Origin: Pseudaquabacterium terrae
GTDB lineage: Bacteria; Pseudomonadota; Gammaproteobacteria; Burkholderiales; Burkholderiaceae_C
Direction: 5' to 3'
NCBI RefSeq assembly: GCF_013266755.1
Contig: NZ_JABRWJ010000003.1
Location: forward strand, 186,001-250,000
Length of the DNA stretch: 64,000 nucleotides
This document shows, piece by piece, positions 1 to 64,000 of this stretch. The position numbers were made by a program, and so were the translations under genes. How positions within the stretch are numbered: the stretch's first letter is position 1; each line of letters opens with the position of its first letter. The notes beneath the pieces were generated by a model that was given only the letters and a program-made list of their open reading frames with translations, did not search any database and was not told the DNA's origin.

Positions 1-794
1 CCTGGCTGTGGCGGCTGCGCCCGGGCCCCGACATGGCATTGACCGAACAGCTGCACGCGCGGCTGCTGGCCCAGGCGGTGGACCTGGGCCGCGACGATCT
101 GCAGCCGCTGCAGCAGGCCGCCCGGCAGCACGAGGTGACCGTGGTCTGCGGCATCGACGAATCCGACCGCGCCGCCGGCGGCGACACGCTCTACAACACC
201 GTCGTCATCATCGGCCCCGACGGCGCGCTGCTGAACCGCCACCGCAAGATGATGCCGACCAACCCCGAGCGCATGGCCTGGGGCTTCGGCGACGCCAGCG
301 GGCTGAAGGCGGTGGACACGCCGGTCGGCCGCGTCGGCGCGCTGCTGTGCTGGGAGAGCTACATGCCGCTGGCGCGCTGCGCGATGTACGCCCAGGGCGT
401 GCAGCTCTACGTCGCGCCCACCTACGACAGTGGCGAGCGCTGGCTGGCGACGATGCAGCACATCGCGCGCGAAGGCGGCTGCTGGGTGATCGGCGCCGGC
501 TGCGCGATCCGCGGCCGCGACCTGGCCGCGGCGATGCCGCCCAAGGCGGGGCTGTTCGACGACAACGACGAATGGATCAATGGCGGCGACTCGGTGGTCG
601 TCGCGCCCGGCGGCAAGGTGGTGGCCGGGCCCTTGCACGAGGTTCAGGGCATGCTGTTCGCCGACATCGAGCTCGAGCGCGTGGGCATTGCGCGCCGCAG
701 CCTCGATGTGGTCGGACACTACGCGCGGCCGGACCTGTTCCGGCTGCAGGTCAACACGGCGCCGGCGCGGCCGGTGCACTTCGGCCAGGAGTGA
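1..794 (+). CDS. Nitrilase-family carbon-nitrogen hydrolase, 5' end outside window
   Basis: The window opens inside this gene: the frame is open from base 3, leaving about 263 C-terminal residues. The N-terminus with the catalytic glutamate lies upstream. The catalytic lysine is seen in RHRKMMPT (bases 246-248) and the nucleophilic cysteine in ALLCWESYMP (bases 348-350). The CWE context is typical of true nitrilases, which convert nitriles to carboxylic acids and ammonia, rather than of amidases; that is family knowledge. It is presumably cytoplasmic. The next gene begins 4 bases after the stop, so both probably share a transcript. The substrate cannot be read from the fragment. Confidence 0.9.
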   Translation, partial: WLWRLRPGPDMALTEQLHARLLAQAVDLGRDDLQPLQQAARQHEVTVVCGIDESDRAAGGDTLYNTVVIIGPDGALLNRHRKMMPTNPERMAWGFGDASGLKAVDTPVGRVGALLCWESYMPLARCAMYAQGVQLYVAPTYDSGERWLATMQHIAREGGCWVIGAGCAIRGRDLAAAMPPKAGLFDDNDEWINGGDSVVVAPGGKVVAGPLHEVQGMLFADIELERVGIARRSLDVVGHYARPDLFRLQVNTAPARPVHFGQE

Positions 795-798
795 CACG

Positions 799-1380
799 AT
801 GGACCACCCCGTCTACCACGAGGGCATGCGTCAGCTGCAGGACCGCTTCGACTCGCGGCGCCTGGCCGACCGGCTCGACGAACGGCTCGGCCGGGCGGCC
901 TTCACCGACGACGACCGCGCCTTCATCGAGAGCCGCACGCTGTTCTTCCTGGCCAGCGCCGACGCCGAGGGCCGGCCCGACTGCTCGCACAAGGGCGGCG
1001 CGCCGGGCTTCGTGCGCGTGACGGCGCCGGACGAGCTGGCCTTTCCCAACTACGACGGCAACGGCATGTTCCGCAGCCTGGGCAACGTGCTGGTGAACCC
1101 GGCCGTCGGGCTGCTGTTCATCGATTTCGAATCGCCGCGCCGGCTGCGCGTGAACGGCCGCGCGACGATCGCCGAGGACGACCCGCTGCTCGCGCAGATG
1201 CCGGGCGCTCAGCTGATCGTGCGCGTGCGCGCCGAGCGCATCTTTCCGAACTGCCCGCGCTACATCCACCGCACCGCTGCCGGCGAGCTCTCGGTCTACG
1301 CGCCGCGCGAAGAGCACACGCCGCCGGAGCCGAAGTGGAAGTCGTTCGACTTCGTCGCCGACGTGCTGCCGCGGCGCTGA
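799..1380 (+). CDS. Pyridoxamine 5'-phosphate oxidase-family (flavin/split-barrel) protein
   Basis: A 193-residue protein with the split-barrel layout of the PNPOx-like family: FIESRTLFFLASADAEGRP near residues 34-52, the conserved SHKGGAPGFVRV strand, and LAFPNYDGNGMFRSLGN, which in relatives contacts flavin. These proteins usually bind FMN or a related cofactor and reduce or oxidise small molecules; the substrate is not predictable here. The start at 799 lies 4 bases after the nitrilase stop. The long upstream extension of the same frame only overlaps nitrilase coding and is rejected. Co-transcription with the nitrilase is inferred from spacing. Confidence 0.85.
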   Translation: MDHPVYHEGMRQLQDRFDSRRLADRLDERLGRAAFTDDDRAFIESRTLFFLASADAEGRPDCSHKGGAPGFVRVTAPDELAFPNYDGNGMFRSLGNVLVNPAVGLLFIDFESPRRLRVNGRATIAEDDPLLAQMPGAQLIVRVRAERIFPNCPRYIHRTAAGELSVYAPREEHTPPEPKWKSFDFVADVLPRR

Positions 1381-1384
1381 GGGC

Positions 1385-2317
1385 TCAAGTCGACCCGGGC
1401 GCCGCGGGCTCGGCGAGCTGCTGGCCCCAGCCCTGCACCAGCTGCTGCAGGGTCTCGGCCACCACGCGGCACGCCGGTGACGACTTGCCGTGCTTGGGCA
1501 GCGCCAGCGTGACGTGGCGGCACAGGTCGGGTCGGACGAGCTGCGTTGCCTGCAGGCGGCCGCTGCGTACTTCGGCTGCTATCGAATACGGGCCGAGGAT
1601 CGAATAGAGGCCGGGCCGGCAGGCCACCAGTTCCTTCTGCACGGTCAGCGAATCGGCCTCGGCCACCGCTTCGAGCTTGAAGCCCAGGCTGCGGGCCGTT
1701 TCGTCGAGCGCGTTGCGCCAGTGGCTGGGGCGGCGCGGCAATACCAGGCGCAGCCCGGCCAGCCGGGAGAAGTTGAGCGTCGGCTCCTGCGTCAGCACGT
1801 CGCCCGGCGCGGACACCAGGTAGGTGTGCGCCACGCTCAGAAGACGCTCCTCCCTGGCGCTAGGGCGAAGGAAGCGGAACAGCACGGCCAGGTCGACCGC
1901 GGCGCTGTCCAGCATGGCATCGAGCTCCGCCCCTTGCGCTTCGGCGATGTCGAGGTGGATGCCCGGATGCTCGGCCTGCAGGCGCTCGAACAGGCGCGTG
2001 GCCAGCGGGTGGGCCGCCGAAGGGATGATGCCCAGCCGCACCACGCCGATCAGCTGGCCCGAATCCGAACGCAGCGCCTGCGCCAGTTGCTCCGTTTCCT
2101 GCAGCCACGGGCGCAGGCGGGCCACCGCGCGTTCGCCGAGCTCGGTCAGCGCGACGCCGCGGCCGGTGCGGCGGAACAGGCGCCCGCCGGTGTCCGCCTC
2201 GAAATCGGTGATCTGGCGGCTGATGTGCGACTGCACCGTCTGGCGGCGCGCCGCCACCTTGCTCAGGCTGCCGGCTTCCGCCACCTCGAGGAAGAGCTTC
2301 ACGCTGGCCACGTTCAT
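1385..2317 (-). CDS. LysR-family transcriptional regulator
   Basis: A 310-residue LysR-type regulator. The N-terminal winged helix-turn-helix (about residues 1-60) contains FLEVAEAGSLSKVAARRQTVQSHISRQI, and the rest is a periplasmic-binding-protein-like effector domain of normal family length. I chose the ATG at 2317, preceded by GGAG; a longer TTG start at 2341 has no ribosome binding site. The gene is divergent from the DapA-like/Bug/porin genes across a 199-bp gap holding a perfect inverted repeat at 2350-2369. It is therefore the likely regulator of that cluster, with an unknown carboxylic-acid-type inducer (inference). Confidence 0.93.
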   Translation of the reverse strand: MNVASVKLFLEVAEAGSLSKVAARRQTVQSHISRQITDFEADTGGRLFRRTGRGVALTELGERAVARLRPWLQETEQLAQALRSDSGQLIGVVRLGIIPSAAHPLATRLFERLQAEHPGIHLDIAEAQGAELDAMLDSAAVDLAVLFRFLRPSAREERLLSVAHTYLVSAPGDVLTQEPTLNFSRLAGLRLVLPRRPSHWRNALDETARSLGFKLEAVAEADSLTVQKELVACRPGLYSILGPYSIAAEVRSGRLQATQLVRPDLCRHVTLALPKHGKSSPACRVVAETLQQLVQGWGQQLAEPAAPGST

Positions 2318-2349
2318 GAGGGTCTCCGGCGTTTGCCGCAAAGGCGATG

Positions 2350-2369
2350 ACTTGCCTGATCCGGCAAGT
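2350..2369. promoter_or_regulatory. Inverted repeat, candidate LysR operator
   Basis: ACTTGCC-N6-GGCAAGT is a perfect 7-bp inverted repeat, located 33 bases upstream of the lysR start and about 150 bases upstream of the DapA-like gene. The TTGCC/GGCAA core has the dyad form of LysR-type boxes. Use by this regulator is inferred from position. Confidence 0.55.
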
Positions 2370-2516
2370 CTGAAGTCTGAGAAGTGTAGCTAGGCGAGAT
2401 AACGGCGCGTCCCTAAAGTCACCTCACTCGCCCTCGCCTCCCCAGGCACCGACCGGGGCGCAGAACCGGACGCCGACCAGCGCCCGCTCCGTTGACCCGA
2501 CCCGAAAGGATCACCC

Positions 2517-3440
2517 ATGAAGACCCTGGACCTGCGCGGCCTCGTGCCCGCCCCCGTCACCCCCTTCACCCTCGACGGCGAAGTCGACTACGCCGCCATC
2601 CTGCGCATCGGCAAATGGCTGGGCGGCATCGACGGCGTCAAGGGCCTGACCGTGCTCGGCCATGCCGGCGAAGGCACCTTCCTGTCGCAGGACGAGCAGG
2701 CCAGGGTCATCGAGTGCTTCCGCGAATCGGTGGGCGGGCGCCTGCCGATCATCGCGGGCATCACGCTCGAAGGCACGCAGGTCGCCGCCGAAGAAGCCAA
2801 GCGCGCAGTCAAGGCCGGCGCGTCGGCCGGCCTGGTGTATCCCTCGCACGGCTGGCTGCGTTTCGGCTACCAGAAGGGCGCCGCGCAGGACCGCTACCGC
2901 GCCATCCACGAAGCCAGCGGCCTGCCGCTGATCCTGTTCCAGTACCCCGATGCGACCAAGGCGACCTACGACCTCGAGACGCAACTCGAGATCGCCGCGA
3001 TGCCGGGTGTGTTCGCGATGAAGAACGGCGTGCGCAACATGAAGCGCTGGGACACCGAGATCCCCGTGATCCGCCGCGAGCGTCCGGCGCTGCAGATCCT
3101 GACCTGCCACGACGAGTACCTGCTGCACACGATGTTCGACGTCGACGGCGCGCTGGTCGGCTACGGCGGCATCGCGCCCGAGCCGCTGATCGAGATGATC
3201 GCCGCCGGCAAGGCCAAGGACTATGCCAAGGCCCGCGCGCTGCACGACCGGCTGCTGCCGGTGACGAAGAACGTCTATCACCGCGGCTCGCACATGGAAG
3301 GCACGGTCGCGCTGAAGCACGCGCTGGTGGCGCGCGGCATCCTGGAACACGCGACGATCCGCAGCCCGCTGCTGCCGCTGCCGGAAGGCGCCGGCGCGGA
3401 GATCGCCGCGGCGATGCGCGCGGCCGGCCTGGCGGCTTGA
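2517..3440 (+). CDS. Dihydrodipicolinate synthase/N-acetylneuraminate lyase-family protein
   Basis: A 307-residue class I aldolase of the DapA superfamily. The GxxGE motif appears as GHAGEG (residues 48-53), and the Schiff-base lysine is K169 in VFAMKNGV. The motif usually reading YNxPxRT reads FQYPDAT (141-147), so the normal catalytic tyrosine position is phenylalanine; a tyrosine sits two residues on. The start has an upstream GAAAGGA. It is unlikely to be the lysine-biosynthetic enzyme, given its place beside LysR, Bug and porin genes. A lyase or dehydratase acting on a sugar acid or keto acid is more plausible (inference). Confidence 0.88.
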   Translation: MKTLDLRGLVPAPVTPFTLDGEVDYAAILRIGKWLGGIDGVKGLTVLGHAGEGTFLSQDEQARVIECFRESVGGRLPIIAGITLEGTQVAAEEAKRAVKAGASAGLVYPSHGWLRFGYQKGAAQDRYRAIHEASGLPLILFQYPDATKATYDLETQLEIAAMPGVFAMKNGVRNMKRWDTEIPVIRRERPALQILTCHDEYLLHTMFDVDGALVGYGGIAPEPLIEMIAAGKAKDYAKARALHDRLLPVTKNVYHRGSHMEGTVALKHALVARGILEHATIRSPLLPLPEGAGAEIAAAMRAAGLAA

Positions 3441-3462
3441 CGCTGTCGAGCAGTGACGAGAA

Positions 3463-3484
3463 GGCGCCCGCTTCGGCGGGTGCC
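3463..3484 (+). terminator. Hairpin between the DapA-like and Bug genes
   Basis: GGCGCCCGC-TTCG-GCGGGTGCC forms a 9-bp stem with one G-T pair and a stable TTCG tetraloop. No T-run follows, so it is better read as an mRNA-stabilising or attenuating intercistronic hairpin than a strong terminator. Confidence 0.5.
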
Positions 3485-3511
3485 CTGGGCGGGTGGGGTC
3501 AAGGAGACATC

Positions 3512-4489
3512 ATGAAGTTGCTGAGATGGCTGTCCGTCGCGACGGCCTGCGGCTGGGCCGCATCTGCGGGGGCATCGCCGGCGGCGGTGTTTCCGGAACG
3601 CGGCCAGACCTTGCGCCTGGTCGTTCCGTTCGCGGCCGGCGGCGGCGTGGACAACGCCGCGCGCCTGCTCGGCGAACAGCTGCGCAAGCAGCTCGGCGTG
3701 ACGGTGCTGGTCGAGAACCGGGCCGGTGCCAGCGGCACGATCGGCGGCAAGGCGGTGCAGACCGCCGCGGCCGACGGCACTACGCTGCTGTTCTCCGCCG
3801 CGACGCACGTGCTGGCCCGGCAGGTACTGACCAACCCGCCCTACGACCCGCAGACCGACTTCGCGCCGGTGGCCCGCTTCGGTGAAGCGCCGCTGATGGT
3901 GGTGGTGGCGCCGCAAACGGCGCAGCGCAAGCTGGCCGACGTGCTCGCCGCCGCACGCCAGCAGCCCGAAAGCTGGACCGCGGCGATTCCGGCCGCGGGC
4001 GCGCCCAGCCACCTCGCCACGCTGCTGCTGGCGCAGCAAGGCGGCGTCAAGTTCACCTACGTCGCCTACAAGGGCACCCAGCCGGCGCTGACGGACGTGG
4101 GCGGCGGCCACGTGAACCTGCTGGTCGACTCGATGATCTCGGTGCTGCCGCTGGCCAAGGCCGGCCGGGTCAGGCCGCTGGCGATCACCGCGAAGAAGCG
4201 CAGTCCACTGGCGCCTGACGTGCCGACGGTGCACGAAGCGGGCCTCGCGAATTTTGCGTACGCGTCCTGGTACGGCGTCTGGGCTCCGAAGAACACGCCG
4301 GCCGATCGGATCGCGGCACTGAATGCGGCGATCAACGGCGCCGTGGCCGCGCTGGCCAAGTCCGGCGCACTGGAGGCGCTCGGGATCGAGCCCGTCTCCG
4401 AAACGCCGGAGCAGTTCAAGCGCTTCATCGCCAGCGACGTGTCGCAGGGCGCGGAGCTGCTGAAGACCGCGGGATTCAAGCCCGAGTGA
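3512..4489 (+). CDS. Bug/TctC-family tripartite tricarboxylate-type substrate-binding protein
   Basis: A 325-residue secreted solute-binding protein. The first ~26 residues form a signal peptide (WLSVATACGWAASAGASPA), followed by the Bug hallmarks: LRLVVPFAAGGGVDNAARLL, a VENRAGASGTIGG loop that grips the carboxylate ligand, and VAYKGTQPALTDV. AAGGAGA precedes the ATG at 3512. Bug proteins are greatly expanded in Burkholderiales and deliver carboxylates in the periplasm, often without a cognate TctAB membrane pair nearby, as here. With the DapA-like enzyme and the porin it probably forms an uptake and catabolism unit (inference). Confidence 0.92.
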   Translation: MKLLRWLSVATACGWAASAGASPAAVFPERGQTLRLVVPFAAGGGVDNAARLLGEQLRKQLGVTVLVENRAGASGTIGGKAVQTAAADGTTLLFSAATHVLARQVLTNPPYDPQTDFAPVARFGEAPLMVVVAPQTAQRKLADVLAAARQQPESWTAAIPAAGAPSHLATLLLAQQGGVKFTYVAYKGTQPALTDVGGGHVNLLVDSMISVLPLAKAGRVRPLAITAKKRSPLAPDVPTVHEAGLANFAYASWYGVWAPKNTPADRIAALNAAINGAVAALAKSGALEALGIEPVSETPEQFKRFIASDVSQGAELLKTAGFKPE

Positions 4490-4494
4490 ACCAG

Positions 4495-4512
4495 GGGCCT
4501 GTCGACAGGCCC
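4495..4512. promoter_or_regulatory. 18-bp perfect palindrome before the porin gene
   Basis: GGGCCTGTC/GACAGGCCC is uninterrupted and self-complementary. It lies 5 bases after the Bug stop codon and 23 bases before the porin ATG. It may act as an intercistronic RNA hairpin or an operator; no T-run follows. Confidence 0.5.
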
Positions 4513-4535
4513 ACGCGACCCCCGAGGAGATCGAC

Positions 4536-5636
4536 ATGAACCAGAAGCCGCTGTGGGCGGCCGGGCTCGGCCTGGCCTGCATTTCCGTGATGGCGCAGTC
4601 GTCCGTCACCGTGTCGGGCACGCTCGACGCCGCCGTGCGCCGCGTCGACAACGGATCACTCGGATCGATGACGTCCCAAGTGAGCGGCGCCAATTCGACC
4701 AGCAAGCTGATCTTGCGCGGCATCGAGGACCTGGGCGGCGGCCTGAGCGCCGGCTTCTATCTCGACAGCACGATCGGCGCGGACACCGGCGCCGCCGGCG
4801 GCCTGCAGTTCTGGGACCGGCGCTCGACGGTGAGCCTGGCCTCGGTCAAGCTCGGCGAGCTGCGCCTGGGCCGCGACTGGGTGCCCACGCACCTGGTCTG
4901 GAGCGCCTTCGATCCGTTCTCGACGCTCGGCGTGGCCAGCGCCAACACCTTCCGTTCGCTCACCGCCTCGCGTGCCCTGGGCCAGGCCTTCGGCAGCGCG
5001 CCCGAGACGCAGGCCGCCAACCCGACGCTGCGCGTGAGCAATGCGGTGGAGTACTTCCTGCCGCCGGGTCTCGGCGGCTTCTACGGCATGCTGATCGTCA
5101 CCCAAGGCGAGAACGGCACGACGGCAGCGGGGTTCACCGACGGCGATGGCTTCCGCCTCGGCTGGACCGGCCGCGGCGTGCACGCGGCCGCCGCGCAGTT
5201 CACGACGCGCAACGCCAGCGGCGGCCAGCGCTTTCGCGACCAGGCCTTCGGCGTGTCGTACGAGTTCAGCGGCAACCGGGTCGGCATCGCCCAGCGGCGC
5301 TGGCTGTTCGGCAGCGACCGCACGGTGAGCACGCAGGTGGGTGCGCTGATCGCGGTGGGCGCCGGCCAGATCAAGCTGACCTACGTGCATGCCGACCAGA
5401 CCGGTGCCACGGCGGCGTTGAGCGCGAACGACGCGCGGCTGCTCGGCGCCGGTTATGTCTACAACCTGTCGAAGCGCACCGCGCTCTACGTGCATGCCGC
5501 GCGCGTCGACAACCGCGGCGCGGCCGTGTTCACCATTCCGGGCGGACCGGCGGTGAGCGCCAGCCCGAGCGCGGCCAACTACTTCGGTGGCAAGAAGTCG
5601 ACCGCCTTCGAAAGCGGCATCCGGCACGACTTCTGA
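4536..5636 (+). CDS. Gram-negative porin (trimeric, OmpC/Omp32-like)
   Basis: A 366-residue outer-membrane porin. A signal peptide of about 20 residues ends at ISVMAQ, followed by SSVTVSGTLDAAVRRVDNG, the usual first strand of betaproteobacterial porins. LILRGIEDLGGGLSAGFYLDS and RRSTVSLASVKLGELRLGRD match the family, and the chain ends in phenylalanine (GIRHDF), the signal for assembly by the Bam complex. GAGGAGA lies before the ATG. It follows the Bug gene by 46 bp and probably provides outer-membrane entry for the same substrate (inference). Confidence 0.93.
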   Translation: MNQKPLWAAGLGLACISVMAQSSVTVSGTLDAAVRRVDNGSLGSMTSQVSGANSTSKLILRGIEDLGGGLSAGFYLDSTIGADTGAAGGLQFWDRRSTVSLASVKLGELRLGRDWVPTHLVWSAFDPFSTLGVASANTFRSLTASRALGQAFGSAPETQAANPTLRVSNAVEYFLPPGLGGFYGMLIVTQGENGTTAAGFTDGDGFRLGWTGRGVHAAAAQFTTRNASGGQRFRDQAFGVSYEFSGNRVGIAQRRWLFGSDRTVSTQVGALIAVGAGQIKLTYVHADQTGATAALSANDARLLGAGYVYNLSKRTALYVHAARVDNRGAAVFTIPGGPAVSASPSAANYFGGKKSTAFESGIRHDF

Positions 5637-5644
5637 GCGGCAAC

Positions 5645-5676
5645 CCCGTCAGTAAAGCACGACGGGCGCAAGCCCG

Positions 5677-5693
<17 letters not shown>
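5645..5693. repeat. Short duplication of the 3' end of the formaldehyde dehydrogenase gene
   Basis: Bases 5645-5665 and 5673-5693 are near-identical 21-bp direct repeats offset by 28 bp. Both carry CCCGTCAGTA-AGCAC. The right copy contains the stop codon and last codons of the dehydrogenase gene; the left copy is a non-coding echo in the convergent gap. Between them ACGGGC-GCAA-GCCCGT can form a hairpin. Confidence 0.7.
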
Positions 5694-6783
<1,090 letters not shown>

Positions 6784-6827
6784 TCGGGGCTCTCCTGTTG
6801 TTCGCGCGATTCTGGCTCGGCCGCGCG

Positions 6828-6851
6828 GCCTCCCCCTCGAACAAGGGAGGC
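6828..6851. promoter_or_regulatory. Hairpin upstream of the formaldehyde dehydrogenase gene
   Basis: GCCTCCC-N10-GGGAGGC forms a perfect 7-bp stem, 45-68 bases upstream of the dehydrogenase start, in the gap shared with the divergent small gene at 6938. It may be an operator or leader structure; nothing in the sequence decides which. Confidence 0.35.
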
Positions 6852-6937
6852 GCCCGCGCGCCAGGCCGGAAGCGAGAAAAACTGCCGCTGCGCTGTCACC
6901 GGACTCGCCGATAGTCCGCCACCTGGGAGAACGCTGC

Positions 6938-7219
6938 ATGAACAAGATTCAAACGTTGGACAACGGTGACGTGCAACTCGTGGTGAAGCAGGCCGACGGC
7001 CACCTCAAGGCGCGCCGCTTCAGGATGCACCTGGGCCATGTGGTCGAGGTGCACGAGGACCACAAGGTCCGCCGCGTCGGGCCGGAGCTGAGCTACCGCG
7101 GACCGGCGCTGCTGGTGCGCACGACGCTCGCGGAGACGATCCTCGCGGCGAGCGGCGCGCTGGCCGACTCGGCGCTCAAGGCCGCCGCGCACCGGCAGTT
7201 GCCCGAACTGGCGCACTGA
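6938..7219 (+). CDS. Hypothetical protein, 93 aa
   Basis: A short basic protein with no domain I recognise. Histidines and charged residues cluster in the middle (RFRMHLGHVVEVHEDHKVRRVG), and the C-terminal half is alanine-rich and helical (TILAASGALADSALKAAAHRQ). There is no signal peptide or membrane segment. The ATG at 6938 is preceded by GGGAGA. Its last 44 bases overlap tail-to-tail with the convergent gene ending at 7176. It is divergent from the formaldehyde dehydrogenase gene; a functional link is unproven. Confidence 0.6.
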   Translation: MNKIQTLDNGDVQLVVKQADGHLKARRFRMHLGHVVEVHEDHKVRRVGPELSYRGPALLVRTTLAETILAASGALADSALKAAAHRQLPELAH

Positions 7220-7634
7220 AGCCGTCCCGAGCCGCCCTGCGTGCCGTCGGATCGTCCGGCGGTCCGCGCAGTTGCACGATGGCCAGGCGCGTGCCGGACG
7301 TGAGACCGCGCTGCGCCTCCTGTACGGCGGCCTGCGGCGAACGCACGCCCGGGTCGACGGCGAACGACATCGTCGCCGGCTGCACCGAGATGCGCACGCT
7401 CTGCGCCTTCACGCCACGCACGCGTCGCACCACCTCTTTCAGGCGGCGGGCATCGAGCGGCCCGGTGACCTCGCAGAACACCATCACGTCGCCGCTCGCC
7501 GCGGCGCGGCTCACCACGCCGTGGTCGTAGGTCGCGGCGACCTTGTCTTCGGCACAGGCGCCGCAGGCCCGGGCGGCCGAGGGCGCGAACGCCGCCATCA
7601 CCACCAAGACCGCCGCGACCGGCATCGCCCTCAT
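7176..7634 (-). CDS. Exported small protein with CGAC motif, partner of the NirK fusion
   Basis: A 152-residue protein with a signal peptide (VAAVLVVMAAFAPSAARA) directly followed by CGACAEDK in the mature N-terminus. The body (DVMVFCEVTGPLDARRLKEVVRRVRGVKAQSVRISVQPATMSFAVDP) resembles the beta-alpha-beta fold of heavy-metal-associated domains but lacks a clear CxxC there, so the paired cysteines at the N-terminus are the best metal-ligand candidates. Its start overlaps the stop of the NirK gene by 4 bp, implying translational coupling and a role near the copper enzyme, perhaps copper delivery (inference). Its 3' end overlaps the convergent gene at 6938-7219. Confidence 0.75.
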   Translation of the reverse strand: MRAMPVAAVLVVMAAFAPSAARACGACAEDKVAATYDHGVVSRAAASGDVMVFCEVTGPLDARRLKEVVRRVRGVKAQSVRISVQPATMSFAVDPGVRSPQAAVQEAQRGLTSGTRLAIVQLRGPPDDPTARRAARDGFSAPVRATAGARRP

Positions 7635-9214
7635 GGCTTCCTGGCCTGGCTGGCCGCCACCGGCGGCGCGGCCGGCTGCGGCGGCGCCTTGGCCTGCGGC
7701 TGCAGGTTCTGATCGGCCCACTTGAAGTAGGCGAGGTACTGCTTGATCTCCTCGTCGCTCAAGCCCTGGTTGGGCATCGGCAGCTTCCACTTGTCGAGCA
7801 GCGCCTTCGCCGTCGCGTCGGTCTGCAGCATCTGCTCGGGCGCCTTCAGCCAGCGCGTCAGCCAGGCCGCGTCGTGGCGCTTGGTCGTGCCCAGCACGTC
7901 GGGGCCGAGCTTGTCGCCGCCGCCGACCGAATGGCAGGCCAGGCACTTCGACTCGAAGGCGAGCTTGCCCTGCACCGCCTGCGGATCGGTCGGCGAGCCC
8001 GGGGCCGGGATGTTGTGGTGCTCCGGCGCGCCGCCCTCGGGCTTGCCGCCCGCGGCGATCAGGCCGACCGCCCCCTGCGACGCGTTGGCGAAGTGGTGGT
8101 CGACCATCACGTAGCTGCCGGCCTCGGGAATGATGAACTCCACGATGGCCCCGCTCGAGGAGCCGAGCAGCACGGTCTGCATGCCGCGGAACTGGTTGTC
8201 CGGGTTGCCGTCGACCCACACCCGGTCGAAGATGGTGCCGACGACGTGGAAGCTCGAGGTGTTGGACGGCCCGACGTTCATCACGAACAGGCGCACGCGC
8301 TCGCCGGGCTTGGCGTCCAGCGGCTTGTCGACCATGCCGTTGTGGCGGCCATTGAACACCGTGTAGGTCGGCGCCTTGGCGCGCAGGCGGTCGTTGTCGA
8401 GCACGTGGAGGATCTGCCCATTCACCTTGCTCTTGCGCGGGTCGGGGCGGGTGTAGAACTCGCTCTGCGTGACGGCGTACTCGCGGTCGACCTTGGTCGG
8501 ATAGCCGGCGCGCGGCTCGACGATCATCATCCCGTACATGCCCGAGGCGATGTGCTCCAGCACCATCGGCGTGCCGCAGTGGTACATGAACACGCCCGGG
8601 TAATTCAGCGTGAACTCGAATGCGATGGTCTGGCCCGGCGCGATCGAGCGGTACTTGTCCTGCGGCGACACCATCGCCGAGTGGAAGTCCATCGAGTGCA
8701 TCATCGGCGCGGCGGTCATGCGCAGGCCGGGCACCGGCTCGTCGGAGCGGTTGCTCATCGTGAACTTGATGCGGTCGCCGACCCGGGCGCGCACCACCGG
8801 GCCCGGCACCGTGTCGCCGAAAGTCCAGGCGCTGAACATCACGCCGGGCGCGATCTCGATGATCTTGTGGGTGGTGTCGAGTCGGATTTCCTTGACCGGC
8901 CCGGGGGTCAGCGGCTTGAGCACCGCGCCCATGGTCAGCGCGTCGCCGGCTGCGAAGGGGCCGGTGTGGCGCTCGTTCGTGACCACCGCCGCCGGCGTCT
9001 TGAAATCCATCTCCAGCAGGTCGTAGAGGTCGGGCTTGGCTGCCGCCGCGGGGCTGGGTGTTGACGGCGCCGTCGCGCCGTCGCCGCTGCCGCCGCCGCG
9101 GCAGGCCACCAGCGTCAGCACGAGCGCTGCGGACAGCGCTGAACAGGCCCACGAGCGCCGGCGCAAACGTGCGGCTCTCTCAACCAAAGTGAGCGGCTTG
9201 CGGGCATGTCTCAT
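7631..9214 (-). CDS. nirK: Copper-containing nitrite reductase fused to a C-terminal cytochrome c (lipoprotein)
   Basis: A 527-residue protein. The N-terminus is a lipoprotein signal with lipobox LVAC (Cys38). Two cupredoxin domains follow with all expected copper ligands: H173, D176 and H178 in HSMDFH, H212/C213 in YHCG, H221 and M226 in HIASGM, H323 in SFHVVG, and H373 or H374 in VDHHF. After a linker comes a cytochrome c domain with CLACH (424-428) and a likely axial Met480. NirK reduces nitrite to nitric oxide; C-terminal heme fusions exist in Ralstonia-type enzymes and take electrons directly. AAGGAGA precedes the ATG at 9214. No FNR/NNR-like box is visible upstream. Confidence 0.95.
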   Translation of the reverse strand: MRHARKPLTLVERAARLRRRSWACSALSAALVLTLVACRGGGSGDGATAPSTPSPAAAAKPDLYDLLEMDFKTPAAVVTNERHTGPFAAGDALTMGAVLKPLTPGPVKEIRLDTTHKIIEIAPGVMFSAWTFGDTVPGPVVRARVGDRIKFTMSNRSDEPVPGLRMTAAPMMHSMDFHSAMVSPQDKYRSIAPGQTIAFEFTLNYPGVFMYHCGTPMVLEHIASGMYGMMIVEPRAGYPTKVDREYAVTQSEFYTRPDPRKSKVNGQILHVLDNDRLRAKAPTYTVFNGRHNGMVDKPLDAKPGERVRLFVMNVGPSNTSSFHVVGTIFDRVWVDGNPDNQFRGMQTVLLGSSSGAIVEFIIPEAGSYVMVDHHFANASQGAVGLIAAGGKPEGGAPEHHNIPAPGSPTDPQAVQGKLAFESKCLACHSVGGGDKLGPDVLGTTKRHDAAWLTRWLKAPEQMLQTDATAKALLDKWKLPMPNQGLSDEEIKQYLAYFKWADQNLQPQAKAPPQPAAPPVAASQARKP

Positions 9215-9310
9215 GGGATCTCCTTGCACCGTTGCGGGCCTTGTCCACATGGACCGCAAGACGTTGCTCGCACCGGCGAGCCCGGTCTGTGCGCTGGCGC
9301 ACGGCGCGAC

Positions 9311-9329
9311 GCGATCGTCGAACGATCGC
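9311..9329. promoter_or_regulatory. Perfect inverted repeat between nirK and the Bug gene
   Basis: GCGATCGT-CGA-ACGATCGC is an 8-bp perfect inverted repeat in the divergent 152-bp gap, 38 bases before the Bug ATG. It could be an operator for either gene. It does not resemble FNR, NnrR or NsrR sites. Confidence 0.4.
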
Positions 9330-9366
9330 TGCGGGGCTAAAGTCGGCCCGACGACGGAGGTGACCG

Positions 9367-10338
9367 ATGATCACGCGACGAACCGTGCTGTTGTCTGCCC
9401 CGCTGCTCGGGCTGCCTTTCGCCGGCGTGAGAGCGCAGGCCTTCCCGAGCAAACCGCTGCGCTACATCGTGCCGGTGCCGCCCGGCGGCGGCAGCGACTT
9501 CGTCGGCCGCACGGTGTGCGAGCGCTGGGGCAGGCTGCTGGGCCAGAGCTTCATCGTCGACAACATCGGCGGCGGCGGCGGCGTGATCGCCGCCACGGCG
9601 ACGATCAAGGCGCCCGCCGACGGCTACACGCTGATGCAGGGCTATGTGGCCACGCACGGCACCAGCCCGGCCACGCGCCGGCTGCCCTACGACCCGATCA
9701 AGGACTTCACGCCGGTGGGCATGATCGGCGGCACGCCGAACGTGCTGGTGGTGAACGCCACGCTGCCGGTCAACGACCTCAAGGGCTTCGTCGAGTACCT
9801 GAAGGCGAACCCGGGCAAGTTCAGCTACGGCTCGGCCGGCAACGGCACGCTGACGCAGCTGGTGATGGAGCTGTTCAAGCAGCAGACCGGCACCTTCGTC
9901 GTGCACGTGCCCTATCGCGGGATCGCACCGGCCTTCAACGACCTGCTGGGCGGGCAGACGCAGGCGATGTTCCCGGGCCTGGCCGCGGCGCTGCCGCACA
10001 TCCGCTCGGGCCGGGTCAAGGCGCTGGCGCTGACCGGCCAGCAACGCCAGGCCACGGTGAAGGACGTGCCGACGATGATCGAGTCGGGCTTCCAGGGATT
10101 CGACGCGCTGCAGTGGTACGGCGTCGTCGGCCCGGCCGGCCTGCCGGCGCCGATCGTCAAGCAGCTGAACGACACGCTCAACGAGGTGCTGACGGCCACC
10201 GACATGAAGGACAAGCTGGCCGGCGAAGCCGTCGAGCCGATGCCGATGCGGCCGGAGCAGTTCGGCAGCTACATGCAGGCCGACCTGATGCGCTGGAAGG
10301 CGCTGGCCGCCGAGCGCAACATCCGCCTGGAAGAGTGA
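9367..10338 (+). CDS. Bug/TctC-family substrate-binding protein
   Basis: A 323-residue periplasmic solute-binding protein. The signal peptide has adjacent arginines (MITRRTVLLSAPLLGLPFAGVRAQA), followed by LRYIVPVPPGGGSDFVGRTV, IVDNIGGGGGVIAATATIK and VPYRGIAPAFNDLLGGQ, the usual Bug motifs. GGAGGTGA precedes the ATG. It is 7 bases upstream of an MmgE/PrpD gene, and the pair is probably an operon. The ligand is likely a carboxylate related to that enzyme's substrate (inference). It is clearly diverged from the Bug protein at 3512, so it is not a recent duplicate. Confidence 0.93.
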   Translation: MITRRTVLLSAPLLGLPFAGVRAQAFPSKPLRYIVPVPPGGGSDFVGRTVCERWGRLLGQSFIVDNIGGGGGVIAATATIKAPADGYTLMQGYVATHGTSPATRRLPYDPIKDFTPVGMIGGTPNVLVVNATLPVNDLKGFVEYLKANPGKFSYGSAGNGTLTQLVMELFKQQTGTFVVHVPYRGIAPAFNDLLGGQTQAMFPGLAAALPHIRSGRVKALALTGQQRQATVKDVPTMIESGFQGFDALQWYGVVGPAGLPAPIVKQLNDTLNEVLTATDMKDKLAGEAVEPMPMRPEQFGSYMQADLMRWKALAAERNIRLEE

Positions 10339-10345
10339 GCACCGC

Positions 10346-11725
10346 ATGGCACGCAACACCCAGGTCGCCGCCGACCACGCCGCTCCGCCGATCACGCAGA
10401 TCCTGGCCGGCTTCGTCGCCACCCATCCGTCGCGCGGATGGTCCAACGCGGTCGAGCACGAAGCGCAACGCACCTTCCTGAACTGGGCCGGCTGCGCCGT
10501 CGGCGCGGCCACGCACGAGGCGATGCGGGCCGCGCTGGCCGCCGTGCAGGTGCTGCAGCCCACCGCGCAGGCCAGCGTGCTCGGCCGCCGCGAGCAGGTG
10601 GACATCGCGAGCGCGGCGCTGCTGAACGGCATCAGCTCGCACACCTTCGATTTCGACGACACGCACCTGTTGACCATCATCCATCCGGCCGGGCCGGTGG
10701 CCTCGGCCGCGCTGGCGCTGGCCGAACACCTGGATGCGAGCGGGCGCGCGCTGATCGACGCGCTGGTGCTCGGCATCGACGTGTCCTGCCGCATCGGCAA
10801 CCTGATGTACCCGGAACACTACGACCGCGGCTGGCACATCACCGGATCGACCGGTAGCTTGGGCGCCGCCGCGGCCTGCGCCCGGCTGCTCGGGCTGGAC
10901 ACCCACGCCACGGCGATGGCGCTGGGCATCGCCGCCTCGCAGCCGGTGGGGCTGCGCGAGCAGTTCGGCACGATGACCAAGCCGTTCCACCCGGGCGCCG
11001 CGGCGCGGGCCGGGCTGACGTCGGCGCTGCTCGCGCAGCACGGCTTCACGGCCAGCACGCGGGCGCTGGAGGCCCCGCGCGGCTACGCGCAGACGGTGTC
11101 GACCAAATGCGCCTGGCACGAAGCGACCGACGAGCTGGGCGAGCGCTTCGAGATCTCCTTCAACACCTACAAGCCCTTCGCCTGCGGCATCGTCATCCAT
11201 CCGGTCATCGATGCCAGCGTGCAGCTGCGCGAACAGGGTGTGCGGGCGGAGGACATCCAGCGCATCGAGCTGCGGGTGCACTCGCTGGTGCTGGAGCTCA
11301 CCGGCAAGCAGGAACCGGCGAATGGCCTGGAGGCCAAGTTCAGCGTCTACCACGGCTGCGCGGCGGGGCTGATCTTCGGTCGCGCCGGCGAGCCCCAGTT
11401 CGCCGATGAGATCGTCACGCGCGACGACGTCGTGGCGCTGCGCCGCAAGGTGACGGCCACCGTGGACGATTCGATCGACGAAGCCGCGGCGCACGTGAGC
11501 GCGACGCTGGCCGATGGCCGGCGCGTGCAGGTCGTCGTCGAACACGCCATCGGCTCGCTGAAGCGGCCGATGAGCGACGCCGCGCTCGAGGCGAAGTTCA
11601 GCGACCAGGCCGAGCCGGTGCTGGGTGCCGACCGCACGGCGCAGCTGATCGCCGCCTGCCGCGGGATTGCCGATCTGCCGAGCGTGCGCGCGCTCGCTGC
11701 GCTGGCGCGGCCCGCCGCCGGTTAA
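10346..11725 (+). CDS. MmgE/PrpD-family protein (2-methylcitrate dehydratase-like)
   Basis: A 459-residue member of the MmgE/PrpD fold family: FLNWAGCAVGAATHEAMR near the N-terminus, the conserved SSHTFDFDDTHLLTIIHPAGPVASAAL segment, GSTGSLGAAAACARLLGLD, and GTMTKPFHPGAAARAGL. Members include 2-methylcitrate dehydratase and cis-aconitate decarboxylase, but many relatives associated with Bug proteins have unknown substrates. No prpB or prpC genes are nearby, so a propionate role is not supported. It is cytoplasmic and follows the Bug gene by 7 bases, suggesting that the transported acid is its substrate or precursor. Confidence 0.9.
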   Translation: MARNTQVAADHAAPPITQILAGFVATHPSRGWSNAVEHEAQRTFLNWAGCAVGAATHEAMRAALAAVQVLQPTAQASVLGRREQVDIASAALLNGISSHTFDFDDTHLLTIIHPAGPVASAALALAEHLDASGRALIDALVLGIDVSCRIGNLMYPEHYDRGWHITGSTGSLGAAAACARLLGLDTHATAMALGIAASQPVGLREQFGTMTKPFHPGAAARAGLTSALLAQHGFTASTRALEAPRGYAQTVSTKCAWHEATDELGERFEISFNTYKPFACGIVIHPVIDASVQLREQGVRAEDIQRIELRVHSLVLELTGKQEPANGLEAKFSVYHGCAAGLIFGRAGEPQFADEIVTRDDVVALRRKVTATVDDSIDEAAAHVSATLADGRRVQVVVEHAIGSLKRPMSDAALEAKFSDQAEPVLGADRTAQLIAACRGIADLPSVRALAALARPAAG

Positions 11726-11741
11726 GACCCGGGCGCGCGCT

Positions 11742-12926
11742 TCACGCGTGCAACGGCAGGTAGCGCACCGCGAGCACGCCTTCGATCGCCGCGATGTCCG
11801 CCAGCACCGACGGCGCCACCGCGCTGTCGACGTCGACCAGCGTGTAGGCCACGTCGCCGCGCGACTTGTTGACCATGTTGTGGATGTTCAGCCCGGCCTG
11901 GGCCATCGCGGTCGAGATCTGGCCCAGCATGTTGGGCACGTTGGCATTGGCGATCGCGACGCGGTAATCCGACTCGCGGCCCATCGCCACCGCGGGAAAG
12001 TTGACCGAGTTCGCGACGTTGCCGTGCTCCAGGTAGTCGCGCAGCTGGTCGACCACCATCAGCGCGCAGTTCTCTTCCGCTTCGCGCGTCGATGCGCCCA
12101 GGTGCGGCAGCGCGATGAACTTCGGATGGGCCAGCAGCGCCGGGCTCGGGAAGTCGCAGACGTAGTAACCGAGCTGCTTGCGGTTCAGCGCCGCCAGCAC
12201 CGCGCCTTCGTTGACGACGCCTTCGCGCGAGAAGTTCAGCAGCACCGCGCCGGGCTTCATCTGCATCACGTTGTCGGCGTTGACCAAGTCGCGGGTCGCG
12301 TCGACCAGCGGCACGTGCAGCGTGATGAAGTGCGAGCCGCGCAGCACCTCGGCGACGCTGTGCGCCTTGCGCACCTGCGCCGGCAGGCTCCAGGCGGCGT
12401 CGACCGTGATCTCCGGGTCGTAGCCCATCACGTTCATGCCGAGCTTGATCGCGGCATCGGCCACCAGGCAGCCGACCTTGCCGAGACCGACGATGCCCAG
12501 TGTCTGGCCGGCGAGCTCGATGCCGGCGAAGGCCTTCTTGCCCTCCTCGACCGCGCGCTCGATGTCGGCCGCCTGCGCGTCGAGCCCGGCGACGAAGTGC
12601 AGCGCCGCCGGCAGGTTGCGCGCCGCCAGCAGCATGCCGGCGACCACCAGCTCCTTGACCGCGTTGGCATTCGCGCCCGGCGCATTGAACACCGGCACGC
12701 CGCGCGCGCTCATCGCCTTGACGGGGATGTTGTTGGTGCCGGCGCCGGCCCGCGCGATCGCGCGCACGCTGGCCGGGATCTGCATGCCGTGCATGTCGGC
12801 CGAACGCAGCAGCACCGCGCTCGGATCGGCCACGTGCTCGCCGACGGTGTAGCGCTCGGCCGGCAGCTTGGCCAGGCCGCGCGGCGAGATCTGGTTCAGC
12901 ACCAGGATGTTGAGGTGCTCAGCCAT
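11742..12926 (-). CDS. serA: D-3-phosphoglycerate dehydrogenase
   Basis: A 394-residue NAD-dependent D-2-hydroxyacid dehydrogenase with a C-terminal ACT domain (about 318-394), the domain through which serine commonly inhibits SerA. The cofactor loop is GIVGLGKVG. Catalytic residues are seen in [13 protein letters not shown] (Arg) and [14 protein letters not shown] (His). It oxidises 3-phosphoglycerate to 3-phosphohydroxypyruvate, the first step of serine synthesis. Its start overlaps the end of serC by 8 bp, so the two are translated from one message and perform consecutive steps. Length and architecture are normal. Confidence 0.96.
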
Positions 12927-14001
12927 GAGACGCCTCGAACTCCTTCATGTAGGCCACCAGTGCCTTCACCCCGTCGACCGGCATCGCGTTGTAGATCGAT
13001 GCGCGCATGCCGCCCACCGAGCGGTGGCCCTTGAGCTGCAGCATGCCGCGCTCTTCGGCGCCTTTGAGGAAGGCCGCGTCCAGCGCGTCGTCGCGCAGCT
13101 TGAACGGCACGTTCATCAGCGAGCGGTCTTCGCGCGCCACCGGGTTGCGGTAGAAGCTGCTGCTGTCGAGGTAGTCGTACAGCAGCGCCGCCTTGGCGCG
13201 GTTGTGAACCTCCATCGCGGCCAGCCCGCCGTTCGACTTGAGCCACTGGAAGGTCAGCCCGGCGATGTAGATCGCGTAGGTCGGCGGGGTGTTGTACATC
13301 GAGTCGTTGTCGGCCTGCGTCTTCAGATCGAAGGCCGACGGCGTGATCGGCAGCGCCTGGCCGATCAGGTCGTCGCGCACGATGACGATCGTCAGCCCCG
13401 ACGGGCCGATGTTCTTCTGCGCGCCACCGTAGATCAGGCCGTAGCGGCTGACGTCGACCGGCCGCGACAGGATGTTCGACGACATGTCGGCGACCAGCGG
13501 CACGCTGCCGGTGTCCGGCGTCCAGTGGTATTCGACGCCGCCGATCGTTTCGTTGGAGCAGATGTGCACGTAGGCGGCGTTCGGGTCGAGCTTCCAGCTG
13601 TCCTGCTTCGGCACGCTGGTGAAGTGGCCGGCCTCGGCGCTGGCAGCGACGTTGACGCTGCAGTACTTGCCGGCCTCCTTCAGCGACTTCTTCGACCACT
13701 CGCCGGTGTTCACGTAGTCGGCGCCCGCCTTGCCGCGCAGCAGGTTCATCGGCACGAAGGCGTTCTGGCCGATTGCGCCGCCCTGCAGGAACAGCACCTT
13801 GTAGTTGGCCGGAATGGCCATCAGCTCGCGCAGCAGTTTCTCGGCTTCGGCGTGGATCGCGATGAACTCTTTGCCGCGGTGGCTCATCTCCATCACCGAC
13901 ATGCCGGAACCATGCCAGTCGAGCATCTCTTCGGCGGCCTGGCGCAGCACGGGTTCAGGCAGGGTCGCCGGACCGGCGGAGAAGTTGAAAACACGCGTCA
14001 T
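12919..14001 (-). CDS. serC: Phosphoserine aminotransferase
   Basis: A 360-residue PLP-dependent aminotransferase. It starts with the class hallmark [15 protein letters not shown], has [20 protein letters not shown] for phosphate binding, and the PLP lysine K196 in [14 protein letters not shown]. It transaminates phosphohydroxypyruvate to phosphoserine with glutamate, and acts in pyridoxine synthesis in many bacteria. GGAGCCC lies upstream of the ATG. It is the first gene of a serC-serA unit. SerB is not in the window. Confidence 0.97.
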
Positions 14002-14090
14002 TCAAGGGCTCCGGGAGTGGCACAACGCGTGCGGCGCACGCGAGGGGCGAGCATATCGGATCGCCTGCCCGCCGCCGCTCCCCAAGCCAT

Positions 14091-15479
14091 TCAAGCCCAG
14101 CCGCCGCCCAGCGTGCGGTACAGCGTCACCTGGTTCGTCAGCCGCGCCAGCTGCACGCCGATCAGCGCCTGCCGGGCAGTGACCATCTCGCGCTGGGCGT
14201 CGAGCACTTCCAGGTAGCCTTGCGCGCCTTGGCGGAAGCGGATGTCGGACAGGCGGAAGGCATCGGCCGTCGCCGCGACCAGCGACTGCTGCGCATCGAG
14301 CTGCTCGCCCATCGTGCCGCGCTGTGCCAGCGCGTCGGCGACGTCGCGGAACGCGCGTTGGATGGCTGCCTCGTAGTGCGCGATCGCGATGTCGCGGTCG
14401 ACCTGCGCCACGTCGAGCGCGGCGCGCCGGCGGCCGCCGTCGAAGATCGGCAGCACGATCTGCGGCACGAAGGCCCAGGCACCGGCGCCGCCCTGGAACA
14501 GCTCGCCCAGCGCGCGGCTGGCGACGCCGCCGCTGGCGGTCAGCGTGACGCTCGGGAAGAACGCGGCGCGCGCGGCGCCGATGTGCGCGTTCGCGGCCAT
14601 CAGCCGATGCTCGGCCGCGCGGATGTCCGGGCGGCGCTGCAGCAGCTGCGACGGCACGCCCGCCGGCAGCGTGTCCTGCGCCGCCACCGGCGCCAGCGAT
14701 TCGGGCAGCAGCTCGGCCGACAGCGGCGCGCCGACCAGCAGCGCCAGCGCGTTCTGATGCTGCGCGACGCGGGTCGTGAAGCGCGCCAGGTCGGCGCGCG
14801 CGGAGTCGACGGTGGTCTGCGCGCGGCGCAGGTCGATCTGCGACGCGACGCCCGACTCGACGCGGTGGCGGATCAGCGTGTGCGCGCTGCGCTGGTTGTC
14901 CAGCGTCTCGCGCGCCAGGCGTTGCCGCTCGCGGTCCGCCGCCAGCTCGAGCCAGGCGCTCGCGACCTCGGCGACCAGGCTGATCTGCGCGCTGCGCCGG
15001 GCCTCCTCGGTGGCCAGGAACTGCTGCAGCGCGGCGTCGTCCAGGCTGCGCACGCGGCCGAAGAAGTCGAGCTCATAACTGCTGATGCCGATGGCCGCGT
15101 CGTGCCGGCGGATGGTTTCGGCGCGGCCGCTGGGCGCGAGGCCGGCCGGCGTGCGCTGCAGCGACGACGACAGGCCGGCGTCGAACGACGGCAGCCGGTC
15201 CGCACGCTCGATGCGATGCAGCGCACGCGCGCGCTCGATGTTCAGCGCCGCGACGCCGAGATCGCGGTTGTGCTGCAGCGCCAGGCCGATCAGCGTGCGC
15301 AGCCGTGCATCGGTGAAGAACTGCTGCCAGGCCAGCGGCTCGGCCAGCGCGCCGTCCGCGGCAGCGCTCGCGCCGGGCCACGCCGCCGGCACCGGTGCGG
15401 CGGGCCGCTGGTAGTCCGGCGCCAGGCTGGTGCAACCGGCCAGCACCAGCGCCGTCACCAGCAGCGAGATCGATCTCAT
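14091..15479 (-). CDS. RND efflux outer-membrane factor (NodT/OprM-type lipoprotein)
   Basis: A 462-residue outer-membrane channel subunit. A lipoprotein signal (LLVTALVLAGC, lipidated Cys16) is followed by YQRPAAPVPAAWP, the typical mature N-terminus of NodT-family proteins, and two TolC-like repeats rich in long helices. I chose the ATG at 15479 because AAGGAG precedes it; an upstream ATG at 15515 lacks one. It follows the permease gene and forms the exit duct of the tripartite pump. It is the last of three pump genes on this strand. Confidence 0.94.
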   Translation of the reverse strand: MRSISLLVTALVLAGCTSLAPDYQRPAAPVPAAWPGASAAADGALAEPLAWQQFFTDARLRTLIGLALQHNRDLGVAALNIERARALHRIERADRLPSFDAGLSSSLQRTPAGLAPSGRAETIRRHDAAIGISSYELDFFGRVRSLDDAALQQFLATEEARRSAQISLVAEVASAWLELAADRERQRLARETLDNQRSAHTLIRHRVESGVASQIDLRRAQTTVDSARADLARFTTRVAQHQNALALLVGAPLSAELLPESLAPVAAQDTLPAGVPSQLLQRRPDIRAAEHRLMAANAHIGAARAAFFPSVTLTASGGVASRALGELFQGGAGAWAFVPQIVLPIFDGGRRRAALDVAQVDRDIAIAHYEAAIQRAFRDVADALAQRGTMGEQLDAQQSLVAATADAFRLSDIRFRQGAQGYLEVLDAQREMVTARQALIGVQLARLTNQVTLYRTLGGGWA

Positions 15480-15514
15480 CGTTTGACTCCTTGTTCGTTT
15501 GTTCAGGAGTGGCA

Positions 15515-18500
15515 TCAGGCCGCGACAACCGCGCCCGGCGCCACCTCGTCCGCGCCGGCGGCAGCCTGCGCTGCCCGGCGGTCCTTCGCGATCAGCATGT
15601 AGAACACCGGCACGACGACCAGCGTGAACAGCGTGCCGATGACCATGCCGCTGACCAGCACCGTGCCGATGCTGTTGCGCGCCTGCGCGCCAGGCCCCGA
15701 CACCAGCACCAGCGGCAGGTGGCCGAAGACCGTCGCGGCCGAGGTCATCAGCACCGGCCGCAGCCGTGTCAGCGCCGCCTCGCGCAGGGCAGCGAGCTTG
15801 GCGTGGCCACGGGCCTGCAGCGTATTGGCGAACTCGACGATCAGGATGCCGTTCTTCGCGACCAGCCCGACCAGCGTGATCAGCCCGACCTGCGAGTAGA
15901 TGTTGATCGTCGTCAGGTCGAGGAAGCTGAACACCAGCGCACCGGAGATCGCCAGCGGCACCGAGCCGAGCAGCACGATCAGCGGATCGCGAAAGCTCCT
16001 GAACTGTGCCGCCAACACCAGGTAGATCAGCACCAGGCTGAAGCCCAGCGTCACCGCCAGCGCCGAGCCTTCGTGGCGGATCTGGCGCGACTCGCCCGCG
16101 TGGTCCAGCACCACGCGGCCGTCGCCGGCCGAACGCGCCGCAACCTCCAGCACGCGCAAACCTTCTTCCTTCGTCACGCCCGGCGCGACGCCGCCGAACA
16201 CGCGCAGCGCGTTGCGCTGCTGGAAGCGGTTCAGCGTGCGCGGCGCGGTGCTGGTCTCGATGCGCGCGAAGGTCGACACCGGCACCAACGCACCGCCCGG
16301 GGTCCTGATCTTCAGGTCGAGCAGCGGCGCGATCGACGCGCGGCCGTCGTCGCCGATCTGCGGAATGACCTTGTAGCTGCGATCGAACCAGTTGAAGCGG
16401 TTGACGTGGTTGCCGCCGAGCAGCGTGCCGAGCTCGCGGCCGACGCTGGCCAGGTCGAGCCCTAGGTCGGCGATGCGCTCGCGGTCGAGCACCACGCGCG
16501 CCTCCGGCAGGTCGAGCTTCAGGTCGGTGTCGACGTAGAGGAACTTGCCGCTCTTCATGCCGGCATTCACGACCTGGCCGACGATCTGCAGCTGCTGCTC
16601 GAGCGGCTCGTCGCTCTGCAGCACCAGCTCGACGTCGTACTGCCCGGGCGTCGGCAGCGGCGGATCGAGCCGCGGGAACACGCGCAGCCCCGGCACCTGC
16701 GACAACGCACCGTAGACCTCACCGTACATCTGTTCGGTCGAGCGCTCGCGCTCGGTCCACGGCTTGACGACGATGCCGCCGAAGCCGCCCCAATTGGCCG
16801 TCAGCGACCAGGTGAACTCGGTCTCGGGGAAGGCCTGCACCGCCTTCACGATGTCCAGATGGTCCCGGGTCGTCGCGGCCAGCGACGCATCGGGCGAGGC
16901 TTCGTAGAACAGGCTGATGTGGCGCTGGTCCTCCACCGGCGCCAGCTCCTGGCGCGAGAAGGTGTACAGCGGCCAGGCCGCCGCGGTGATCAGCAGCGCG
17001 CCGGCGACGATGGCCGTGCGCAGGCCGAGCGCGACGTCCAGCACGCGGCCGTAGGCGGCGCGCACGCGGTCGAACTGGCGGTTGACGAAGCGCGTCAGCC
17101 GGCCCTCGTGGCCGCCCTCGTGCACGAAGTGCGCGCTCATCACCGGCGACAGCGTCACCGCGACGATGCCCGAGACGACCACCGCCGCCGCCAGCGTGAT
17201 CGCAAATTCGAGGAACAGCGCGCCGGTCAGGCCGCTCTGGATGCCGATCGGCGCATACACCGCGGCCAGCGTGATCGTCATCGCGACGATCGGGCCGAAC
17301 AGCTCGCGCGCACCGGCCAGCGCCGCATCGAAACGCGACTTGCCGTCGCGCACGTGGCGCTCGACGTTCTCGACGACGACGATCGCGTCGTCGACCACCA
17401 GCCCCACCGACAGCACGATCGCCAGCAGCGTCAGCAGGTTCAGGCTGAAGCCGAAGGCGAACATCACCGCGCCGGCGCCGATCAGCGACACCGGCATCGC
17501 CACCAGCGGCACGAGCGCGGTGCGCGCCGAGCCGAGGAACAGGAACACCACCAGCGCGACGATGGCGACGGTCTCGGCCAGCGTCTTGCTGATCTCCGTC
17601 AGCGCGTCGCGCATGAACATCGTGCCGTCCCACACCAGGCGCATTTCGATGTCCCTGGGCAGCGCCGGGCGCAGCTCGTCCATCTTCGCGCGCAGGCGGT
17701 CAGCCACCTCCAGCTCGTTGGCGCCGGGCACCGGCCAGATGCCGAGGTAGACGGCCTCCTGCGCGTTGTACTTCGCGGCCAGCTGCGCCTCCTCGGCGCC
17801 GAGCTCGACGCGCGCGACATCGGCCAGCCGCACCACCGCGCCGCGCCGCTCGGCGACGATCAGCTGCTTGAATTCGTCGACCGAGCGCAGGTCGGTGTTG
17901 GCGAGCACATTGACCTGCACCTGGTCGTTGCGCGTCTGGCCGACCGCGGCGAGGTAGTTGTTGCGCTGCAGGGCAGCCTGCACGTCGCCGGGCGTGAGGT
18001 TCAGCGCGGCCAGGCGATCGGGGTCGATCCACACGCGCATGGCGATGTTGCGGCCGCCTTCGTTGTTGGTGACGCGCTGCACGCCGTCGATCGTCGCCAG
18101 CCGCGGCTGCACGTTGCGCAGCAGGTAGTCGGTGATCGCCGAGACGCTGCGCTCGCCGGAGCTGAAGCTCAGGTAGAAGGTGCCGTAGGGCCGGTCGGCG
18201 CGTTGTACCTCCACCGCCGGCGGCTCGGCATCGCCGGGCAATTCGGAGCGCACCTGCTGCAGCCGCGCCGTCACCTCGGCCAGCGCGGCGGTCGCGCTGT
18301 GGTTCAGCTTCAGCCGCACGGTGACGGTGCTGACGCCGGCGCGGCTGCTCGATTCGACGTGGTCGACGCCTGAGATCGCCGACACCGAGCGTTCGATCGG
18401 CGTCGTCAGGAAGCCGCGCACCGTCTCCGCGCCGGCGCCGGTGTAGACCGTGGTGATGACGATCGACGAGCTTTCGAGGTTCGGGTACTGCTGCACCGGC

Positions 18501-18598
18501 AAGGTCGACAGGGCGCGCCAGCCGACCAGCGCGATAACCAGGTTGACCACCACGGCCAGGACCGGGTGGCGGATGAAGAGATCGGTGAAGGAACGCAT
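15515..18598 (-). CDS. RND efflux permease (HAE1/AcrB-MexF family)
   Basis: A 1027-residue inner-membrane proton antiporter of the AcrB size class. It begins FTDLFIRHPVLAVVVNLVIALVGW, then LPVQQYPNLESSSIVI and PIERSVSAISGVDHVESSS, and carries the transmembrane helix 4 motif GLVVDDAIVVVENVERH, whose aspartates relay protons. The C-terminal half repeats the topology and includes LVGLVAKNGILIVEFAN. AAAGGGG precedes the ATG at 18598. It exports hydrophobic or amphiphilic compounds with the adaptor and outer-membrane factor either side. Substrate range is not predictable. Confidence 0.96.
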   Translation of the reverse strand: MRSFTDLFIRHPVLAVVVNLVIALVGWRALSTLPVQQYPNLESSSIVITTVYTGAGAETVRGFLTTPIERSVSAISGVDHVESSSRAGVSTVTVRLKLNHSATAALAEVTARLQQVRSELPGDAEPPAVEVQRADRPYGTFYLSFSSGERSVSAITDYLLRNVQPRLATIDGVQRVTNNEGGRNIAMRVWIDPDRLAALNLTPGDVQAALQRNNYLAAVGQTRNDQVQVNVLANTDLRSVDEFKQLIVAERRGAVVRLADVARVELGAEEAQLAAKYNAQEAVYLGIWPVPGANELEVADRLRAKMDELRPALPRDIEMRLVWDGTMFMRDALTEISKTLAETVAIVALVVFLFLGSARTALVPLVAMPVSLIGAGAVMFAFGFSLNLLTLLAIVLSVGLVVDDAIVVVENVERHVRDGKSRFDAALAGARELFGPIVAMTITLAAVYAPIGIQSGLTGALFLEFAITLAAAVVVSGIVAVTLSPVMSAHFVHEGGHEGRLTRFVNRQFDRVRAAYGRVLDVALGLRTAIVAGALLITAAAWPLYTFSRQELAPVEDQRHISLFYEASPDASLAATTRDHLDIVKAVQAFPETEFTWSLTANWGGFGGIVVKPWTERERSTEQMYGEVYGALSQVPGLRVFPRLDPPLPTPGQYDVELVLQSDEPLEQQLQIVGQVVNAGMKSGKFLYVDTDLKLDLPEARVVLDRERIADLGLDLASVGRELGTLLGGNHVNRFNWFDRSYKVIPQIGDDGRASIAPLLDLKIRTPGGALVPVSTFARIETSTAPRTLNRFQQRNALRVFGGVAPGVTKEEGLRVLEVAARSAGDGRVVLDHAGESRQIRHEGSALAVTLGFSLVLIYLVLAAQFRSFRDPLIVLLGSVPLAISGALVFSFLDLTTINIYSQVGLITLVGLVAKNGILIVEFANTLQARGHAKLAALREAALTRLRPVLMTSAATVFGHLPLVLVSGPGAQARNSIGTVLVSGMVIGTLFTLVVVPVFYMLIAKDRRAAQAAAGADEVAPGAVVAA

Positions 18599-18611
18599 GG
18601 CCGTGCCCCTT

Positions 18612-19778
18612 TCAGCCGCCGGTCGCCGCCTGCGGGCGGACCGAGGTCGTGGTGGCGGCACTCGCGCCGCTCAGAGCGACCAGCGCCGCATCGCGCAGCT
18701 TGAACGAGCCCGAGGTCGCGACCTGCTCGCCGGGCGCCAGGCCGCGCACGATCAGCACCTCGTCGCCGAGCACCGCACCGACCTGCACGCTGCGCAGCTG
18801 CGCGCGCAGCGCCTTGTCCGGCGCCGCGGCAAGCACGAACACGTGGTCGCCGCCCGGACCCTTGCGCACCGCGGCGGCGGGCACCGCGACCGCCTGCGCC
18901 GCCGCGCCGACGCTGACGCCGACGCGCACCGACGAGCCCGGCGCGGGCATTCCAGACTGTGGCAGTGCCGCTGCGCTGGCCGCGTCCTTCGGCAGTTGGA
19001 AGCGCGCGCGCACGGTGCTGTTGCGCGTCGACGGGTCGACGCGCGCGTCCAGCGCCACGACCTTCGCGGCGATCGGCAGCTGGCCCGCGTCGGCACCGGC
19101 GAAGACGTCGATCCGGTCACCGGGCTTCAGCGCCGCGGCCACCGCCTGCGGCACCGCGAAGTCGACGTGCAGCGCGTCGTCGACGCTCTGCAGCGTGGTG
19201 ATCGGGGTGCCCGCGTCGAGGTACTGGCCGGGGTGCACGTCGGCGATGCCGATGCGGGCGCGGAACGGCACGCGGATCGTCTTGCGCTCGATCACCGCCC
19301 GCGTGCGGGCGATCTGCGCCGCCGCGACCTCGCGCTCGGCACGCGCCCTGTCGACCTCGATCTCGGAGGTGGCGTTGTGCTCGCGCAGCCGCTCCAGCCG
19401 CTGCAAGCTGGTGGTGGCGAGCGCCAGCTGGGCCTGCTGCGCCGACAGGTCCGCCAGCTCGACCGCGACGTCGAGCGCGACCAGCACGGCGCCGGCCTCG
19501 ACGATCGCGCCCGGCTGCAGGTTCACCTGGCGCACGGTGCCGGCCAGCTCGTTGCGCAAGGTCACCGAGCGCAGCGCCAGCACGGTGCCGATGGCGGTGG
19601 TGGCGGCGCGGTGCTCGCGCGCCGCGGCGGTGGCCGCGGTCACCGCTTCGGCCGGTTCGGGGTGGCCGGCCGCGGCTGCCTGCGAAGCCTCGGCCGCGTT
19701 GTATTTCCAGGCGGCGAGCGCGCCGCCGATGCCGAGCAAGGCCGTGAGCAGCACGGCCGACTTGATCACGCGATTCAC
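18612..19778 (-). CDS. RND efflux periplasmic adaptor (membrane fusion protein)
   Basis: A 388-residue membrane-fusion protein: an N-terminal membrane anchor (VIKSAVLLTALLGIGGALAAW), a lipoyl-like hairpin (RNELAGTVRQVNLQPGAIVEAGAVLVALD), a helical hairpin, and a beta-barrel region (IRVPFRARIGIADVHPGQYLDAGTPITTLQ). GTG at 19778 is the likely start, with GAGGAAC upstream; the next in-frame start candidate, TTG at 19814, would overlap the operator region. It is the first gene of the pump operon, 13 bases ahead of the permease, and lies just downstream of two TetR-type operators. Confidence 0.93.
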   Translation of the reverse strand: MNRVIKSAVLLTALLGIGGALAAWKYNAAEASQAAAAGHPEPAEAVTAATAAAREHRAATTAIGTVLALRSVTLRNELAGTVRQVNLQPGAIVEAGAVLVALDVAVELADLSAQQAQLALATTSLQRLERLREHNATSEIEVDRARAEREVAAAQIARTRAVIERKTIRVPFRARIGIADVHPGQYLDAGTPITTLQSVDDALHVDFAVPQAVAAALKPGDRIDVFAGADAGQLPIAAKVVALDARVDPSTRNSTVRARFQLPKDAASAAALPQSGMPAPGSSVRVGVSVGAAAQAVAVPAAAVRKGPGGDHVFVLAAAPDKALRAQLRSVQVGAVLGDEVLIVRGLAPGEQVATSGSFKLRDAALVALSGASAATTTSVRPQAATGG

Positions 19779-19814
19779 GGGCTGTTCCTCGTGGTGGGTG
19801 GACGGACGAAACAA

Positions 19815-19834
19815 TACCGTCCAGCCGGTCGGTC
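19815..19834. promoter_or_regulatory. TetR-type operator O1 upstream of the pump operon
   Basis: The 20-bp site TACCGTCC-AGCC-GGTCGGTC has half sites ACCGTCC and, on the other strand, ACCGACC. It matches the sites at 19838 and 21554 and starts 37 bases upstream of the adaptor GTG. It is likely bound by the TetR protein encoded at 20726-21463 (inference from the shared motif). Confidence 0.7.
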
Positions 19835-19837
19835 GTC

Positions 19838-19857
19838 AACCGTCCAGACGGTCTGTT
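19838..19857. promoter_or_regulatory. TetR-type operator O2 upstream of the pump operon
   Basis: AACCGTCC-AGAC-GGTCTGTT is a second copy of the same dyad, with 6 of 8 positions matched between arms. Its centre is 23 bp from that of O1, about two helical turns, which would allow two dimers to sit on the same DNA face. Confidence 0.7.
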
Positions 19858-20008
19858 TTCAATTCCAACCGATGATTGCTGCCAGCCGCTGACAAGCGGG
19901 CAGCGCCGAGGGGCGCGGATCGGGAAGTCAAGACGAAAGTGGCGCCGCGCGATGAAGCGCGGCGCCACGGGAGGAAAGACGCGGGGCTCGCGGCCGCCGC
20001 GTCGAAGA

Positions 20009-20611
20009 TCAGCCGATGCGCGTGATCTTCGTGCCTTCCAGCGACAGGTTCGCCATCAGGCCCATGTTGGTCATCGCGAAGGCGACGATCGGTGCGCGGG
20101 CGGAATTGATGTCGATCTCGCCATTGGCGCCGATCTTCAGCAGCGCGACCGAGGCGTCGGCGCCGATCGACCAGCCCTTGCTGTCCTGGAAGCGGCGCAA
20201 CGATTCGTCGCTCATGAACAGGAACACCAGCGCCTTCGATTGCGCGCCGGCCTGCAAGCCGACCGAGGCACTGGTCGTGCGGTAGTAGCCGGCGTGGCGA
20301 CCCTTGACGCGCAGCTCGCCGTTGCCGATCTCGCCGCCGACCACCAGGCCGGCCGACATCGCGCGCGGGAACACCAGCACGCCGACGGCGCCGTCCACCA
20401 GCTCGCGGCTGCGTGGCGCCGTCGCGTACAGGCGGTTCAGGCTGTCGGTGTAGCCCTCGGCCAGGTCGCGCCGCTGTTCGGCACTCAGTGGCGAGAGGCC
20501 GACGGCTGCGCTCGGGGTCGGTGCCGAGGTCACGTTCGCAGTAGTCGTGCATCCGGCCGCCAGTGCGCTGATCACCACGGCGATGCTCGTCAGCCCAGTT
20601 TTGATATTCAT
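20009..20611 (-). CDS. SYLF-domain (Ysc84-like) lipoprotein
   Basis: A 200-residue lipoprotein: signal ISALAAGC with lipidated Cys21, then a SYLF domain with RLYATAPRSRELVDGAVGVLVFPRAMSAGLVVGGEIGNGELRVKG and ALVFLFMSDESLRRFQDSKGWSIGADASVALLKIG. SYLF proteins bind phospholipids in eukaryotes; the bacterial ones are envelope proteins of unclear role, often called lipid-binding YSC84/RD. AAGGAG precedes the ATG at 20611. The gene lies between the efflux adaptor and the TetR gene on the same strand. Whether it belongs to the efflux regulon is open. Confidence 0.88.
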   Translation of the reverse strand: MNIKTGLTSIAVVISALAAGCTTTANVTSAPTPSAAVGLSPLSAEQRRDLAEGYTDSLNRLYATAPRSRELVDGAVGVLVFPRAMSAGLVVGGEIGNGELRVKGRHAGYYRTTSASVGLQAGAQSKALVFLFMSDESLRRFQDSKGWSIGADASVALLKIGANGEIDINSARAPIVAFAMTNMGLMANLSLEGTKITRIG

Positions 20612-20725
20612 TGCAAGCTCCTTGGGTAGGGGCTCGCAACGCGGCAATCGCGGTTCCCGGAACCGGCGCAAATGGGCCGTCCTACAAGTCGACGCGACGA
20701 CGGACTACAGGGCGGCGGCGTGCTG

Positions 20726-21463
20726 TTAGCGACGTCGCGCTGCGGCGGGCGCTTTTCGGGCACTGGCGGGCTTGGCTGGCGCTGCCCCGGGCTTGGCCGG
20801 CGAGGTCCCGGGCTTGCCCGCGGCCCCGCGCTTGCGTGACGCGTTGGCGTGCCCGCGTGCCGGCTTCGCATCGTCGAGGATCTTCTCGAGCGCCTTGCGC
20901 ACGCGCACGATCATCGCCTGGTCGACAGGCACCAGGCCGAGCACCCAGTACAGCCACAGGCCATCGACCGCGGCGACGACGACGTCACCGATGCCCTCGG
21001 GCAGCTCGTCGTCGGCGACGCGGCGGTGCAGCTCGGCGTAGGCCTCGCGCATCGGCTCGAGCAGCTGCGGGTTGTGCGCCAGCGCCGAGAAGGTCGCGGC
21101 CGAGCCGCGCTGGCAGCTCACGCACCACTCGTGCATGTCGCGCAGGTTGGCCGCGAGCAAGCCGCGCGCCATGCGGCCCGGGCCGGCCGGCACCTGCTCG
21201 TAAGCCTCGGCGTTGTGGGCGCGGATGTTGCCCGCGGTGCGCACCACCAGCGCCTCGACCAGCCGGTCCTTGTTCGGAAAGTGGTGCAGCAATCCGCCCT
21301 TGCTGACCTTGGCTTCGGCCGCGACCGCGTCGAGCGTCAGGCTGGCGATGCCGTCGCGCACGATGACGGCTTCGGCCGCATCGAGCAGCGCATCGAGGCG
21401 CGTCGCGCCGATATCGGGGCTGGCGGGCGGGACCAGCGGTCCGCCGAACGGGCTGGGAGGCAT
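20726..21463 (-). CDS. TetR/AcrR-family regulator with a Lys/Ala/Pro-rich C-terminal tail
   Basis: A 245-residue regulator. The N-terminal TetR helix-turn-helix spans about 20-70 (ALLDAAEAVIVRDGIASLTLDAVAAEAKVSKGGLLHHFPNKDRLVEAL), followed by a ligand-binding domain with WCVSCQRGSAATFSALA. After residue ~200 comes a disordered basic tail rich in AKP and RK steps, unusual for the family and resembling histone-H1-like tails. Its own promoter region carries a 20-bp operator at 21554 identical in plan to two sites before the efflux operon, so it probably represses both itself and the pump. A structured repeat (21463-21540) abuts its start codon. Confidence 0.93.
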   Translation of the reverse strand: MPPSPFGGPLVPPASPDIGATRLDALLDAAEAVIVRDGIASLTLDAVAAEAKVSKGGLLHHFPNKDRLVEALVVRTAGNIRAHNAEAYEQVPAGPGRMARGLLAANLRDMHEWCVSCQRGSAATFSALAHNPQLLEPMREAYAELHRRVADDELPEGIGDVVVAAVDGLWLYWVLGLVPVDQAMIVRVRKALEKILDDAKPARGHANASRKRGAAGKPGTSPAKPGAAPAKPASARKAPAAARRR

Positions 21464-21540
21464 CAGGACCGCCCGGCCGTTCCGAAGGTCCTGAGCGCCC
21501 CCTTGGGGGGCTGCGAACGAAGTGAGCTTGGGGGCACCAT
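21463..21540 (-). repeat. Structured leader element, copy A (before the TetR gene)
   Basis: Read on the minus strand this ~78-bp element contains CCCCCAAGCTCACTTCGTTCGC, a GCCCCC-CAA-GGGGGC hairpin, then TCAGGACC-N16-GGTCCTGA, an 8-bp perfect stem whose last base is the A of the TetR ATG. A second copy lies at 62293-62370 with a different but equally complementary terminal stem. There is no Shine-Dalgarno sequence between the element and the ATG. Confidence 0.75.
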
Positions 21541-21553
21541 GGGGGCGGAGACT

Positions 21554-21573
21554 AACCGTCCAGTCGGTCGGTT
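21554..21573. promoter_or_regulatory. TetR-type operator O3 upstream of the TetR gene
   Basis: AACCGTCC-AGTC-GGTCGGTT is the most symmetrical of the three sites: 7 of 8 positions are matched between arms (AACCGTCC against AACCGACC). It lies about 90 bp upstream of the TetR start, beyond the structured leader element, suggesting autoregulation. Confidence 0.75.
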
Positions 21574-21641
21574 GTCAACCGGGCGCGCTCCAGGAACACC
21601 GTTTGCCGCGAATTCGGGGCCACCACTGCAGGAGACATCTC

Positions 21642-21860
21642 ATGTCGGACAACAAGGACAAGACAGGCGGCCAGGATCGCAAGCGCATCAATGTCAACCA
21701 GGACTACGAGCTCGCAGACTGGGCGAAGAAGTTCGGTGTCACGAAGGAAGAGCTCAAGGCGGCCGTCAAGGCCGCCGGCGACAGCGCCGACAAGGTCGAG
21801 CAGCACCTGAAGTCTTCCCGCGGGAAGGGCAGCGACAGCGACAAGCCGTCGCGCGGCTGA
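21642..21860 (+). CDS. DUF3606-family small protein
   Basis: A 72-residue hydrophilic protein: RKRINVNQDYELADWAKKFGVTKEELKAAVKAAGDSADKVEQHL matches the DUF3606 pattern of a short helical domain that resembles a minimal helix-turn-helix. The N- and C-terminal ends are charged and disordered. GGAGA precedes the ATG at 21642. Function is unknown; relatives are widespread small proteins in Proteobacteria. It is divergent from the TetR gene, but the operator at 21554 is about 70 bp upstream of this start, so co-control by TetR is possible. Confidence 0.8.
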   Translation: MSDNKDKTGGQDRKRINVNQDYELADWAKKFGVTKEELKAAVKAAGDSADKVEQHLKSSRGKGSDSDKPSRG

Positions 21861-21906
21861 CATGGCGTCGCCGTGCCCGCGCGGGGCACGGCGAAGCCGA
21901 CTCGCA

Positions 21907-23349
21907 TCAGTGGAGGTTGAGCCCCGGGACCGGCGTGGGCACCAGCACCTTCGTGACGAACTCGCCGAGTCCCAGCACGCCAAGCTGGTTCGCGCCGCAG
22001 GCCCAGACCGTGCCGTCCGTTCGAACCAGCAGCGTGCCGCGGCTGCTCACCGCAGCCACGTCTGTCACGGCATCGAGACCGGGCACTCGTGTCGGCGGCT
22101 CGATGGCCGTGTCGGTGCCCAGGCAGAGCTTGCCGGCGTTGTGACCCCAGCCGGACACGCCGCCGTCCCGATGGACCACGATCGATTGCAGGGCGCCTGC
22201 GGACATGGCCACGACGTCGGCAATACCCGGCACCGGGGCGGGCACGCTCGACTGCGTGGTCGCCGTGCTCAGCCCCAATTGGCCGGCGTTGTTGCGCCCC
22301 CAGCTCCACACCGTGCCGTCCTGCTTGAGCGCCAGTACGTGCTGGGCGCCGCCGGCGATCCCGATCACGCCATCGAGCCCCGGGATCTGCACCGGCTGCG
22401 CACCGGTGGTCGCGCCCGCCGCCACGGCGCCAGCGCCCAGGCCGTACTCGTTCAAACCCCAGAACCACACACTGCCATCGGCGCGGACGATGAAGATCGC
22501 CTGCTGGGTATGGGCGACGTCGACCGCATCGTTGAAGCTGCCCATTCGCACGGCCTTGTTGGTCGCGTCCGACGGCATGCCCGTGGCGCTCATGCCCCAG
22601 CGCCAGACGCTGCCATCCGATCGAATGACGGCCTGCCGCGTATCGGCTGACGACAGGTGCACGGCGGCACTGGTCACCGTGACGGGACCGAAGGACAGCT
22701 GCTCGCCGAGGAAGCTCCCGTTGCCCAGCGTCCCGCCCGAGTTCGATCCGGCAGCGAGCACCGTGCCCTGGCTGCCGATCACGCTGCTGTGGCCGACGCC
22801 CAGCACCACGCCGATCGCCGTTCCGGGTCCCATCACCTGCTTCGGCAACCACTGCGTCGCGCCCTTGGCCGTGCCGTCTCCGAACTGCCCGGACAAGTTG
22901 CTGCCCCAGGTCCAGATCGAGCCATCGGCCTTGATGGCCATGCTGCTCAGCGCGTTGTAGCCACCGGCGATGCGTGGTGTGCGGCGCGGGCCGGTGGTGC
23001 ACGAGGCCGGATACACCAGGCACGCGAAGGCGGCCAGCTCACCGACGTAAGCCGGAACGGTGGCACTGCCCGCGATCGGTCCGAGGATCCACACGCCGGT
23101 GCCCGCGACGCCGACGCAGTTGCCGGTCTCCGGGTAGCAGCGGTAGACGTAAGGCGCCAAGCTCTGGTTGGCCTGGTGCGAAGGGAAGTAACCCGCGTAG
23201 GCCTCTTCGGCCCAATCGAACAGCGCTGTGGCGTCGGGCACCCGCGGTGCCGCGATCACCGCTTCGAGAGCGCCACCGAGGAGCAGCGTCGCCAGCAGGC
23301 GTCGAAGTGCCCTCGAGCCGGCGCGAATGCGAGCGCCTTGATCGTGCAT
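21907..23349 (-). CDS. Exported RCC1-repeat (beta-propeller) protein
   Basis: A 480-residue secreted protein. A signal peptide (RRLLATLLLGGALEAVIAA) is followed by an N-terminal module, ALFDWAEEAYAGYFPSHQANQSLAPYVYRCYPETGNCVGVAGTGVWILGP, and then about six RCC1 repeats with the signature DGSIWTWGSNLSGQFGDG / DGTVWSWGRNNAGQLGL. RCC1 repeats fold as a seven-bladed propeller and bind proteins or ligands; in bacteria the role is mostly unknown. The start at 23349 places the signal peptide correctly; an ATG at 23385 is an alternative. It is encoded alone, convergent with the DUF3606 gene. Confidence 0.88.
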   Translation of the reverse strand: MHDQGARIRAGSRALRRLLATLLLGGALEAVIAAPRVPDATALFDWAEEAYAGYFPSHQANQSLAPYVYRCYPETGNCVGVAGTGVWILGPIAGSATVPAYVGELAAFACLVYPASCTTGPRRTPRIAGGYNALSSMAIKADGSIWTWGSNLSGQFGDGTAKGATQWLPKQVMGPGTAIGVVLGVGHSSVIGSQGTVLAAGSNSGGTLGNGSFLGEQLSFGPVTVTSAAVHLSSADTRQAVIRSDGSVWRWGMSATGMPSDATNKAVRMGSFNDAVDVAHTQQAIFIVRADGSVWFWGLNEYGLGAGAVAAGATTGAQPVQIPGLDGVIGIAGGAQHVLALKQDGTVWSWGRNNAGQLGLSTATTQSSVPAPVPGIADVVAMSAGALQSIVVHRDGGVSGWGHNAGKLCLGTDTAIEPPTRVPGLDAVTDVAAVSSRGTLLVRTDGTVWACGANQLGVLGLGEFVTKVLVPTPVPGLNLH

Positions 23350-23410
23350 GGCGGATCCCGTTGCGGAAGTCTCGAGGGAGCGCATTGTGATCCCGACCGG
23401 CGCAGGTCGG

Positions 23411-23773
23411 TCAGCCGCCCGAGCGCTTCACCGCCCACCCCGCCTGCTGCAGAAAAGCGACCACGCGATCGCAGTGGTCGCCCTGCAGCTCGATCACGCC
23501 GTCCTTCACGGTGCCGCCGGATCCGCAGGCGGTGCGCAGTTGTTTGCCCAGGGTCGCCAGCGCCGCGGCGTCGCCTTCGACGCCGCGAACGACGGTGACG
23601 GTCTTGCCGCCGCGGCCCTTGGATTCGCGCCCGACGCGGACAATGCCGTCACCGCGCCGGACCGCCGCAGCCTGTGCGCTGCAGACGCAGTCGCCAATCG
23701 GCTTGCGGCAGGCGGGGCACATGCGGCCGCCTTCGGTGGAGTAGACGAGCCCGCCCGATCCGGTCTTGCGCAT
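23411..23773 (-). CDS. yciH: YciH/Sui1-family translation factor
   Basis: A 120-residue protein with a C-terminal SUI1 domain (GKTVTVVRGVEGDAAALATLGKQLRTACGSGGTVKDGVIELQGDHCDRVVAFLQQAGW), the eIF1-like fold. The N-terminus has a Cys-containing segment, MCPACRKPIGDCVCS, that could bind zinc; in other bacterial YciH proteins this part is similar. Bacterial YciH influences the fidelity of translation initiation and stress responses, but its role is debated. It lies 1 base downstream of the DMT exporter gene's stop codon, so the two are likely co-transcribed. Confidence 0.92.
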   Translation of the reverse strand: MRKTGSGGLVYSTEGGRMCPACRKPIGDCVCSAQAAAVRRGDGIVRVGRESKGRGGKTVTVVRGVEGDAAALATLGKQLRTACGSGGTVKDGVIELQGDHCDRVVAFLQQAGWAVKRSGG

Positions 23774-23774
23774 G

Positions 23775-24626
23775 TCACTTCAGCCTTGCCAGCCACACGC
23801 CGGCCACCGTCAGCGCCATGCCCAGCAGCGCCGCACCGGTCAGCCGCTCGCCGAACAGGCCCCAGGCGAACAGCGCCGTCGAGGGTGGCACGAGGTAGAA
23901 CAGGCTCGCGCTGTCGACCGCACTGCCGGCGCGGATCAACGCGTTGAGCAGGCTCACCGCGCCGAGCGACAGCACGAAGACCAGCCAGCCGAGCGCGAAG
24001 ACGAACTCTCCCGTCCAGCGCAGCTGCAGCGGCTCGGTCAGCGCGGCGGCCACCGCGGTGGCCAGCGTCGCCGGAATGAACTGCACCACGAGGCCGGTGC
24101 GCCAATCGAACGACGGGCACCAGCGCTTCTGCCACAGCGTGCCGGCGGTGATCGCCAGCAGCGCCAGCACGGCCGCCGGCAGGCCGCCGGCGCCAAAGCC
24201 GGCGTCCAGCTGCCGCGACACCACCAGCGCCACGCCGGCGAAGCCCAGCGCCAGGCCGAACCAGCGCCGGCCACCGAGCCGTTCCCCCATCCAGCCGACT
24301 GCCACCATCGCGGTGAGCAGCGGCTGCAGCCCGACGACGAGGCTGGTGACGCCCGCGGGCAAGCCCTGGCTGATGGCGATGAAGACGCCGCCCAGGTACA
24401 GCCCGTGCACCAGCAGGCCGGCGATGCCGATGCTGGCCCAGGCACGCACACCGCGCGGCCATGGCGCACGCATGACCAGGGCCACCATCGTCATCAGCGC
24501 GATAACAGCCAAATAGCGCAGCACCAGGAACAGCAGCGGCGGCGCGTGCGGCAGGCCGAGCCGCGCGCCGATGAAGCCGGTGGACCACAACAGCACGAAG
24601 AGGAAGGGAATGGCGCGGCGGCCCAT
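23775..24626 (-). CDS. DMT-superfamily (EamA) transporter
   Basis: A 283-residue membrane protein with ten hydrophobic segments in two EamA repeats. The first begins IPFLFVLLWSTGFIGARLGLPHAPPLLFLVLRY and the second near ALLAITAGTLWQKRWCPSFDWRTGLVVQFIPA. Such proteins export amino acids or metabolites. MGRRAIPF at 24626 fits the family start; ATG at 24656 would add ten residues, and neither has a clear ribosome binding site. It sits directly upstream of yciH and is divergent from the serine hydrolase. Substrate unknown. Confidence 0.9.
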   Translation of the reverse strand: MGRRAIPFLFVLLWSTGFIGARLGLPHAPPLLFLVLRYLAVIALMTMVALVMRAPWPRGVRAWASIGIAGLLVHGLYLGGVFIAISQGLPAGVTSLVVGLQPLLTAMVAVGWMGERLGGRRWFGLALGFAGVALVVSRQLDAGFGAGGLPAAVLALLAITAGTLWQKRWCPSFDWRTGLVVQFIPATLATAVAAALTEPLQLRWTGEFVFALGWLVFVLSLGAVSLLNALIRAGSAVDSASLFYLVPPSTALFAWGLFGERLTGAALLGMALTVAGVWLARLK

Positions 24627-24709
24627 GCTGGCAGGGGGATTCGAACGGACCGGCATTGTGCCGGGCCCGCTGCCCGATACAGTGCGGGGCTCCGCCGCCC
24701 TGCCCTGCG

Positions 24710-25795
24710 ATGACGATGCACCAGAAGCTCGAAGCCGCCGCCGCGCTGGCCCAGGCGCACGAAACGCCCTGGCCGCGCGACCCCGCCGCCGCGCCGGCGC
24801 CCGGCCAGCAACCGTGGGGCGTGCACCACGACGACCCGCCGCCGTACAACCGGCTGTTCGGCCCGGTGCACGCGCGCGGACCGCAGTCCGGCGTGGTCTG
24901 GCAGCACGGCCGCGAGCGCTTCGCCTGGGGCGAGCCCGAGCGCGCCGACCTGACCTTCAGCGTCGCCAAGACCTACCTCGCGCTCTTGGCCGGCGTGGCC
25001 GAGGCGCAGGGCCTGCTGCCCGATCTGGACCGGCCGGTGCACCGGCAACTGCCCGGCATCGGCTTCGACGACAGCGCGCACAACCGCGCCGTCACCTGGG
25101 CCCAGCTGCTGACGCAGACCAGCGAATGGGAAGGCAGCTGCTTCGGCCTGCCCGACACGGTGGATCGCTGGCGCAAGGTGGCGCAGGACCCGCGCGCGGC
25201 CGGCGGCCCGAAGGGCGGCGCGCGGCCGCTGCAATCGCCCGGCAGCTACTGGGAATACAACGACGTGCGCATCAACCAGCTGGCGCTGGCGCTGCTGCAC
25301 CTGTTCCGCGCGCCGTTGCCCGCGGTGTTCCTCGACCAGATGCTGCACGCGGCCGGTGGCGGCGCGGGCTTCGCATGGCGCGGTTATGACGACGCATGGA
25401 TCGACCTGCCTGGCGTCGGCCGCGTGCAGTCGGTGCCCGGCGGCTCGCACTGGGGCGGCGGCGTCTCGATCAGCGCGCGCGACCAGGCCCGCATCGGCCA
25501 GTGCATGCTCGAGCTGCAGCGTGGCCGGCGCAGCGGGCCGATCCGCGCCAGCTGGATCGACGCGATGGCCGAGCCTTCGCCGGTGGCGCCGTTCTACGGC
25601 CGGCTGGTGTGGCTGAACCGCGGCGGCCGCAACTTTCCCGGTGCGTCGGAGCGGGCGATGATGATGCTCGGCGCCGGCGGGCACACGGTGTGGGTCGATC
25701 CGGTGCTCGATGCGGTGGTGGTGCTGCGCTGGCTCGATGCGGCGTCGGCTCCGGCGGTGATCCGGCAGATCGCTGCCGCCTTGCAGGACGGCTGA
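24710..25795 (+). CDS. Beta-lactamase-fold serine hydrolase
   Basis: A 361-residue protein of the beta-lactamase/DD-peptidase superfamily. The nucleophile motif SxxK is S84-V-A-K87 in LTFSVAKTYLALL, and the second motif (YxN-like) is in YWEYNDVRINQLAL. A third motif is less clear, near LGAGGHTVWVDPVLDAVVVLRWL, where H-T-V may replace KTG. No signal peptide is visible, so it is probably cytoplasmic and more like an esterase or 6-aminohexanoate-dimer hydrolase-type enzyme than a peptidoglycan enzyme. It is followed at 45 bp by an MFS gene. Substrate unknown. Confidence 0.87.
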   Translation: MTMHQKLEAAAALAQAHETPWPRDPAAAPAPGQQPWGVHHDDPPPYNRLFGPVHARGPQSGVVWQHGRERFAWGEPERADLTFSVAKTYLALLAGVAEAQGLLPDLDRPVHRQLPGIGFDDSAHNRAVTWAQLLTQTSEWEGSCFGLPDTVDRWRKVAQDPRAAGGPKGGARPLQSPGSYWEYNDVRINQLALALLHLFRAPLPAVFLDQMLHAAGGGAGFAWRGYDDAWIDLPGVGRVQSVPGGSHWGGGVSISARDQARIGQCMLELQRGRRSGPIRASWIDAMAEPSPVAPFYGRLVWLNRGGRNFPGASERAMMMLGAGGHTVWVDPVLDAVVVLRWLDAASAPAVIRQIAAALQDG

Positions 25796-25839
25796 GCGGC
25801 CAGGCTGAGTACCATGCCGGCGGCCGACGCACCGCGTTC

Positions 25840-27048
25840 ATGACCCTCCCGGACACCGCCGCTTCCAGCCGCGCTGCGCGCATTCCGCGCACGGTGTGGG
25901 TGCTGGGTGCCGTGAGCCTGTTCATGGACATGTCGTCCGAGCTGATCCATGCCGTGCTGCCGCTGTACATCACGACCGTGATGGGGCTGTCGGTGCTGGC
26001 CGTCGGCCTGATCGAAGGCTTCGCCGAAGCCACGGCGTCGATGCTGAAGGTGGTGTCGGGCTTCGTGTCCGACCGCTTCGCCCGGCGCAAGCCGCTGGCC
26101 CTGCTGGGCTACGGCCTGGCGGCCCTGACGAAGCCGATGTTTCCGCTGGCCGACACGGCCGTCGGCGTCGTCGCGGCGCGCGTGATCGACCGCGTCGGCA
26201 AGGGCATCCGCGGCGCGCCACGCGATGCCATGGTCGCGGACGTCACGCCGCCGCACCTGCGCGACGCGGCCTACGGCCTGCGCCAGTCGCTCGACACCGT
26301 CGGCGCCTTTGCCGGTCCGCTGCTGGCGATGCTGTTCCTGTGGCTGTGGAACGGCGATCTGCGCCAGGTGCTGTGGATCGCGAGCGTGCCGGCCTTCATC
26401 GCGCTGGCCCTGCTCGCCTTCGGCGTGCAGGAGCCGCCCGCCGCGGCGCCGGTCAAGCGCACGGCGGCGCTGCAGCTGGCCGCGATTTCCCGGCTGCCGC
26501 GCGCCTTCTGGTGGCTGATCGCGCTGACGGCCGTGTTCTCGCTGGCGCGCCTGTCGGAAGCCTTCCTGGTGCTGCGCGCGCAGGAGCTGCAGTTCGGCGT
26601 GGTCTGGATTCCGCTCGTCATGGTGGTCATGAGCGTGGTCTATTCGATGTCCTCGTATCCCGCGGGCCTGCTCGCGGCCCGCTTCGGGCGGTGGACACTG
26701 CTCGGTGCATCGCTGCTGGCGCTGGTCGCCGCCGAGCTGGCGCTGGCGATGTGGCCGGGCGCGGCGGGCCTGTGGTGCGGCGTCGCGCTGTGGGGGCTGC
26801 ACATGGGCTTGTCGCAAGGCGGCCTGTCGGCGGCGGTGGCCGAGTTCGCGCCGGCCGACATCCGCGCCACGGCCTTCGGCCTGTTCCACTTCGTGACCGG
26901 CGTCTTCCAGCTCGCCAGCGGCGCGCTCGGCGGCTGGTTGTGGATGCACTGGGGCAGTTCAGTGGCCTTCCTGGCGGGCGCGTGCTGGGGCGCCGTGGCC
27001 TGCGCGGCGCTGCTGATGCGCGGCGCGGCCTGGCAGCGAAGACGCTGA
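25840..27048 (+). CDS. Major facilitator superfamily transporter
   Basis: A 402-residue membrane protein with about 12 predicted segments. The N-terminal half carries SLFMDMSSELIHAVLPLYITTVMGLS and the cytoplasmic loop FVSDRFARRKPLALLGYGL, the family's D-R-x-x-R/K signature; VIDRVGKGIRGAPRDAMVAD follows. This sequence type is shared with YajR-like or fosmidomycin-resistance-like exporters annotated simply as MFS. Start at 25840. It may be co-transcribed with the serine hydrolase upstream. Substrate cannot be told. Confidence 0.92.
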   Translation: MTLPDTAASSRAARIPRTVWVLGAVSLFMDMSSELIHAVLPLYITTVMGLSVLAVGLIEGFAEATASMLKVVSGFVSDRFARRKPLALLGYGLAALTKPMFPLADTAVGVVAARVIDRVGKGIRGAPRDAMVADVTPPHLRDAAYGLRQSLDTVGAFAGPLLAMLFLWLWNGDLRQVLWIASVPAFIALALLAFGVQEPPAAAPVKRTAALQLAAISRLPRAFWWLIALTAVFSLARLSEAFLVLRAQELQFGVVWIPLVMVVMSVVYSMSSYPAGLLAARFGRWTLLGASLLALVAAELALAMWPGAAGLWCGVALWGLHMGLSQGGLSAAVAEFAPADIRATAFGLFHFVTGVFQLASGALGGWLWMHWGSSVAFLAGACWGAVACAALLMRGAAWQRRR

Positions 27049-27064
27049 GCCGGCGCAGCTTCGG

Positions 27065-29965
27065 CTACAAAGCCTTCAGCAGCGTCTCCAGCGCCTTCAG
27101 CTCGAGCGGCTTGACGAGGTGGTGGTCGAACCCCGCCTCGGCGGTGCGACGGCGATCTTCCTGCTGGCCCCAACCGGTCAGCGCCGTCAGCACGACCTGT
27201 TCCAGCGCCGGCTGTGAACGCAATCGGCGCGCGACTTCATAACCATCCATGCCCGGCATGCCGAGATCCAGGAACACCATGTCGGGCACGAAGGCCGTGG
27301 CCATGGCCAGCGCGGAAGGCCCGTCCTGCGCGATCCGCACCTCATGCCCGTGCATGCGCAGCAGCATCGCCAGGCTCGTCGCGGCGTCGCTGTTGTCGTC
27401 GACGACGAGCAGCCGGTGGCCGGATGCAGCCGCTTCCAGCGCCCGTTCGTCGCTCAGGCCCTCGACCGGCTCGCCGTGCGCTGGCGCCATCAGCGGCAAC
27501 CTGACGATGAATTCACTGCCCTGACCCAGCCCTGCGCTGCGCGCCTCGATGGTTCCCCCATGCAGCCGCACCAGGTTCTGCGACAACGTCAGCCCGATGC
27601 CGAGCCCGCCTTGCGCGCGGGTCGAGGCGTGGTCCACCTGCACGAACAATTCGAAGACGCGCGGCAGCATCTCCGCGGCCATGCCGATGCCGTCATCGCG
27701 CACGCTCAATGCAACCACGCCCTGTTCGCGCACCGCCGACACCCAGATGTGGCCGTGGGACTCCGTGTACTTGGCGGAGTTGGTCAGCAGATTGCCCACC
27801 ACCTGCGCCAGCCGCACCGGGTCGGCATCGACGAGCAGCGATTCGTCCGGTATCGACAGTTCGAGCCGGTGCCTTTGCATGTCGATCAGCGGTTGCACCG
27901 TCTCCACGGCACGCGCGACCACGGCGGCGATCTCCAGCGGCTCCTTGCGCAATTCGATCTTGCCGCGCATCACGCGCGACACATCCAGCAGGTCGTCGAC
28001 GAGCCGCACCAGGTGGTGGACCTGACGCTCGATCATGGCCCGCGATTCCTCGACCGCCGACGCATCGATGCGCGGCAGCTTCAGGATCTCCAGCGAATTG
28101 CGAATCGGGGCCAGCGGATTGCGCAGCTCGTGCGCAAGGATGGCCAGGAACTCGTCCTTGCGGCGGTCGGCATCCAGCAGGGCCTCCTCGAGCCGCTTGC
28201 GCGCGGTGATGTCCACCAACACGCCCGGCATGCGGATCGGCCGGCCCGCGGCGTCGCGCTCGGTGCGGCCGCGGGCGGTCACCCAGCGCGCCGACCCATC
28301 GGGCTGCACGATCCGGTAGTCGGCCTCGTAGGGTTCGCCGCTGTGCACCGCCCGCTCCAGCGCCGCGGTGACGCGGGGCACGTCGTCGGGATGGATGGCA
28401 CCGAGGTACTTGTCCAGCACGCCGCCCTGGCCTTCGGACGGCGGCAGGTTGAAGAGCTGATCGAAGGTGCCGTCGCCGAACAGCAGATTGCCCGGAATAT
28501 CCCAGTTCCAGGTCGCGATCGCACCCGCCTCGAGCGCGGCCTCCAGGCGCGACCGGGCGTCCGCCAGTGCCCGCTCGACACGGGTGCGCTCCGTGATGTC
28601 CCGCGTGAAACAGCGCGTGTGGACGAAGCGGCCGTCGTTCCACAACACGCTCGAATCGATCAGCACGTGCTTGATCGACCCGTCCTTGCAGCGCAGCCGC
28701 GCCGGATATTCGATCAGCCGCTCGCCGGCATTCAATTTGTCGAGGATCGCGCCAATGACATCCGGATCGGCATGGAACTCGGCAATGTGCCGCCCCAGGT
28801 ACTCGGCGCGGGTGTAGCCGAGCATCTGCAACTCGGCGTGGTTGGCCTTCAGGATCTTTCCGTCGGAATCGACCCAGTGCAGCCCGATGGTGGCGTTCTC
28901 GAAGAACTCCGCCAGTTCCTGTTCGCTTCGCCTCAGCTCGTCCTCGGCCGCCTTGCGCTCGATGAACTGGCCGACGTTGCCGCCGGCGGTGCCGACCATC
29001 TCCAGCAGGTCGGCATCGAGCTCACGCACCTGGTGCGTGAAGAACTCGATCACGCCGATCGTTCTGTCGCCGAGGATGACCGGGCAGGCGAACGCGCAGC
29101 GCAATCCATCCTCCGCGGCCGCGGCCAGGCGCATGAAGTTGCCGTCCTGTGACAGGTCCGCGATCCAGGCCGGCGTGCCGCTGGCCCAGACCCGTCCCGG
29201 CAGGCCTTCGCCGCTTCGAAACGACGCTTCGCAACTCGCCGCGACGAACTGCTTCGGCGGCCTGTCCGGCCGATGCCAGTGCGCCCGGCACGCCAGCCGA
29301 TCGCCGTCGTCATCGATGATCCAGAAGAAGCCGGCGTCCCAGGCCAGGTGCTCGCAGACCGCGCGAAGCACCCCGGTGGCCGCCTCTTCGACGGTCACGG
29401 CCTGGTTCAATTCCTGGGTCAGCGCGAGGCGCGCATTGCGGTGCCGCTGCAACTCCTCCTCGGCCTGGCGCCGCTGCACGACGATCGCCATCTGGTTGGC
29501 ACCCACGCCCAGCAGCAGGCGGTCCTGCTCGGTCGGGAAGTCGGGCTTGCGCGAGCCCGCGACCAGCGCGCCGGGATCGGCGCCGACGCCGAAACGCACC
29601 ACGGCGAGCTGCAGCGTGCCGGCGCCGCAGGGATCGGGGATGGTCTTGGGCAACTCGCCGCGCGGCGCGTTCAGCAGCGCTGCCAGCGCTGCCTTGGCGG
29701 TGGTTTCGTAGTCGGTGTCGTGGCGCCGGCCGCAGCGCACGATGTCGACCGCGCCTTTGCCCGTGCGGCCGGCCAAGCGCAGGTACACGACATCGAGCGA
29801 CAAGGTATCGAGCAGCACGCCGCTCAGGCTGCGCGCGATGTCGTCCCGATCCAGTCCGCTCCACACGGCGGGCAGCGTCGACAGCGCGACCAGGTCGCGC
29901 ATCGTGCGCCGAAGGCGCCGGTTCTCTTCGATCGCGTGCCTGACGTCGGGCGCTGACACGCTCAT
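27065..29965 (-). CDS. Hybrid sensor histidine kinase: GAF-GAF-PAS-PAS-HisKA-HATPase-REC
   Basis: A 966-residue soluble kinase without membrane segments. Approximate order: GAF-like 20-170, GAF 185-340, PAS 350-460, PAS/PAC 470-590, HisKA with H612 in FLAILAHELRNPLAPIRN, HATPase with NLLTNSAKYT and GIGLGLTL-type loops, and a receiver at 851-966 with phospho-acceptor D900 in FLDLGMPGMDG. The start at 29965 overlaps the stop of the MEDS gene by 4 bp (ATGA); longer in-frame extensions read through that gene and are rejected. It has no DNA-binding output, so phosphate must pass to a separate partner. The shared operon suggests the MEDS protein feeds it a signal (inference). Confidence 0.94.
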   Translation of the reverse strand: MSVSAPDVRHAIEENRRLRRTMRDLVALSTLPAVWSGLDRDDIARSLSGVLLDTLSLDVVYLRLAGRTGKGAVDIVRCGRRHDTDYETTAKAALAALLNAPRGELPKTIPDPCGAGTLQLAVVRFGVGADPGALVAGSRKPDFPTEQDRLLLGVGANQMAIVVQRRQAEEELQRHRNARLALTQELNQAVTVEEAATGVLRAVCEHLAWDAGFFWIIDDDGDRLACRAHWHRPDRPPKQFVAASCEASFRSGEGLPGRVWASGTPAWIADLSQDGNFMRLAAAAEDGLRCAFACPVILGDRTIGVIEFFTHQVRELDADLLEMVGTAGGNVGQFIERKAAEDELRRSEQELAEFFENATIGLHWVDSDGKILKANHAELQMLGYTRAEYLGRHIAEFHADPDVIGAILDKLNAGERLIEYPARLRCKDGSIKHVLIDSSVLWNDGRFVHTRCFTRDITERTRVERALADARSRLEAALEAGAIATWNWDIPGNLLFGDGTFDQLFNLPPSEGQGGVLDKYLGAIHPDDVPRVTAALERAVHSGEPYEADYRIVQPDGSARWVTARGRTERDAAGRPIRMPGVLVDITARKRLEEALLDADRRKDEFLAILAHELRNPLAPIRNSLEILKLPRIDASAVEESRAMIERQVHHLVRLVDDLLDVSRVMRGKIELRKEPLEIAAVVARAVETVQPLIDMQRHRLELSIPDESLLVDADPVRLAQVVGNLLTNSAKYTESHGHIWVSAVREQGVVALSVRDDGIGMAAEMLPRVFELFVQVDHASTRAQGGLGIGLTLSQNLVRLHGGTIEARSAGLGQGSEFIVRLPLMAPAHGEPVEGLSDERALEAAASGHRLLVVDDNSDAATSLAMLLRMHGHEVRIAQDGPSALAMATAFVPDMVFLDLGMPGMDGYEVARRLRSQPALEQVVLTALTGWGQQEDRRRTAEAGFDHHLVKPLELKALETLLKAL

Positions 29966-30600
29966 TCCAGGGCTTTTTCGGCGGCTCGCTCCTGCAGCTC
30001 CTTGAGCATCTCGTCCGGCGGAACGTAGAACGGGTTCTCCTGCAGGATGCCGCCGACGATGACCATCGGGTGCGTGCGCAGGATGTCGATGACCACGCTG
30101 GCATCGAAGCGCGACAGGTCGTAGGTGCAGACGACCGGATCGTGGTACTCGGGCAGGACGTGGTTCAGCCGCGTTTCGTATTCGACGATGTCGTGCACGC
30201 CGGGCAAGTCTTCCAATGCCCATTCCATGTTGGCCACCAGCCGGGTCAGCTTGCCCGGCGGCTTCTTGGCCGGGTCGAGCGCGTCCTTGATCGTGTCGAT
30301 CATGCGGTACTGATCGAAGTACGCGTCCTTGATGTAGGCCTCTTCCCAACGGCGGACCTCGAGCTGGCCGCGGCGCTGCGCATCGGCGACGTCGATGCCT
30401 TCGTCCTGCAGGCGCCGCAGGTGCTCGGTCCGGTGTTTCGGGTCGACGACGTGGAAGGCGCGATCGCCCTGCTCGAAACCGTCCTTGATGAACGGCATCA
30501 GCACGCGGTATTCCTCTTCCTTGGAATGGAAGAAGGCGCACACGTGGCATGAACGGCTCAGCACCGATCCGCCCAGTCGCACCGGTTGATGTTCAGCCAC
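29962..30600 (-). CDS. MEDS-domain sensory protein
   Basis: A 212-residue cytoplasmic protein consisting almost only of a MEDS (methanogen/methylotroph, DcmR sensory) domain: HVCAFFHSKEEEYRVLMPFIKDGFEQGDRAFHVVDPKHR at the start, VRRWEEAYIKDAYFD in the middle, and VVCTYDLSRFDASVVIDILRTHPMVIVGG near the end. In DcmR the domain is tied to dichloromethane response, and in anti-sigma/kinase systems to unknown ligands. The GTG start at 30600 is preceded by AAGGAGA. It is followed by the hybrid kinase with a 4-bp overlap, so it is the likely input partner. Confidence 0.9.
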   Translation of the reverse strand: MAEHQPVRLGGSVLSRSCHVCAFFHSKEEEYRVLMPFIKDGFEQGDRAFHVVDPKHRTEHLRRLQDEGIDVADAQRRGQLEVRRWEEAYIKDAYFDQYRMIDTIKDALDPAKKPPGKLTRLVANMEWALEDLPGVHDIVEYETRLNHVLPEYHDPVVCTYDLSRFDASVVIDILRTHPMVIVGGILQENPFYVPPDEMLKELQERAAEKALE

Positions 30601-30696
30601 GGCAGTCTCCTTCGTCGACGTCGGTAAGTTTGGGCAGGATCGGCCCCTACCGGCGGGTTCGCTGGCACGAAGGCAACTCGCGTGCCAGATGGCGGC

Positions 30697-31077
30697 TTAC
30701 AGCTGCAGCGTCCAGCGGTGATCGCAGCGCCGGCAGCGCACGTGCAGCACGCTGGAAGCGGCCGTGCCGTCGAGCACTTCCAGCTTGGCGTAGGTGTCGC
30801 AGCCCTTGCAGACCGCCTGGTCCGCGACGTACTCGGCATGGTTGAGCCGGTACAGATAGCGGCGCAGCGCCACCAGCCCGATCGCCGCGCTGGCGGCGCC
30901 GACGCCCAGCAGCTCGAGCTGCTGCAGCAACGGCAATGACGCCTGATACAGCTCGGCCGCCCCCAACAGACCGAGCGTGGCCAACAGCAGCAACACCAGG
31001 TTGGCGTGGCTGCGCAGCAGTTCGCGCTCGTACCACTTCTGAAATCCGAGGCGCGCGATGGCGTGTGCGGTGCTCAT
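30697..31077 (-). CDS. Membrane protein with C-terminal zinc-ribbon-like cysteines
   Basis: A 126-residue protein with two membrane segments (VLLLLATLGLLGAAELYQ and LLGVGAASAAIGLVAL) and a cytoplasmic tail bearing two CxxC pairs, CKGCDTY and CRRCDHRW, about 29 residues apart, as in a zinc ribbon. I chose the ATG at 31077 because GGAGAG precedes it. No known family is certain. It precedes the MEDS/kinase pair on the same strand by 97 bp, possibly as part of the same transcript. Confidence 0.75.
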   Translation of the reverse strand: MSTAHAIARLGFQKWYERELLRSHANLVLLLLATLGLLGAAELYQASLPLLQQLELLGVGAASAAIGLVALRRYLYRLNHAEYVADQAVCKGCDTYAKLEVLDGTAASSVLHVRCRRCDHRWTLQL

Positions 31078-31245
31078 CGGAACTCTCCAGCCGACGGCTG
31101 CCAACGACGTCGGGCCAAGATCATCGCACCACGGCAAGGGTTTGCCCGATCGGGACAAGCGCGAAGCAGCGGCCGTTTGTCAGAACTGCGTAAGGCAGCG
31201 GGAACGAGACTCTGCGCGCACGGAGACACGACAAGAGGGGTGGCG

Positions 31246-31542
31246 ATGCTGACCTTCCTCACGTTCGTTCAGCTGACGCTGTACATCCCGCTGCTGGCGC
31301 TGCTCGGGCAGGGGTTGCTGTTCGTTCTCGCCGGCGCGCGGCGCGACAGCAACTTCTTCTACCAGCTGCTGAAGCTGCTGTCGAAGCCGTTCACGCTGGT
31401 CGTGCGCCGCCTCACGCCCTCGCGGGTGGGCGATCACCAGGTGCCGATCGTCACCTTCTTCCTGCTCGTGATCGTCTACGCGATCGTGACCTTCGAGCGC
31501 ATCAGCCTGTGCCTGCGCATCGGCGTGGAGATGTGCCGGTGA
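31246..31542 (+). CDS. Small membrane protein, 98 aa
   Basis: Two hydrophobic segments (LTFVQLTLYIPLLALLGQGLLFVLAGA and VPIVTFFLLVIVYAIVTFERI) separated by a basic loop, KLLSKPFTLVVRRLTPSRVGDHQ, that resembles the arrangement of YggT-type proteins without clear homology. The ATG follows GAGGGG. A GTG start for the next gene overlaps this stop codon, so translation of the two is probably coupled. Function unknown; a small inner-membrane partner of the TPR protein is possible. Confidence 0.7.
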   Translation: MLTFLTFVQLTLYIPLLALLGQGLLFVLAGARRDSNFFYQLLKLLSKPFTLVVRRLTPSRVGDHQVPIVTFFLLVIVYAIVTFERISLCLRIGVEMCR

Positions 31543-32111
31543 GCCGCATGCCGCTCGCCCACCGCTGGCTGAAGCTGCAGGCGATCGGCCTGCTGGTACT
31601 GGGCCGTTCCGCCGCGGCGGAGCGGGTCTTCGATCGCATGCTGCTGCGCTGGCCGCAGGACGCCTACGCGCTGGCCAGCCGCGCCCATGCGCGCGCGCTG
31701 CGCGGCGCCGTGGACGAGGCCCTGCACGACGCCGCCGCGCTCGTGGCCGCGCATCCCGGCGCCAGTGCCGCCCACTGGTTCAACTACGCGTTCCTGCTCG
31801 AACAGCGCGGCCGGCTTGCGGATGCGGAGGAAGCGTTCCGCCGCGCGGTCGAGCTCGACCCCAAGCTCGACCGGGCCTGGTACGGCCTGGGCGTGACGCT
31901 GATCCGCCTGCGGCGCTACGAAGACGCCGAGGCCGCGCTGGTTCGCAATACCGAACTGCAGCCGATGAGTCCCTACGGCTGGTACCACCTGGCACGGGTC
32001 TACATCGATCGCCACGAGCCCGACGCCGCGCGTCGGGTGATCCGGCATCTCAAGGGTTTCGAGCCCCAGGTCGCCGCGCAGCTGGAGCGCGAAACCGGAC
32101 TCGCATCGTGA
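31539..32111 (+). CDS. Tetratricopeptide-repeat protein
   Basis: A 190-residue protein of about four TPR units; examples are AERVFDRMLLRWPQDAYALASRAHARALRG, NYAFLLEQRGRLADAEEAFRRAVELDPKLDRAWYGLGV and RRYEDAEAALVRNTELQP. TPR arrays hold protein partners together. The GTG at 31539 overlaps the previous stop (GTGA) and has GGAG 8 bases upstream; ATG at 31548 is an alternative. No signal peptide is visible, though the N-terminus is mildly hydrophobic (LKLQAIGLLVLG). Likely partner: the membrane protein directly upstream (inference). Confidence 0.85.
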   Translation: MSRMPLAHRWLKLQAIGLLVLGRSAAAERVFDRMLLRWPQDAYALASRAHARALRGAVDEALHDAAALVAAHPGASAAHWFNYAFLLEQRGRLADAEEAFRRAVELDPKLDRAWYGLGVTLIRLRRYEDAEAALVRNTELQPMSPYGWYHLARVYIDRHEPDAARRVIRHLKGFEPQVAAQLERETGLAS

Positions 32112-32187
32112 TTCCGTCTCGACAAGAACCGCGCCAGGCGGCAAGCACGGATCCGGGCCGATCCCGGTCGAACGATGGAGACAGTCG

Positions 32188-32448
32188 ATGGAACGATTGA
32201 GCGAAAGGCACCACCACTACTGGCGGAAGAACCTGCGGATCACCTCGATCCTGATGGCCATCTGGTTCGTGGTGACATACGTCGTCGGGTTCTATGCGCG
32301 CGAACTCAACTTCACCTTCTTCGGCTGGCCGTTCAGCTTCTGGGTCGCGGCCCAGGGTGCGCTGATCGTCTACGTGCTCATCATCTGGTACTACGCCAAC
32401 TACATGAACCGGCTCGACCAGGAACACGGCGTCGCCGAGGAGGACTGA
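32188..32448 (+). CDS. DUF4212 small subunit of sodium/substrate symporter
   Basis: An 86-residue protein with two transmembrane segments (ITSILMAIWFVVTYVVGFYA and FSFWVAAQGALIVYVLIIWYYANYM) and the HYWRKNLRIT start typical of DUF4212, the putative small subunit found with VC_2705-type sodium:solute symporters. It ends 1 base before the large subunit starts, so a two-component transporter is well supported by the neighbourhood. In relatives the pair accompanies acetate metabolism, but no acetyl-CoA synthetase gene lies next to it here. Confidence 0.93.
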   Translation: MERLSERHHHYWRKNLRITSILMAIWFVVTYVVGFYARELNFTFFGWPFSFWVAAQGALIVYVLIIWYYANYMNRLDQEHGVAEED

Positions 32449-32449
32449 C

Positions 32450-34576
32450 ATGGCCGGCACCTTCGAACACGTGGAAGGCTCCAATGCCACCGCGACCCGC
32501 GCCTTCACCCGCCAGCTGAACAAGGTCTACGGCTGGTACACCGGGGGCTTCATCGCCTTCGTCGTCGTGCTCGCGGTGCTCGAGCAGATGGGCCTGCCCA
32601 AGAACTGGATCGGCTTCATCTTCCTGATCGCCACCGTGGCGCTGTATGCCGGCATCGGCATCATGAGCCGCACCACCGACGCCGCCGAGTACTACGTGGC
32701 CGGACGCCGCGTGCCGGCGGTCTACAACGGCATGGCGACCGGCGCCGACTGGATGAGCGCCGCGTCGTTCATCGGCATGGCCGGCACGCTCTACCTCACC
32801 GGCTATGGCGGCCTGGCCTTCATCATGGGCTGGACCGGCGGCTACTGCCTGGTGGCGCTGTTCCTCGCGCCCTATCTGCGCAAGTTCGGCCAGTTCACGA
32901 TTCCCGACTTCCTCGGCGCGCGCTTCGGCGGCAACCTGCCGCGGATGGTCGGCATCATCGGCGCGATCCTGTGCTCGTTCACCTATGTCGTCGCGCAGAT
33001 CTACGGTGTCGGCCTGATCACGACGCGGCTGTCCGGGCTGGCCTTCGAGATCGGCATCTTCGTCGGCCTGGGCGGCATCCTGGTGTGCTCGTTCCTCGGC
33101 GGCATGCGCGCCGTCACGTGGACCCAGGTGGCGCAATACATCATCCTGATCATCGCGTACCTGGTGCCGGTGATCTGGCTGTCGGTCAAGCAGACCGGCA
33201 TTCCGATCCCGCAGGCGATCTACGGCTACCAGCTCGAGAAGGTCACGGCGGCCGAGCAGCGCCTGAAGGAGGATCCGAAGGAGAAGGAAGTGATGGCCGC
33301 GTTCAAGGGCCTGGCCGACGGCTTCGACGCGAAGTTGAAGGACGTGCCCGCCGCGCTGGCGGCCGATCGTGCCGCTGCGCAGAAGAAGGTCGCCGACCTG
33401 AAGGCCGCCAATGCACCGGCAGCCGAGATCGCCACGGCTGAGAAGGCGCTGGCCGCGGTACCGGCGAACGAGGCCGATGCGCGCAAGGCCTGGACCGCAG
33501 CCAAGGCGGCGAACACGGCGCGCGCCGCACCGCTGGCCGGCATGCCACCGCACGCCCAGCAGTTCGCCGGCGACCCCAATGGCGACGAGAAAGCGAAGAA
33601 GGCGTACGACGAATCGCGGCGCAACTTCCTCGCGCTCACCTTCTGCCTGATGGTGGGCACGGCCGCGCTGCCGCACATCCTGATGCGCTACTACACGACG
33701 CCTTCGGTCAAACAGGCGCGCGAGTCGGTGACCTGGTCGCTGTTCTTCATCTTCCTGCTGTACTTCACGGCGCCGGCGCTCGCGGTGCTGGTGAAGTACG
33801 AGATGTTCAGCCTCGTCGTCGGAACGCCATTCGACAAACTGCCGGAATGGATATCGGCCTGGAACCGCGTCGACCCGGCCCTGCTGTCGGTCGTCGACAT
33901 CAACAAGGATGGCATCCTGCAACTGGGTGAGATCCGGATCGGCGGCGACATCATCGTGCTCGCGACGCCGGCCATCGGCGGGCTGCCCTACGTGATCTCG
34001 GGCATGGTGGCCGCGGGCGGCCTCGCGGCGGCGCTGTCGACGGCCGACGGCCTGCTGCTGACGATCGCCAACGCGCTCAGCCACGACCTGTACTACAAGA
34101 TGATCGATCCGAACGCGCCGACCTCGCGCCGGGTGACGATCTCCAAGGTCCTGCTGCTGGTCGTGGCCCTGGCCGCGGCGGCCGTTGCGGCGCAGAAACC
34201 GGCGGACATCCTGTTCCTGGTCTCGGCGGCGTTCTCGTTCGCGGCTGCCGCGTTCTTCCCGGCGCTGGTGCTCGGCATCTTCTGGAAACGCGCCAACAAG
34301 TGGGGGGCCACGCTGGGCATGATTGCCGGGCTGGGCACGACCTTCTACTACATGGCCACGACCCAGGCGTGGATGCGCGGGGTTTTCGGCGTCACCTCGC
34401 CGATCGCCGACAACATCTGGTGGGGCATCCAGCCGATCTCGGCCGGCCTGTTCGGCGTGCCGGTCGGATTCGCCGTCATCATCATCGTCAGCCTGCTGAC
34501 GAAGGAACCCGACCAGCAGACGCAGGAACTGGTCGAGCACGTCCGGTACCCGGACCTGAAACTCGCCAACGCCTGA
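32450..34576 (+). CDS. Sodium:solute symporter (VC_2705/ActP-like) with large insertion and EF-hand loop
   Basis: A 708-residue SSS-family symporter, longer than usual. The core shows DAAEYYVAGRRVPAVYNGMATGADWMSAASFIGMAGTLYLTGYGGLAF and many membrane helices. Between residues ~264 and ~397 lies a hydrophilic Ala/Lys-rich insertion, largely predicted helical (AEQRLKEDPKEKEVMAAF onward), between helices. Residues 483-494 read D-I-N-K-D-G-I-L-Q-L-G-E, a complete EF-hand loop pattern. It is paired with the DUF4212 gene and probably carries a small organic acid with sodium. A clear terminator follows at 34603. Confidence 0.94.
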   Translation: MAGTFEHVEGSNATATRAFTRQLNKVYGWYTGGFIAFVVVLAVLEQMGLPKNWIGFIFLIATVALYAGIGIMSRTTDAAEYYVAGRRVPAVYNGMATGADWMSAASFIGMAGTLYLTGYGGLAFIMGWTGGYCLVALFLAPYLRKFGQFTIPDFLGARFGGNLPRMVGIIGAILCSFTYVVAQIYGVGLITTRLSGLAFEIGIFVGLGGILVCSFLGGMRAVTWTQVAQYIILIIAYLVPVIWLSVKQTGIPIPQAIYGYQLEKVTAAEQRLKEDPKEKEVMAAFKGLADGFDAKLKDVPAALAADRAAAQKKVADLKAANAPAAEIATAEKALAAVPANEADARKAWTAAKAANTARAAPLAGMPPHAQQFAGDPNGDEKAKKAYDESRRNFLALTFCLMVGTAALPHILMRYYTTPSVKQARESVTWSLFFIFLLYFTAPALAVLVKYEMFSLVVGTPFDKLPEWISAWNRVDPALLSVVDINKDGILQLGEIRIGGDIIVLATPAIGGLPYVISGMVAAGGLAAALSTADGLLLTIANALSHDLYYKMIDPNAPTSRRVTISKVLLLVVALAAAAVAAQKPADILFLVSAAFSFAAAAFFPALVLGIFWKRANKWGATLGMIAGLGTTFYYMATTQAWMRGVFGVTSPIADNIWWGIQPISAGLFGVPVGFAVIIIVSLLTKEPDQQTQELVEHVRYPDLKLANA

Positions 34577-34602
34577 GCCGCGCGCCGCGGCGCACTGGGA
34601 CA

Positions 34603-34640
34603 CGAGCCTCGCCGGCAACGGCGGGGCTCGCTTCATTTTC
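34603..34640 (+). terminator. Rho-independent terminator after the symporter operon
   Basis: CGAGCCTCGCCG-GCAA-CGGCGGGGCTCG forms a 12-bp stem with one G-T pair and a GNRA-type loop, followed by CTTCATTTTC. It starts 26 bases after the symporter stop codon. Confidence 0.85.
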
Positions 34641-34740
34641 GGGCGGGCAAACGCGGGGCAGGCATCGCGCTTGCCATCGCTTCGGCGTGCGTCCCGCCCA
34701 TTCCACAGGCGACGCAAGACCCCATAGCCAGGAGCTGTAC

Positions 34741-35253
34741 ATGCCCACCGCCAATCGCACTTCCCACGCCACCACCGAAACGACCCGCGCGCGCAGCACC
34801 GCCGCGGACGCCATCAAGCTGCTGACCACGGATCACAAGGACGTGAAGCAGCTGTTCAAGAACTACGACAAGCTCGCCAAGGCCGAAGCCGCGGACGACG
34901 AGCGGCGCGCCGTGGCCGAGGAGATCTGCAACATGCTGACCGTGCACGCGACGGTCGAGGAAGAGCTCTTCTACCCGGCCGCGCGCGAAGCGCTCGACGA
35001 GCAGGCATTGCTGGACGAGGCGGAAGTCGAGCACGCCAGCGCGAAGGACCTGATCGCGCAGATCCGCGGCATGTCGCCGTCCGACGACCTCTACGATGCC
35101 AAGGTCAAGGTGCTCGGCGAATACATCGACCACCACGTGCAGGAAGAAGAAGGCGAGATGTTCCCGAAGGTGCGCAAGTCGGAGCTCGATCTGAAGGAGC
35201 TCGGCACGCAGATGCAGGCGCGCAAGGACGAGCTGATGCGGCAGATGGTCTGA
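34741..35253 (+). CDS. Hemerythrin-domain protein
   Basis: A 170-residue protein with a disordered Thr-rich N-terminus (about 25 residues) and a four-helix hemerythrin domain: TTDHKDVKQLFKNY, MLTVHATVEEELFYPAARE, EAEVEHASAKDLIAQI, YIDHHVQEEEGEMFPKV. The histidines and glutamates (H..H..HxxxE..H..H/HxxxE) are the di-iron ligands. These proteins bind oxygen, iron or NO-related species; several act in stress protection. AGGAG lies upstream of the ATG. It stands alone between the symporter terminator and the phospholipase-D gene. Role not certain. Confidence 0.93.
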   Translation: MPTANRTSHATTETTRARSTAADAIKLLTTDHKDVKQLFKNYDKLAKAEAADDERRAVAEEICNMLTVHATVEEELFYPAAREALDEQALLDEAEVEHASAKDLIAQIRGMSPSDDLYDAKVKVLGEYIDHHVQEEEGEMFPKVRKSELDLKELGTQMQARKDELMRQMV

Positions 35254-35264
35254 CGCCGTTGCGC

Positions 35265-35311
35265 GGACTGCCCATGGACGCTGCTTTCGCGCGGCATGTC
35301 ATGGGCAGTCC
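35265..35311. terminator. Long-loop 12-bp inverted repeat after the hemerythrin gene
   Basis: GGACTGCCCATG and CATGGGCAGTCC are a perfect 12-bp inverted repeat separated by 23 bases, starting 12 bases after the hemerythrin stop codon. It is followed by GGTTCGTCC with no real T-run, so it may be a transcript 3' end or an mRNA-stabilising structure. Confidence 0.55.
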
Positions 35312-35344
35312 GGTTCGTCCCGGCCCGGGCCTGCGGCGCCTGCC

Positions 35345-36625
35345 GTGAAAACGTCCACCACCGTCTGGATCGCCCTGGGGAGTTGCCTGCTCACCCTGAT
35401 CGCGGTGCTGGTGGTGCTCAACCTGAGCAGCGGCGAAAAGAAGGTCGAGCAGCGCGTCGAGCACCTCTACGCCACCGACGATCCGCAGTTCCGGCGCGTG
35501 ATGGGCGTGCTGCTCGGGCCGCAGATGCTCGACGGCAACCAGGCCGAGGTGCTGCTCAACGGCGACATGATCTTTCCGGCGATGCTCGGCGCCATCCGCG
35601 GCGCGCGCAGGACGATCACCTTCGAGACCTACATCTACTGGTCCGAGAGCATCGGCCGCGAGTTCGCCGACGCGCTGATCGAGCGTGCGCGCAGCGGCGT
35701 GCGCGTGCACGTGCTGCTCGATTGGCTGGGCAGCGCGAAGATGGAAGCGCGCTACCTCGACGAGATGAAGGCCGCCGGCATCGAGATCGAGCGCTTCCAC
35801 GAGCCGCGCTGGTGGAACCTCTCGCGCATGAACAACCGCACCCACCGCAAGGTGCTGGTGGTCGACGGCACGGTGGGCTTCACCGGCGGCGTCGGCATCG
35901 CCGACAAGTGGCGCGGCAATGCGCAGGACAAGGACCATTGGCGCGACACGCACTTCCGTGTCGTTGGCCCGGTGGTGGCGCAGATGCAGGCGGTGTTCAC
36001 CGACAACTGGATGAAGGCCACCGGCCGCGTGCTGCATGGCGGCGACTACTTTCCCGCGCTGGAGCGCCGCGGCGACGCCATCGCGCAGATGTTCAGCAGC
36101 TCACCCAGCGGCGGCAGCGAGAGCATGCACCTGATGTACCTGCTCGCGGTGACCGCGGCCGCGCGCAGCATCCACCTGTCGAGCTCGTACTTCGTGCCCG
36201 ACGACCTGATGGCCCACTCGCTGGCCGCCGCCGCGCGGCGCGGCGTCGACGTGCGCATCATCGTGCCCGGGCCGGACATCGACACCGACATCGTGCGCCG
36301 CGCTTCGCGCGCGCGCTGGGGGCCGCTGCTCGAGGCCGGCGTGAAGATCGCCGAATACCAGCCGACGATGTTCCATTGCAAGGTGCTGGTGGTCGATGCG
36401 CTGATGCTGTCGGTCGGCTCGACCAACTTCGACAATCGATCGTTCCGCCTCAACGACGAGGCCAACCTGAACATCATCGACGCGGCATTCGCGCGGCAGC
36501 AGATCGAGATCTTCGAGCGCGACTTCAGCCAGTCGAAGGCGGTGACGCTGCAGGCCTGGCAGCGCCGGCCGTGGCAGGAGAAGGCGCTGGAGCACGCGGC
36601 GTCGTGGTTCGGCGCGCAGTTGTAG
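35345..36625 (+). CDS. Phospholipase D-like / cardiolipin synthase-family protein
   Basis: A 426-residue protein with one N-terminal membrane anchor (VWIALGSCLLTLIAVLVVLNL) and two HKD motifs: NRTHRKVLVVDGTVGFTGG and MFHCKVLVVDALMLSVGSTNFDNRS. Such proteins join two phosphatidylglycerols to cardiolipin (ClsA/ClsB type) or hydrolyse phosphodiesters. ITFETYIYWSESIGREFADALIERA before the first HKD is typical of cardiolipin synthases. The start is GTG at 35345. The single anchor rather than two membrane helices makes it ClsB/ClsC-like. Substrate assignment is by family. Confidence 0.92.
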   Translation: MKTSTTVWIALGSCLLTLIAVLVVLNLSSGEKKVEQRVEHLYATDDPQFRRVMGVLLGPQMLDGNQAEVLLNGDMIFPAMLGAIRGARRTITFETYIYWSESIGREFADALIERARSGVRVHVLLDWLGSAKMEARYLDEMKAAGIEIERFHEPRWWNLSRMNNRTHRKVLVVDGTVGFTGGVGIADKWRGNAQDKDHWRDTHFRVVGPVVAQMQAVFTDNWMKATGRVLHGGDYFPALERRGDAIAQMFSSSPSGGSESMHLMYLLAVTAAARSIHLSSSYFVPDDLMAHSLAAAARRGVDVRIIVPGPDIDTDIVRRASRARWGPLLEAGVKIAEYQPTMFHCKVLVVDALMLSVGSTNFDNRSFRLNDEANLNIIDAAFARQQIEIFERDFSQSKAVTLQAWQRRPWQEKALEHAASWFGAQL

Positions 36626-36660
36626 CCTCGCGCCGCAACGCGAGCGCTGAGCGGCGGCAA

Positions 36661-37194
36661 TTACTTGACGACGTAGCCGCGGCCTTCCATGCAGGCCGCG
36701 AAACCGCGGTCGTAGAGGCCGCGCTGCTGCGCGCGCGCCGTCTGCTGTTGCTGCACCTGCTGTTGCTGCGCTTGCTGCTGTTGCTGCTGAGCGGACATCG
36801 CTTGCTGCTGCTTCGCGCGCTGGCGCAGGCCTGCACCGAGCACGCCGACGGCAGCGCCCTTGCCGGCATCACGATCGGCCAGCTCGGCCACCGCGGCACC
36901 GCCCGCGGCGCCCATCGCCATGCCGGCCATCGCCGGGGCCGCGCCCTGGCCTTGCGCGCTCGTCGCGATGGCGGCGGTCGACGTGGGCGCAGCCGGCGCG
37001 GCCTGCGACGGGTCGAAGCCCGACTGCTGGCGCGCCCACTCGTGGCACTCGAAACGATCCTTGTCGGCCTGCTGCGCGCCCTGGCCCTTGGCCGGATAAA
37101 CGAGCTGACCGGTCGGGCCGCGGGAGCCGGTCTGCGCCTGAGCGACGGCGCACGCGAGGCACAGCGCGACCAGCAGCAAGGTGGGATGCTTCAT
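36661..37194 (-). CDS. Exported glycine-zipper-like, glutamine-rich protein
   Basis: A 177-residue protein. The signal peptide (TLLLVALCLACAVAQAQ) is followed by QLVYPAKGQGAQQADKDRFECHEWARQQSGFDP, a Gly/Ala-rich segment (AMAGMAMGAAGGAAVAELADRDAGKGAAVGVLGAGL) like a glycine zipper, then a Gln-rich stretch (about 25 Gln within 40 residues), and the end GLYDRGFAACMEGRGYVVK. Both the ...ECHEWARQQSGFDP and ...ACMEGRGYVVK ends recur in a widespread proteobacterial family of unknown function. The ATG at 37194 places the signal peptide at the N-terminus. Poly-Gln length may vary by slippage. Confidence 0.8.
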   Translation of the reverse strand: MKHPTLLLVALCLACAVAQAQTGSRGPTGQLVYPAKGQGAQQADKDRFECHEWARQQSGFDPSQAAPAAPTSTAAIATSAQGQGAAPAMAGMAMGAAGGAAVAELADRDAGKGAAVGVLGAGLRQRAKQQQAMSAQQQQQQAQQQQVQQQQTARAQQRGLYDRGFAACMEGRGYVVK

Positions 37195-37222
37195 TGGATG
37201 CTTTCGGGTGGCGTCGAGGTCT

Positions 37223-37774
37223 TCAGCGTGCGGCGGCCGCACCGGCCGGCAAACGCGTGAACAGCTCGGCCACGACGGCGTCGATGGCCGGACCGGGCTG
37301 CTGCGCCGCCTTGTCGTCGATGCGGCCTTCGGCGACCGCGCGCCACATCAGCAGATTGCGCCGGGCGTCGACCAGGTCGATCGCCAGCGTGCCTTCGCGC
37401 ACGTCGATCGTCTCCAGGTTGCCACCGTTCCAGCCGCGGTAACCCAGGCGCGGGCTCGGCGTCGAGCGCAACGCCTGCTTGTCGACCACCTGCAGCAGGT
37501 AGTTCACGCGCAGGTCAGGGTCGCGCTCGTCGTAGACGTAGTGCGCACGTTCGAGTTGCTCGCGCGTCGCCTGGCGCAGCCGCTGCTCGAGCAGCGTGGT
37601 GTAGTGCAGCGTCGCGGGTTCGTAGAACGCGAAGGTCCGGTAAGCCTTCACGTCGAAGGCGGCGTCCTGATCGTGGCGCACGTCGGGCTTGGAGGCGCAG
37701 CCTGTGGCGGCGAGCACGGCGGCCAGCAGCCCCAGGATGGCGGCGCGGCGGCTTGGGGTGAGATGGTTCGGCAT
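37223..37774 (-). CDS. DUF4136-family lipoprotein
   Basis: A 183-residue lipoprotein with signal AAILGLLAAVLAATGC (Cys25) and the DUF4136 pattern: DAAFDVKAYRTFAFYEP, QLERAHYVYDERDPDLRVNYLLQVVDKQALRS, and EGTLAIDLVDARRNLLMWRAVAEGRI. Function is unknown; such lipoproteins are common in Proteobacteria. The start at 37774 is the one that begins a signal peptide. It follows another exported protein gene on the same strand, and the pair may be co-expressed. Confidence 0.9.
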   Translation of the reverse strand: MPNHLTPSRRAAILGLLAAVLAATGCASKPDVRHDQDAAFDVKAYRTFAFYEPATLHYTTLLEQRLRQATREQLERAHYVYDERDPDLRVNYLLQVVDKQALRSTPSPRLGYRGWNGGNLETIDVREGTLAIDLVDARRNLLMWRAVAEGRIDDKAAQQPGPAIDAVVAELFTRLPAGAAAAR

Positions 37775-37809
37775 GGGAGATTCGGGCGTTGCAAACGAAG
37801 GGCGTGGCT

Positions 37810-37962
37810 TCACGCCCAGGCTGGCAGGTCGGCCTGCACTTGCGTCGCGAACGTGTCCGCCGGCGCCTGCAGGTCGAACACCAGCGCGACGGCGCACAGC
37901 AGGCTGAAGGCGATGACGACCAGCGGCAGCAGGTCATCCATGGAATGGCGAGGTTTCTTCAT
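37810..37962 (-). CDS. Small single-span membrane protein, 50 aa
   Basis: A 50-residue protein, MKKPRHSMDD then LLPLVVIAFSLLCAVALVFDL and a short polar tail. The ATG at 37962 has AGGAG seven bases upstream, and the hydrophobic segment and basic N-terminus are those of a genuine small inner-membrane protein. It lies 36 bp upstream of the DUF4136 lipoprotein gene on the same strand, suggesting one transcript. No family recognised. Confidence 0.65.
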   Translation of the reverse strand: MKKPRHSMDDLLPLVVIAFSLLCAVALVFDLQAPADTFATQVQADLPAWA

Positions 37963-38124
37963 CGAGGGGCTCCTGGATCGGGCGGCGAGCTGCGTTGATC
38001 GCCGCAGTCCATTGAGCCCGCGGTCGGTTGCCGCGCGGTTTCGATGCCGCGCGCCTCGATTACGGTTGTAGGACCTCGAGCCCGCGATGCGAGAATCTCG
38101 TTCGCATCCCGAGGGCAACGCCAC

Positions 38125-38604
38125 ATGTCGAATCAGAAATCGCCTGCGCGGCGCGCCCTCGATGTGATTCCGCACGCGAAGCAGACAAGCTATCCGGAAC
38201 CGTTCGCTTCGTTGGTCAGAGGCCGGGAGAAGCGACGCCTCGGCGATGCATTCGGTCTGTCGAACTTCGGCGTCAATCTCACGCGCCTGAAGCCGGGTGC
38301 GATCTCCTCCGTGCGTCACAACCACAGCAAGCAGGACGAGTTCGTCTACATCCTCGAAGGCTCGCCCACGCTCGTGACCGATGCCGGACCCACCGAGCTT
38401 CAGCCCGGCATGTGCGCGGGCTTCAAGGCCGGCAGCGGTGATTCACACCACCTCAAGAACGAGACCGCAGCCGATGTCTGGTACATCGAGGTCGGTGACC
38501 GCAGCGCTGGAGATCAAGCGAGCTATCCGGACGATGACCTGGCCGTGGTCGTCACGGACGGCGTCCATGTCTTCACGCGCAAGGACGGTTCTTCCCATGA
38601 GTAA
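38125..38604 (+). CDS. Cupin-domain protein
   Basis: A 159-residue single-domain cupin. Motif 1 is in SSVRHNHSKQDEFVYILEGSPTLVTDAG (two His, one Glu) and motif 2 in GMCAGFKAGSGDSHHLKNET. The metal ligands are all present, so it likely binds a divalent metal. The N-terminus carries a short extension (RALDVIPHAKQTSYPEPFA), as in cupins annotated as transcriptional regulators or sugar isomerases. Its stop codon overlaps the start of the DUF1801 gene by 8 bp, so they are translationally linked. Substrate unknown. Confidence 0.88.
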   Translation: MSNQKSPARRALDVIPHAKQTSYPEPFASLVRGREKRRLGDAFGLSNFGVNLTRLKPGAISSVRHNHSKQDEFVYILEGSPTLVTDAGPTELQPGMCAGFKAGSGDSHHLKNETAADVWYIEVGDRSAGDQASYPDDDLAVVVTDGVHVFTRKDGSSHE

Positions 38605-39043
38605 CGAGCGCACGGCGGCCCCGCAGCAGAACGCCTCGGTCACGGCGTTCCTGGAGAGGCTCGATCACCCTTCGAAGCCCGAGATCCTGGCCATCCGCAA
38701 GATCATCCTCGGCGCGCATCCCGACATCGGCGAAAGCATCAAGTGGAATGCACCGAGCTTTCGCACCAGCGAGTTCTTCGCCACCTTCCAGCTGCGTGCC
38801 AAAGGCTGCGTGCAGCTGATCTTCCACTTCGGCGCGAAGGCGAAGGACCTGCCACCGGAAGCGCTGTACGTCCCCGACCCCACCCACCTGCTGCACTGGC
38901 TGGCCAAGGACCGCGCATCGGTCGAGTTCAGGGACATGAAGGACATCAGCGCCAAGCGCACCGCATTGAAGGGCGTGGTGCGCGAGTGGATCAAGCATGT
39001 CTCGCCCGACGCCGGCGGCGCCGACGTCGAGGGCAGCACCTGA
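38597..39043 (+). CDS. DUF1801-domain protein
   Basis: A 148-residue protein with the DUF1801 fold: PEILAIRKIILGAHPDIGESIKWNAPSFRTSEFFATFQLRAKGCVQLIFHFGAKAK, where the ...IKWNAPSF... motif is diagnostic. DUF1801 proteins are small soluble proteins related in fold to frataxin-like YdhG. The function is not established. The start at 38597 overlaps the cupin gene's 3' end, so they form a two-gene unit. Confidence 0.88.
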   Translation: MSNERTAAPQQNASVTAFLERLDHPSKPEILAIRKIILGAHPDIGESIKWNAPSFRTSEFFATFQLRAKGCVQLIFHFGAKAKDLPPEALYVPDPTHLLHWLAKDRASVEFRDMKDISAKRTALKGVVREWIKHVSPDAGGADVEGST

Positions 39044-39058
39044 CGCTTCGTTCGTCGG

Positions 39059-39280
39059 CTATCCGAAGTTGCTGACCCACTCGACACCCTGAATCCGCGC
39101 CGATTCGATCGCGGTATCGGGCGTCGGGTGGCCGCCGCGGGACACGGCGATGGTGCGTGGCCGGCTCGGCCAGACCTGGCGCGCGACGACCAGCGTCGGC
39201 TCGAATTTCCCGTTGTCGCTGGCGCGGGCACCACACGTCAACTCGTAGTCCTTGTGGCGAAAAGTCTGCGTCGCGATCAT
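39059..39280 (-). CDS. Hypothetical protein, 73 aa (DUF6566-like)
   Basis: A short beta-rich protein: TFRHKDYELTCGARASDNGKFEPTLVVARQVWPSRPRTIAVSRGGHPTPDTAIESARIQGVEWVSNFG. The pattern of a strand followed by a helix with AIESARIQG resembles small Burkholderiales proteins of the DUF6566 type (HKxYELxCxAxA-like start, A...A...G end). GGGGAT lies upstream of the ATG at 39280; an ATG at 39292 is an alternative. Function unknown, and it is convergent with the DUF1801 gene. Confidence 0.6.
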   Translation of the reverse strand: MIATQTFRHKDYELTCGARASDNGKFEPTLVVARQVWPSRPRTIAVSRGGHPTPDTAIESARIQGVEWVSNFG

Positions 39281-39459
39281 CGGTATCCCCATCGTGTGAA
39301 GGCAGTATGCGCCCAGCCGCGGAAGTTCGCGGGGCGCGGCCGCACCGGACCCGTGTCGAATGTCAGAACCAGAGCCACAAGCGCCGGATCCACCGCGGTG
39401 TACGGTCGCGTCTGGGCTGGTAGTGCTGGCGCAGTGAGGTTCGCATCGGGCTCTTTCTC

Positions 39460-39488
39460 TTGACACCGTTGGTCGGTGATACTGTATA
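39460..39488 (+). promoter_or_regulatory. Sigma-70-type promoter for the Fe-S helicase gene
   Basis: A perfect -35 TTGACA at 39460-39465 is followed, after 17 bp, by a weaker -10-like TGTATA at 39483-39488. Transcription would start near 39495, only ~17 bases before the GTG at 39512. The -10 lies inside the LexA box. Confidence 0.65.
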
Positions 39489-39497
39489 TCCATACAG
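39482..39497. promoter_or_regulatory. LexA (SOS) box
   Basis: CTGTATATCCATACAG matches CTGT-N8-ACAG, the gamma/betaproteobacterial LexA consensus, with the AT-rich core ATAT typical of strong sites. It overlaps the -10 of the helicase promoter, the classic arrangement for repression. Confidence 0.85.
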
Positions 39498-39511
39498 CGA
39501 CATTTGCCAAG

Positions 39512-41857
39512 GTGTCCACGCCCCCTTCAGTTCCTTTGCCGGCCGCGCCGGCCTACACGGTCGCGGTGCGCGCGTTGTGCGAGTTCGCAGCCAGGCGCGG
39601 CGACCTCGACCATCGCTTCACGCCCTCGCCGACGGCCGATGAAGGCATGGCCGGACATCAGGCGGTCGCCCGGCGGCGCGGCCCGGGCTACCGCGCCGAG
39701 GTGCCGCTGCAGGGCGGCTACAAGCAACTGCTCGTGCGCGGGCGCGCCGATGGCATCGACGACGCGCGGGAGCTGCTCGAAGAGATCAAGACCTTCCGCG
39801 GCCCGCTCGAGCAGATGCCGCCGAACCACCGCGAGCTGCATTGGGCGCAGGCCAAGGTCTATGCGTGGCTGCATTGCGCCGCCACCGGCGCTGCGGCGTG
39901 CAACGTCGGCCTCGTCTACTTCGACATCGACCGGCAGGCGGAGGCACCGGCCCTCGTCGAGCGCTTCACGGCCGAAGCGCTGCAGCGCTTCTTCGCGCAG
40001 CTGTGCGAATGCTTCCTGCTGTGGGCCGAATCCGAGATGCGCCATCGGACGCTGCGCGACGCGGCGCTGCGGGCGCTGACGTTCGCGCACGGTACGTTTC
40101 GCGTGGGGCAGCGCGAGCTGGCCGAGGCCGTGTTCGTCGCCGCCCGGCGCGGGCGCTGCGTGATGGCGCAGGCGCCCACCGGCATCGGCAAGACGATCGG
40201 CACGATCTTTCCGCTGCTCAAGGCAATGCCCGAACAAGCGCTCGACAAGCTGTTCTTTCTCACCGCCAAGGGCTCGGGGCGCGCGGTGGTGTTCGATGCG
40301 CTGCGGGCGATGCGGGGAGAGGACGAGCCCGCACCGCGCCTGCGCGTGATCGAGCTCGTGGCGCGCGACAAGGCCTGCGAGCATCCGGACAAGGCCTGCC
40401 ACGGCGAGTCCTGCCCGCTGGCACAGGGCTTCTACGACCGGCTGCCGCAGGCCCGCAGCGATGCGGTGCAGGCGCCGGGCCCGTTGTCGGCCGAATCGCT
40501 GCGCGAGATCGCGCGCCGGCACCGCGTGTGCCCGTACTACCTCGGGCAGGAGCTCGCGCGCTGGTGCGACGTGATCGTCGGCGACTACAACCATTACTTC
40601 GACGTCTCCGCGCTGCTCTTCGCGCTGACGCAGGCCAACGGCTGGCGCGTGGCGGTGCTGGTGGACGAAGCGCACAACCTCGTCGACCGCGCCCGCGCGT
40701 GCTACACGGCAGCGCTCGAGCCGCCGATCTTCGACGCCGCGCGCCGGGCCGCACCGCCGGCGCTGAAGAAGGCACTGGCCCGCCTGCTGCGTGTGTGGAA
40801 CGCGCTGGGTCGTGAAGACGACGCGGCGTACCGGGTCCTGAGCGCGCTGCCCGCACGCTTCGACAAGGCCGTGCGCGCCGTGATCGATGCGACCGGAACG
40901 CTGCTGGCCTCGTCGCCGCAGGCGCTCGACGCGGCGGTGATGGACTTCTACTTCGCGCTGCTGCACTTCGTGCGGCTGCACGAGGTCTTCGACGAGGCCC
41001 ATTCGCTGCTCGACGTCACGCGGGCAGCACCCGCGCGCCGTGGCTCGCGGCGACCAAGCCGGCCCTCCGTCTGCCTGCGCAACGTGATTCCGGCACCGTT
41101 CGTGAAGCCGCGCCTCGCCGCCGCACGCACGGCGATCCTGTTCTCGGCCACGCTCACGCCGATGCAGTACTACGCCGAAACGCTCGGCGTCCCGGCCGAT
41201 GCGGCCCGGCTCGACGTACCCAGCCCCTACTCGGCGGATCAGCTGGCCGTGCGCATCGTGCCGACACTGTCGACGCGCTACGGCGATCGCCCGGCCACGG
41301 TGCTGCCGATCGCCCACGTGATCGCGCGGCAGCTGCGGCGGCAGCGCGGCAACTACCTGGCGTTCTTCAGCAGCCACGACTACATGGAGCAGGCCGCGGA
41401 CGCGTTCATAGCGTGTTATCCGGACGAGGCCGCGTGGCGCCAGCAACGGCGCATGGACGAGTGCGAGCGCGCGGCGTTTCTGGAGCGTTTCGTGGCGGGT
41501 GGGCACGGCATCGGATTCGCCGTGCTCGGTGGCGTGTTCGCCGAGGGCATCGACCTGCCCGGCACGCGCCTGATCGGCGCCTTCATCACCACGCTCGGGC
41601 TGCCGCAGGTGAATCCGGTGAACGAGGCGCTGCGCCAGCGGCTGGACCGCGCGTTCGGCGCCGGATTCGAGTACGTCTACCTGTACCCGGGCCTGCGCAA
41701 GGTGGTGCAGGCCGCGGGACGGGTGCTGCGCTCGCCGACCGATGTCGGCAGCATCCACCTGATCGACGGCCGGTTCTGCCGGCCCGCGGTGCGCCAGCTG
41801 CTGCCGAGCTGGTGGCGGGTCGAGGTGGTGGCGAGCGCCGGCGCGCCCGGCGCCTAA
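39512..41857 (+). CDS. ATP-dependent Fe-S helicase (DinG/XPD family)
   Basis: A 781-residue superfamily 2 helicase. Walker A QAPTGIGKTIGT is near residue 220, the DEAH box VDEAHNLVDRA near 384, and Fe-S cysteines lie in KACEHPDKACHGESC and HRVCPYY, as in the XPD/DinG group. The C-terminal helicase half includes FFSSHDYMEQ, FAVLGGVFAEGIDLPG and QAAGRVLRS. The N-terminal ~200 residues carry a PD-(D/E)xK-like segment (GRADGIDDARELLEEIKTF), suggesting a nuclease-like domain. GTG at 39512 is chosen because a LexA box and promoter at 39460-39497 lie inside any longer frame. Likely DNA repair, SOS-controlled. Confidence 0.92.
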   Translation: MSTPPSVPLPAAPAYTVAVRALCEFAARRGDLDHRFTPSPTADEGMAGHQAVARRRGPGYRAEVPLQGGYKQLLVRGRADGIDDARELLEEIKTFRGPLEQMPPNHRELHWAQAKVYAWLHCAATGAAACNVGLVYFDIDRQAEAPALVERFTAEALQRFFAQLCECFLLWAESEMRHRTLRDAALRALTFAHGTFRVGQRELAEAVFVAARRGRCVMAQAPTGIGKTIGTIFPLLKAMPEQALDKLFFLTAKGSGRAVVFDALRAMRGEDEPAPRLRVIELVARDKACEHPDKACHGESCPLAQGFYDRLPQARSDAVQAPGPLSAESLREIARRHRVCPYYLGQELARWCDVIVGDYNHYFDVSALLFALTQANGWRVAVLVDEAHNLVDRARACYTAALEPPIFDAARRAAPPALKKALARLLRVWNALGREDDAAYRVLSALPARFDKAVRAVIDATGTLLASSPQALDAAVMDFYFALLHFVRLHEVFDEAHSLLDVTRAAPARRGSRRPSRPSVCLRNVIPAPFVKPRLAAARTAILFSATLTPMQYYAETLGVPADAARLDVPSPYSADQLAVRIVPTLSTRYGDRPATVLPIAHVIARQLRRQRGNYLAFFSSHDYMEQAADAFIACYPDEAAWRQQRRMDECERAAFLERFVAGGHGIGFAVLGGVFAEGIDLPGTRLIGAFITTLGLPQVNPVNEALRQRLDRAFGAGFEYVYLYPGLRKVVQAAGRVLRSPTDVGSIHLIDGRFCRPAVRQLLPSWWRVEVVASAGAPGA

Positions 41858-41864
41858 CGCTGCG

Positions 41865-42302
41865 TCAGAGCGCGGCGTCCTTCAGCTTCTTCAGCGCGCG
41901 CGTCTTGATCTTCACGGTCGCCGGCTTGGCGGCGAACACCCGCTCCTGCTTCGTGAACGGATCGATGCCGGTGCGCTTCTTCTTGGCGGGCACGTTGAGG
42001 ACGTTGACCTTCAGCAGCCCCGGCAGCGTGAACGAGCCCAGGCCCTTCTTGTGCACGGACGCCAGCATCGTCGCTTCCAGCGAAGCGAGCACCGCCTTGA
42101 CGGCCTTGGCCTCGACGGCAGAGACCTCGGCCAGGTGCGCAACCAGCCCGCTCTTGTTGAACGCGGTCTTGATGGGCTTCTGGGCGGCCGGCGCGGCGGC
42201 CGGCTTCGCGGGGGCGCTGACCTTCACGGCCTTCTTCGCGGGAGCAGCAGCCTTCTTGGTGGCCGTCGTCTTGGTCGTTGTCTTCTTCGATGCAGTTGCC
42301 AT
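41865..42302 (-). CDS. HU-family DNA-binding protein with H1-like Lys/Ala N-terminal tail
   Basis: A 145-residue protein. Residues 1-45 are an Ala/Lys/Pro/Thr tail (KKTTTKTTATKKAAAPAKK...), and residues ~46-140 form an HU/IHF-type domain: AFNKSGLVAHLAEVSAVEAKAVKAVLASLEATM, KKGLGSFTLPGLLKVNVLNVPAKKKRTGIDPFTKQERVFAAKPATVKIKTRALKKLK. The arm motif GIDPFT replaces the usual RNPxTG, but the fold is clear. Such tailed HU proteins are known in Burkholderiales and compact or bend DNA. It stands alone. Confidence 0.92.
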   Translation of the reverse strand: MATASKKTTTKTTATKKAAAPAKKAVKVSAPAKPAAAPAAQKPIKTAFNKSGLVAHLAEVSAVEAKAVKAVLASLEATMLASVHKKGLGSFTLPGLLKVNVLNVPAKKKRTGIDPFTKQERVFAAKPATVKIKTRALKKLKDAAL

Positions 42303-42418
42303 GGGAATCTTGTCCTGACTATTGAGATGCGCCCATCGTTCGGGCGCGGCATTCTATGTGCGGATCATGCATGGATTGCGGGCGGCCGGGCGGCGCACTG
42401 CCCATGCTGGACTGTCGA

Positions 42419-43042
42419 ATGGGGGCAGCGGTAAGCTGCAATCACATTCGATCGCTGGTGCCGCCCTTGCGACTCGCTGACCTCGGCCCGCTGCCGATAT
42501 CGATCATTGCCTCGCTTGTCGTGGCTGTCGTGTTGCTGGCGGTTCGGATCTTCGTCCTGCAGCGCATCCAGCAGCGGCGCCAACGCGAGAACCGTCAGGA
42601 AACGGAGCGGCTGAAATCGCTGGTCGCCGCATACCGCTCGCTGGGCGGCTCGTTCACGCCCGCCGCCGAGCAACATCGGCTGCAGATGGAAGAAGCGCTT
42701 GCGGACGTGGTGCTCTTCGGATCGATTCGCCAGGTCGAGCTTGCCGCCGGCTGCGCGCAATCGCTGACTCGCGGCGAAACCGTTGCCTACCAGCCATTGA
42801 TCGAAGCGCTGCGCTCGGACCTGCGCATCCAACTCGGCCTGGAACCCATTCCGCAGAGCCTGGCCCTGCCCGCCTCCGGACCGGGCAGTCCTCCCCGCGC
42901 CGGCCGCGGCGAAGGCGGCGGCGCCGGCCGCACGGGAGCAGGTGGCGGTGGCGGTGGACTCGGCGGCGGTGCGGCCGGCGCCGGTGGGCTGGGCGCCGGG
43001 ATGATCGCCGCCGATGCCATGGACCAGGCTCCTCCTCCGTAG
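42419..43042 (+). CDS. Membrane-anchored hypothetical protein with Gly-rich C-terminus
   Basis: A 207-residue protein with one membrane segment (PISIIASLVVAVVLLAVRIFVLQ) followed by a basic helical stretch (RIQQRRQRENRQETERLKSLVAAYRSLGGSFTPAAEQHRLQMEEALADVVLFGSIRQVELAAGCAQSL) and a low-complexity Gly-rich end (about 208-residue total). The middle helix segment recurs in proteobacterial proteins of unknown function. The start is uncertain: ATG at 42419 is the first with a plausible position, but no ribosome binding site is clear, and GTG/TTG starts near 42450-42470 are possible. Confidence 0.65.
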   Translation: MGAAVSCNHIRSLVPPLRLADLGPLPISIIASLVVAVVLLAVRIFVLQRIQQRRQRENRQETERLKSLVAAYRSLGGSFTPAAEQHRLQMEEALADVVLFGSIRQVELAAGCAQSLTRGETVAYQPLIEALRSDLRIQLGLEPIPQSLALPASGPGSPPRAGRGEGGGAGRTGAGGGGGGLGGGAAGAGGLGAGMIAADAMDQAPPP

Positions 43043-43080
43043 AACAGCACCCCCCGCGCCCGAAGGCGAAAATCGGCGCG

Positions 43081-44373
43081 ATGCATCGAACCCCCACCCC
43101 GCCGCCGCGCGGCCGATGGCTGGCGAGCGCGGCGCTGACCGCCGCGACGCTGGCGGCCTGCGCGTCGACACCACCGCAAGCCCCACCGGCACCACCTCCT
43201 TCAGACGTTAGCCATCCGGCGGCGGAGCCCGCCACCGGCGACGCAGCGCTGCAGCTGCGCTTCAACCGCTGGATCACCGACTTCAGCGCCAGCGCGCGTG
43301 CCGCCGGCATCGACGAGGCAACGCTGCACGCCGCGTTCGGCGAGGTGCGCTACCTCCCGCGCGTGGTCGAGCTCGACCGTGCGCAACCGGAGTTCACGCG
43401 CACGGTCTGGGACTACCTCGACATCGCGGTGTCGCCACAGCGCATCGCGCTCGGTCGCCAGAAGCTGCAGCAGGTGCGCGCCGAAGCCGCGGCCGCTGAA
43501 GCACGCTTCGGCGTGCCGGCCCCCGTCGTCACCGCGATCTGGGGCATCGAAAGCAACTACGGCGGCAACGTCGGCAGCCTGCCGATCGTCGACGCACTGG
43601 CGACGCTGGGCTTCGAAGGCCGGCGCGAGGACTGGGCGCGCGGCCAATTGCTCGCGGCCCTGAAGATCCTGCAGAGCGGCGACATCCCGCGCGCGCAGCT
43701 GATCGGTTCCTGGGCCGGCGCGATGGGGCAGACGCAGTTCCTGCCCTCGGCCTTCCTGACCTACGCCGTCGATGCCGATGGCGACGGACGGCGCGACCTC
43801 TGGGGCAGCGTGGCCGACGTCATGGCCTCGACAGCGAACTTCCTCGCGCGCTCGGGCTGGCAGGCGGGCGTACCCTGGGGCGTCGAGGTCCGGCTGCCGG
43901 CCGGCTTCGACCCGGCGCGCGCCGACGACGCGCTGCGCCAGGCGAGCGAGCGCTGGGCCGACGAAGGCGTGCGGACGATGGACGGCACGCCGCTGCCGGC
44001 GTTTGCCGATGGCGCGATCCTGCAGCCGGCCGGCGCCCGCGGCCCCGCCTTCCTGGTCGGCCCGAATTTCCGCGCGATCCTGCGCTACAACAACGCGACG
44101 AGTTATGCGCTGGCGGTCGGCCTGCTGGCGCAGCGCCTCGCCGACGGGCCCGGCGTGCAGGCGCCGTGGCCGCGCGAGTTGACCGCGCTGACGCGCAGCC
44201 AGATGATGGCCTTGCAGACGGCCTTGAATCGGCGCGGCTTCGACAGCGGCCCGGTCGATGGCTTGATGGGGCCGGCGACACGGTCCGGCATTCGGTGGTA
44301 TCAACGCAGCATCGGCGTGCCCGCCGACGGCTATCCGACGCCGGACCTGCTGCAGCGGTTGCAGGAGCCGTAG
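43081..44373 (+). CDS. mltB: Lytic murein transglycosylase B with C-terminal peptidoglycan-binding domain
   Basis: A 430-residue lipoprotein with lipobox TLAAC (Cys27). The catalytic domain contains IWGIESNYGGNVGSLPIVDALATLGFEGRREDWARGQLLAALKIL, where the E of IESN is the catalytic acid, and LIGSWAGAMGQTQFLPSAFLTYAVDADGDGRRDLW. The C-terminal ~65 residues form a PG_binding_1 repeat (SQMMALQTALNRRGFDSGPVDGLMGPATRSGIRWYQRSIGVPADGYPTPDLLQRLQ). MltB cleaves glycan strands to 1,6-anhydro ends in the periplasm during wall turnover. Confidence 0.95.
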   Translation: MHRTPTPPPRGRWLASAALTAATLAACASTPPQAPPAPPPSDVSHPAAEPATGDAALQLRFNRWITDFSASARAAGIDEATLHAAFGEVRYLPRVVELDRAQPEFTRTVWDYLDIAVSPQRIALGRQKLQQVRAEAAAAEARFGVPAPVVTAIWGIESNYGGNVGSLPIVDALATLGFEGRREDWARGQLLAALKILQSGDIPRAQLIGSWAGAMGQTQFLPSAFLTYAVDADGDGRRDLWGSVADVMASTANFLARSGWQAGVPWGVEVRLPAGFDPARADDALRQASERWADEGVRTMDGTPLPAFADGAILQPAGARGPAFLVGPNFRAILRYNNATSYALAVGLLAQRLADGPGVQAPWPRELTALTRSQMMALQTALNRRGFDSGPVDGLMGPATRSGIRWYQRSIGVPADGYPTPDLLQRLQEP

Positions 44374-44404
44374 CCGGAACGACTGATCGAGGAGACCCAA
44401 GCGC

Positions 44405-45289
44405 ATGAAGCTCACCCCGCAGCAGATCGAGCGCTTCGACAGCGACGGCTACCTCTTCTTTCCCGGGCTGTTCACGCCCGCGGAAGTGGCCGAGCTGCAG
44501 GCCGCGGTACCGGCGCTGTACGCGCGGCGCGAGGCCTGCAACGTGCGCGAGAAGGACTCCGACGCGGTGCGCACGAACTTCGCCGCCCACCTGTGCAGCG
44601 AGCCGTTCGCGCGGTTGGCACGGCACCCGCGCATGGTCGGGCCGGTGCAGGATCTGCTGGGCGAGCCGCTCTACATGCACCAGTTCAAGATCAACGGCAA
44701 GATGGCCTTCGAAGGCGACGTCTGGCAATGGCACCAGGACTACGGCACCTGGAAGAACGACGACCTGATGCCGACCGAGCGCGCGATGAACGTCGCGATC
44801 TTTCTCGACGACGTCAACGAGTACAACGGCCCGCTGATGTTCATCCCGGGCAGCCATCGCCTGGGCGTGGTCGACGCGCAGCACGACCGCACGACCACCA
44901 GCTACCCGCTGTGGACCATCGACAAGACGCTGATCGCGCAACTGGTCGAACGCGCCGGCGGCAAGCACGGCGGCATCGTCTCGCCGAAGGGCCCGGCCGG
45001 TTCGATGATCCTGTTCCACTCGTGCCTGGTGCACGCGTCGAGCAGCAACCTGAGCCCGTGGAATCGGATCAGCGTCTACCTCAGCCTGTGCGCGGTCAGC
45101 AACCACATCCGCCGCTTCAAGCGGCCCGAGTACATCGCGCACCGCGACTTCACGCCGATCCGCTGCCTGGCCGACGACTGCCTGCTGGCGCGTCCGCCGG
45201 TCGAGCTGCCGTGGGGCCAGGGCATGCCGGCGCGTGCGCTCGAGACCTCGCTGGATCCGATCGGGGCGATCGGGGAGACCACGCCATGA
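44405..45289 (+). CDS. Phytanoyl-CoA dioxygenase-family Fe(II)/2-oxoglutarate oxygenase (EctD-like)
   Basis: A 294-residue non-heme iron oxygenase. Iron ligands are H110 and D112 in WQWHQDYGTW, and H210 in LVHASSSNLSPWNR, whose R221 would bind 2-oxoglutarate. The sequence WHQDYGTW...MPTERAMNVAIFLDDVNEYNGPLMFIPGSHR resembles ectoine and proline hydroxylases of the PhyH group, and LVHASSSNLSPWNR the EctD HGSNxNxSP motif. It likely hydroxylates a small amino-acid-like molecule. Its stop codon overlaps the start of the SAF oxidoreductase, so the two enzymes probably act in sequence. No ectoine synthesis genes are nearby. Confidence 0.92.
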   Translation: MKLTPQQIERFDSDGYLFFPGLFTPAEVAELQAAVPALYARREACNVREKDSDAVRTNFAAHLCSEPFARLARHPRMVGPVQDLLGEPLYMHQFKINGKMAFEGDVWQWHQDYGTWKNDDLMPTERAMNVAIFLDDVNEYNGPLMFIPGSHRLGVVDAQHDRTTTSYPLWTIDKTLIAQLVERAGGKHGGIVSPKGPAGSMILFHSCLVHASSSNLSPWNRISVYLSLCAVSNHIRRFKRPEYIAHRDFTPIRCLADDCLLARPPVELPWGQGMPARALETSLDPIGAIGETTP

Positions 45290-46635
45290 AGACCGGCCTG
45301 CACCGCCAACTGCAGGAACGTGCCGCCGCGGGCAATCCGGTGCGCGTCGGCCTGATCGGCGCCGGCAAGTTCGGCGCGATGTACCTGGCGCAGCTGCCGC
45401 GCACGCCCGGCGTGCAGCTGCTCGGCATCGCCGACCTGAATCCCGAGGCCGCCTGCCGCGACCTGGCGCGGATCGGCTGGCCCGCCGAGCGCGTGCAGGC
45501 GGCGAGCCTGGACGCGGCGCTGCGCGACGGCAACACGCATGTCGGCGAAGATTGGCGCGCGCTGGTGCGGCACCCGGCCATCGATGTCATCGTCGAATGC
45601 ACCGGCTCCCCGGTGGCGGCGGTCGAGCATTGCCTCGAAGCCTTTGCGCAGCGCAAGCACGTCGTCAACGTCACGGTCGAGGCCGATGCGTTCTGCGGGC
45701 CGCTGCTGGCGCGCCGGGCCGACGAAGCCGGCGTGGTGTATTCGCTGGCCTTCGGCGACCAGCCGGCGCTGATCTGCGACCTGGTCGACTGGGCGCGCAC
45801 CTGCGGCTTCCCGGTGGTGGCGGCCGGGCGCGGCCACAAGTGGCTGCCGCACTTCGCCCAGAGCACACCCGACACCGTCTGGGGCTATTACGGCCTGACG
45901 CCCGAGCAGGCCGCGCGCGGCGGCTTGAACCCGAAGATGTTCAACAGTTTCCTCGACGGCAGCAAGCCGAGCATCGAATGCACCGCCGTGGCCAACGCGA
46001 CCGGCCTGACAGTGCCGAGCAACGGCCTGCAATACCCGCCGGCGAGCATCGAGGACATTCCCTTCGTCACGCGGCCGATCGCCGAGGGCGGCGTGCTCGA
46101 GCGCAAGGGCATGGTCGAGGTGATCTCGTCGCTCGAAGCCGACGGCCGCAAGATCCCGTACGACATCCGCATGGGCGTGTGGGTCACGGTCGAAGGCGAA
46201 ACCGACTACATCCGCCATTGCTTCGAGGAGTACAACGCCCACACCGATCCGTCCGGCCGTTACTTCACGCTGTACAAGCGCTGGCACCTGATCGGCCTCG
46301 AGGTCGGCTACTCGGTGGCCAGCGTCGCGCTGCGCGGCGAAGCCACGGGCGCCGCAAGCTGCTGGAACGCCGATGTCGTGGCCACCGCCAAGCGCGACCT
46401 GGCGCCCGGCGAGATGCTCGACGGCGAAGGCGGCTGCACGGTGTGGGGCAAGCTGCTGCCGGCCGAGCGCTCACGCGCCATCGGCGGCCTGCCGCTGGGC
46501 CTGGCACACCAGGTCAGGCTCGTGCGGCCGGTGCAGCAGGGGCAGAGCCTGTGCTGGGACGACGTGGCGATGGACACCACGACGCGCGCCTATGCGGTGC
46601 GGCGAGAGATGGAGGCGCTGTTCGCTGGCGCTTGA
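45286..46635 (+). CDS. NAD(P)-dependent oxidoreductase with SAF domain (homoserine-dehydrogenase-like)
   Basis: A 449-residue protein. The N-terminal Rossmann fold (VRVGLIGAGKFGAMYLAQL, then VIVECTGSPVAAVEHCLEAFAQRKHVVNVTVE) is followed by a central region similar to homoserine dehydrogenase-like proteins, and a C-terminal SAF domain starts near ATAKRDLAPGEMLDGEGGCTVWGKLLP. The 4-bp ATGA overlap with the PhyH gene argues for one enzyme complex or pathway. Family members of this type are mostly uncharacterised; dehydrogenation of the product formed by the hydroxylase is a reasonable guess only. Confidence 0.9.
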   Translation: MKTGLHRQLQERAAAGNPVRVGLIGAGKFGAMYLAQLPRTPGVQLLGIADLNPEAACRDLARIGWPAERVQAASLDAALRDGNTHVGEDWRALVRHPAIDVIVECTGSPVAAVEHCLEAFAQRKHVVNVTVEADAFCGPLLARRADEAGVVYSLAFGDQPALICDLVDWARTCGFPVVAAGRGHKWLPHFAQSTPDTVWGYYGLTPEQAARGGLNPKMFNSFLDGSKPSIECTAVANATGLTVPSNGLQYPPASIEDIPFVTRPIAEGGVLERKGMVEVISSLEADGRKIPYDIRMGVWVTVEGETDYIRHCFEEYNAHTDPSGRYFTLYKRWHLIGLEVGYSVASVALRGEATGAASCWNADVVATAKRDLAPGEMLDGEGGCTVWGKLLPAERSRAIGGLPLGLAHQVRLVRPVQQGQSLCWDDVAMDTTTRAYAVRREMEALFAGA

Positions 46636-46707
46636 AACGTGCGCCCGGCTGGCGTGACGCGCCGGGCTGGACTACAGTGGCCGTCCACCCATCACGAGGA
46701 CTGCAAC

Positions 46708-47091
46708 ATGCCGATTCGCATTGCATCGTTGACCCGCCGGATCGGGGATAACGGCCAGGCGCTTCATGCCGCGATGGCGAGCCGCCTGCAAGGCGGGGCC
46801 GACGGTCCATCCGAAGCCGAGCAGGCGCTGATCGAGGAACGCCGGCTGCTCAAGGAAGAGCGCGAGCGGCGGCTGGCGCAGGCGCGCGAACCCAAGCACG
46901 CGGCCGACAAGCTGGTGCGCACGCACCACGCGCAGCCCAAGGACAAGCCGAAGGCCAAGAAGGAAACCAAGGAAGCCAAGGACGCGAAGGCGGGCAAGGC
47001 CCACCGGTCGCGCGCGGAGAAGCATGCCGCCAAGGCCGCGGCCATCGACGCCGCGAGAAGGTCGCCGAAGAAGCCCGCGGCCAAGAGCTGA
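46708..47091 (+). CDS. Hypothetical Lys/Ala-rich protein
   Basis: A 127-residue highly charged protein: an N-terminal part with MPIRIASLTRRIGDNGQALHAAMASRLQGG, an acidic/basic helix (SEAEQALIEERRLLKEERERRLAQAREPKHAADK), and a lysine-rich tail (KDKPKAKKETKEAKDAKAGKAHRSRAEKHAAKAAAIDAARRSPKKPAAKS). It has no signal peptide or membrane segment. GAGGA lies upstream of the ATG. The composition suggests nucleic-acid binding, like the HU tail and the TetR tail in this window, but no fold is recognised. Confidence 0.7.
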   Translation: MPIRIASLTRRIGDNGQALHAAMASRLQGGADGPSEAEQALIEERRLLKEERERRLAQAREPKHAADKLVRTHHAQPKDKPKAKKETKEAKDAKAGKAHRSRAEKHAAKAAAIDAARRSPKKPAAKS

Positions 47092-47127
47092 GGGCGGCGC
47101 TTCGCGAACTGCCACGCCGTCGAGGCG

Positions 47128-47640
47128 CTACGGCGCCCTTCGGCGATACAGCGCGGCATGTTCGAGCAGGTACTCGGGCAAGGGGCCGGCCATGATGGCG
47201 GCGTCGGCCAGGTGCTGCCGCTGCTTGAGGTACGCATGCACCGTGATTCCGGCATCTGCGCTGCTGGATCGTGAGCGAACGGCAATCGGCACGCGCCGAT
47301 AGCCGTCCGGCTCGTTCACACGTTCCAGCGCGTCCATGCGCGCGAGCGCTGCGCGGTCGACCTCGAACACCTGCCCGACGACGTTGTGGCCCTGGCCCGG
47401 CGCATCGATCATCCACGGCGAGTGGCGTTCACCGACCAGGTAGAGCGGATAGGACTGGACCGTGACAAAGGAACCGGCCATGCGTGTTCCGGCGTTCGTG
47501 CCGAAGTTCGGAAAACCTTCCTTCAGGGTGCCGAAGACGAAGACGGGCGTGACCATCGGCGCCTGGCCGATGACCGGGCAGCGCTGGCCGTCGAAGGCGC
47601 TGCGCTGAATGTCGATGACGAGCAAGGCGGTTCGCTTCAT
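47128..47640 (-). CDS. GGCT-like protein fused to an isochorismatase-like N-terminal stub
   Basis: A 170-residue protein in two parts. Residues 1-28, MKRTALLVIDIQRSAFDGQ then RCPVIGQAP, match the first strand and loop of isochorismatase-type cysteine hydrolases, which have ALLVIDxQxxF at their N-terminus. Then VTPVFVFGTLKEGFPNFGTN... is the YGTL motif of AIG2/gamma-glutamylcyclotransferase-fold proteins, with DALERVNEPDGYRRVPIAV, where E is the typical acid. Start could instead be the ATG at 47556 (MVTPVFVFGTL), making the stub untranslated. The stub is either a gene-fusion relic or a new function. Confidence 0.75.
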   Translation of the reverse strand: MKRTALLVIDIQRSAFDGQRCPVIGQAPMVTPVFVFGTLKEGFPNFGTNAGTRMAGSFVTVQSYPLYLVGERHSPWMIDAPGQGHNVVGQVFEVDRAALARMDALERVNEPDGYRRVPIAVRSRSSSADAGITVHAYLKQRQHLADAAIMAGPLPEYLLEHAALYRRRAP

Positions 47641-47683
47641 GATCGCGTGCGATTGATAACTTCTGATAGCAGCGTCCTGCGCG

Positions 47684-48133
47684 CTACTGGGCCCGCGCCT
47701 CGTACTCCGCGCGCACCACCTGTCCGATCGGGCCGATCAGCGTCAGGCTGGACCAGTGATCGCGGAATTGCAGCGTGACCGTTCGCGTGCGCATCAGCTG
47801 CTTCTCCTGGCACAGGGACACCTGCTCCCAGGGGATGAAGATTGCCGGGCTGCCGATCTTGAACGGAAACATCAGCGAGGCATACAGGCCCTGCTCGTTC
47901 AGCACGATGCGCAGGCAGCGGCGATAGCGGATCGGAAAGTTCGCCGAGCCGAGCGATCCGGTGCAGAAGCCGAAGCTCGAGCCCGCCGGCATCTTGGACG
48001 CCGGATAGAGCTTCGCCAGCGAGGGCCAGCCGGCGATGCGCGCCATGATGACCGCGCCGCCGATCCACAGCGCGATGAACAGCGGCACGAACCAGCGCGG
48101 GTCGGCCAGGAGGTGAAGGGGGGTGGGGTTCAC
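47684..48133 (-). CDS. Membrane-anchored hypothetical protein, 149 aa
   Basis: A protein with one N-terminal hydrophobic segment (PRWFVPLFIALWIGGAVIMARIAGW) and a beta-rich globular part: SSFGFCTGSLGSANFPIRYRRCLRIVLNEQGLYASLMFPFKIGSPAIFIPWEQVS and TVTLQFRDHWSSLTLIGPIGQVV. The strand pattern resembles PH-like or DUF-type lipid-facing domains seen in small proteobacterial membrane proteins. The GTG start at 48133 is the likeliest. It lies 43 bp upstream of the GGCT-like gene on the same strand; they may be co-transcribed. Confidence 0.65.
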   Translation of the reverse strand: MNPTPLHLLADPRWFVPLFIALWIGGAVIMARIAGWPSLAKLYPASKMPAGSSFGFCTGSLGSANFPIRYRRCLRIVLNEQGLYASLMFPFKIGSPAIFIPWEQVSLCQEKQLMRTRTVTLQFRDHWSSLTLIGPIGQVVRAEYEARAQ

Positions 48134-48170
48134 GGGCGCAGAGCTTACCGCCCCGGCCGGCTTGCACTGA

Positions 48171-50429
48171 TCACCAGCGCTGGCGCATGCCGACGCGCCG
48201 CTGCCGCGTCTGCGCCAGCGGCCGCGCGCCCTTCAGCTGGCGCTCGATGCCGTCGTTGAGCTCGTCGCGCAAGCCATGCACCGCGTCGACGTGGCCGTAG
48301 ACGCCCGGAAAGCGCAGGTCCAGCCACAGCCACAGCGAGCAGGCGCGCAGCGCCTGCTCCATGCGGTCGAGCCGGCTGTGGCCGTCGACCTCGTCGAGGA
48401 ACCACGGCCGGCCGGCACGGCCGGTCAGCGCATGGCTGCCGCTCCAGTCGAGGAACTCCTGCAGCTGCGTGTCGCTGCGCGCATCGACCGGCGCTTGCGC
48501 GTAGGTGAAGCGGTCGCGCAGCGACAGCGACGGCGCGCTGCGGTCGAGTGCCTCGGCCAGCGCGAGCATGTCGTCGAGGTCGGCGACGGCGAAGTGCGCG
48601 TCATCGAGCTTCAGGCGCTCGACGAACACGCCGAGCACCTCGCGCAGGCGCGTCAGGTGCATGCGTGAGGCGATTGTCTCGACATGCCAGCCGTTCGGCG
48701 CCACCGGCGCCTTGAAGTGACGCGGGGCCTTCGGCGTGCGGTGGTTCAGCTCCTTCAGCGAGCGCATCGCGTTCGGCTCGGCGGACTCCAGCACGCCGGC
48801 GAAACCTTCCTCGTGGATGCCGAAGCGGCCGGCGCGGCCGGCGATCTGGTGCACCTCGGTCTCCGTCAGCAACCGGTCGTCGATGCCGTCGAACTTGGTG
48901 AGCGTACTGAACACCACGCGGCGGATCGGCAGGTTCAGCCCCATGCCGATCGCATCGGTGGCGACCAGGATGTGCGACTCGCCGCTGGCAAAACGCTCGG
49001 CCTCGCGCCGGCGCACTTCGGGCGGCAGCGCGCCGTAGATCACCGAGACCGGGTGGCCGCCCTCGGAGATGCGGTCGCGCAGCGTCAGCACGTCGCGCCG
49101 GCTGAACGCGACCACCGCGTCGCCGTGGCGCAGGGCCTTCAGCGCCAGCGGCCGCGGCAGCAGCTCGACGTGCTGCTTGCGCTCGAACACGCGCACCTGG
49201 CAGCTCTCGCCGCACAGGCCGAGCAGGTTGCGCAGCGCCGCCACCGCATAGTCGGAGCAGATGATGATCAGCTCGTTGGCCGGCACCGCGACGATGGCCT
49301 GGGTCCAAGCCCAGCCGCGCGAGGCGTCGAAGATCATCTGCGCCTCGTCGATCACCGCGACGTCGATCGGCCGGCTCGTATTGACCATCTCGATCGTGCT
49401 CGACACGGCGCGCGCGCCGGGCGCCGGCACGTTCTCCTCGCCGGTCAGCAGCGAGCACGGCACGCCGCGGGCGACCAGCCGGTCGCGCCCTTCCAGCGCC
49501 AGCAGGCGCAGCGGCGCGAGGTAGGCGCCGTCATGGGCCTGCGCCAGCCGCTCGAACGCCGCATGCGTCTTTCCGCTGTTGGGCGGGCCGACGTAGAGCG
49601 TGACGCTGCGCTGCAGCGCGCGCGCCTTCTCGAAGCTGTCCGGGTAGCCCTCGAACGCCAGCTCGTCGTTCAGCCCGGCCAGCGCGTCGAGCTCGTTGAC
49701 GCGGTGCTCCCAGCGGTCCTGCGCGCGGATGCAGGCGGCCTTCAGCTCCGCCAGGCCCTGCGGCGTGGCGCACTCGGCCTGCAGCCGCGGCAGAAGCGAA
49801 TCGAGGTGCTGCGGCGCCCAGGCATGGCTGCGTGCGACCAGGCCCGCCAGGTGCTCCGCGATCTCGGCTGCGTGCGGATGCGGCGGCACCGGGCCCAGCG
49901 CGGCCAGCAATGCGGCCTTGTCGCCGCGGCGGTAGAAGTCCCAGATCGGATCGGCCGGCACCGGCAGGCGCCACGGCAGCAGGACGGGCCACGGCGCGGC
50001 CTCCGGCACCGGCAGCGCCAGCGTGTGCTGCACGGCGCGCGTGAATTCGCCGGCGTGGCGGGTGATGCCCAGGTGCTCCAGCGCCGATTGGCGCTCCACC
50101 ATCAGGTGCCGCGCCGGCGGGCCGGTGCCCACGGCGTCGAGGTGCGCCAGCGCCGCGTCGATCAGCCGCGGCTCGATCCAGCGGCTGGCCCGCGTGCCGG
50201 CGGCCTTCTGCAGCAGCACGAAGCCGAGCTGGTCGAGGTGCACCTCGAAGCCGGCGTGGTGCTCGGGCAGGTAGTCGGCCGGCTTGACGACCTGCGGCAG
50301 CACGTAGCCGGCCTGGCGCACCCGCTCCAGCTGCTCGGGCGTGATGTGCGCCGGCACGCGGCTGGCATGGCGCGGGTCCGGCAGGTGGGGCGGCGCGGCA
50401 CGGCGCGGTGCCTCGGTCGAGTCACGCAT
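48171..50429 (-). CDS. Suv3-like DEAD/DEAH RNA helicase
   Basis: A 752-residue superfamily 2 helicase. Walker A LYVGPPNSGKTHAAFE is near residue 285, the DEAQ-type box VAVIDEAQMIFD near 361, and the second RecA domain contains GALPPEVRRREAERFASGESHILVATDAIGMGLNLPIRRVVFSTLTKFDG and QIAGRAGRFG. The spacing and DEAQ signature match the SUPV3L1/Suv3 family, which in mitochondria unwinds RNA for the degradosome; bacterial Suv3-like proteins are less studied. The long N-terminal ~250 residues are helical and family-specific. The gene is divergent from the DISM kinase with 120-odd bp between starts. Confidence 0.88.
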   Translation of the reverse strand: MRDSTEAPRRAAPPHLPDPRHASRVPAHITPEQLERVRQAGYVLPQVVKPADYLPEHHAGFEVHLDQLGFVLLQKAAGTRASRWIEPRLIDAALAHLDAVGTGPPARHLMVERQSALEHLGITRHAGEFTRAVQHTLALPVPEAAPWPVLLPWRLPVPADPIWDFYRRGDKAALLAALGPVPPHPHAAEIAEHLAGLVARSHAWAPQHLDSLLPRLQAECATPQGLAELKAACIRAQDRWEHRVNELDALAGLNDELAFEGYPDSFEKARALQRSVTLYVGPPNSGKTHAAFERLAQAHDGAYLAPLRLLALEGRDRLVARGVPCSLLTGEENVPAPGARAVSSTIEMVNTSRPIDVAVIDEAQMIFDASRGWAWTQAIVAVPANELIIICSDYAVAALRNLLGLCGESCQVRVFERKQHVELLPRPLALKALRHGDAVVAFSRRDVLTLRDRISEGGHPVSVIYGALPPEVRRREAERFASGESHILVATDAIGMGLNLPIRRVVFSTLTKFDGIDDRLLTETEVHQIAGRAGRFGIHEEGFAGVLESAEPNAMRSLKELNHRTPKAPRHFKAPVAPNGWHVETIASRMHLTRLREVLGVFVERLKLDDAHFAVADLDDMLALAEALDRSAPSLSLRDRFTYAQAPVDARSDTQLQEFLDWSGSHALTGRAGRPWFLDEVDGHSRLDRMEQALRACSLWLWLDLRFPGVYGHVDAVHGLRDELNDGIERQLKGARPLAQTRQRRVGMRQRW

Positions 50430-50553
50430 GGCAGGGTCGGTGGATGCTGGGGCGAAGAGGCGGCCGACTCTAACCGCCCGCCGCGTTGCGCCCGTGTCCG
50501 GGCCGTTCGCCGGCAGCCGAATGCAAGCCGCCACAATGCGGCGACCCTCGTCC

Positions 50554-53500
50554 ATGCGTCCCCTCCTCCTGCGCTTTTTGGTGTTGCTGATGCTGTCGGC
50601 CATCGCGGCCGTGGCTGTGCTCGTCTACAGCGTGGAGCGGTTCCCGCCGACCGTCGCGGCGCGCGACGGGCAGATCGATGTGAGCCACCGCGACTTTGCC
50701 GCCCAGGAGGCGCTGATGCTCGGCGGCCAGTGGCGCTGGCAGCCGCGGCACTTCGCGACCGCGGCGGACCCGGGCACCGGCGCTGCGACGATCGACGTGC
50801 CGCGGCCGTGGAATCAGCAGGCCGGCGCCGCCGCGCTGTGGGGCAGCTACGCGCTGACGGTGCAGTGCCTGCGGACCACCGGCCTCGCGCTGCTGGTGCC
50901 GGCGCAGCACAGCGCGTCGCGCTGGCTCGTCAACGGCAGCACACTGCATCAACAAGGGCTGCCCGCCGACAGCGCCGCGCAGGAGCGTGCGCAGCTCGGC
51001 ACCCGCCTGGTGCCGCTGAGCTCGGCCAGCTGCCCGCTGCACATCGTCGCGCACGTGTCGAACTTCGAGCACGCGCAAGGCGGCATGGTGCATGCACCGC
51101 TGCTCGGCGAGGAGAGCGTGCTGGCGCTGCAGCGCGGGCGCCACCTGGCGATCGATTTCGCGCTGATGGGCTGCTTGGGCCTGCTGGGCGTGCTGGCGCT
51201 GGCGTTCTACGGTGTGCGTCGCCGCGAATCGAGCGGTCTGTGGTTTGCGCTGTTCTGCGGCTGCGCCGCCGTCTACACCGGCCTGGCCAACGAGCGGCTG
51301 CTCGAGCGCCTGGGACTGCAGCTGTCGATGCAGGCGCACCTGCGGCTGGAGTACGCGGCCTGGCACCTGGCGACGCCGCTGCTGCTGCTGTTCCTGCGCG
51401 CACTGTTCCCGCAGGAGCTTGGCATCCGCCCGACGCGCTGGCTGCTCGCGGCCGGCGCGCTGCCGCTGGCCATCGTGCTGCTGCTGCCGATGCCCGTGGT
51501 CACGGCATCGATGGCCGGGCTGCAGCTGCTGACGCTGGCCAGCATCGGCTGGCTGCTCGCGCGGCTGACGCTGGCGGTCGAGCAGCGCCGCCCCGGTGCC
51601 GCGGTGTTCCTGGCGGGCCTGCTGACGCATGTCGCGCTGCTGCTGCCCGACAGCCTGCAGTTCGCCGAGCGCTTCGAGTGGCAGCGCGCGCCGTTCGGGC
51701 TGCTGGCTTTCGTGCTCGCGGCGGCGGCGGCGATGCTGCAGCGGCTGGCGCGAGCCCTGACCGCGGAGGAACAACGCGCGCTCGAGCAGCGCCACCGCGG
51801 CAACCTGCTGGAGCACGCCAGCCGTGCCGCCGAACACGACCTGGCGTTCGAGCGCGACCGGCTGCGCCTGCTGGTGCGCTCGACCAAGGCCGGCTTCGGC
51901 GACTGGGACGCGGTGACCGATGTCGTCACCTACACCGATCGCTTCAAGGAGATGCTCGGCTACCCGGCCGACCACGACACCACGCAGTGGCCGAGCATCT
52001 TCGAGATGATGCATCCCGACGATCGCGAGCGGGCGCGCGAGCAGTTCCGCCAGATGATCAGGCGCAAGCCGAGCGGCGGCGAGCAGGAGCCGGGCGAGCC
52101 GATGTCGTACCGGCTGCTGCGCCGCGACGGCAGCCCGGTGTGGATCCATGCCGAGGGCATCTCGCAGGTCGACGACAGCGGCCGCACGCTGCGCTTCATC
52201 ACCTCCTACCTCGACGTCACGCGCTTTCGCGAGCAGGAGGAAGCGCTGCGCGCGCAGATCGAGCTGACGCGCACGGAGCAGCGCCGGCTCGACCTCGTCG
52301 TGCGCGGCGCACGCGTGGGCATCGTCGACTGGGACGGCCGCACGCACGAGACCTACTACTCGCCGCGGCTGCGCGAGATCCGTGGCTGCGCGCCCGACGC
52401 CGATACGCGCGACTGGCCCGACTACTTCAAGGTGCTGATCCATCCCGACGACCGCGAGCGCGTGACGCGGCGCTGGGTCGCCTTCATCCGCGGCCAGGGG
52501 CCGGAGGGCCCGCACGGCGAGTACTACGCGCCGGAGGAGTACCGGCTGCTGCGCGCCGACGGCAGCCACGTGTGGGTGCAGGTCAGCGGCATGGCGGTGC
52601 GCGATGCGCGCGGCTTCGTGCTGCGCTGGATCGCCGCGATCATCGACATCACCGAGCGGCGCCGGCAGGACGAAGCGCGCGAGGACATGGAGCGCATCGG
52701 CCGCCACGACCTGAAGACGCCGCTGAATACGATCATCGCGGTGCCGCGGCTGCTGCGCGAGCGCGGGGCCTTCAGCGCCGACGACGAGGAGCTGCTGGGC
52801 ATCGTCGAGCGTGCGGGCCTGCGCATCCTGAGCCTGGTGAACCTGTCGCTCGACCTGTTCCGCATGGAGCAGGGCAGCTACGCGTTCCGCCCGCAGCCGA
52901 TCGACCTGCTCGAGGTGCTGCGCAGCGTGCTGGCCGACGTGCGTGCGCACGCCGAGACCAAGCGGCTGCAGCTGGTCGTGCGCATCGACGGCGTGGCGGC
53001 GCGCGAAGCCGATGCGGTGCACGCCTGGGCCGAGGATCTGCTGTGTTATTCGATCCTCGCCAACCTGACGAAGAACGCGATCGAGGCGGCGCCTGAGGCC
53101 AGCGCGATCAGCATCGACCTGCACCGCAGCGACCCGTTGCGGCTGACGCTGCACAACCGCGGCGCCGTGCCGGCGGCCGTGCGCGAATCCTTCTTCGACA
53201 AGTACTCGACCGCCGGCAAGTCCGACGGCACGGGCCTGGGCACCTACTCGGCCTGGCTGATGGCGCGCATCCAGGGCGGCGCGCTGGTGATGCGCAGCTC
53301 GGAGGCCGACGGCACGACGCTCGAGCTGACGCTGAAGAAGGCCAGCGCGCGCCAAGCGCAGGCGCTGCAGCAACGCCGCGCCGGCGAGCTGCGGCCGGCC
53401 GAGGTGCCGGCCGAGCCGTTGCCGGCGCGGCGCGTGCTGGCCGTCGACGACGACGAATTCAACCTGCTGGTGATGCGGCGCTACCTGCCGAACCCGCCGC

Positions 53501-54153
53501 TGGCGGTCTTCACCGCGGTCAACGGCCGCGCCGCGATCGAGCAGGCGCTGCAGTGCCGGCCCGACCTGGTGCTGATCGACCTCGACATGCCGGTGCTGAA
53601 CGGGCTCGACGCGACGCGCCGGCTGCGCGAGCTGCAGCGCGAGGGCGCGCTGCCGCCGTGTCCGATCGTGATGCTGTCGTCGCACGACGACGACGCGACG
53701 CGCCGGCGCGCGCTCGACGCCGGCTGCGACCACTACCTGTGCAAGCCGGTGTCCAAGGAGCTGCTGCTGCAGACCGTGCTGTGGGCCGCCGGCCGCTCGC
53801 CGCAGCCGCCGCTGGCGGGCGCGCCGGACACCGACGCTGCCGCCGTCGTCATCGACCCCGACCTGGTCGACCGCATGCCGGCCTTCCTGGAATCGCGGCG
53901 CGCGCTGCTGGCCGAGCTGGAGGCGGCGGCCGGCGCCGGCGATGCCGACGCCGCGCGGCGCCTCGCCCACCGGCTGGCCGGCAGCTTCGCGCTCTACGGA
54001 CTGCACTGGGCCGCCGGGCAGTGCCGCGCGCTCGAACGGGGCACCGGCAGCGCTGCCGCGCTGCAGGCGGCGCTCGCCGCACTGCGCGCACACCTGGACG
54101 GCGTGCAATCACGCACGCAGCCGGCCGCGACGACGACCCAGCCGCCCTCCTAG
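50554..54153 (+). CDS. Hybrid histidine kinase: 7TMR-DISM-PAS-PAS-HisKA-HATPase-REC-HPt
   Basis: A 1199-residue membrane kinase. Approximate order: signal/first helix 1-25, extracellular DISM-type beta domain 30-190 (HRDFAAQEALMLGGQWRWQP, WNQQ...LWGSYALTV), seven hydrophobic segments 200-400, PAS 440-555, PAS 575-700, HisKA with H718 in GRHDLKTPLNTII, HATPase ~840-945, receiver 959-1080 with D1009 in IDLDMP, and HPt with H1139 in LAHRLAGSFA. The start is uncertain (ATG at 50554, or 50536/50521). It is followed after 36 bp by a stand-alone receiver gene, so phosphate likely leaves through HPt H1139 to that protein. The signal is unknown. Confidence 0.93.
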   Translation: MRPLLLRFLVLLMLSAIAAVAVLVYSVERFPPTVAARDGQIDVSHRDFAAQEALMLGGQWRWQPRHFATAADPGTGAATIDVPRPWNQQAGAAALWGSYALTVQCLRTTGLALLVPAQHSASRWLVNGSTLHQQGLPADSAAQERAQLGTRLVPLSSASCPLHIVAHVSNFEHAQGGMVHAPLLGEESVLALQRGRHLAIDFALMGCLGLLGVLALAFYGVRRRESSGLWFALFCGCAAVYTGLANERLLERLGLQLSMQAHLRLEYAAWHLATPLLLLFLRALFPQELGIRPTRWLLAAGALPLAIVLLLPMPVVTASMAGLQLLTLASIGWLLARLTLAVEQRRPGAAVFLAGLLTHVALLLPDSLQFAERFEWQRAPFGLLAFVLAAAAAMLQRLARALTAEEQRALEQRHRGNLLEHASRAAEHDLAFERDRLRLLVRSTKAGFGDWDAVTDVVTYTDRFKEMLGYPADHDTTQWPSIFEMMHPDDRERAREQFRQMIRRKPSGGEQEPGEPMSYRLLRRDGSPVWIHAEGISQVDDSGRTLRFITSYLDVTRFREQEEALRAQIELTRTEQRRLDLVVRGARVGIVDWDGRTHETYYSPRLREIRGCAPDADTRDWPDYFKVLIHPDDRERVTRRWVAFIRGQGPEGPHGEYYAPEEYRLLRADGSHVWVQVSGMAVRDARGFVLRWIAAIIDITERRRQDEAREDMERIGRHDLKTPLNTIIAVPRLLRERGAFSADDEELLGIVERAGLRILSLVNLSLDLFRMEQGSYAFRPQPIDLLEVLRSVLADVRAHAETKRLQLVVRIDGVAAREADAVHAWAEDLLCYSILANLTKNAIEAAPEASAISIDLHRSDPLRLTLHNRGAVPAAVRESFFDKYSTAGKSDGTGLGTYSAWLMARIQGGALVMRSSEADGTTLELTLKKASARQAQALQQRRAGELRPAEVPAEPLPARRVLAVDDDEFNLLVMRRYLPNPPLAVFTAVNGRAAIEQALQCRPDLVLIDLDMPVLNGLDATRRLRELQREGALPPCPIVMLSSHDDDATRRRALDAGCDHYLCKPVSKELLLQTVLWAAGRSPQPPLAGAPDTDAAAVVIDPDLVDRMPAFLESRRALLAELEAAAGAGDADAARRLAHRLAGSFALYGLHWAAGQCRALERGTGSAAALQAALAALRAHLDGVQSRTQPAATTTQPPS

Positions 54154-54189
54154 CGCCGACCACAATCGCGCATCAAGAGGTAACCGCCG

Positions 54190-54567
54190 ATGTCCGACAA
54201 GCCCCGCATCCTGATCGTCGACGACGACCCCGCCGTCACCGAGCTGCTCGAGCTGAAGCTCGACGAGCTGTTCGAGGTCCGCGTGACCAACGACCCGCGA
54301 GAGGTACAGGCCCTGGTGCGCCTGCACCAGCCCGACGCGGTGGTCTGCGACATCGACATGCCCGGGCTCGATGGCGGCGAAGTCTGCTTCCGCCTGAGCC
54401 AGGACCCGCTGACGAGCCACATCCCGGTGCTGTACCTGACGGCGATGGTCTCGGCCGCCGAGGTCAAGGCGCTCGATGGCACGCTCGGCGGCCGGCCCGG
54501 CGTCTCCAAGGGCGCGCCGGTGCCCGAGATCGCCAAGCGCATCCTCGAGGTGATCGCGACCCGTTGA
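54190..54567 (+). CDS. Stand-alone response-regulator receiver
   Basis: A 125-residue single receiver domain: ILIVDDDPAVTELLELKL with the acidic triad, phospho-acceptor D54 in VVCDIDMPGLDGG, the T/S switch region in PVLYLTAMVSA, and the conserved lysine in GVSKGAPV. There is no output domain. It follows the DISM hybrid kinase by 36 bp and is the obvious acceptor of phosphate from the kinase's HPt domain (inference). What it controls is not visible; CheY-like protein-protein output is likely. Confidence 0.92.
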   Translation: MSDKPRILIVDDDPAVTELLELKLDELFEVRVTNDPREVQALVRLHQPDAVVCDIDMPGLDGGEVCFRLSQDPLTSHIPVLYLTAMVSAAEVKALDGTLGGRPGVSKGAPVPEIAKRILEVIATR

Positions 54568-54663
54568 ATCCGACCGTTTCCACCGTCGAACGCGCAAATC
54601 CGGCGAAATCAATCACGGTCGTCACAATTTCCGGCGGGGTCGGCTGGGGCATGCTCGTGAGCC

Positions 54664-55164
54664 ATGGACTTACGGCAACTTTCCAGCGGCCTGCCGCCGG
54701 ACGATCACCGCGGCGGGCGCAAGCACCGGTACATGGAAGCGTCGGACATCAATGCAGCGTTCCGCGAGTTCTTCACGCCGCTGCGCAGCTACATCCGGCG
54801 CGGCATGCAGACCGACGGCCAGGTCTATTCGGTCGAGATGGACGTCTGCATCCCGGGTGAGCTGCTGGCCACTGACTGGATCCCGCTGCCCTCGCGCGGC
54901 ATCAAGGATCCGGCGTCGATCCGCAATCCCGCGCGCCGCCGCGCCCTCTTCGACCAGCTGTTCGCCGAACAGCGGCCCGAAGCGCTGTTCGCCTACGTCT
55001 GCGAGCGCCACGAGGGCGAAGGTGCCCCGGTGCTGTACCTCGAGATTGTCTCGGCCGACGGCTGGTATGCCGCCGAGTACCCGATCCGCCGCGGCGAAGG
55101 CTGGCACCGCCGCGACCTGGCCGAAGCGCCGCATCGGCGCGTCAACCCGCTGGCGCTCGCTTAA
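54664..55164 (+). CDS. Hypothetical protein, 166 aa
   Basis: A soluble protein of unknown function. It includes a central region with FREFFTPLRSYIRRGMQTDGQVYSVEMDVCIPGELLATDWIPLPSRGIKDPASIRNPARRRALFDQLFAEQRPEALFAYVCERHEGEGAPVLYLEIVSADGWYAAEYPIRRGEGWHRRDL. No transmembrane or signal segments are visible. The GRxxYSVEMD and EIVSADGWYAAEYPI segments are beta-rich. An internal ATG at 54733 is an alternative start. It is convergent with the hydroxyproline operon's last gene, 16 bp away. Confidence 0.7.
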   Translation: MDLRQLSSGLPPDDHRGGRKHRYMEASDINAAFREFFTPLRSYIRRGMQTDGQVYSVEMDVCIPGELLATDWIPLPSRGIKDPASIRNPARRRALFDQLFAEQRPEALFAYVCERHEGEGAPVLYLEIVSADGWYAAEYPIRRGEGWHRRDLAEAPHRRVNPLALA

Positions 55165-55180
55165 GCAGCCTGGGCGCTGA

Positions 55181-56089
55181 TCAGTCGAGCGCCGGCCGCG
55201 TCTCGAGCGCGCGCCGGATCACCGCTTCGGCCCGCCGCAACTCGTCACCCTCGAGCGCCAGCCGGGGCGCCCGCACCCGCGCACTGCCCAGCCCGACCAT
55301 CTGCTGCGTCAGCTTGATCAGCTGCACGAACTTCGGCACGGTGTCCAGCCGCAGCAGCGGCAGGAACCACTCGTAGAGGCGCCGCGCCTCGTCGACGCGG
55401 CCGGCGCGCGCCAGCTCGAACAGGCGCACCGATTCGTGCGGCAGCGCGTTGACGAGACCGGCGATCCAGCCGCTGACGCCGACGCCGATGCCCTCGACGA
55501 TCAGGTCGTCCACGCCCATCAGCAGCTTCAGCCGCTCGCCGAGCAAGGCGCGGATCGCGCTGACCCGGCGCACGTCGGCACTCGACTCCTTGATCGCCAC
55601 CAGGTTCGTTTGCCGTTCGCACAACGCGGCCACCTGCTCGGGCGTGAAGTCGGTGCGGTAGGCGATCGGGTTGTTGTAGAGGATGCAGGGCAGCGCCGTC
55701 GCTGCGATCACCGCCTCGACATGCGCCTGCATCTCGCGCGCATCGGTCGAGTAGACGTAGGGCGGCAGCACCATCAGCCCCGCGCAACCCAGCTGCTCGG
55801 CCTGGCGGGCCTGCGCGACGGCGTCGGCGGTGCCGAGCGCCGCGATGCCGGCAATGACGCGGCGCGGGCCCGGCGTGGCGTGCAGCAGCGTCTGCAGCAC
55901 GCTGCGGCGCTCGTCGGCGCTCAGGGTCGCCACTTCGCCGAGCGAGCCGAGCGCGACGATCGCGCTGCAGCCGGCGGCCGTCAACGTGCGCGCGTGGTGG
56001 TCGAGGAAGTCGCGGTCGATCGTGTCCTGCGCGGTGAACGGCGTCGTGATGGCCGGCATCACGCCGTCCATGAAGGCCAATTCGGTCAT
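55181..56089 (-). CDS. DapA-family protein, probable 1-pyrroline-4-hydroxy-2-carboxylate deaminase
   Basis: A 302-residue member of the DHDPS superfamily with the full catalytic set: GSLGEVATLS (GxxGE), Y138 in CILYNNPIAYRTD and Schiff-base K167 in LVAIKESS. AGGAGA precedes the ATG at 56089. It ends the 4-hydroxyproline operon; in that pathway a DapA-family enzyme converts Pyr4H2C to 2-oxoglutarate semialdehyde and ammonia. That role is assigned by operon context, since sequence alone cannot separate it from other family lyases. It overlaps the preceding gene by 4 bp. Confidence 0.9.
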   Translation of the reverse strand: MTELAFMDGVMPAITTPFTAQDTIDRDFLDHHARTLTAAGCSAIVALGSLGEVATLSADERRSVLQTLLHATPGPRRVIAGIAALGTADAVAQARQAEQLGCAGLMVLPPYVYSTDAREMQAHVEAVIAATALPCILYNNPIAYRTDFTPEQVAALCERQTNLVAIKESSADVRRVSAIRALLGERLKLLMGVDDLIVEGIGVGVSGWIAGLVNALPHESVRLFELARAGRVDEARRLYEWFLPLLRLDTVPKFVQLIKLTQQMVGLGSARVRAPRLALEGDELRRAEAVIRRALETRPALD

Positions 56090-57345
56090 GGGGTCTCCTG
56101 GGGGTTGATAACAGGCAAAAGCGCCAGCGTCGCAGCGCGCGCCGGCATGAACGGCGGCCGCACGTCGTCGACCGACCAGCCCTTCAGCAGCGCCGCGGCG
56201 GCAGCGCACAGCCGGCCCTGGCAGTGGCCCATGCCGCAGCGCGTCTGCAGCCGGGCTTCGCGCCAGTCGGCGCAGCGCGCGACGTCGGCCCAGCGCACGT
56301 CTTCGCAGCGGCAGAGCAGCGTCCGGTCATCGGGACGCGGCGACTCCTCGCGGCGCGGCTCGAAAGCCTGGTGCAAGGCCTCGGCGAAAGCCCGCTCGCG
56401 CTGCAGCGCCGGGCCGAGCGCGCGGGCTTCGGATTCACGGCCGGCGGCCGCGAAGCCGGCGATGCGGCCTTCGAGGCAGGCCTTGGCGACACCGCCGATG
56501 CCAGTGCTTTCGCCGGCGGCGAAGATGCCGGGCTGCGAGGTCGCGCACAGCGTGTCGGTCAGCACGCCCCGGGGGCCGCGCGCGCAGCCGAGCAGCGTGG
56601 GCAGCGGCAGCTCGGGCAGCAGGCCGTGGCTGATCGCGAGCAGGTCGCAGGCGATCGTGTGCTGCGTGCCGCGGGCATCGGCCAGGCGAACGCCACCCAG
56701 CACGCCGCCGGCGGCATCGGCGGCGACGAGGCGCCAGCCGCAGCGGTAGGGCGTGCGCCGCAGCGCGAGGCGAAGCCGCAGCGCCTGCAGCAGCCGATCG
56801 GGGTGGCGATGCAGCCCGGCCGCGAAGCGCAGCACGCGCTTCCGCGGCGCCTGTTCGGCGATCAGCATCACCTGCGCGCCGGCGGCGCGGGCGCTGTCGG
56901 CCGCGGCCAGCAGCAGCGGTCCGGTGCCGGCGATCACGACGCGGCGCCCACGCAGCGACAGCCCGGCCTTCAGCATCAGCTGCAGCCCGCCGGCGGCGAC
57001 CACGCCGGGCAGCGTCCACCCGGGAAACGGCAGCTGGCGCTCGCGCGCGCCGGTGGCCAGCACCAGGCGCTGCGCCGCGAGCCAGCGCGCCGGCGCGCCC
57101 GCGGGCTCGACCAGCAGCGCCGGCCCGTCGGCGGCGATCACACGCGCCGCATGCAGCCGCTGCACGCCCAGCCGGTCGGCCCGTGCGAGCAGTGCGTCGC
57201 GCACCGCCAGCGGCGTGCTGCCGGCCCACAGCCGGCCACCGGACGCGGGCATCTGGTCGAGCAGCGTGACGTGCGCGCCCGACGCGGCGGCCGCGCAGGC
57301 GGCGTTCAGGCCGGCCGGTCCGGCGCCGATCACCAGCACCTTCAT
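56086..57345 (-). CDS. FAD/NAD-binding oxidoreductase, probable D-hydroxyproline dehydrogenase subunit (alpha-like)
   Basis: A 419-residue flavoprotein. It starts VLVIGAGPAGLNAACAAAASGAHVTLLDQMPASGGRLW, the Rossmann/FAD signature, and has a C-terminal iron-sulfur region with four cysteines, CRCEDVRWADVARCADW...TRCGMGHCQGRLC, as in HcnB/OoxA/opine oxidase alpha subunits. Family relatives form heteromeric D-hydroxyproline dehydrogenases with a FAD subunit and a 2Fe-2S protein, both present here. The start at 57345 overlaps the small 2Fe-2S gene by 4 bp. Length and motifs are normal. It oxidises cis-4-hydroxy-D-proline to Pyr4H2C (pathway inference). Confidence 0.9.
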   Translation of the reverse strand: MKVLVIGAGPAGLNAACAAAASGAHVTLLDQMPASGGRLWAGSTPLAVRDALLARADRLGVQRLHAARVIAADGPALLVEPAGAPARWLAAQRLVLATGARERQLPFPGWTLPGVVAAGGLQLMLKAGLSLRGRRVVIAGTGPLLLAAADSARAAGAQVMLIAEQAPRKRVLRFAAGLHRHPDRLLQALRLRLALRRTPYRCGWRLVAADAAGGVLGGVRLADARGTQHTIACDLLAISHGLLPELPLPTLLGCARGPRGVLTDTLCATSQPGIFAAGESTGIGGVAKACLEGRIAGFAAAGRESEARALGPALQRERAFAEALHQAFEPRREESPRPDDRTLLCRCEDVRWADVARCADWREARLQTRCGMGHCQGRLCAAAAALLKGWSVDDVRPPFMPARAATLALLPVINPQETP

Positions 57346-57599
57346 CGCCGACCACCCCGCTGCGTCTGCACGCGCAGCCCGGCACGGCACGGCGTCAGGC
57401 ACGCGAGCACGCCGTCGCGGCCGTCGATGGTCACGCGACATTCACCGCAGACGCCCATGCCGCACCACGGCAGCCGCACCTCGCCGCGCAGGCTGCGCCG
57501 CGCCGGCCGGCCGAGCGACCACAGCAGCGCAGCGACGTTCGACCCCGGCGGCGCCTCGCAAGCCTGGCCATCGATCATCAGCGTTAGCGATGCGCTCAC
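57342..57599 (-). CDS. Small 2Fe-2S ferredoxin-like subunit
   Basis: An 85-residue protein with the ferredoxin-type 2Fe-2S pattern in LPWCGMGVCGECRV (CxxxxCxxC) and a further cysteine in VLACLTPC. Such small subunits (HcnA/OoxA-like) join the FAD subunit of D-hydroxyproline or opine oxidase complexes. The start is the GTG at 57599, which overlaps the stop of the upstream FAD oxidase (GTGA); its own stop overlaps the next start (ATGA). These overlaps make one tightly translated unit of five genes. Confidence 0.93.
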   Translation of the reverse strand: MSASLTLMIDGQACEAPPGSNVAALLWSLGRPARRSLRGEVRLPWCGMGVCGECRVTIDGRDGVLACLTPCRAGLRVQTQRGGRR

Positions 57600-58711
57600 A
57601 CGCCCTCCTCGACCGCCAGCAGCATGCGCGCCGGATCGAAGGGCGCGGCGTCGATCGGGCAGTCGCGGCCGAGCATCTGCGCGACGAGCAACTGCGCCGT
57701 CGCCGGCGCCGTCGTGATGCCCAGGCCCTCGTGCCCGGCGGCGACCCAGACGCCCGGCAGAAGCGGCCAGCGCCCGATGCACGGCCGCCCGTCGGCGCTG
57801 CCCGGGCGCACGCCGGTCCACGCGCGCAGCACCGGCACGTCGGCCAGGCCCGGCACGAAGTGAATCGAGCGCCCCACCATGCGTCCGAACACCGCAGCGT
57901 CGATCGCCCGGTCATCGCGCCCGACCTGCCGGCACGAGCCGATCAACAGCTGCCCGGTCGGCCGCGGCTGCAGGTTGAAGGCGATCGAGTCGGCGCTGCC
58001 GTGCGCGCTGGCACCGTAGCCGACCTCCACCACCTGGTGCCGCAACGGCAGCGCGCAGCGGTCGGTGATCGCCAGATGCCCCTTGCGCGGCACGAAGCGC
58101 AGCTCCGGCAGCAGGCGTGCGCTGTCGAGCCCGGCGGCGATCACGATCGCGTCGGCACCGATGCGGCGGCCGTCGGCGAGTTGCACGCCACACGGCAGCA
58201 CGCGCTGCACCGTGGCGCCGGCGGCCCAGGCGATGCGGCCGCGTCCTTCGTCGCCTAGAAGAGACCTCGCCACGCGCGGTGCATAGATCACGCCATCGCC
58301 GGCCACCCGCAGGCCGGCGGCCAGGCCGCGCCGCAGCACCGGCTCGGCGATGGCGAGCGTGCGCTCGTCGAGCCATTCGCAGCCGATGCCGGCCTGCTGC
58401 AGCCGCTGCTGCTTGGCGCGCAGCGCGGGCAACTCGTGGTCCTCGGTTGCCAGCCACAGCGTGCCGCAATCCCGGTACTCGCCGCTTGCCAAGTGCCCGC
58501 TCTGCCGCCACAGCGCGAGCGACCAGCGGCTCAGCGCGAGCTCGGCCGGATCGTCGTCCAGCACCACCAGGTGGCCCATGCCGGCGGCGGTCGCGCCGTC
58601 GCCGGGCGACAGCGCGCTCAGCACGTGCACGCGCTGCCCCTGCTGGGCCAGCGCCGCGGCGATGAACGCGCCGACGATGCCGGCGCCGATCACCAGCACG
58701 TCCGCCGTCAC
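57596..58711 (-). CDS. FAD-dependent D-amino-acid oxidase-like protein, probable D-hydroxyproline dehydrogenase subunit (beta-like)
   Basis: A 371-residue DAO-family flavoprotein. [31 protein letters not shown] at the N-terminus is the FAD-binding dinucleotide fold, and [25 protein letters not shown] and [47 protein letters not shown] match the GlpD/DadA type. The start is GTG at 58711, overlapping the epimerase stop. It likely supplies the dehydrogenase catalytic site, with the alpha and 2Fe-2S subunits passing electrons. The substrate is cis-4-hydroxy-D-proline by operon inference, not proven. Confidence 0.92.
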
Positions 58712-59664
58712 TGGATGCCCCAGCAGAACGGATCGGCGTCGTCGAGCAGCAGCTGGCCCTCGGCGTTGACATGGGCGCGGCCGGTGATCTCGGGCAGCAC
58801 GGCCCGATCGGCCTGCGGATCGGCATCCGCGTCGGCCCAGCGATAACGCGCCTCGAAAACGCTGCCGACCACGCTCTGCTGTCGCCACAGCGCGCCCGGC
58901 GCGAGCTTCCCGTCGGCCGCCAGGCAGGCCAGCTTGGCACTGGTGCCGGTGCCGCAGGGCGAACGGTCGTAGGCCTTGCCGGGGCACAGCACGAAGCTGC
59001 GGCTGTCGGCCTGCTCGCTCGGCGCGAACAGCTCGATGTGGTCGATCTCGGCACCGTCGCGGCCGCTGATGCGCTGCGCCGCGAGTGCGCAGCGGATGCG
59101 CCATGCGGCGTCGGTCAGCAGCTCGATCTGCGGCACGCCGATCGGCGTCGCGCGCCAGTCGGCGAGGAAGAACCAGTTGCCGCCCCAGGCGACGTCGCCC
59201 GTCACCTCGCCGATGCCGGGCACCGCGACGATCAGCTTCGCGCGCCAGCGGTACGAGGGCACGTTCTGCACAGTCACGCGGCCGTCATCGTGCAGCTGGC
59301 AGCGCACGCTGCCGACCGGCGTGTCGAGCACGTGCAGGCCGGGCTGAATGCGGCCGAGGTGCTGCAAAGTCGTGATCACGCCGATCGCGCCGTGCCCGCA
59401 CATGCCGAGCACGCCGACGTTGTTGAAGAAGATCACCGAGGCCGCCGAGCCCGGCTCGACGGGCGGCGCGAGCAGCGCGCCGACCAGCACGTCCGAGCCG
59501 CGCGGCTCGCAGACCACCGCGCGGCGCCAGGCATCGTGCTCGCGCACCAGCCGGTCGCGCCGCTCGGCCAGGCGGGTCGTCGGGTCCAGCGGCGGCAGGC
59601 CGTCGAGCACCACGCGCGTGGGCTCGCCGCCGGTGTGCGAATCGATGAACGAGATGCGATGCAT
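58708..59664 (-). CDS. 4-Hydroxyproline 2-epimerase (proline racemase family)
   Basis: A 318-residue enzyme of the proline racemase fold. The two catalytic cysteines are C89 in [10 protein letters not shown] and C237 in [11 protein letters not shown], both intact, and [11 protein letters not shown] matches the start. In members where both catalytic residues are Cys, the enzyme is a true racemase or epimerase; trans-3-hydroxyproline dehydratases have Ser or Thr at the first. It converts trans-4-hydroxy-L-proline to cis-4-hydroxy-D-proline. It is the first gene of the operon; ATG at 59664, or 59673 with three more residues. It is divergent from an AraC regulator. Confidence 0.94.
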
Positions 59665-59746
59665 GCGCCGCATCTTCGAGCGCAGAGCGTCCCCGCGTCT
59701 TGCACCGAAGCCGCGAAGGGGATGCCGAAATCTGCACAATGAGCCG

Positions 59747-60448
59747 ATGCTGAGCCTGGACGAAGCCCGCACCCTGTTCGACGCCTGCCCGGACGTCGTG
59801 TTCTTCGCCAAGGATCGCCTCGGCCGCTACACCGGTGCCAACCGCACGCTGCTGCAGCGGCTGGGGCTGGCCGACGAGTCGGCGCTGCTCGGCCGCACGC
59901 CGCGCGAGCTGTTTCCCGAGCCGCTGGGCGCGAGTTACCACGCGCAGGACCTGGCCGTCATCGCCTCGGGCCGGCCGCTGCTCGACGAGCTGGAGCGCCA
60001 CCTGTTCCCGAACCATGCGCACGGATGGTGCCTGACGCGCAAGCTGCCGCTGCAGCGCGCCGGCCGCACCGTCGGCGTGATCGGCATCTCGCGCGACCTG
60101 CCGCTGTCGGCGCAGAGCGCGCACGTGATCGGCCGCCTGCAGCGCGTGATCGAGCATGTGCAGGCCACGTTCGCGAGCGAGATCCGCATCGGCGACTTGG
60201 CGGCGATGGCTCACCTGTCGGTGGCGCAGTTCGAGCGCCAGTTCGCGCGGGTGATGCAGATCACGCCGAAGCGCTGGCTGATCTCGGTGCGGCTGGAAGC
60301 GGCGATGCGTGCGCTCGAAGCCGGCGGCGAATCGGTCGCGGCGATCGCGCAGGCCTCGGGCTTTGCGGACCACAGCGCGTTCACGCGCAGCTTCCGCAAG
60401 CATGTCGGGCTGACACCGACGCAGTACCAGCAGGCGACGCGGCGATAG
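59747..60448 (+). CDS. AraC-family regulator with N-terminal PAS domain
   Basis: A 233-residue protein. Residues ~1-110 form a PAS-like domain ([32 protein letters not shown]...[11 protein letters not shown]). Residues ~130-233 form an AraC DNA-binding domain with two helix-turn-helix units ([45 protein letters not shown] and [32 protein letters not shown]). It is divergent from the hydroxyproline operon across an 82-bp gap and is the likely regulator of that operon (inference). The fusion of PAS and AraC domains suggests direct sensing of hydroxyproline or a related ligand. Confidence 0.92.
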
Positions 60449-60561
60449 GCGTCTCGCGCCGCTCTGTTTCGGGTTCTTCCAAGACGGCGCGGCCAGCACG
60501 CGGCTATCGTCGGCGCCATGGTTCCCGAACAGACTCTCCCTCGCATCCACGCGTCTTTCAG

Positions 60562-60972
60562 ATGACCACCCACACGCTGCCCGCGGTCCCGCACGAGGTG
60601 CTGGCCAAGCTGCGCGCGATCTGCCTGGCGCTGCCGGAGGTGGTCGAAGAGTCGGCGTGGACCGGCATCCGCTGGTCGGTGCGCAAGAAGAACTTCGCCC
60701 ACGTGCTGATGATCGACGGCGGCGAGCCGGCCGCCTACGCCCGCGCCGCCGGCCGCGCCGGTCCGGCCTGCGTGCTGACCTTCCGGCTGCCACGCGGCAA
60801 GCTCGATGCAGCAGGCTTTCATCATGACCCGTACTTCCGCCCCGTGTGGTTCCCTAACATCGCCGGACGGGTGGTCGACGAGCGGATCGACTGGGACGAG
60901 GTCGAGCAATTGCTGATCGACAGCTACGGCGTGCTGGCACCGAAGAAACTGGCGGCGATGGTCGATCGGTGA
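60562..60972 (+). CDS. MmcQ/YjbR-family DNA-binding-like protein
   Basis: A 136-residue protein with the YjbR fold: AKLRAICLALPEVVEESAWTGIRWSVRKKNFAHVLMIDGG, then CVLTFRLPRG and PYFRPVWFPNIAGRVVDERIDWDEVEQLLIDSYGVLAPKKLAAMV. The family is annotated as MmcQ/YjbR and has a double-psi/CyaY-like fold of unknown function. The start at 60562 is the ATG before TTHTLPA. It is followed by a DoxX-like gene 34 bp downstream. No partner is evident. Confidence 0.9.
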   Translation: MTTHTLPAVPHEVLAKLRAICLALPEVVEESAWTGIRWSVRKKNFAHVLMIDGGEPAAYARAAGRAGPACVLTFRLPRGKLDAAGFHHDPYFRPVWFPNIAGRVVDERIDWDEVEQLLIDSYGVLAPKKLAAMVDR

Positions 60973-61006
60973 TGCCGCCTGGAGCGACGCACAATGGTTC
61001 GCACGC

Positions 61007-61384
61007 ATGAACACCGCACTCGGCATCGCCCGCACCAGCTCCGCAGCGATCTGGATCTACCAGGGCCTGGTGCCGAAGATCCTCGGCCCGCATGCCGACG
61101 AAGTCGCGATGATGAATGCAGCGGGCATACCGGCGTCGCTGCAGGCCATCGCCACATCGACCGCCGGCCTGCTGGAAATCCTGCTCGGCCTGTGCATCCT
61201 TGCGCTGCCCCGCCAGGCCTGGCCGCACCTGCTGAGCATGCTGGCCCTGGCCGGCCTGCTGGCCTTCGTCGTGGTCTTCGCGCCCGCTTACCTGGTGGCC
61301 GCATTCAACCCGGTCGCCGGGAACATCGGCCTCGGCGCGCTGTCGGCCATCGCCTGGCTCGCCACGCGGCAGCAGCGCGCGTGA
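61007..61384 (+). CDS. DoxX-like membrane protein
   Basis: A 125-residue protein with four hydrophobic segments: SSAAIWIYQGLVPKILGPHADEVAMM, IATSTAGLLEILLGLCILALP, LLSMLALAGLLAFVVVFAPAYLV and GNIGLGALSAIAWLATRQ. This pattern is the DoxX-like (DoxX_2/DUF) family of small quinone- or thiol-linked membrane proteins. The ...YQGLVPKIL... and ...AAFNP... motifs are family-typical. Function unknown. It stands 34 bp after the YjbR-like gene and is convergent with the alpha/beta hydrolase gene. Confidence 0.9.
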   Translation: MNTALGIARTSSAAIWIYQGLVPKILGPHADEVAMMNAAGIPASLQAIATSTAGLLEILLGLCILALPRQAWPHLLSMLALAGLLAFVVVFAPAYLVAAFNPVAGNIGLGALSAIAWLATRQQRA

Positions 61385-61393
61385 CCTCGGTGT

Positions 61394-62293
61394 TCAGCGC
61401 TCCGCCAGGAACGCCAGCACCTGCTTGGCCACCGCGTCCGGCCGCTCGCGCTGCAGGAAGTGCCCGCATTCGTCGAGCACGACGCGGCGGAAGCCGCCGG
61501 TGTAGAACGCCTCCTGCCCGAGCTGCGTGTCGACGAACAGGTCGACCGCGTCGCGCGCGCCCTGCAGGTTCAAGGTCGGCGATGTGATGCGGGGGTCCTG
61601 TGCCAGCCGGTGGCTCGCCGCGGCGTCGCGCGGATCGGCGGACGGGTCCTGATCGAAGGATCGATAGGCCGACAGCACGACCGCGGTCCAGTCCGAATTG
61701 CCGAGCGACAGCGCCAGCGACGCAAACTCCGCCTCGGCGAAGCGCCAGCCCGGCGACCACTGCTCCCACAGATAACGCGCAAAGCACGCGCGGTCGGCAT
61801 CGATCAGCGCCTGCGCCAGCGGCGTCTGGAACAACCACTGGGTCCAGCCGGCATGCAGCGTCGCCCACGAGGGCCGCTTGCCCTGCGCGAACACGGCAGC
61901 GTTCAGCAGCCCGTGCCCGTTCAGCAGCACCATGCGCTCGACCCGCTCGGGGTGCAGGATCGCCAGTGCCTGCGCGGTCGCGGCGCCCCAGTCCTGCCCG
62001 ACCAGCACGACGCGGTCGAGGCGCAGCGCATCGAGCAGCGCGAGCAGGTCGCGTGCCCTCGCCGCGGGCTGGCCGCTGCGCGGCGTGTCGGCCGAATGGA
62101 AGCGCGTGGATCCGCAGCCGCGCACGTGCGGCGCCAGCGCGTGGCGGCCGGCGGTGGCCAGGATCGGGCCGACGCCGCGCCAGGCGCTGGCGTCGTCCGG
62201 AAAGCCATGCAGCAGGATCAGCGGCGGCTCCCGGCCTGGCTCGCCATAACGCTCGAAGCCGATGTGCAGCTGGTCGGTGTCGACGTGCTCCAT
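61394..62293 (-). CDS. Alpha/beta hydrolase (epoxide hydrolase / haloacetate dehalogenase-like)
   Basis: A 299-residue alpha/beta hydrolase. The oxyanion motif HGFP is at 29-32, the nucleophile is D101 in LVGQDWGAATAQ, and the catalytic histidine is H278 in DECGHFLQRERP. An Asp nucleophile with HGFP and the DWG pattern is that of epoxide hydrolases and fluoroacetate dehalogenases. Substrate is not decided by sequence. Upstream lies the structured repeat copy B that directly abuts this start; there is no Shine-Dalgarno in front of it. Confidence 0.93.
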   Translation of the reverse strand: MEHVDTDQLHIGFERYGEPGREPPLILLHGFPDDASAWRGVGPILATAGRHALAPHVRGCGSTRFHSADTPRSGQPAARARDLLALLDALRLDRVVLVGQDWGAATAQALAILHPERVERMVLLNGHGLLNAAVFAQGKRPSWATLHAGWTQWLFQTPLAQALIDADRACFARYLWEQWSPGWRFAEAEFASLALSLGNSDWTAVVLSAYRSFDQDPSADPRDAAASHRLAQDPRITSPTLNLQGARDAVDLFVDTQLGQEAFYTGGFRRVVLDECGHFLQRERPDAVAKQVLAFLAER

Positions 62294-62370
62294 CAGTGTC
62301 CGCCCGGCCGCCCGAAGGACACTGAGCGCCCCTCGGGGGCCGCGAACGAAGTGAGCTGGGGGCTGACCAT
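62293..62370 (-). repeat. Structured leader element, copy B (before the alpha/beta hydrolase gene)
   Basis: Read on the minus strand: CCCCCAGCTCACTTCGTTCGC, a GCCCC-CGA-GGGGC hairpin, then TCAGTGTCC-N15-GGACACTGA, a 9-bp perfect stem whose last base is the A of the ATG. It differs from copy A in the stem sequence but preserves the pairing. The element extends to 62370, where plus-strand GACCAT occurs as in copy A (CACCAT). Confidence 0.75.
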
Positions 62371-62601
62371 ACGCGGGCTTTTACGTCGATCGCGCCGGCC
62401 CCACTGTGAGAAGGCGTGAGCGGCCGGAAAGCCCTGCCGGTGGGTGGGTGGCCGAAGCGCGGCGGGCAAGAACTCCCGCTTCCTCCTCCTTCGTTGCCCG
62501 GCATCGCCTCGGCCCCCGGACGGCACTGTGCCGCGCACGGCGGGCCGGCGCCATCGCCCTGAAGGGGGCCCCCGCGAGAGGGATGCCGCGTGGGTACTGG
62601 G
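62371..62601. other. Intergenic stretch between repeat copy B and the HD gene
   Basis: With the repeat this makes a 308-bp gap without a gene. I see no conserved reading frame with a ribosome binding site, no tRNA and no clear terminator. The GC content is very high and several C/G-rich runs (GGGGGCCCCC near 62561) could pair. It should hold the promoter of the hydrolase gene, but I cannot pick it out. Confidence 0.4.
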
Positions 62602-63036
62602 TCACACCCCGTTCTGCTCGGCCAGCAGCAGCGCGCGCACCTGCGCGTAGATCTTCAGCCGGGCGTGGTCGGCTTCGGTGGGCTGCGCGATGCGGCTCAA
62701 GTCCATGTTGTCGGTGACGTCGGCGAGCTTGACGGCCCGCGCGATCGGGTTCGCCGCGGCGCGCGCCGCTGCCGCGAGCCGGTCCTCGCCCTTCGTCTTG
62801 GTCAGCGCGCGCACGGCCTGAAGCACCTCCTCGGGGAAGCCTTCGCTGCGCAGCTCGTCGAGCGTGACGCTGGTGTCCTCGACCACGTCGTGCAGCACCG
62901 CGGCGATGCGTTCGGGCGGCCGCTTCACCGCCAGCATCACGCGCAGCGGATGAAGGATGTAGGGCTGGCCCGCCTTGTCGACCTGGCCGGCGTGCGCGCG
63001 GGCGGCAATCTGAATCGCTCGTTCCAGGGTCGACAT
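62602..63036 (-). CDS. HD-domain phosphohydrolase (MESH1/SpoT-like)
   Basis: A 144-residue protein with the RelA/SpoT-type HD hydrolase pattern: LERAIQIAARAHAGQVDKAGQPYILHPLRVMLAV, then IAAVLHDVVEDTSVTLDEL with the HD pair, and IARAVKLADVTDNMDL supplying the last Asp. Small stand-alone HD proteins of this kind (MESH1-like, SAH) hydrolyse (p)ppGpp or NADPH-type pyrophosphates. There is no synthetase domain. GGAG precedes the ATG. It is transcribed toward the hydrolase gene but separated by over 300 bp. Confidence 0.93.
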   Translation of the reverse strand: MSTLERAIQIAARAHAGQVDKAGQPYILHPLRVMLAVKRPPERIAAVLHDVVEDTSVTLDELRSEGFPEEVLQAVRALTKTKGEDRLAAAARAAANPIARAVKLADVTDNMDLSRIAQPTEADHARLKIYAQVRALLLAEQNGV

Positions 63037-63139
63037 CGGCGGCTCCTCGGTGCGGCAGCCAGTATGCCCGGCGCGACCGTGCAGTCTTCAGGGTGCGGCA
63101 CGCAGTTTGCCCGCGGCCGTTCTCAACTGGAGAACCGAC

Positions 63140-63394
63140 ATGGAAAAGCGCCTGCACTGGCTGGAGTCCTTCGAAGCCCGCGGCTCCGACGGACAGACTT
63201 ACAAGGTACGCGGCTACGAACACCTTGCGCGCGACGAGTCGATCCCCGACGGCATGGAGCGCTGGGAGCCGACCGGCACGGCCGAGTACCGGCTGGCCGA
63301 CGGGGGGCGTGTCGATGCGCGCGGCGACGGCAGCCTGCGGCTGCCGAGCGGGGTCGTGCTCGAGCGGATGCGCGAAGCGCAGAAGCTGGCCTGA
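63140..63394 (+). CDS. Hypothetical protein, 84 aa
   Basis: A short soluble protein with a beta-rich pattern: LHWLESFEARGSDGQTYKVRGYEHLARDES, WEPTGTAEYRLADGGRVDARGDGSLRLPSGVVLER. The pattern of strand, strand and helix recurs in small proteobacterial proteins of unknown function. There is no signal peptide. The ATG lies about 10 bases after CTGGAGA. It is convergent with the compositional outlier gene at 63414. Confidence 0.7.
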   Translation: MEKRLHWLESFEARGSDGQTYKVRGYEHLARDESIPDGMERWEPTGTAEYRLADGGRVDARGDGSLRLPSGVVLERMREAQKLA

Positions 63395-63413
63395 GGCGCT
63401 GGGCGCCCGGCGC

Positions 63414-63710
63414 TCAGGCCTGCGAGTTCATGTAGCGCAGCATCTGGTTCATGCCGAAGTCGGTCGTCATGCCCATCGCACTGCCGATGTTCTGCTTGTA
63501 GACCATGCTGCCTCGGATCAGGTCGGTGTGGTTCGTCGGCGACTTGGACCAGACGATGAAGTCCTTGCCGACGTGCACGTGCGGGTACTTATTCTGCGAC
63601 GGCACGAAGATGTCCTTGCCCTGAGCGACGTAGGTCGCGACATCGAAGTAGCTGCTGTAGAGGTCATTCGAGGTGACCCATTCCCGTACCATCTTGATCG
63701 TCAGCGTCAT
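63414..63710 (-). CDS. Hypothetical protein, 98 aa, compositionally unlike its neighbours
   Basis: A protein rich in Asn, Ser, Tyr, Met and Lys: MTLTIKMVREWVTSNDLYSSYFDVATYVAQGKDIFVPSQNKYPHVHVGKDFIVWSKSPTNHTDLIRGSMVYKQNIGSAMGMTTDFGMNQMLRYMNSQA. No family is recognised. Its codon use is richer in A/T-ending and Asn/Tyr codons than the surrounding genes, so it may have been acquired recently. GGAG precedes the ATG at 63710. Upstream lies a perfect 12-bp inverted repeat (63736-63769), which may regulate it. Confidence 0.7.
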   Translation of the reverse strand: MTLTIKMVREWVTSNDLYSSYFDVATYVAQGKDIFVPSQNKYPHVHVGKDFIVWSKSPTNHTDLIRGSMVYKQNIGSAMGMTTDFGMNQMLRYMNSQA

Positions 63711-63735
63711 CTGATGCTCCGTAGTGATTTGGATT

Positions 63736-63769
63736 CGAACGCCGCGCAGCTTAGGCCGCGCGGCGTTCG
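63736..63769. promoter_or_regulatory. 12-bp perfect inverted repeat in leader of the 98-aa gene
   Basis: CGAACGCCGCGC and GCGCGGCGTTCG are separated by 10 bases, 25 bases upstream of the ATG at 63710. On the minus strand the hairpin is followed by AATCCAAATCACTACGGAGC and the start. It could be a leader hairpin or attenuator. Confidence 0.65.
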
Positions 63770-63807
63770 CACGTCGAGAGACGAAAGCCACATCGCGCGC
63801 CATACAG

Positions 63808-63831
63808 CCTAGGGATGGGCCTAGGGATGGG
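63808..63831. repeat. Tandem 12-bp direct repeat
   Basis: CCTAGGGATGGG occurs twice in tandem without spacer. It lies in the gap between the two divergently read genes and may mark a regulator-binding array; no purpose is established. Confidence 0.7.
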
Positions 63832-63865
63832 CAGCGCGGGTCCGGGACGATTCAATCCGCGCCCA

Positions 63866-63900
63866 CCGGCGACCCGAGAGGTCGCCGGTTCGCTTGTTGT
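63866..63900 (+). terminator. 9-bp hairpin upstream of the last gene
   Basis: CCGGCGACC-CGAGA-GGTCGCCGG is followed by TTCGCTTGTTGTC, moderately T-rich. It is terminator-like on the plus strand, but no plus-strand gene ends just before it, so it may be an attenuator or leader hairpin of the gene at 63937. Confidence 0.5.
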
Positions 63901-63936
63901 CACCCCAACCCAAATCCAAACACGGGAGCTTTCCGG

Positions 63937-64000
63937 ATGAACCGAACCCTCACGGCGTTGCGCCGCTTCACCCTCGGTGCCCTCGCGGCCACGCTGCTTT
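63937..64000 (+). CDS. Exported protein, 5' end only
   Basis: Only the first 21 codons are in the window: MNRTLTALRRFTLGALAATLL, a typical signal-peptide beginning with Arg residues before the hydrophobic stretch. CGGGAG lies 8-13 bases upstream of the ATG. Its leader, CAAATCCAAACACGGGAGC, resembles that of the 98-aa gene (ATCCAAATCACTACGGAGC), which also follows a hairpin. What the mature protein is cannot be told. Confidence 0.65.
   Translation, partial: MNRTLTALRRFTLGALAATLL

Follow-up and report, generated by a model that had tools for sequence, protein, structure and literature searches.

The 64-kb window analysed here, a stretch of the Pseudaquabacterium terrae genome, holds two copies of a dispersed palindromic repeat of about 70–100 bp that is most likely mobile and would insert on start codons, with a subtype placed just after stop codons. 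We consider it probable that this is a MITE-like mobile repeat, lying on start codons or just after stops, that relays ribosomes by translational coupling. This reading is built on what the sequence itself contains, namely the architecture of the element, its copy number, the covariation of its terminal stem, the conservation of reading phase and the presence of empty sites in relatives.

Both window copies are 78 bp long, lie on the minus strand and consist of exactly one 25-codon open reading frame each, from ATG to TGA. Copy 1 (21463..21540) encodes MVPPSSLRSQPPKGALRTFGTAGRS, with its ATG at 21540..21538 and its TGA at 21465..21463; copy 2 (62293..62370) encodes MVSPQLTSFAAPEGRSVSFGRPGGH, with ATG at 62370..62368 and TGA at 62295..62293. 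In both, the TGA of this mini-ORF overlaps the ATG of the next gene as TGATG, the stop/start overlap expected of translationally coupled cistrons. The gene behind copy 1 (20726..21463, ATG 21463..21461, minus strand) belongs to the TetR family, and that behind copy 2 (61394..62293, ATG 62293..62291, minus strand) encodes an alpha/beta hydrolase; Pfam agrees with the original prediction on both. The core, G/C hairpin and stems that it had described also lie where it placed them. In copy 1, the conserved core GCTCACTTCGTTCGC (21513..21527) is followed by the G/C hairpin (21497..21511) and by a terminal stem whose upstream arm (21487..21494) pairs with a covarying gene-side arm (21463..21470) that takes in both the stop of the mini-ORF and the first base of the TetR start codon. 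Copy 2 has its core at 62342..62356 and its terminal stem arms at 62317..62325 (upstream) and 62293..62301 (gene side), again on the minus strand. Without mismatch, the core occurs twice in the 64-kb window.

Ahead of copy 1 we recognized a putative promoter on the same strand, with a -35 box, TTGACA (21573..21578), assigned by eye, a 17-nt spacer and a likely -10 box, TTAGTC (21550..21555), which stands 9 nt upstream of the mini-ORF start codon. Read one base further on, the hexamer TAGTCT ends 8 nt ahead of that codon, and in the TetR ortholog of Aquabacterium humicola it ends 7 nt ahead of the TetR gene's own ATG. The putative promoter holds a palindrome, AACCGACC-GACT-GGACGGTT (window 21550-21578), near-identical by eye in the A. 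humicola ortholog, which is a possible TetR operator and a candidate for autoregulation. Further upstream, a minus-strand ORF (window 21907-23385) has repeated W-x-W-G-x-N-type blades, which we take to resemble RCC1-like repeats.

The original prediction described a two-copy element, which is true only of the core within the window. In the same genome, 8.04 Mb on 56 contigs, BLAST gave at least 40 matches (113 candidates, 40 of them scored), and a covariance model built from 26 copies gave 104 matches at E <= 1e-4 and 122 at E <= 0.01 (150 of 12,972 first-look candidates scored). The per-copy statistics below cover 112 of these 122 matches, those at 39 bits and above, with the ten weakest left out. 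Model matches were 67–100 bp long, except for one of 45 bp, and the GC content of 73 matches was 70–82%. Tandem copies occur in this genome (C2:27729/27803 and C34:404456/404535) and in two others (G014:C23 and G008:C8). Some copies carry an internal insert with GGATCCGAAGGATCC that gives a second hairpin (C55:357102, C12:392020, C1:22676), and in several copies this insert adds nine codons with the frame unbroken.

Within the genus, 20 of 21 genomes had matches at E <= 1e-4, and within the order, where filters were stricter and 16 candidates per genome were scored, 18 of 300 genomes (own included) matched at 1e-6. Named genomes contributed at least 107 matching stretches; among the 80 listed, most came from Burkholderiales and Rhodocyclales, and Achromobacter was among the named hosts. 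Twenty genomes chosen from these 80 loci, which contain a match by construction, held 1 to 82 matches each at 1e-5. Plasmid records gave five matches for copy 2 and four for copy 1, and phage records searched with copy 1 at E <= 0.01 gave none. Lysobacter, Stutzerimonas and one Phycisphaerae MAG have one copy in common, behind AGGAGG (L219, L230, L236), perhaps as part of a mobile island common to all three; the frame continues 720 nt beyond the element in L219 and L236, apparently into the gene (L230 was judged by eye).

The location in front of genes that had been proposed from two copies holds for many of the others: an ATG lies at -4..+8 of the stem end in 70 of 112 covariance-model hits, against 16.8 expected from shifted windows. 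The prediction had missed that some copies follow stop codons or stand in reverse orientation. At the other end of the element, an ATG lies 3–12 nt ahead of the C-run in 88 of 112 copies, compared with 10% in control windows. We grouped these 88 by a crude coding score, so that gene calls and groups are themselves crude. In 33 (S group) a gene start lies behind the element and there is no upstream gene stop; 31 (O group) have a gene start behind them and a gene stop ahead, the latter within 14 nt of the mini-ORF ATG; and 24 (E group) have no gene start at the stem end, 16 of them falling within 14 nt after a gene stop. The S group includes two reverse-type copies (C8:37101, C12:113050), and the E group another two.

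The three groups differ in what precedes them. Of the 33 S copies, 23 have a loose -10 box ending 5–10 nt ahead of the mini-ORF ATG, against 3.25 in shifted windows; the same box was found in 3/24 E copies, 4/31 O copies and 7/61 crudely called window genes. With the strict pattern TANNNT, the counts were 13/33 for S copies and 1/61 for window genes. Spacing of this kind would place the transcription start at the ATG, suggesting a leaderless start. Among the 73 in-phase mini-ORFs, a Shine-Dalgarno-like 4-mer precedes the start in 5; for the 58 gene starts behind them the count is 8, and a similar count over window genes gave 28/61. The lack of a Shine-Dalgarno sequence behind the element would be compatible with a gene coupled to the mini-ORF. 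Coupling does not explain the E copies after stops, since these have no gene to feed; they may be tolerated as the upstream ribosome reads on. One subtype, marked by CTTGGGAACGGCCCGGCG and reading MSAPSSLRSRPPRGAQSAWERPGAD in its frame, begins within about 4 nt of a gene stop (C45:300295, C6:30347, C23:585562) and in most cases lacks a gene start behind it.

We then set aside 17 reverse-type or odd copies, which left 95 forward copies, 84 of them with an ATG. In 73 of the 84, the first stop in frame with the ATG is the one at the stem end, compared with 27.0 expected for a random frame. Because copies share descent, such counts are not independent; scored by distinct combination of ATG offset and element length, 26 of 31 were in phase (9.6 expected, P = 2e-9). 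A cross-genus set behaved in the same way. From its 80 loci and 81 pattern matches, 24 of the 81 were dropped for want of context or of a recognizable right end; an ATG stood 3–12 nt ahead of the C-run in 47 of the remaining 57 (control 8.3%), and the frame was in phase in 35 of these 47 (14.7 expected) and in 20 of 23 combinations (7.4 expected, P = 9e-8). The frame pattern could also have been inherited from one ancestral copy, with no selection on frame. The copies are indeed related, and 90 of the 95 forward copies contain no stop triplet before the end in any forward frame, so that an open frame is by itself no evidence and the weight falls on the phase between ATG and end. We nevertheless find inheritance alone unlikely, as changes in length and offset compensate for each other, including inserts that take the ORF from 25 to 34 codons in the longer variants, and as 9 of the 15 reverse-type copies shown form an ORF whose ATG is on the opposite strand. 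These nine ORFs end 4–8 nt past the element, eight of them on an ATGA start.

The product of the mini-ORF is far less constant than its phase. Sorted by peptide pattern, the 73 in-phase mini-ORFs use two main reading frames (37 and 32 copies) and others in four cases, and copies in Thauera and Cognatazoarcus use a further one; no single peptide is therefore conserved, and it is the passage of ribosomes, not one peptide, that seems to be maintained. The same diversity bears on a peptide-dependent attenuator, in which a leader peptide would stall ribosomes. Some frames do contain PP, but at this same position both the frame and the peptide vary, and we give this explanation very little credence. 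Out of phase with the end were 11 of the 84 forward copies with an ATG, two of which continue in frame into the gene (C8:45180, C1:520299).

The original prediction had seen a compensatory change between the stems of two copies, and this pattern extends across the genome. We measured covariation by permuting arms, since the model alignment was out of register between length classes. Parsing succeeded for 107 of 112 copies, in which the contiguous terminal helix averaged 7.48 bp, compared with 4.13 bp when right arms were permuted (maximum 4.62 in 200 permutations), and 87 of the 107 had a helix of at least 7 bp. These copies contain 67 distinct arm pairs; the arms thus vary between copies and pair within a copy, which supports selection on the paired form, whether as DNA or as RNA. 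Predicted folds of the individual copies were mixed. Each folded by itself as sense-strand RNA, copy 1 forms the terminal stem, with a z-score of -0.74 and 43 of 200 shuffles folding as well, and copy 2 pairs differently in its minimum-energy fold, with no simple terminal stem (z-score -2.33); on the opposite strand, the terminal stem is predicted to form in both. The stem may therefore matter as DNA, given the sense-strand fold of copy 2, and with copy 1 predicted to be no more stable than its shuffles the covariation is no proof of RNA function.

These results also speak to a cis-regulatory RNA, riboswitch-like or thermosensor-like, in which the stem would gate the start codon independently of the mini-ORF. 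A covarying stem that ends on the A of the ATG speaks for such a switch. A pure RNA switch would not need the mini-ORF phase that is kept in 26 of 31 combinations, though, nor would it account for the 24 of 88 ATG-bearing copies with no gene start behind, and a search of the window against Rfam at the gathering score gave no match. We regard this explanation as improbable.

Comparison with the nearest relative compared, A. humicola, revealed what many sites look like without the element. Genome G001 shares its hit coordinates with A. humicola RJY3 (G343), and we therefore take this relative to be that species. Using one joined query, we sought 16 of the 33 S-type gene starts, hand-picked after their upstream sequences had been seen, and found 15 orthologous start sites, 14 of which lack the element; the ortholog of C1:430270 has at least two tandem copies. 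At 12 of the 14 empty sites, a -10-like box lies 6–10 nt before the mini-ORF ATG here and 6–9 nt before the gene ATG in A. humicola, a proportion that overstates the genome-wide rate because the hand-picked sites are enriched for the box (loose -10 box at 15/16 picked and 8/17 unpicked sites). The TetR site is among these 12: here TTGACA, 17 nt and TTAGTCT are followed by the mini-ORF ATG, and in A. humicola the same promoter is followed by the TetR ATG. Upstream DNA aligns between the two species at 10 of the 12 (not at C53:495666 or C1:1073495), and downstream similarity starts at the gene ATG in 12 of the 15 orthologs and 6 to 15 nt inside the gene in three, including TetR (6 nt).

Stop-type and operon-type sites gave a similar picture. 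We hand-picked 18 and found 15 orthologs in A. humicola, 13 of them without such a hairpin; the other two hold another hairpin, which at one of them (C12:406727) still runs from ATG to TGATG. In Thauera phenylacetica and Cognatazoarcus, the element sits between the Shine-Dalgarno sequence and the gene, three relatives lack it, and a compensatory base-pair change sets the stems of the two filled sites apart. We infer from the filled and empty sites that the element was inserted here rather than lost in the relative. By eye, the filled/empty pairs, in which the ends of the element are approximate, showed no clear target duplication beyond ATG or TGA. The operon site C12:700258 has no simple empty site among the orthologs shown, where the whole intergenic stretch differs. 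At the orthologous site, other genus members (L143, L144, L148) carry dissimilar GC-rich stretches with C/G runs; these may be related repeats that the model does not capture. Copy 2 could not be compared in this way, its hydrolase gene having only distant matches (best 72% identity).

How much of this requires a role for the element is where the strongest competing explanation enters. The element could be a purely selfish or neutral palindromic repeat with no regulatory role, its start position and open frame being merely what survives purifying selection, and we hold this to be a real possibility, if somewhat short of an even chance. The 14 empty sites among 15 imply high turnover, and the peptides differ by frame, both of which speak for a selfish repeat. 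Random insertion followed by filtering should leave many copies at arbitrary intergenic positions, however, yet 88 of 112 have their ATG in one narrow window.

Movement by a RAYT transposase, as for REP elements, was considered separately. REP, BIME and REPIN elements are abundant GC-rich hairpins associated with RAYT, and the present repeat resembles them in being a GC-rich palindrome of high copy number with some tandem copies; unlike them, it is longer, lies at start and stop codons and occurs in a genome without the Y1_Tnp domain. A profile search for Y1_Tnp gave no match in this genome; in a control search, 5 of 14 known genomes matched. At least one Y1_Tnp was present in 13 of the 21 genus genomes and none in 8, including G001 and G008, the next two in the genus by copy number of the element, and over the 21 genomes the presence of Y1_Tnp did not parallel the number of copies. 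A REP/RAYT system is accordingly very unlikely to be the explanation.

Among described repeats, the closest in outline is the Betaproteobacterial repeat element BRE (Hot et al. 2011, PMC3110155), which the main text of that paper portrays as a GC-rich sequence of 75–91 bp (mean GC 69%, range 63.7–78.9%), dispersed in Betaproteobacteria with features of mobile elements, usually intergenic, sometimes overlapping ORF ends by a few bases and sometimes in tandem with few bases separating the copies; copies at the lexA locus of Bordetella belong to this description. Size, Betaproteobacterial hosts, position and tandem habit are common to BRE and our element, and the GC content of the latter overlaps the BRE range but runs above it. 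Section 14 of PMC3110155 gives no function, mini-ORF, start-codon rule or comparison of filled and empty sites. The element is perhaps BRE, a likeness by description; as the main text of PMC3110155 prints no BRE sequence and the GC content here is somewhat higher, we have not filed it under that name. Searches of the openly licensed PMC literature found only the 2011 paper on the 'Beta-proteobacterial repeat element', no paper on such a start-codon rule among those listed (titles and the beginnings of abstracts) and none by sequence fragment; PMC11722255 contains no occurrence of bprJ or BRE.

The element also resembles ORF-bearing bacterial MITEs such as the Rickettsia palindromic elements (RPEs), short palindromes that contain open frames and lie between genes or are fused to them; passages of PMC2229807 and PMC10969869 note RPEs for in-frame fusion inside proteins. 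Unlike an RPE, the frame of the present element mostly closes with a stop that overlaps the gene start, and two fusions to a downstream gene were recognized in this genome. According to the part of a review concerned with coupling (PMC12548453), overlapping stop and start codons are common in coupled gene pairs, NTGA being the most frequent form and TGATG less so, and proposed mechanisms include both re-initiation and the opening of structure around the second start. The element has the same combination of overlapping stop and start with structure near the downstream start, but the upstream cistron is a repeated element and not a host gene. This also brings to mind integrons. Short ORFs encoded in attI help to translate cassettes that lack a Shine-Dalgarno sequence, much as the mini-ORF would bring ribosomes to a gene without a start context of its own; attI is a single integron attachment site, in contrast to a dispersed repeat.

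Returning to a mobile repeat that relays ribosomes, we propose the following sequence of events. After insertion, which would be by transposition, the former ribosome supply of the gene would precede the mini-ORF ATG: in the genome of the window often a -10 box just ahead of the ATG, giving a leaderless start, or the stop of an upstream gene, and in Thauera-type genomes a Shine-Dalgarno sequence. Ribosomes would read about 25 codons through the hairpins, opening them, and would terminate at the TGA that lies within the terminal stem; this stem would shield the gene start until a ribosome has passed. Translation would then resume at the ATG of the gene proper, which overlaps or adjoins that stop (TGATG, ATGA or TGA-CC-ATG), so that expression of the gene would be coupled to translation of the mini-ORF. 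The original prediction had offered two options, an element that may set translation or a mobile repeat that brings a start context, and each now appears partly right. Its start position and covarying stem stand; the ORF at the former start and the presence of about a hundred copies had escaped it.

Insertion at a start codon should kill the gene, and the repeat appears to avoid this by means of a frame that hands the ribosomes back. How the element finds start codons, by targeting or through selection, is the question that this raises. We would suggest only tentatively that insertion is aimed at translation starts (AUGs at transcription starts or behind stops) and that in some species dozens of mini-ORF-coupled genes have thereby come under one translational input, as a re-initiation-sensitive regulon; the genes behind the element presumably include ParB- and MnmA-like ones. 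If ribosomes are relayed as proposed, a single genome would offer dozens of natural tests of re-initiation and of leaderless starts. Such mini-ORFs could also account for odd short ORFs and mis-called starts in the annotation of Betaproteobacteria, and the published BRE repeats may gain a testable function.
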